Below, one piece after another: positions 1 through 6,088 of a stretch of DNA of 6,088 nt. The stretch is taken from the NCBI GenBank assembly GCA_030544185.1, contig JAUNRO010000199.1, forward strand, positions 1-6,088, in the 5' to 3' direction. The notes under the pieces were generated by a model. It saw only the letters and a list, made by a program, of their open reading frames with translations, did no database searches and was not told the DNA's origin. The translations under genes were made by a program, and so were the position numbers. Every line of letters begins with the position of its first letter. Within the stretch, counting starts at the first letter, position 1. The stretch is from Propionibacteriaceae bacterium (GTDB lineage: Bacteria; Actinomycetota; Actinomycetes; Propionibacteriales; Propionibacteriaceae).

Positions 1-392
1 CCGAGGGCGGGGGCACTCACGACACCGGCGACGACCTCGTTCTCGACCATGAGCGCGATCAGGCTCGCCCACACGGGAACGCCGCGGACGAAATTGGAGG
101 TGCCGTCGATCGGATCGATCACCCAGCGCCGCGGTCCCCAGCCGGTGTCGTCGAACTCCTCACCCTGGACGGCATCGCGCGGCCGGGCACGAGCGAGCGT
201 ACGCCGGCAGGCCTCCTCCACAGCGACATCCGCATCGGTCACGTTCGACATGTCCGGCTTCTGCGAGACCTTGAGATCCTGGGCCTTGAACCGCGCCATG
301 GTGATCGAATCGGCGTTGTCGGCCATCATGTGGGCCAGACGCAGGTCGTCGGTGAAGTCGGCGGCAGCGGGTGAGGTCGGGCGGGCAGTCAT
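1..392 (-). CDS. hisN: Histidinol-phosphatase (inositol monophosphatase family), C-terminus cut off by window edge
   Basis: The enzyme dephosphorylates L-histidinol phosphate to histidinol, the penultimate step of histidine biosynthesis, as a Mg2+-dependent cytosolic member of the inositol monophosphatase superfamily. The 130 visible codons start at ATG 392 and run off the left edge. They carry the metal-binding acidic pair G-E-E-F (E78/E79) and the family signature W-V-I-D-P-I-D-G-T (residues 90-98; D93, D96, G97 and T98 bind metal and phosphate), followed by [16 protein letters not shown]. The N-terminal [19 protein letters not shown] and [11 protein letters not shown] stretches resemble the actinobacterial HisN group rather than SuhB or CysQ; this assignment rests on remembered family patterns. 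Residue 99 is Ser where I expect Lys. The gene lies 68 bases after the rsgA stop in the same direction. Its start is supported by a TAGCCT hexamer 7 bases upstream; the GAGGT at 399-395 is too close to ATG to be a normal Shine-Dalgarno sequence. The second metal-site half and the C-terminal domain are not visible. Confidence 0.88.
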
Positions 393-399
393 GGACCTC

Positions 400-405
400 A
401 GGCTA
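400..405 (-). promoter_or_regulatory. Candidate -10 element for a leaderless hisN transcript
   Basis: Read on the minus strand, TAGCCT matches the actinobacterial -10 pattern TANNNT and is followed by exactly 7 bases (GAGGTCC) before ATG at 392. Transcription would therefore start on or next to the A of the start codon. No convincing -35 hexamer is seen at 16-19 bases upstream. The promoter would let hisN be expressed independently of rsgA. This is inferred from spacing alone. Confidence 0.45.
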
Positions 406-415
406 GCGGCTCACC

Positions 416-429
416 CACGGCCTGCCGTG
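416..429. repeat. 14-base dyad CACGGC-CT-GCCGTG upstream of hisN
   Basis: A perfect inverted repeat with 6-base arms around a 2-base centre lies in the 68-base gap between rsgA and hisN. It starts 10 bases upstream of the putative hisN -10 hexamer and so overlaps the position where a -35 box would sit. It could be an operator half-site pair or a weak hairpin at the end of the rsgA message. No run of T follows it on the minus strand, which argues against a classical intrinsic terminator. Short dyads arise by chance in GC-rich DNA. Confidence 0.3.
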
Positions 430-460
430 CACCGAAACAGGGCTGGGGAGTCACGCCGGA

Positions 461-1483
461 TCACATCTCGTGCGGGAGTTTGCGGGCGGAGATCATCCGG
501 CGGAACGACTCCACCCGAGCCCGCGGGACGTCGCCGCTGCGCCAGGCCTCGTCCAGCGCGCACTGCGCCGCCTCGTCGTCGTGCGCACAGCCACGCGGGC
601 AGTCCGCGGTGAACTCCTCGAGATCCGGGAACGCCTTGAGCACATCGGCCGGGGTGACGTGGCTGAGGCCGAACGCGCGAACACCCGGGGTGGCCACCAC
701 CCAGCCCGCCCCGTCGGGCAGCTCGAGGGCGACCGCGGAAGTCGAGGTGTGGCGCCCGCGCCCGGTGACCTCGTTGACGTCGCCGATGGCGCGGTCGATG
801 CCGGGAATGAGGGCGTTGACGAGAGTGGACTTGCCGACCCCGGAGTGGCCGACGAACACCGAGACATGGTCCTCCAGCAGGTCCCGCAGCCGGCTCAGAT
901 CGGCGCCGGGCTCGGTGGCGACGACGGGCACGCCCAGGGGAGCGTACGCCGCCGTGAGATCGTCGGGGGAGGCGAGATCGGCCTTCGTCAGGCAGAGCAC
1001 GGGATCGAGGCCGGAGTCATAGCCCGCGACGAGGATCCGGTCGATCATGCCCGTGCGGGGCGGGGGATCGGCCAGGGCTGTGACGATCACCAACTGGTCG
1101 GCGTTGGCGACGATCGGGCGCTCGAACGGATCATCGTCGTCGGCGGTGCGGCGCAACACGGTCTCGCGGTCCAAGACCTCGACGATCCGGGCGAGCGTGC
1201 CCTCCACACCGGAGACATCACCGTCGAGCCGGACGCGATCGCCGACGATCACCGATTTGCGGCCAAGTGCCCGGGCCTTGGTCGCGGTCAGCCGCGTCCC
1301 CGCCGACTCGAACTCCTCGTCGAGCAGGAGCACCCGATAACGTCCGCGGTCGACCGTGGTGACCAGACCCACGGGTGCATCGGAATAGTCCGGGCGCTGT
1401 TTCGTCCGCGGCCGGCTCCGGCGCCGGGGCCGATCGAAGCCGGCGTGGTCGTCCCACCGTACGCCGGCGCGGCGCTTGTTCAT
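461..1483 (-). CDS. rsgA: Small ribosomal subunit biogenesis GTPase RsgA
   Basis: RsgA is a circularly permuted GTPase that binds the nearly mature 30S subunit and, on GTP hydrolysis, releases assembly factors. The 340-residue protein has an Arg/Lys-rich N-terminal tail (1-35), then an OB-fold region opening with VGLVTTVDRGRYRVL (38-52). The G motifs appear in permuted order: G4 LTKAD (165-169), P-loop GHSGVGKST (212-220), switch GRGRHTST (241-248) and G3 ATPG (264-267). The C-terminal zinc knuckle has C295, C299, H301 and C308. The length is normal, given the basic tail that actinobacterial RsgA proteins often have. The start ATG at 1483 overlaps the aroA stop as ATGA, and an AGGA lies 9 bases upstream at 1496-1493. 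An in-frame extension to 1699 is open but runs antiparallel through aroA coding sequence with a non-homologous Arg-rich composition, so it is rejected. Expression is probably translationally coupled to aroA. All GTPase motifs look intact. Confidence 0.95.
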   Translation of the reverse strand: MNKRRAGVRWDDHAGFDRPRRRSRPRTKQRPDYSDAPVGLVTTVDRGRYRVLLLDEEFESAGTRLTATKARALGRKSVIVGDRVRLDGDVSGVEGTLARIVEVLDRETVLRRTADDDDPFERPIVANADQLVIVTALADPPPRTGMIDRILVAGYDSGLDPVLCLTKADLASPDDLTAAYAPLGVPVVATEPGADLSRLRDLLEDHVSVFVGHSGVGKSTLVNALIPGIDRAIGDVNEVTGRGRHTSTSAVALELPDGAGWVVATPGVRAFGLSHVTPADVLKAFPDLEEFTADCPRGCAHDDEAAQCALDEAWRSGDVPRARVESFRRMISARKLPHEM

Positions 1484-2877
1484 CCCGCCCCGTCCTGACG
1501 GGCGGCATCGGCGGCGCGCTCGGCGGCGATCGTGCGGTCGGACCACTCGTCGGAGTCGGCGAGCATCTGGGTCCACAGCAGCGAGAACTCCGGCATGGTC
1601 TTGCTGGTGCAGCCGATGTCGTCGAGGGTGATCGCGTCCACGAGCAGCCCCAGCAACGCGCCGGCGTGGGCCATCCGGTGGTCGGCATAGGTCCGCCACT
1701 CGCCGCCGTGCAGGACCCGTGGGTGGATCGTCAGCCCGTCGTCGGTCTGCTTCACGTGCGAGCCGAGCCCGTTCAGCTCAGCCTCCAGCGCGGCGAGGCG
1801 ATCGGTCTCGTGGCCCCGGATGTGGCCGATCCCGCGGAGATGGCTGGCCTCCCGGGAGACCGCGGCGAGCGCCGCGATGACGGGGGTGAGCTCAGCGACG
1901 TCCGACAGGTCGAGGTCGACCCCGTGCAGGACGCCGGTGCCGCGCACGGTCAGGGCGTCCTCGGTGAGGATTGCCGTGGCGCCGAACTGCTCGAGAATGT
2001 GGCGGATGCGATCGCCGGGCTGGTTGGTGTGCACGGGCCAGTCGAGCACGCTGACCTGGCCGCCGGTGATGGCGGCCGCGGCCAGGAACGGTGCGGCGTT
2101 GGACATATCGGGAGCGATCACGACGTCGCGGGCGGCGATCGGGCCGGCCTCGACGCGCCAGCGACCGGGCTGGGTATCATCGATCCGGACGCCCCGCTCG
2201 CGCAGCATCGCGACGGTCATGTCGATGTGCAGCCGGCTCGGCAGGTTCGGACCGATGTCCTCGATGTCGAGTCCCCGGGCGCAGCGGGCACCGGTCAGCA
2301 GCAGCCCGGACAGGAACTGGCTCGACGCCGACGAGTCCAGCCGGATCGGGCCGCCGGGCAGCTGGCCCTGGCCTCCGATCGTGAACGGCAGCGTCGCGGT
2401 CCCGGGGGTGACCTCGGCGCCCATGTCATAGAGCGCGTCCAGCACCGGGCCCATCGGCCGGGCCTCCGCCTGGGGATCGCCGGTGAAATGCACCGGACTC
2501 GTGCCGAGGGCGGCGAGCGGTGGCAGGAACCGCATCACGGTCCCGGCCAGGCCGCAGTGGATCGTCGCCGGCGCGCTACCCAGGTCGGCGGGGGGAGTGA
2601 TCACCCACGATCCGCGATCCTCCTCGATCGACACCCCGAGCTGGCGCAGCCCCGTGCGCATCAGCCGGGTGTCGCGAGCATCCAGGCCGCCGGTGATCCG
2701 GGAGGGTCCGTCCGCGAGCGCCGCAAGCACCAACGCTCGGTTGGTCTCCGACTTCGACCCCGGCACCCGCACCGCCGCATGCACGGGCTCCGTCGCGATG
2801 GGCGCGGGCCACGGTCCGGTGTCCACGGCGCGCCGTGGACGGACCGGCGGGAAGGGCGGGTGCGGGTCGTTAGTCAC
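1480..2877 (-). CDS. aroA: 3-phosphoshikimate 1-carboxyvinyltransferase (EPSP synthase)
   Basis: AroA transfers the enolpyruvyl group of phosphoenolpyruvate to shikimate 3-phosphate, the sixth step of the shikimate pathway to chorismate. The 465-residue protein has the two-domain family layout. Substrate residues visible include PGSKSETNRAL (39-49; K42, S43 and R47), the PEP loop GLAGTVMRF (109-117), R140 in EARPM, SSQFLSG (185-191), E329 in the AELTP segment, GHETDRL (355-361), YADHRMA (397-403) and K426 in CTSKT. Compared with E. coli AroA the PEP-loop Asn is Leu110, the catalytic Asp position is Glu329 and the Lys before ETDR is His356. From memory, mycobacterial AroA has the same three residues, so these are lineage features rather than damage. 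The start chosen is GTG 2877, 22 bases after the doxX stop. It lacks a Shine-Dalgarno sequence but has a well-placed TANNNT hexamer. GTG 2826 (residue 18) is a possible later start, closer to the N-terminus of shorter homologues. The stop overlaps the rsgA start by four bases. Confidence 0.96.
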   Translation of the reverse strand: MTNDPHPPFPPVRPRRAVDTGPWPAPIATEPVHAAVRVPGSKSETNRALVLAALADGPSRITGGLDARDTRLMRTGLRQLGVSIEEDRGSWVITPPADLGSAPATIHCGLAGTVMRFLPPLAALGTSPVHFTGDPQAEARPMGPVLDALYDMGAEVTPGTATLPFTIGGQGQLPGGPIRLDSSASSQFLSGLLLTGARCARGLDIEDIGPNLPSRLHIDMTVAMLRERGVRIDDTQPGRWRVEAGPIAARDVVIAPDMSNAAPFLAAAAITGGQVSVLDWPVHTNQPGDRIRHILEQFGATAILTEDALTVRGTGVLHGVDLDLSDVAELTPVIAALAAVSREASHLRGIGHIRGHETDRLAALEAELNGLGSHVKQTDDGLTIHPRVLHGGEWRTYADHRMAHAGALLGLLVDAITLDDIGCTSKTMPEFSLLWTQMLADSDEWSDRTIAAERAADAARQDGAG

Positions 2878-2885
2878 AAGACCGG

Positions 2886-2891
2886 AGTGTA
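2886..2891 (-). promoter_or_regulatory. Candidate -10 element for a leaderless aroA transcript
   Basis: On the minus strand TACACT fits TANNNT and is followed by 8 bases (CCGGTCTT) before GTG 2877. It sits in the 22-base gap between the doxX stop and aroA; any -35 region would lie inside the last codons of doxX, and none is obvious. No purine-rich ribosome binding site precedes the GTG. The arrangement suggests that aroA-rsgA can be transcribed from its own start, with the GTG at or near the 5' end of the message. This is inference from sequence geometry. Confidence 0.5.
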
Positions 2892-2899
2892 TCGACAGA

Positions 2900-3490
2900 T
2901 CAGTGAGCCAGGTCCTTGGCCTGCAGGGCCACCTTGTGCTTCACGTTGTCCATCTGACGGGCCAGCTGCAGGCGGGTCAGCTCCGCATCCTTGCCCAGCG
3001 TCTTGCGGGTCTGGCCCACGTTGCGCTGCAGCTTGGCGGCGGAGTCCTGGGCCCGCCAGGCAAGGCCGGGGCGGCCCTCGGTGTCGCCGGCCGCGATGAG
3101 CGAGCCGCCGAGCAGGGCGATGTTCTTCAGCAGTTCGTTGCGCGCGAGTGAGCGCTCCTCCGGCGTCAGGCCCTTGGCATTGAAGCCCGCGAGCTGCGGC
3201 ACCATCGACAGCGCGATCAGACCGGCGCCGAAACGGCGGCCCTTGCCGAAGATCATGCCGAGGCCGCCGGCGACCTGGAGACCTCCGGTGATCCGGGCGA
3301 GCGTCTCGGTGTCCTCGGGCACAGCGGCGGCCACCTCTGCGGGGGCGACCTTGCGGGCGAGCGGGACCACGGCGGCGGCGAAGCGTTCCTGCTCCGCTGC
3401 ATAGGGCGCGGGATCCTTGAGGGCCTTGACGCCGTTCACGACGAAATAGCCGGCGAGCATGGTTCGGGCGGCAGCACGCAGCAGGTTCAT
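2900..3490 (-). CDS. DoxX-family integral membrane protein with basic C-terminal tail
   Basis: This 196-residue protein resembles actinobacterial members of the DoxX family, small four-helix membrane proteins whose biochemical role is mostly unsettled (some are linked to redox or oxidative-stress functions). Hydrophobic segments lie at about 8-22, 66-82, 88-103 and 121-134. The family-typical motifs are YFVVNGVKALKDP (15-27), DTETLARITGGLQV (60-73), RNELLKNIALLGG (117-129) and DTEGRPGLAWRA (136-147). Residues 148-196 form a Lys/Arg/Gln-rich, Cys-free, probably helical tail (QDSAAKLQRNVGQTRKTLG, then ELTRLQLARQMDNVKHKV) that looks cytosolic. The first ATG is preferred because the first membrane helix begins almost immediately, as in relatives. 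It lies only 9 bases after the nagA stop, has no good Shine-Dalgarno sequence and is therefore probably translated by coupling or reinitiation. I give no gene symbol because no specific function can be read from the sequence. Confidence 0.8.
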   Translation of the reverse strand: MNLLRAAARTMLAGYFVVNGVKALKDPAPYAAEQERFAAAVVPLARKVAPAEVAAAVPEDTETLARITGGLQVAGGLGMIFGKGRRFGAGLIALSMVPQLAGFNAKGLTPEERSLARNELLKNIALLGGSLIAAGDTEGRPGLAWRAQDSAAKLQRNVGQTRKTLGKDAELTRLQLARQMDNVKHKVALQAKDLAH

Positions 3491-3499
3491 GGCTCATGT

Positions 3500-4690
3500 C
3501 TACCGCGTTGGTGCGGTCGTGCCAACACCGGGGTGGGTGTCGATTTGTGCACCGCGGCGCCAAACTGCGGTCACGTTCCAGCGGCGGTCCAGGGCCACCA
3601 GATCCGCCCAGGCGCCGGGAGCGAGGGTGCCCACGTCGCGGAGGCCCAGATAGCGTGCCGGCAGCACCGTGAGCGAGCGGACCGCCGCCCGCCACGCGAT
3701 CCCCGCGCCGACCGCGCCCCGCAACGCCGCGTCCAGCGTGAGCGTGCTCCCGGCGATCGTCTGCGTCCCTGCGATCCGTGCGATCCCGCCGCGCACGGTG
3801 ACGGGCTGGGAGCCGAGTTGATAGGCCCCGTCGCAGCAGCCGGTCGCCGCCATCGCATCGGTGATCAGGATCAGGCGATCGGCGTGGGCGGTGAACAGCC
3901 ACGCGATCAGCTCGGGCGCCAGGTGGACGCCGTCGAGGATGACCTCCAGCCACACGCGCGGGTCCTCGAGTAGGGCCAGGATCGGCCCCGGGGCGCGGTG
4001 GTGCAGCGGCGGCATCGCGTTGAACAGGTGCGTCGCACCCGTCACCCCCGCCGCGATCGCTGCCCGCGCCGTGGCCAGGTCGGCGCCGGTGTGGCCGAGG
4101 GCGGCGATCACGCCCCGCTCGCGCAGCAGGGCAACGGTGCGCAGCCCGCCGGCACGCTCGGCGGCGAGCGTCACCATCCGCACCGTGCCCCGTGCGGCGT
4201 CCAGCACCCCGGCCACCTCGGCCGGATCCGGATCGCGCAGGTGCTGTTCGGCGTGAGCGCCCTTGTGCGCCGCAGCGAGCCACGGCCCCTCCAGATGGAT
4301 GCCCGCCAGCGACCCGTCGTGGACCAGCGGGGCGAGCGCGCGGACCTGCGCGTGGAGCAGCTCCAGCGGTTCGGTGACCAGCGAGGCCATGGCCGTCGTG
4401 GTGCCATGGGCGCGATGCAGCTCCAGCACCCGCTCCGGATCCTCGCTGAACGCGACCCCGCCGGCCCCGTGGCAGTGGGCGTCGATGAACCCGGGGACGA
4501 GGGTGATGTCGCCCAGCTCGACCGGCGCCGTCCCGGGCGTACGCCCGCTCCATCCGGTGCCGCGCGCCGCATCCCCGGGCGCGGAGGGGGCAGGACCGAC
4601 CCCAGCGATGTGCGCACCGTCGAGGACGACCTCGCCCGGGGCGAAGACCTCTTCGCCGGTGAACACCCGGGCGGCGCGGAAGACGGTCAC
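3500..4690 (-). CDS. nagA: N-acetylglucosamine-6-phosphate deacetylase
   Basis: NagA hydrolyses N-acetylglucosamine 6-phosphate to glucosamine 6-phosphate and acetate, feeding cell-wall sugar recycling or chitin/GlcNAc catabolism in the cytosol. The 396-residue protein is an amidohydrolase-superfamily member of normal NagA length. It has a small N-terminal beta domain (MTVFRAARVF onward), the barrel entry PGFIDAHCHG (66-75) with the H72-x-H74 metal pair, IHLEGPW with E134, GHTGAD with H200, THLFNAMPPL (220-229) with H221, DGVHL with H256, and the catalytic aspartate D278 in LITDAM. The C-terminal part contains AGSTLTLDAAL and the final beta-domain motif GTLAPGAWADLVALD (354-368). Start GTG 4690 is set by AGGAG at 4700-4696 and by where the beta domain begins. 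The open frame upstream to 5458 lies antisense to the SRAP gene and is discounted. The start overlaps the stop of a small upstream ORF by GTGA. No nagB, GlcNAc transporter or NagC-type regulator is adjacent, so the role in recycling versus uptake cannot be decided. Confidence 0.94.
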   Translation of the reverse strand: MTVFRAARVFTGEEVFAPGEVVLDGAHIAGVGPAPSAPGDAARGTGWSGRTPGTAPVELGDITLVPGFIDAHCHGAGGVAFSEDPERVLELHRAHGTTTAMASLVTEPLELLHAQVRALAPLVHDGSLAGIHLEGPWLAAAHKGAHAEQHLRDPDPAEVAGVLDAARGTVRMVTLAAERAGGLRTVALLRERGVIAALGHTGADLATARAAIAAGVTGATHLFNAMPPLHHRAPGPILALLEDPRVWLEVILDGVHLAPELIAWLFTAHADRLILITDAMAATGCCDGAYQLGSQPVTVRGGIARIAGTQTIAGSTLTLDAALRGAVGAGIAWRAAVRSLTVLPARYLGLRDVGTLAPGAWADLVALDRRWNVTAVWRRGAQIDTHPGVGTTAPTR

Positions 4691-4788
4691 CAGAACTCCT
4701 GCCTGACCGGCTTGCCGCGACCGCGGATCGGGCGTTGCACCGCGTGGGTGGTGGTGTGCGACAGAGGGAACGCGACGCTCGGGCTCAT
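4687..4788 (-). CDS. Small 33-residue ORF translationally coupled to nagA, function unknown
   Basis: I do not recognise this protein. The frame opens with ATG 4788 and ends with TGA at 4689-4687, which overlaps the nagA GTG as GTGA. A strong Shine-Dalgarno run (AGGAGGAGG, 4805-4797) lies 8 bases before the ATG. Of 33 codons, 30 end in G or C, against 20 of 33 G/C at first and 19 of 33 at second positions, the bias of real genes in this genome. The peptide begins MSPSVAFPLS, has HTTTH at 11-15, and ends with a basic stretch RGRGKPVRQEFW (22-33). It has no Cys, no acidic residue except E31 and no hydrophobic membrane span. The codons for R-Q-E also form the nagA ribosome binding site. An in-frame ATG at 4824 would give 45 residues but has poor ribosome-binding context. 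It could be a real small basic protein or a leader peptide whose translation opens nagA. Conservation would decide. Confidence 0.6.
   Translation of the reverse strand: MSPSVAFPLSHTTTHAVQRPIRGRGKPVRQEFW
4696..4700 (-). promoter_or_regulatory. Shine-Dalgarno sequence that fixes the nagA start
   Basis: AGGAG on the minus strand lies 5 bases (TTCTG) before GTG 4690. It selects this start over the long open upstream frame and lies wholly within the last codons of the small ORF, so ribosomes finishing that ORF would pass over it just before nagA initiation. Confidence 0.8.
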
Positions 4789-4865
4789 CGGTGCCGCCTC
4801 CTCCTGCTGTCCTCGTGGCCTCATGGCCGTCTCGATCCTCACACACGATCAGCCGGCAGCGGTCT

Positions 4866-4882
4866 GCCAGCTCCCCGCTGGC
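4866..4882. repeat. Dyad GCCAGC-TCCCC-GCTGGC in the divergent promoter region
   Basis: This is a perfect inverted repeat with 6-base arms and a 5-base centre, ending 32 bases before the putative SRAP-gene -10 hexamer and so just upstream of its -35 zone. It is overlapped by a second pairing, CAGCGG (4857-4862) with CCGCTG (4875-4880). It could be a transcription-factor site shared by the two divergent units. It may also be a chance feature of GC-rich DNA. Confidence 0.3.
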
Positions 4883-4914
4883 CGCCGGTCGAGGCCGACG
4901 CACCGGCGGCGGAC

Positions 4915-4920
4915 TACGGT
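4915..4920 (+). promoter_or_regulatory. Candidate -10 element for a leaderless SRAP-gene transcript
   Basis: TACGGT matches TANNNT and is followed by exactly 7 bases (GGGTCGG) before GTG 4928, placing the transcription start on the start codon. No recognisable -35 hexamer precedes it. Because the catalytic cysteine must be the second residue, the GTG is fixed independently, which makes the coincidence with the -10 spacing more persuasive. Confidence 0.55.
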
Positions 4921-4927
4921 GGGTCGG

Positions 4928-5653
4928 GTGTGTGGACGTTATGCGGCCTCGGCCGATCTTGCCCAACTCGTCGCGGAGTTCGAGGTCGAGGAGGTGGAGC
5001 AGGGCCCCGAGGGTCCGAGCTGGAACGTGGCGCCGACCGACCCGGTGCCGGCGATCGTCGAGCGCCTGCCCAAGGACGACCCCGACGGGGCCGCCGTGCG
5101 CAAGCTCGTCCAACTGCGGTGGGGCCTGGTCCCGTCCTGGTCGAAGGACGTCCGGGGCGGGGCCCGGATGATCAACGCGCGCTTCGAGACCGTCGCGGAG
5201 AAGCCGGCCTTCCGCAAGGCCTTCGCGGCCCGGCGGTGCCTGTTGCCCGCCGACGGCTACTACGAGTGGTACGCCGGGAGCGACCCCAGGCAGAAGCAGC
5301 CGTTCTTCATCCACCGCGGGGACGGGGACCTGCTGGTGATGGCGGGGATCTATGAGTTCTGGCGCGACGACACCCGCCCGGCCGGCGACCCCGGGGCCTG
5401 GGTGGCCTCGTGCTCGATCATCACGACCACCGCGACCGATTCCGTGGGCCACCTCCACGACCGGATGCCGATGATCATCGCCCGCGAGGCCTGGGCGGAG
5501 TGGCTCGACCCACGCCGCACCGATCCCGCGGAGGCGCTCGACCTCCTGTGCGTGACCGGCGCCGATCAGCTGGCGGCCTATGCGGTCGGCCGGGCCGTCG
5601 GCAATGTCCGCAACAACGGCCCCGAGCTCGTCGAGCCGCTGGAACAGCCGTGA
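4928..5653 (+). CDS. SOS response-associated (SRAP/HMCES/YedK) abasic-site DNA-protein crosslinking protein
   Basis: SRAP proteins recognise abasic sites in single-stranded DNA and trap them as a thiazolidine crosslink through the N-terminal cysteine, shielding the lesion during replication. The 241-residue protein contains every expected element: initiator then C2-G3-R4-Y5, WNVAPT (32-37; N33), WGLVPSW (65-71), NARFET (83-88; N83, R85, E87), CLLPADGYYEW (104-114; E113), FAGIYEFW-like MAGIYEFW (138-145), SIITTTAT (163-170) and HDRMP (177-181; H177). The start must be GTG 4928 because removal of the initiator has to expose C2; the in-frame extension to 3998 runs antisense through nagA and is discounted. 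There is no Shine-Dalgarno sequence; a TANNNT hexamer 7 bases upstream suggests a leaderless message. The stop overlaps the start of the next gene as GTGA. In older annotations the family is called a peptidase, but a crosslinking role is the current understanding. Mycobacterial relatives also lie beside aroA (recalled, not checked). Confidence 0.94.
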   Translation: MCGRYAASADLAQLVAEFEVEEVEQGPEGPSWNVAPTDPVPAIVERLPKDDPDGAAVRKLVQLRWGLVPSWSKDVRGGARMINARFETVAEKPAFRKAFAARRCLLPADGYYEWYAGSDPRQKQPFFIHRGDGDLLVMAGIYEFWRDDTRPAGDPGAWVASCSIITTTATDSVGHLHDRMPMIIAREAWAEWLDPRRTDPAEALDLLCVTGADQLAAYAVGRAVGNVRNNGPELVEPLEQP

Positions 5654-6088
5654 GCGTGAGCCTTCGCATCGACGACGTCGCGACCGAGCTCGGGCCGGCG
5701 CGGATGTTCGGCGCCGTGCCCACCGACCCGGCCTGGGTGCTCCTGCTCGGCCACGGCGCGGGCGGTGGCGTCGACGCGCCCGACCTCAAGGCGCTCACCC
5801 GGCTCAGCGACGACGCCGTCGCGGTGCTGCGCTTCGAGCAGCCCTGGCGCACCGCCGGCAAACGGGTGGCGCCGGCGCCCGCGCGCCTCGATCTGGGCTG
5901 GCTGGCCGCCCGTGCGTACGCCCAGGAGCGTTTCCCCGCCCTCCCGCTGCGGCTCGGCGGCCGCAGCGCCGGGGCCCGGGTCGCCTGCCGGTCCGCGGCC
6001 GGCGACCCAGCGGGAGTGGCCGGGGTGATCGCCCTGTCCTTCCCGCTGCACCCGCCCGGCAAGCCGGCCGCGAGCCGGGCGACGGAGC
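5650..6088 (+). CDS. Alpha/beta hydrolase of the TEX30/KANL3-like group, C-terminus beyond window
   Basis: The 146 visible codons encode the N-terminal half of a small alpha/beta hydrolase, probably cytosolic, with unknown substrate. Evidence is the oxyanion-loop motif LLLGHGAGGG (31-40) with VDAPDL after it, the conserved loop RFEQPWRTAGKRVAPAP (61-77), LDLGWL (80-85), and the nucleophile elbow GGRSAGARVACR (103-114) with S106 in G-R-S-A-G. The following GVIALSFPLHPPGKP (125-139) is typical of the bacterial dienelactone-hydrolase-like/TEX30 group. The acid and histidine of the triad would lie beyond the right edge. GTG 5650 overlaps the preceding stop by four bases (GTGA), with a modest GGAA 5 bases upstream; GTG 5656 is an alternative start two codons in. 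The overlap implies co-translation with the SRAP gene, but no biochemical link between the two is known to me. Confidence 0.83.
   Translation, partial: MSVSLRIDDVATELGPARMFGAVPTDPAWVLLLGHGAGGGVDAPDLKALTRLSDDAVAVLRFEQPWRTAGKRVAPAPARLDLGWLAARAYAQERFPALPLRLGGRSAGARVACRSAAGDPAGVAGVIALSFPLHPPGKPAASRATE

What the first reader, a model, noticed from the sequence alone, without database searches (positions are those of the whole stretch)
4687..4824. Unannotated 33-residue small ORF overlapping the nagA start
Direct observations: ATG 4788 with an AGGAGGAGG run 8 bases upstream; 30 of 33 third positions are G or C versus about 60% at the other two; the stop overlaps nagA GTG as GTGA; and the nagA Shine-Dalgarno sequence is embedded in the codons for R-Q-E near the C-terminus. 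This is the pattern of a genuine, translationally coupled small gene or leader peptide that length cut-offs would miss. The peptide is basic with an HTTTH motif and a GKPVRQEFW end, and I recognise no family. It might gate nagA translation or be a small protein in its own right.
Basis: partly seen in the sequence, partly recalled or inferred. Interest (0 to 1): 0.72.

Follow-up and report, generated by a model that had tools for sequence, protein, structure and literature searches.

The report
Small ORF coupled to nagA start
A 33-codon reading frame that ends exactly where a sugar-degrading gene begins looks genuinely translated and probably hands ribosomes on to that gene; it may be the scar of lost upstream operon genes rather than a new protein.

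Summary
A 33-codon ORF lies at 4687-4788 (-), with AGGAGGAGG 8 nt before its ATG, G/C at 30 of 33 third positions, and a stop overlapping nagA's GTG (GTGA). An open frame ending there is ordinary (12,850 of 20,000 shuffles); start + Shine-Dalgarno + GC3 together are not (2 of 20,000). It is probably translated and coupled to nagA. Conservation is not shown: one database match, a 33-aa copy with one substitution, and only chance-level matches in 198 family genomes. Its codon score lies below 95.5% of gene windows. Context explains more. In Propionibacteriaceae the nagA start overlaps the upstream stop in 17 of 30 loci examined. The two closest relatives have gntR (G082, ATGA overlap) or nagB (G083) at this place; here only the small ORF is left. 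Its last codons resemble the G083 nagB end (15/18 nt; 0 of 428 control gene ends reach this, but no profile signal); its start weakly resembles gntR. Best reading: a coupling uORF, possibly a deletion scar of gntR/nagB, with no peptide function shown. Architecture as in uPPE2-PPE2 of M. tuberculosis.

The parts
4687..4788 (-). 33-codon small ORF (MSPSVAFPLSHTTTHAVQRPIRGRGKPVRQEFW), proposed coupling uORF
   Evidence: one relative P0004
4797..4805 (-). AGGAGGAGG, Shine-Dalgarno of the small ORF, 8 nt before its ATG
4687..4690 (-). GTGA: stop of the small ORF overlapping the nagA start by 4 nt
4696..4700 (-). AGGAG, Shine-Dalgarno of nagA inside the last codons of the small ORF, 5 nt before the nagA GTG
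4680..4713 (-). hairpin around the nagA start (9 of 10 pairs, 14-nt loop holding the AGGAG); not unusual for this sequence
4699..4716 (-). 18 nt resembling the 3' part of G083 nagB (15 of 18, in codon register); possible relic
   Evidence: against:
3500..4690 (-). nagA, N-acetylglucosamine-6-phosphate deacetylase
   Evidence: TIGR00221, 233.4 bits against cut-off 225.65
2900..3490 (-). doxX, next gene downstream of nagA
   Evidence: PF07681
4928..5653 (+). SRAP gene, divergent neighbour
   Evidence: PF02586

Best explanation
The small ORF is a translated upstream cistron (uORF) whose main effect is to bring ribosomes to nagA. Ribosomes bind AGGAGGAGG, translate 33 codons and stop at the TGA that shares GTGA with the nagA start; the same or a newly loaded ribosome, helped by the AGGAG inside the last codons, then starts nagA. 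It stands where relatives have a real upstream gene: in this family nagA is often coupled to gntR or nagB, and here neither is present. The ORF may itself be what a deletion left. Shown: the anatomy, its improbability by chance, the absence of gntR and nagB between nagA and SRAP, the overlapping arrangement in relatives. Inferred: translation, coupling, lack of a peptide function, and the scar origin.
For: SD + GC3 + start in the overlap frame in 2 of 20,000 shuffles. nagA start aligns with the starts of relatives, so the overlap is not a mis-called start. nagA start overlaps the upstream stop in 17 of 30 family loci, among them G082, the closest relative; for 5 of the 17 the start is inferred because the alignment begins at residue 39-64. 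gntR-nagB-nagA order in 8 genomes and gntR-nagA in 6. P0004 keeps start, length and stop region. Precedents: 13 of 14 tested overlapping pairs strictly coupled (PMC6728339, abstract); uPPE2 must be translated for PPE2 (PMC11260477, passages).
Against: No transcript, ribosome or protein data. nagA has its own AGGAG and might start independently. Codon score below 95.5% of 1,575 gene windows, and 44.6% of windows in one antisense frame reach it; 65.3% of windows in another antisense frame have GC3 of 30 or more. No relative other than P0004, and P0004's neighbours could not be read. The hairpin at the nagA start is not unusual (52 of 1000 shuffles, 25% of 1,730 segments as stable), so the RNA-unfolding form of coupling has no special support.
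Confidence: 0.65

Rival explanations
1. Deletion scar: the ORF is a fusion of the first codons of gntR (with its SD) and the last codons of nagB, left when most of both genes was lost. It may or may not serve coupling (this can be true together with the best explanation).
For: gntR-nagB-nagA is the order in 8 genomes, and nagB is missing between gntR and nagA in 6. 18 nt match the G083 nagB end at 15 positions in register: 1 of 300 codon shuffles against G083 and 0 of 428 control gene ends. gntR start: profile match in register with the start codon, 33 of 2000 shuffles; 6 of 1000 against G082; DNA 9 of 300.
Against: nagB profile: no signal (537 of 2000 shuffles as good); 5 of 100 shuffles reach 15/18 against 29 nagB tails; 9-mer score 199 of 5000 anchored, 1124 of 5000 unanchored. 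Protein alignment to upstream genes of relatives: 83 of 300 shuffles as good. gntR: 9 of 428 and 36 of 428 control genes score as high, best of 29 gntR starts 110 of 1000 shuffles. Leader DNA upstream of the ORF does not resemble that of gntR in G082 (82 and 90 of 300), and the motif before gntR is absent. The idea arose from looking at the sequences.
Confidence: 0.3
2. A functional small protein of 33 aa, basic, made together with NagA.
For: GC3 of 30 of 33 equals that of the window's genes (0.85-0.93); positive G/C skew is used as a sign of purifying selection in M. tuberculosis (PMC9094748, passages).
Against: No family in Pfam for it or P0004, only a chance-level NCBIfam hit; one relative in the protein database (that search needs shared 5-residue words, so distant relatives can be missed); nothing at this place in G082 or G083; low codon score.
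Confidence: 0.1
3. Regulatory leader peptide that senses a condition by stalling and gates nagA.
For: Position at the start of nagA with the nagA SD inside the last codons.
Against: No Rfam family, no terminator-like site, no run of one codon, no unusual fold (z -1.22, 22 of 200 shuffles at least as stable), peptide not conserved in other genomes.
Confidence: 0.06
4. Chance ORF that is not translated or without consequence.
For: The overlap and a 33-codon open frame occur in most shuffles (12,850 of 20,000); low codon score.
Against: SD and GC3 together in 2 of 20,000 shuffles; same start and end in P0004.
Confidence: 0.16
5. Copy of a dispersed MIRU-like repeat that inserts at start codons.
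For: MIRUs do this at -4 nt in mycobacteria (PMC12548453, passage). No second contig with a nagA or SRAP of 90% or more identity is listed, so P0004's neighbours are unknown.
Against: No direct repeat in 4680-4940 (that stretch only); only short chance-level matches in 198 family genomes. The window's own genome is not held, so copy number is untested.
Confidence: 0.03

Closest known systems
uPPE2-PPE2 uORF pair of Mycobacterium tuberculosis (PMC11260477, passages read)
   Same: Short out-of-frame ORF whose stop overlaps the start of the main gene by 4 nt (AUGA there, GTGA here); expression of the main gene depends on uORF translation there.
   Different: There a B12 riboswitch controls the uORF and PPE2 lacks an SD; here no riboswitch was found, nagA has its own AGGAG, and coupling is untested.
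gntR-nagA and nagB-nagA overlapping pairs of Propionibacteriaceae (this work)
   Same: Upstream stop overlaps the nagA start by 1 or 4 nt.
   Different: There the upstream gene is a full-length regulator or enzyme; here it has 33 codons.
Mycobacterial interspersed repetitive units (MIRUs; passage of PMC12548453)
   Same: A short ORF coupled at -4 nt to the start codon of an older gene.
   Different: Repetition not seen in relatives and not testable in the own genome.
Translated short ORFs of M. tuberculosis (PMC9094748, abstract and passages)
   Same: Short frames in a high-GC actinobacterium that annotation misses.
   Different: Most of those show little G/C skew; this one shows strong skew.

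Membership tests
Coupled uORF (termination-reinitiation pair) | Stop of a short ORF overlaps or nearly touches the start of the main gene on the same strand | tested here: met
   GTGA at 4690-4687
Coupled uORF (termination-reinitiation pair) | Own ribosome-binding site and start for the short ORF | tested here: met
   AGGAGGAGG, 8 nt, ATG; SD in 588 of 20,000 shuffles
Coupled uORF (termination-reinitiation pair) | Main gene expression depends on translation of the short ORF | not testable with these tools
   needs reporters
Functional small protein | Conserved reading frame with synonymous bias across species | tested here: inconclusive
   no cross-species homologue found; only P0004, whose DNA could not be read
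Functional small protein | Codon usage like that of the genome's genes | tested here: inconclusive
   GC3 like genes, codon score below 95.5% of gene windows
gntR/nagB deletion scar | Significant similarity of the 3' end to nagB | tested here: inconclusive
   15/18 nt, 0 of 428 controls, but no profile signal
gntR/nagB deletion scar | Significant similarity of the 5' end to gntR | tested here: inconclusive
   33 of 2000 and 6 of 1000, but 9 of 428 and 36 of 428 controls, 110 of 1000
MIRU-like repeat | Several copies at start codons in the genome | not testable with these tools
   own genome not held; nothing in 198 relatives beyond short matches

The most novel reading that the evidence does not exclude
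One deletion removed most of gntR and nagB but kept gntR's ribosome-binding start and nagB's end, leaving a 33-codon fusion that survives only as a ribosome-delivery device for nagA: a case in which the loss of operon genes creates a uORF.
Probability: 0.25. Interest if true: 0.5.

Novelty: new member of a known kind. Interest (0 to 1): 0.3.

Why it matters
uORFs coupled by a 4-nt overlap are reported in Actinobacteria (PMC11260477), but how they arise is seldom visible. Here the neighbours in close relatives suggest a route: an operon loses its upstream genes, the coupled gene goes on using an upstream stop, and a short frame stays behind. It also warns that gene-like GC3 and an SD in such a frame can be inherited from a lost gene and need not mean a new small protein.

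Tried and rejected
nagA start further upstream: rejected, relatives start at the same residue or within a few codons. Start at ATG 4824 or GTG 4842: in frame but without SD. Known RNA family: none at gathering score in the window. Terminator or sigma-70-type promoter between 4600 and 5000: none by consensus scan, which says little for actinobacterial promoters. Hairpin at the nagA start as a switch: present, not unusual. Mobile or phage origin: no match in plasmids or phages, and none for one exact 26-nt pattern in viral contigs. Homology of the whole leader to the nagB end region of G083, to the DNA between nagA and SRAP in G082, or to DNA upstream of SRAP in G083: not above shuffles (32, 44 and 85 of 200 at one scoring, 127, 133 and 147 at the other). 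The codon-score control used rsgA in a wrong frame and is replaced. NCBIfam hit of the 51-aa frame to formimidoylglutamate deiminase (E 0.022, 13.5 bits against a cut-off of 362): taken as chance. Short stretch like the motif before gntR in G082, G130 and G138: no match in the window.

Full report
What is there. On the minus strand, divergent from SRAP (4928-5653, +), lie a 33-codon ORF (4788-4687), nagA (4690-3500), doxX (3490-2900) and aroA (2877-1480) (families; the names rsgA and hisN for the remaining genes are my reading and were not searched). Every detail of the finding was confirmed. The supported start is ATG 4788; the ATG at 4824 has no Shine-Dalgarno.

Is it more than chance? With nagA's GTGA fixed, 12,850 of 20,000 dinucleotide shuffles of the 237-nt upstream region leave the overlap frame open for 33 or more codons and 10,007 have a start giving 25 or more codons; an SD is added in 588, GC3 of 0.9 or more in 72, both in 2. 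So the overlap and the open frame prove nothing, while SD plus GC3 do. These features were chosen after the sequence had been seen. On the other side, a codon score trained on six window genes puts the ORF below 95.5% of 1,575 in-frame gene windows; 44.6% of open windows in one antisense frame reach it too, although only 53 of 26,720 open shuffles of the ORF do.

Conservation. The protein search found one relative, P0004: 33 aa, F7L, on a 2797-nt contig. In 198 genomes of the family, 145 gave some match at E up to 10, the best 0.016 per genome, which is what 198 searches give by chance; none of the matches listed lies beside nagA in G082 or G083. DNA matches were short. Plasmids and phages gave none, nor did one exact pattern in viral contigs. 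The window's own genome is not held. The nearest other nagA proteins are 73% (G082), 70% (Granulicoccus sp. GXG6511) and 70% (G083) identical by BLASTP.

Context. 42 SRAP rows were examined (30 of the 110 family genomes with a strong match, plus earlier loci; two genomes appear twice, and some rows are paralogues, cut contigs or one Chloroflexota locus). In 25 of 42 doxX is divergent from SRAP at 31-121 bp; nagA is divergent from SRAP only in G082, 2983 bp away, with gntR and a DUF222 gene between. G083 has nagA-doxX-aroA on one contig, preceded by nagB, and SRAP on another contig after a nanE and a BNR-repeat gene. A nag cluster was thus probably inserted between doxX and SRAP in this clade (inference). 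In the family, comparing the lists, gntR lies about 810-935 bp before nagA in 8 genomes (G001, G003, G081, G132, G133, G135, G136, G140), each with a nagB end read directly before nagA, and next to nagA in 6 (G002, G064, G082, G130, G134, G138). Only nagA matches at E up to 1e-90 were considered. The nagA start overlaps the upstream stop by 1 or 4 nt in 17 of 30 loci (the best 30 of 61 genomes with a match); the other 13 have a gap, no long upstream ORF or an uncertain start. nagA is therefore often a coupled cistron, and the window has lost both usual partners between nagA and SRAP.

Is the ORF a scar? For nagB: 15 of 18 nt match G083 in codon register; 1 of 300 codon shuffles against G083, 5 of 100 against 29 nagB tails, 0 of 428 control gene ends (the controls include other nagB genes and have approximate starts). 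Against: no profile signal (537 of 2000), 9-mer score 199 of 5000 anchored and 1124 of 5000 unanchored. For gntR: profile alignment in register from the start codon, 33 of 2000; against G082 6 of 1000; mean over 29 gntR starts 33 of 500; DNA 9 and 12 of 300. Against: 9 of 428 and 36 of 428 control genes score as high, best of 29 gntR starts 110 of 1000, no resemblance of the upstream DNA (82 and 90 of 300), and the motif found before gntR is absent. Protein alignment to all upstream genes of relatives: 83 of 300 shuffles as good. The idea came from looking at the sequences, so the small figures flatter it. I give the scar about 0.3.

Mechanism. Initiation at AGGAGGAGG-N8-ATG, 33 codons, stop inside GTGA, then reinitiation or easier initiation at nagA helped by AGGAG. 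Both published models, RNA unfolding and reinitiation, allow this, and the review names short uORFs that deliver ribosomes (PMC12548453, abstract and passages). 13 of 14 tested overlapping pairs were strictly coupled (PMC6728339, abstract). The closest tested case is uPPE2-PPE2 (PMC11260477, passages). In M. tuberculosis most newly found ORFs, many of 50 codons or fewer, are judged non-functional by G/C skew, with 90 exceptions (PMC9094748, abstract and passages); by skew this ORF would be an exception, unless its skew is inherited from a lost gene.

Verdict. Real and probably translated; a coupled uORF of a known kind; peptide function unsupported; origin as an operon scar possible and testable.

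Noticed in passing
window 3500-4927; L124 1-5954; L093; L125: nagA sits between doxX and SRAP here and in G082, a place that is a bare 31-121 bp divergent spacer in 25 of 42 SRAP rows: an insertion site for amino-sugar genes in this clade; in G083 nanE and a BNR-repeat gene lie before SRAP.
   Followed up: partly
L102, L103, L104, L124 upstream of gntR: G130 and G138 share GATGTCTGACGTTGTGTCATTATAGGCATG before gntR, and G082 has ATGTCTGAC at L124:3057-3049: a possible operator of this NanR-like regulator, absent from the window.
   Followed up: partly
P0008 and P0128 (protein database): A nagA (68%) and a SRAP (82%) are both listed with a longest contig of 6415 nt, suggesting another nagA-SRAP neighbour pair whose leader could not be read.
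   Followed up: no
L124 3154-5154 (+): A DUF222 gene lies between gntR and SRAP in G082, suggesting that this spot accepts further insertions.
   Followed up: no
P0004 (protein database): The copy of the small ORF is on a 2797-nt contig, yet no nagA or SRAP of 73-99% (nagA) or 83-99% (SRAP) identity is listed besides the window's own; whether its neighbours are the same is open.
   Followed up: no
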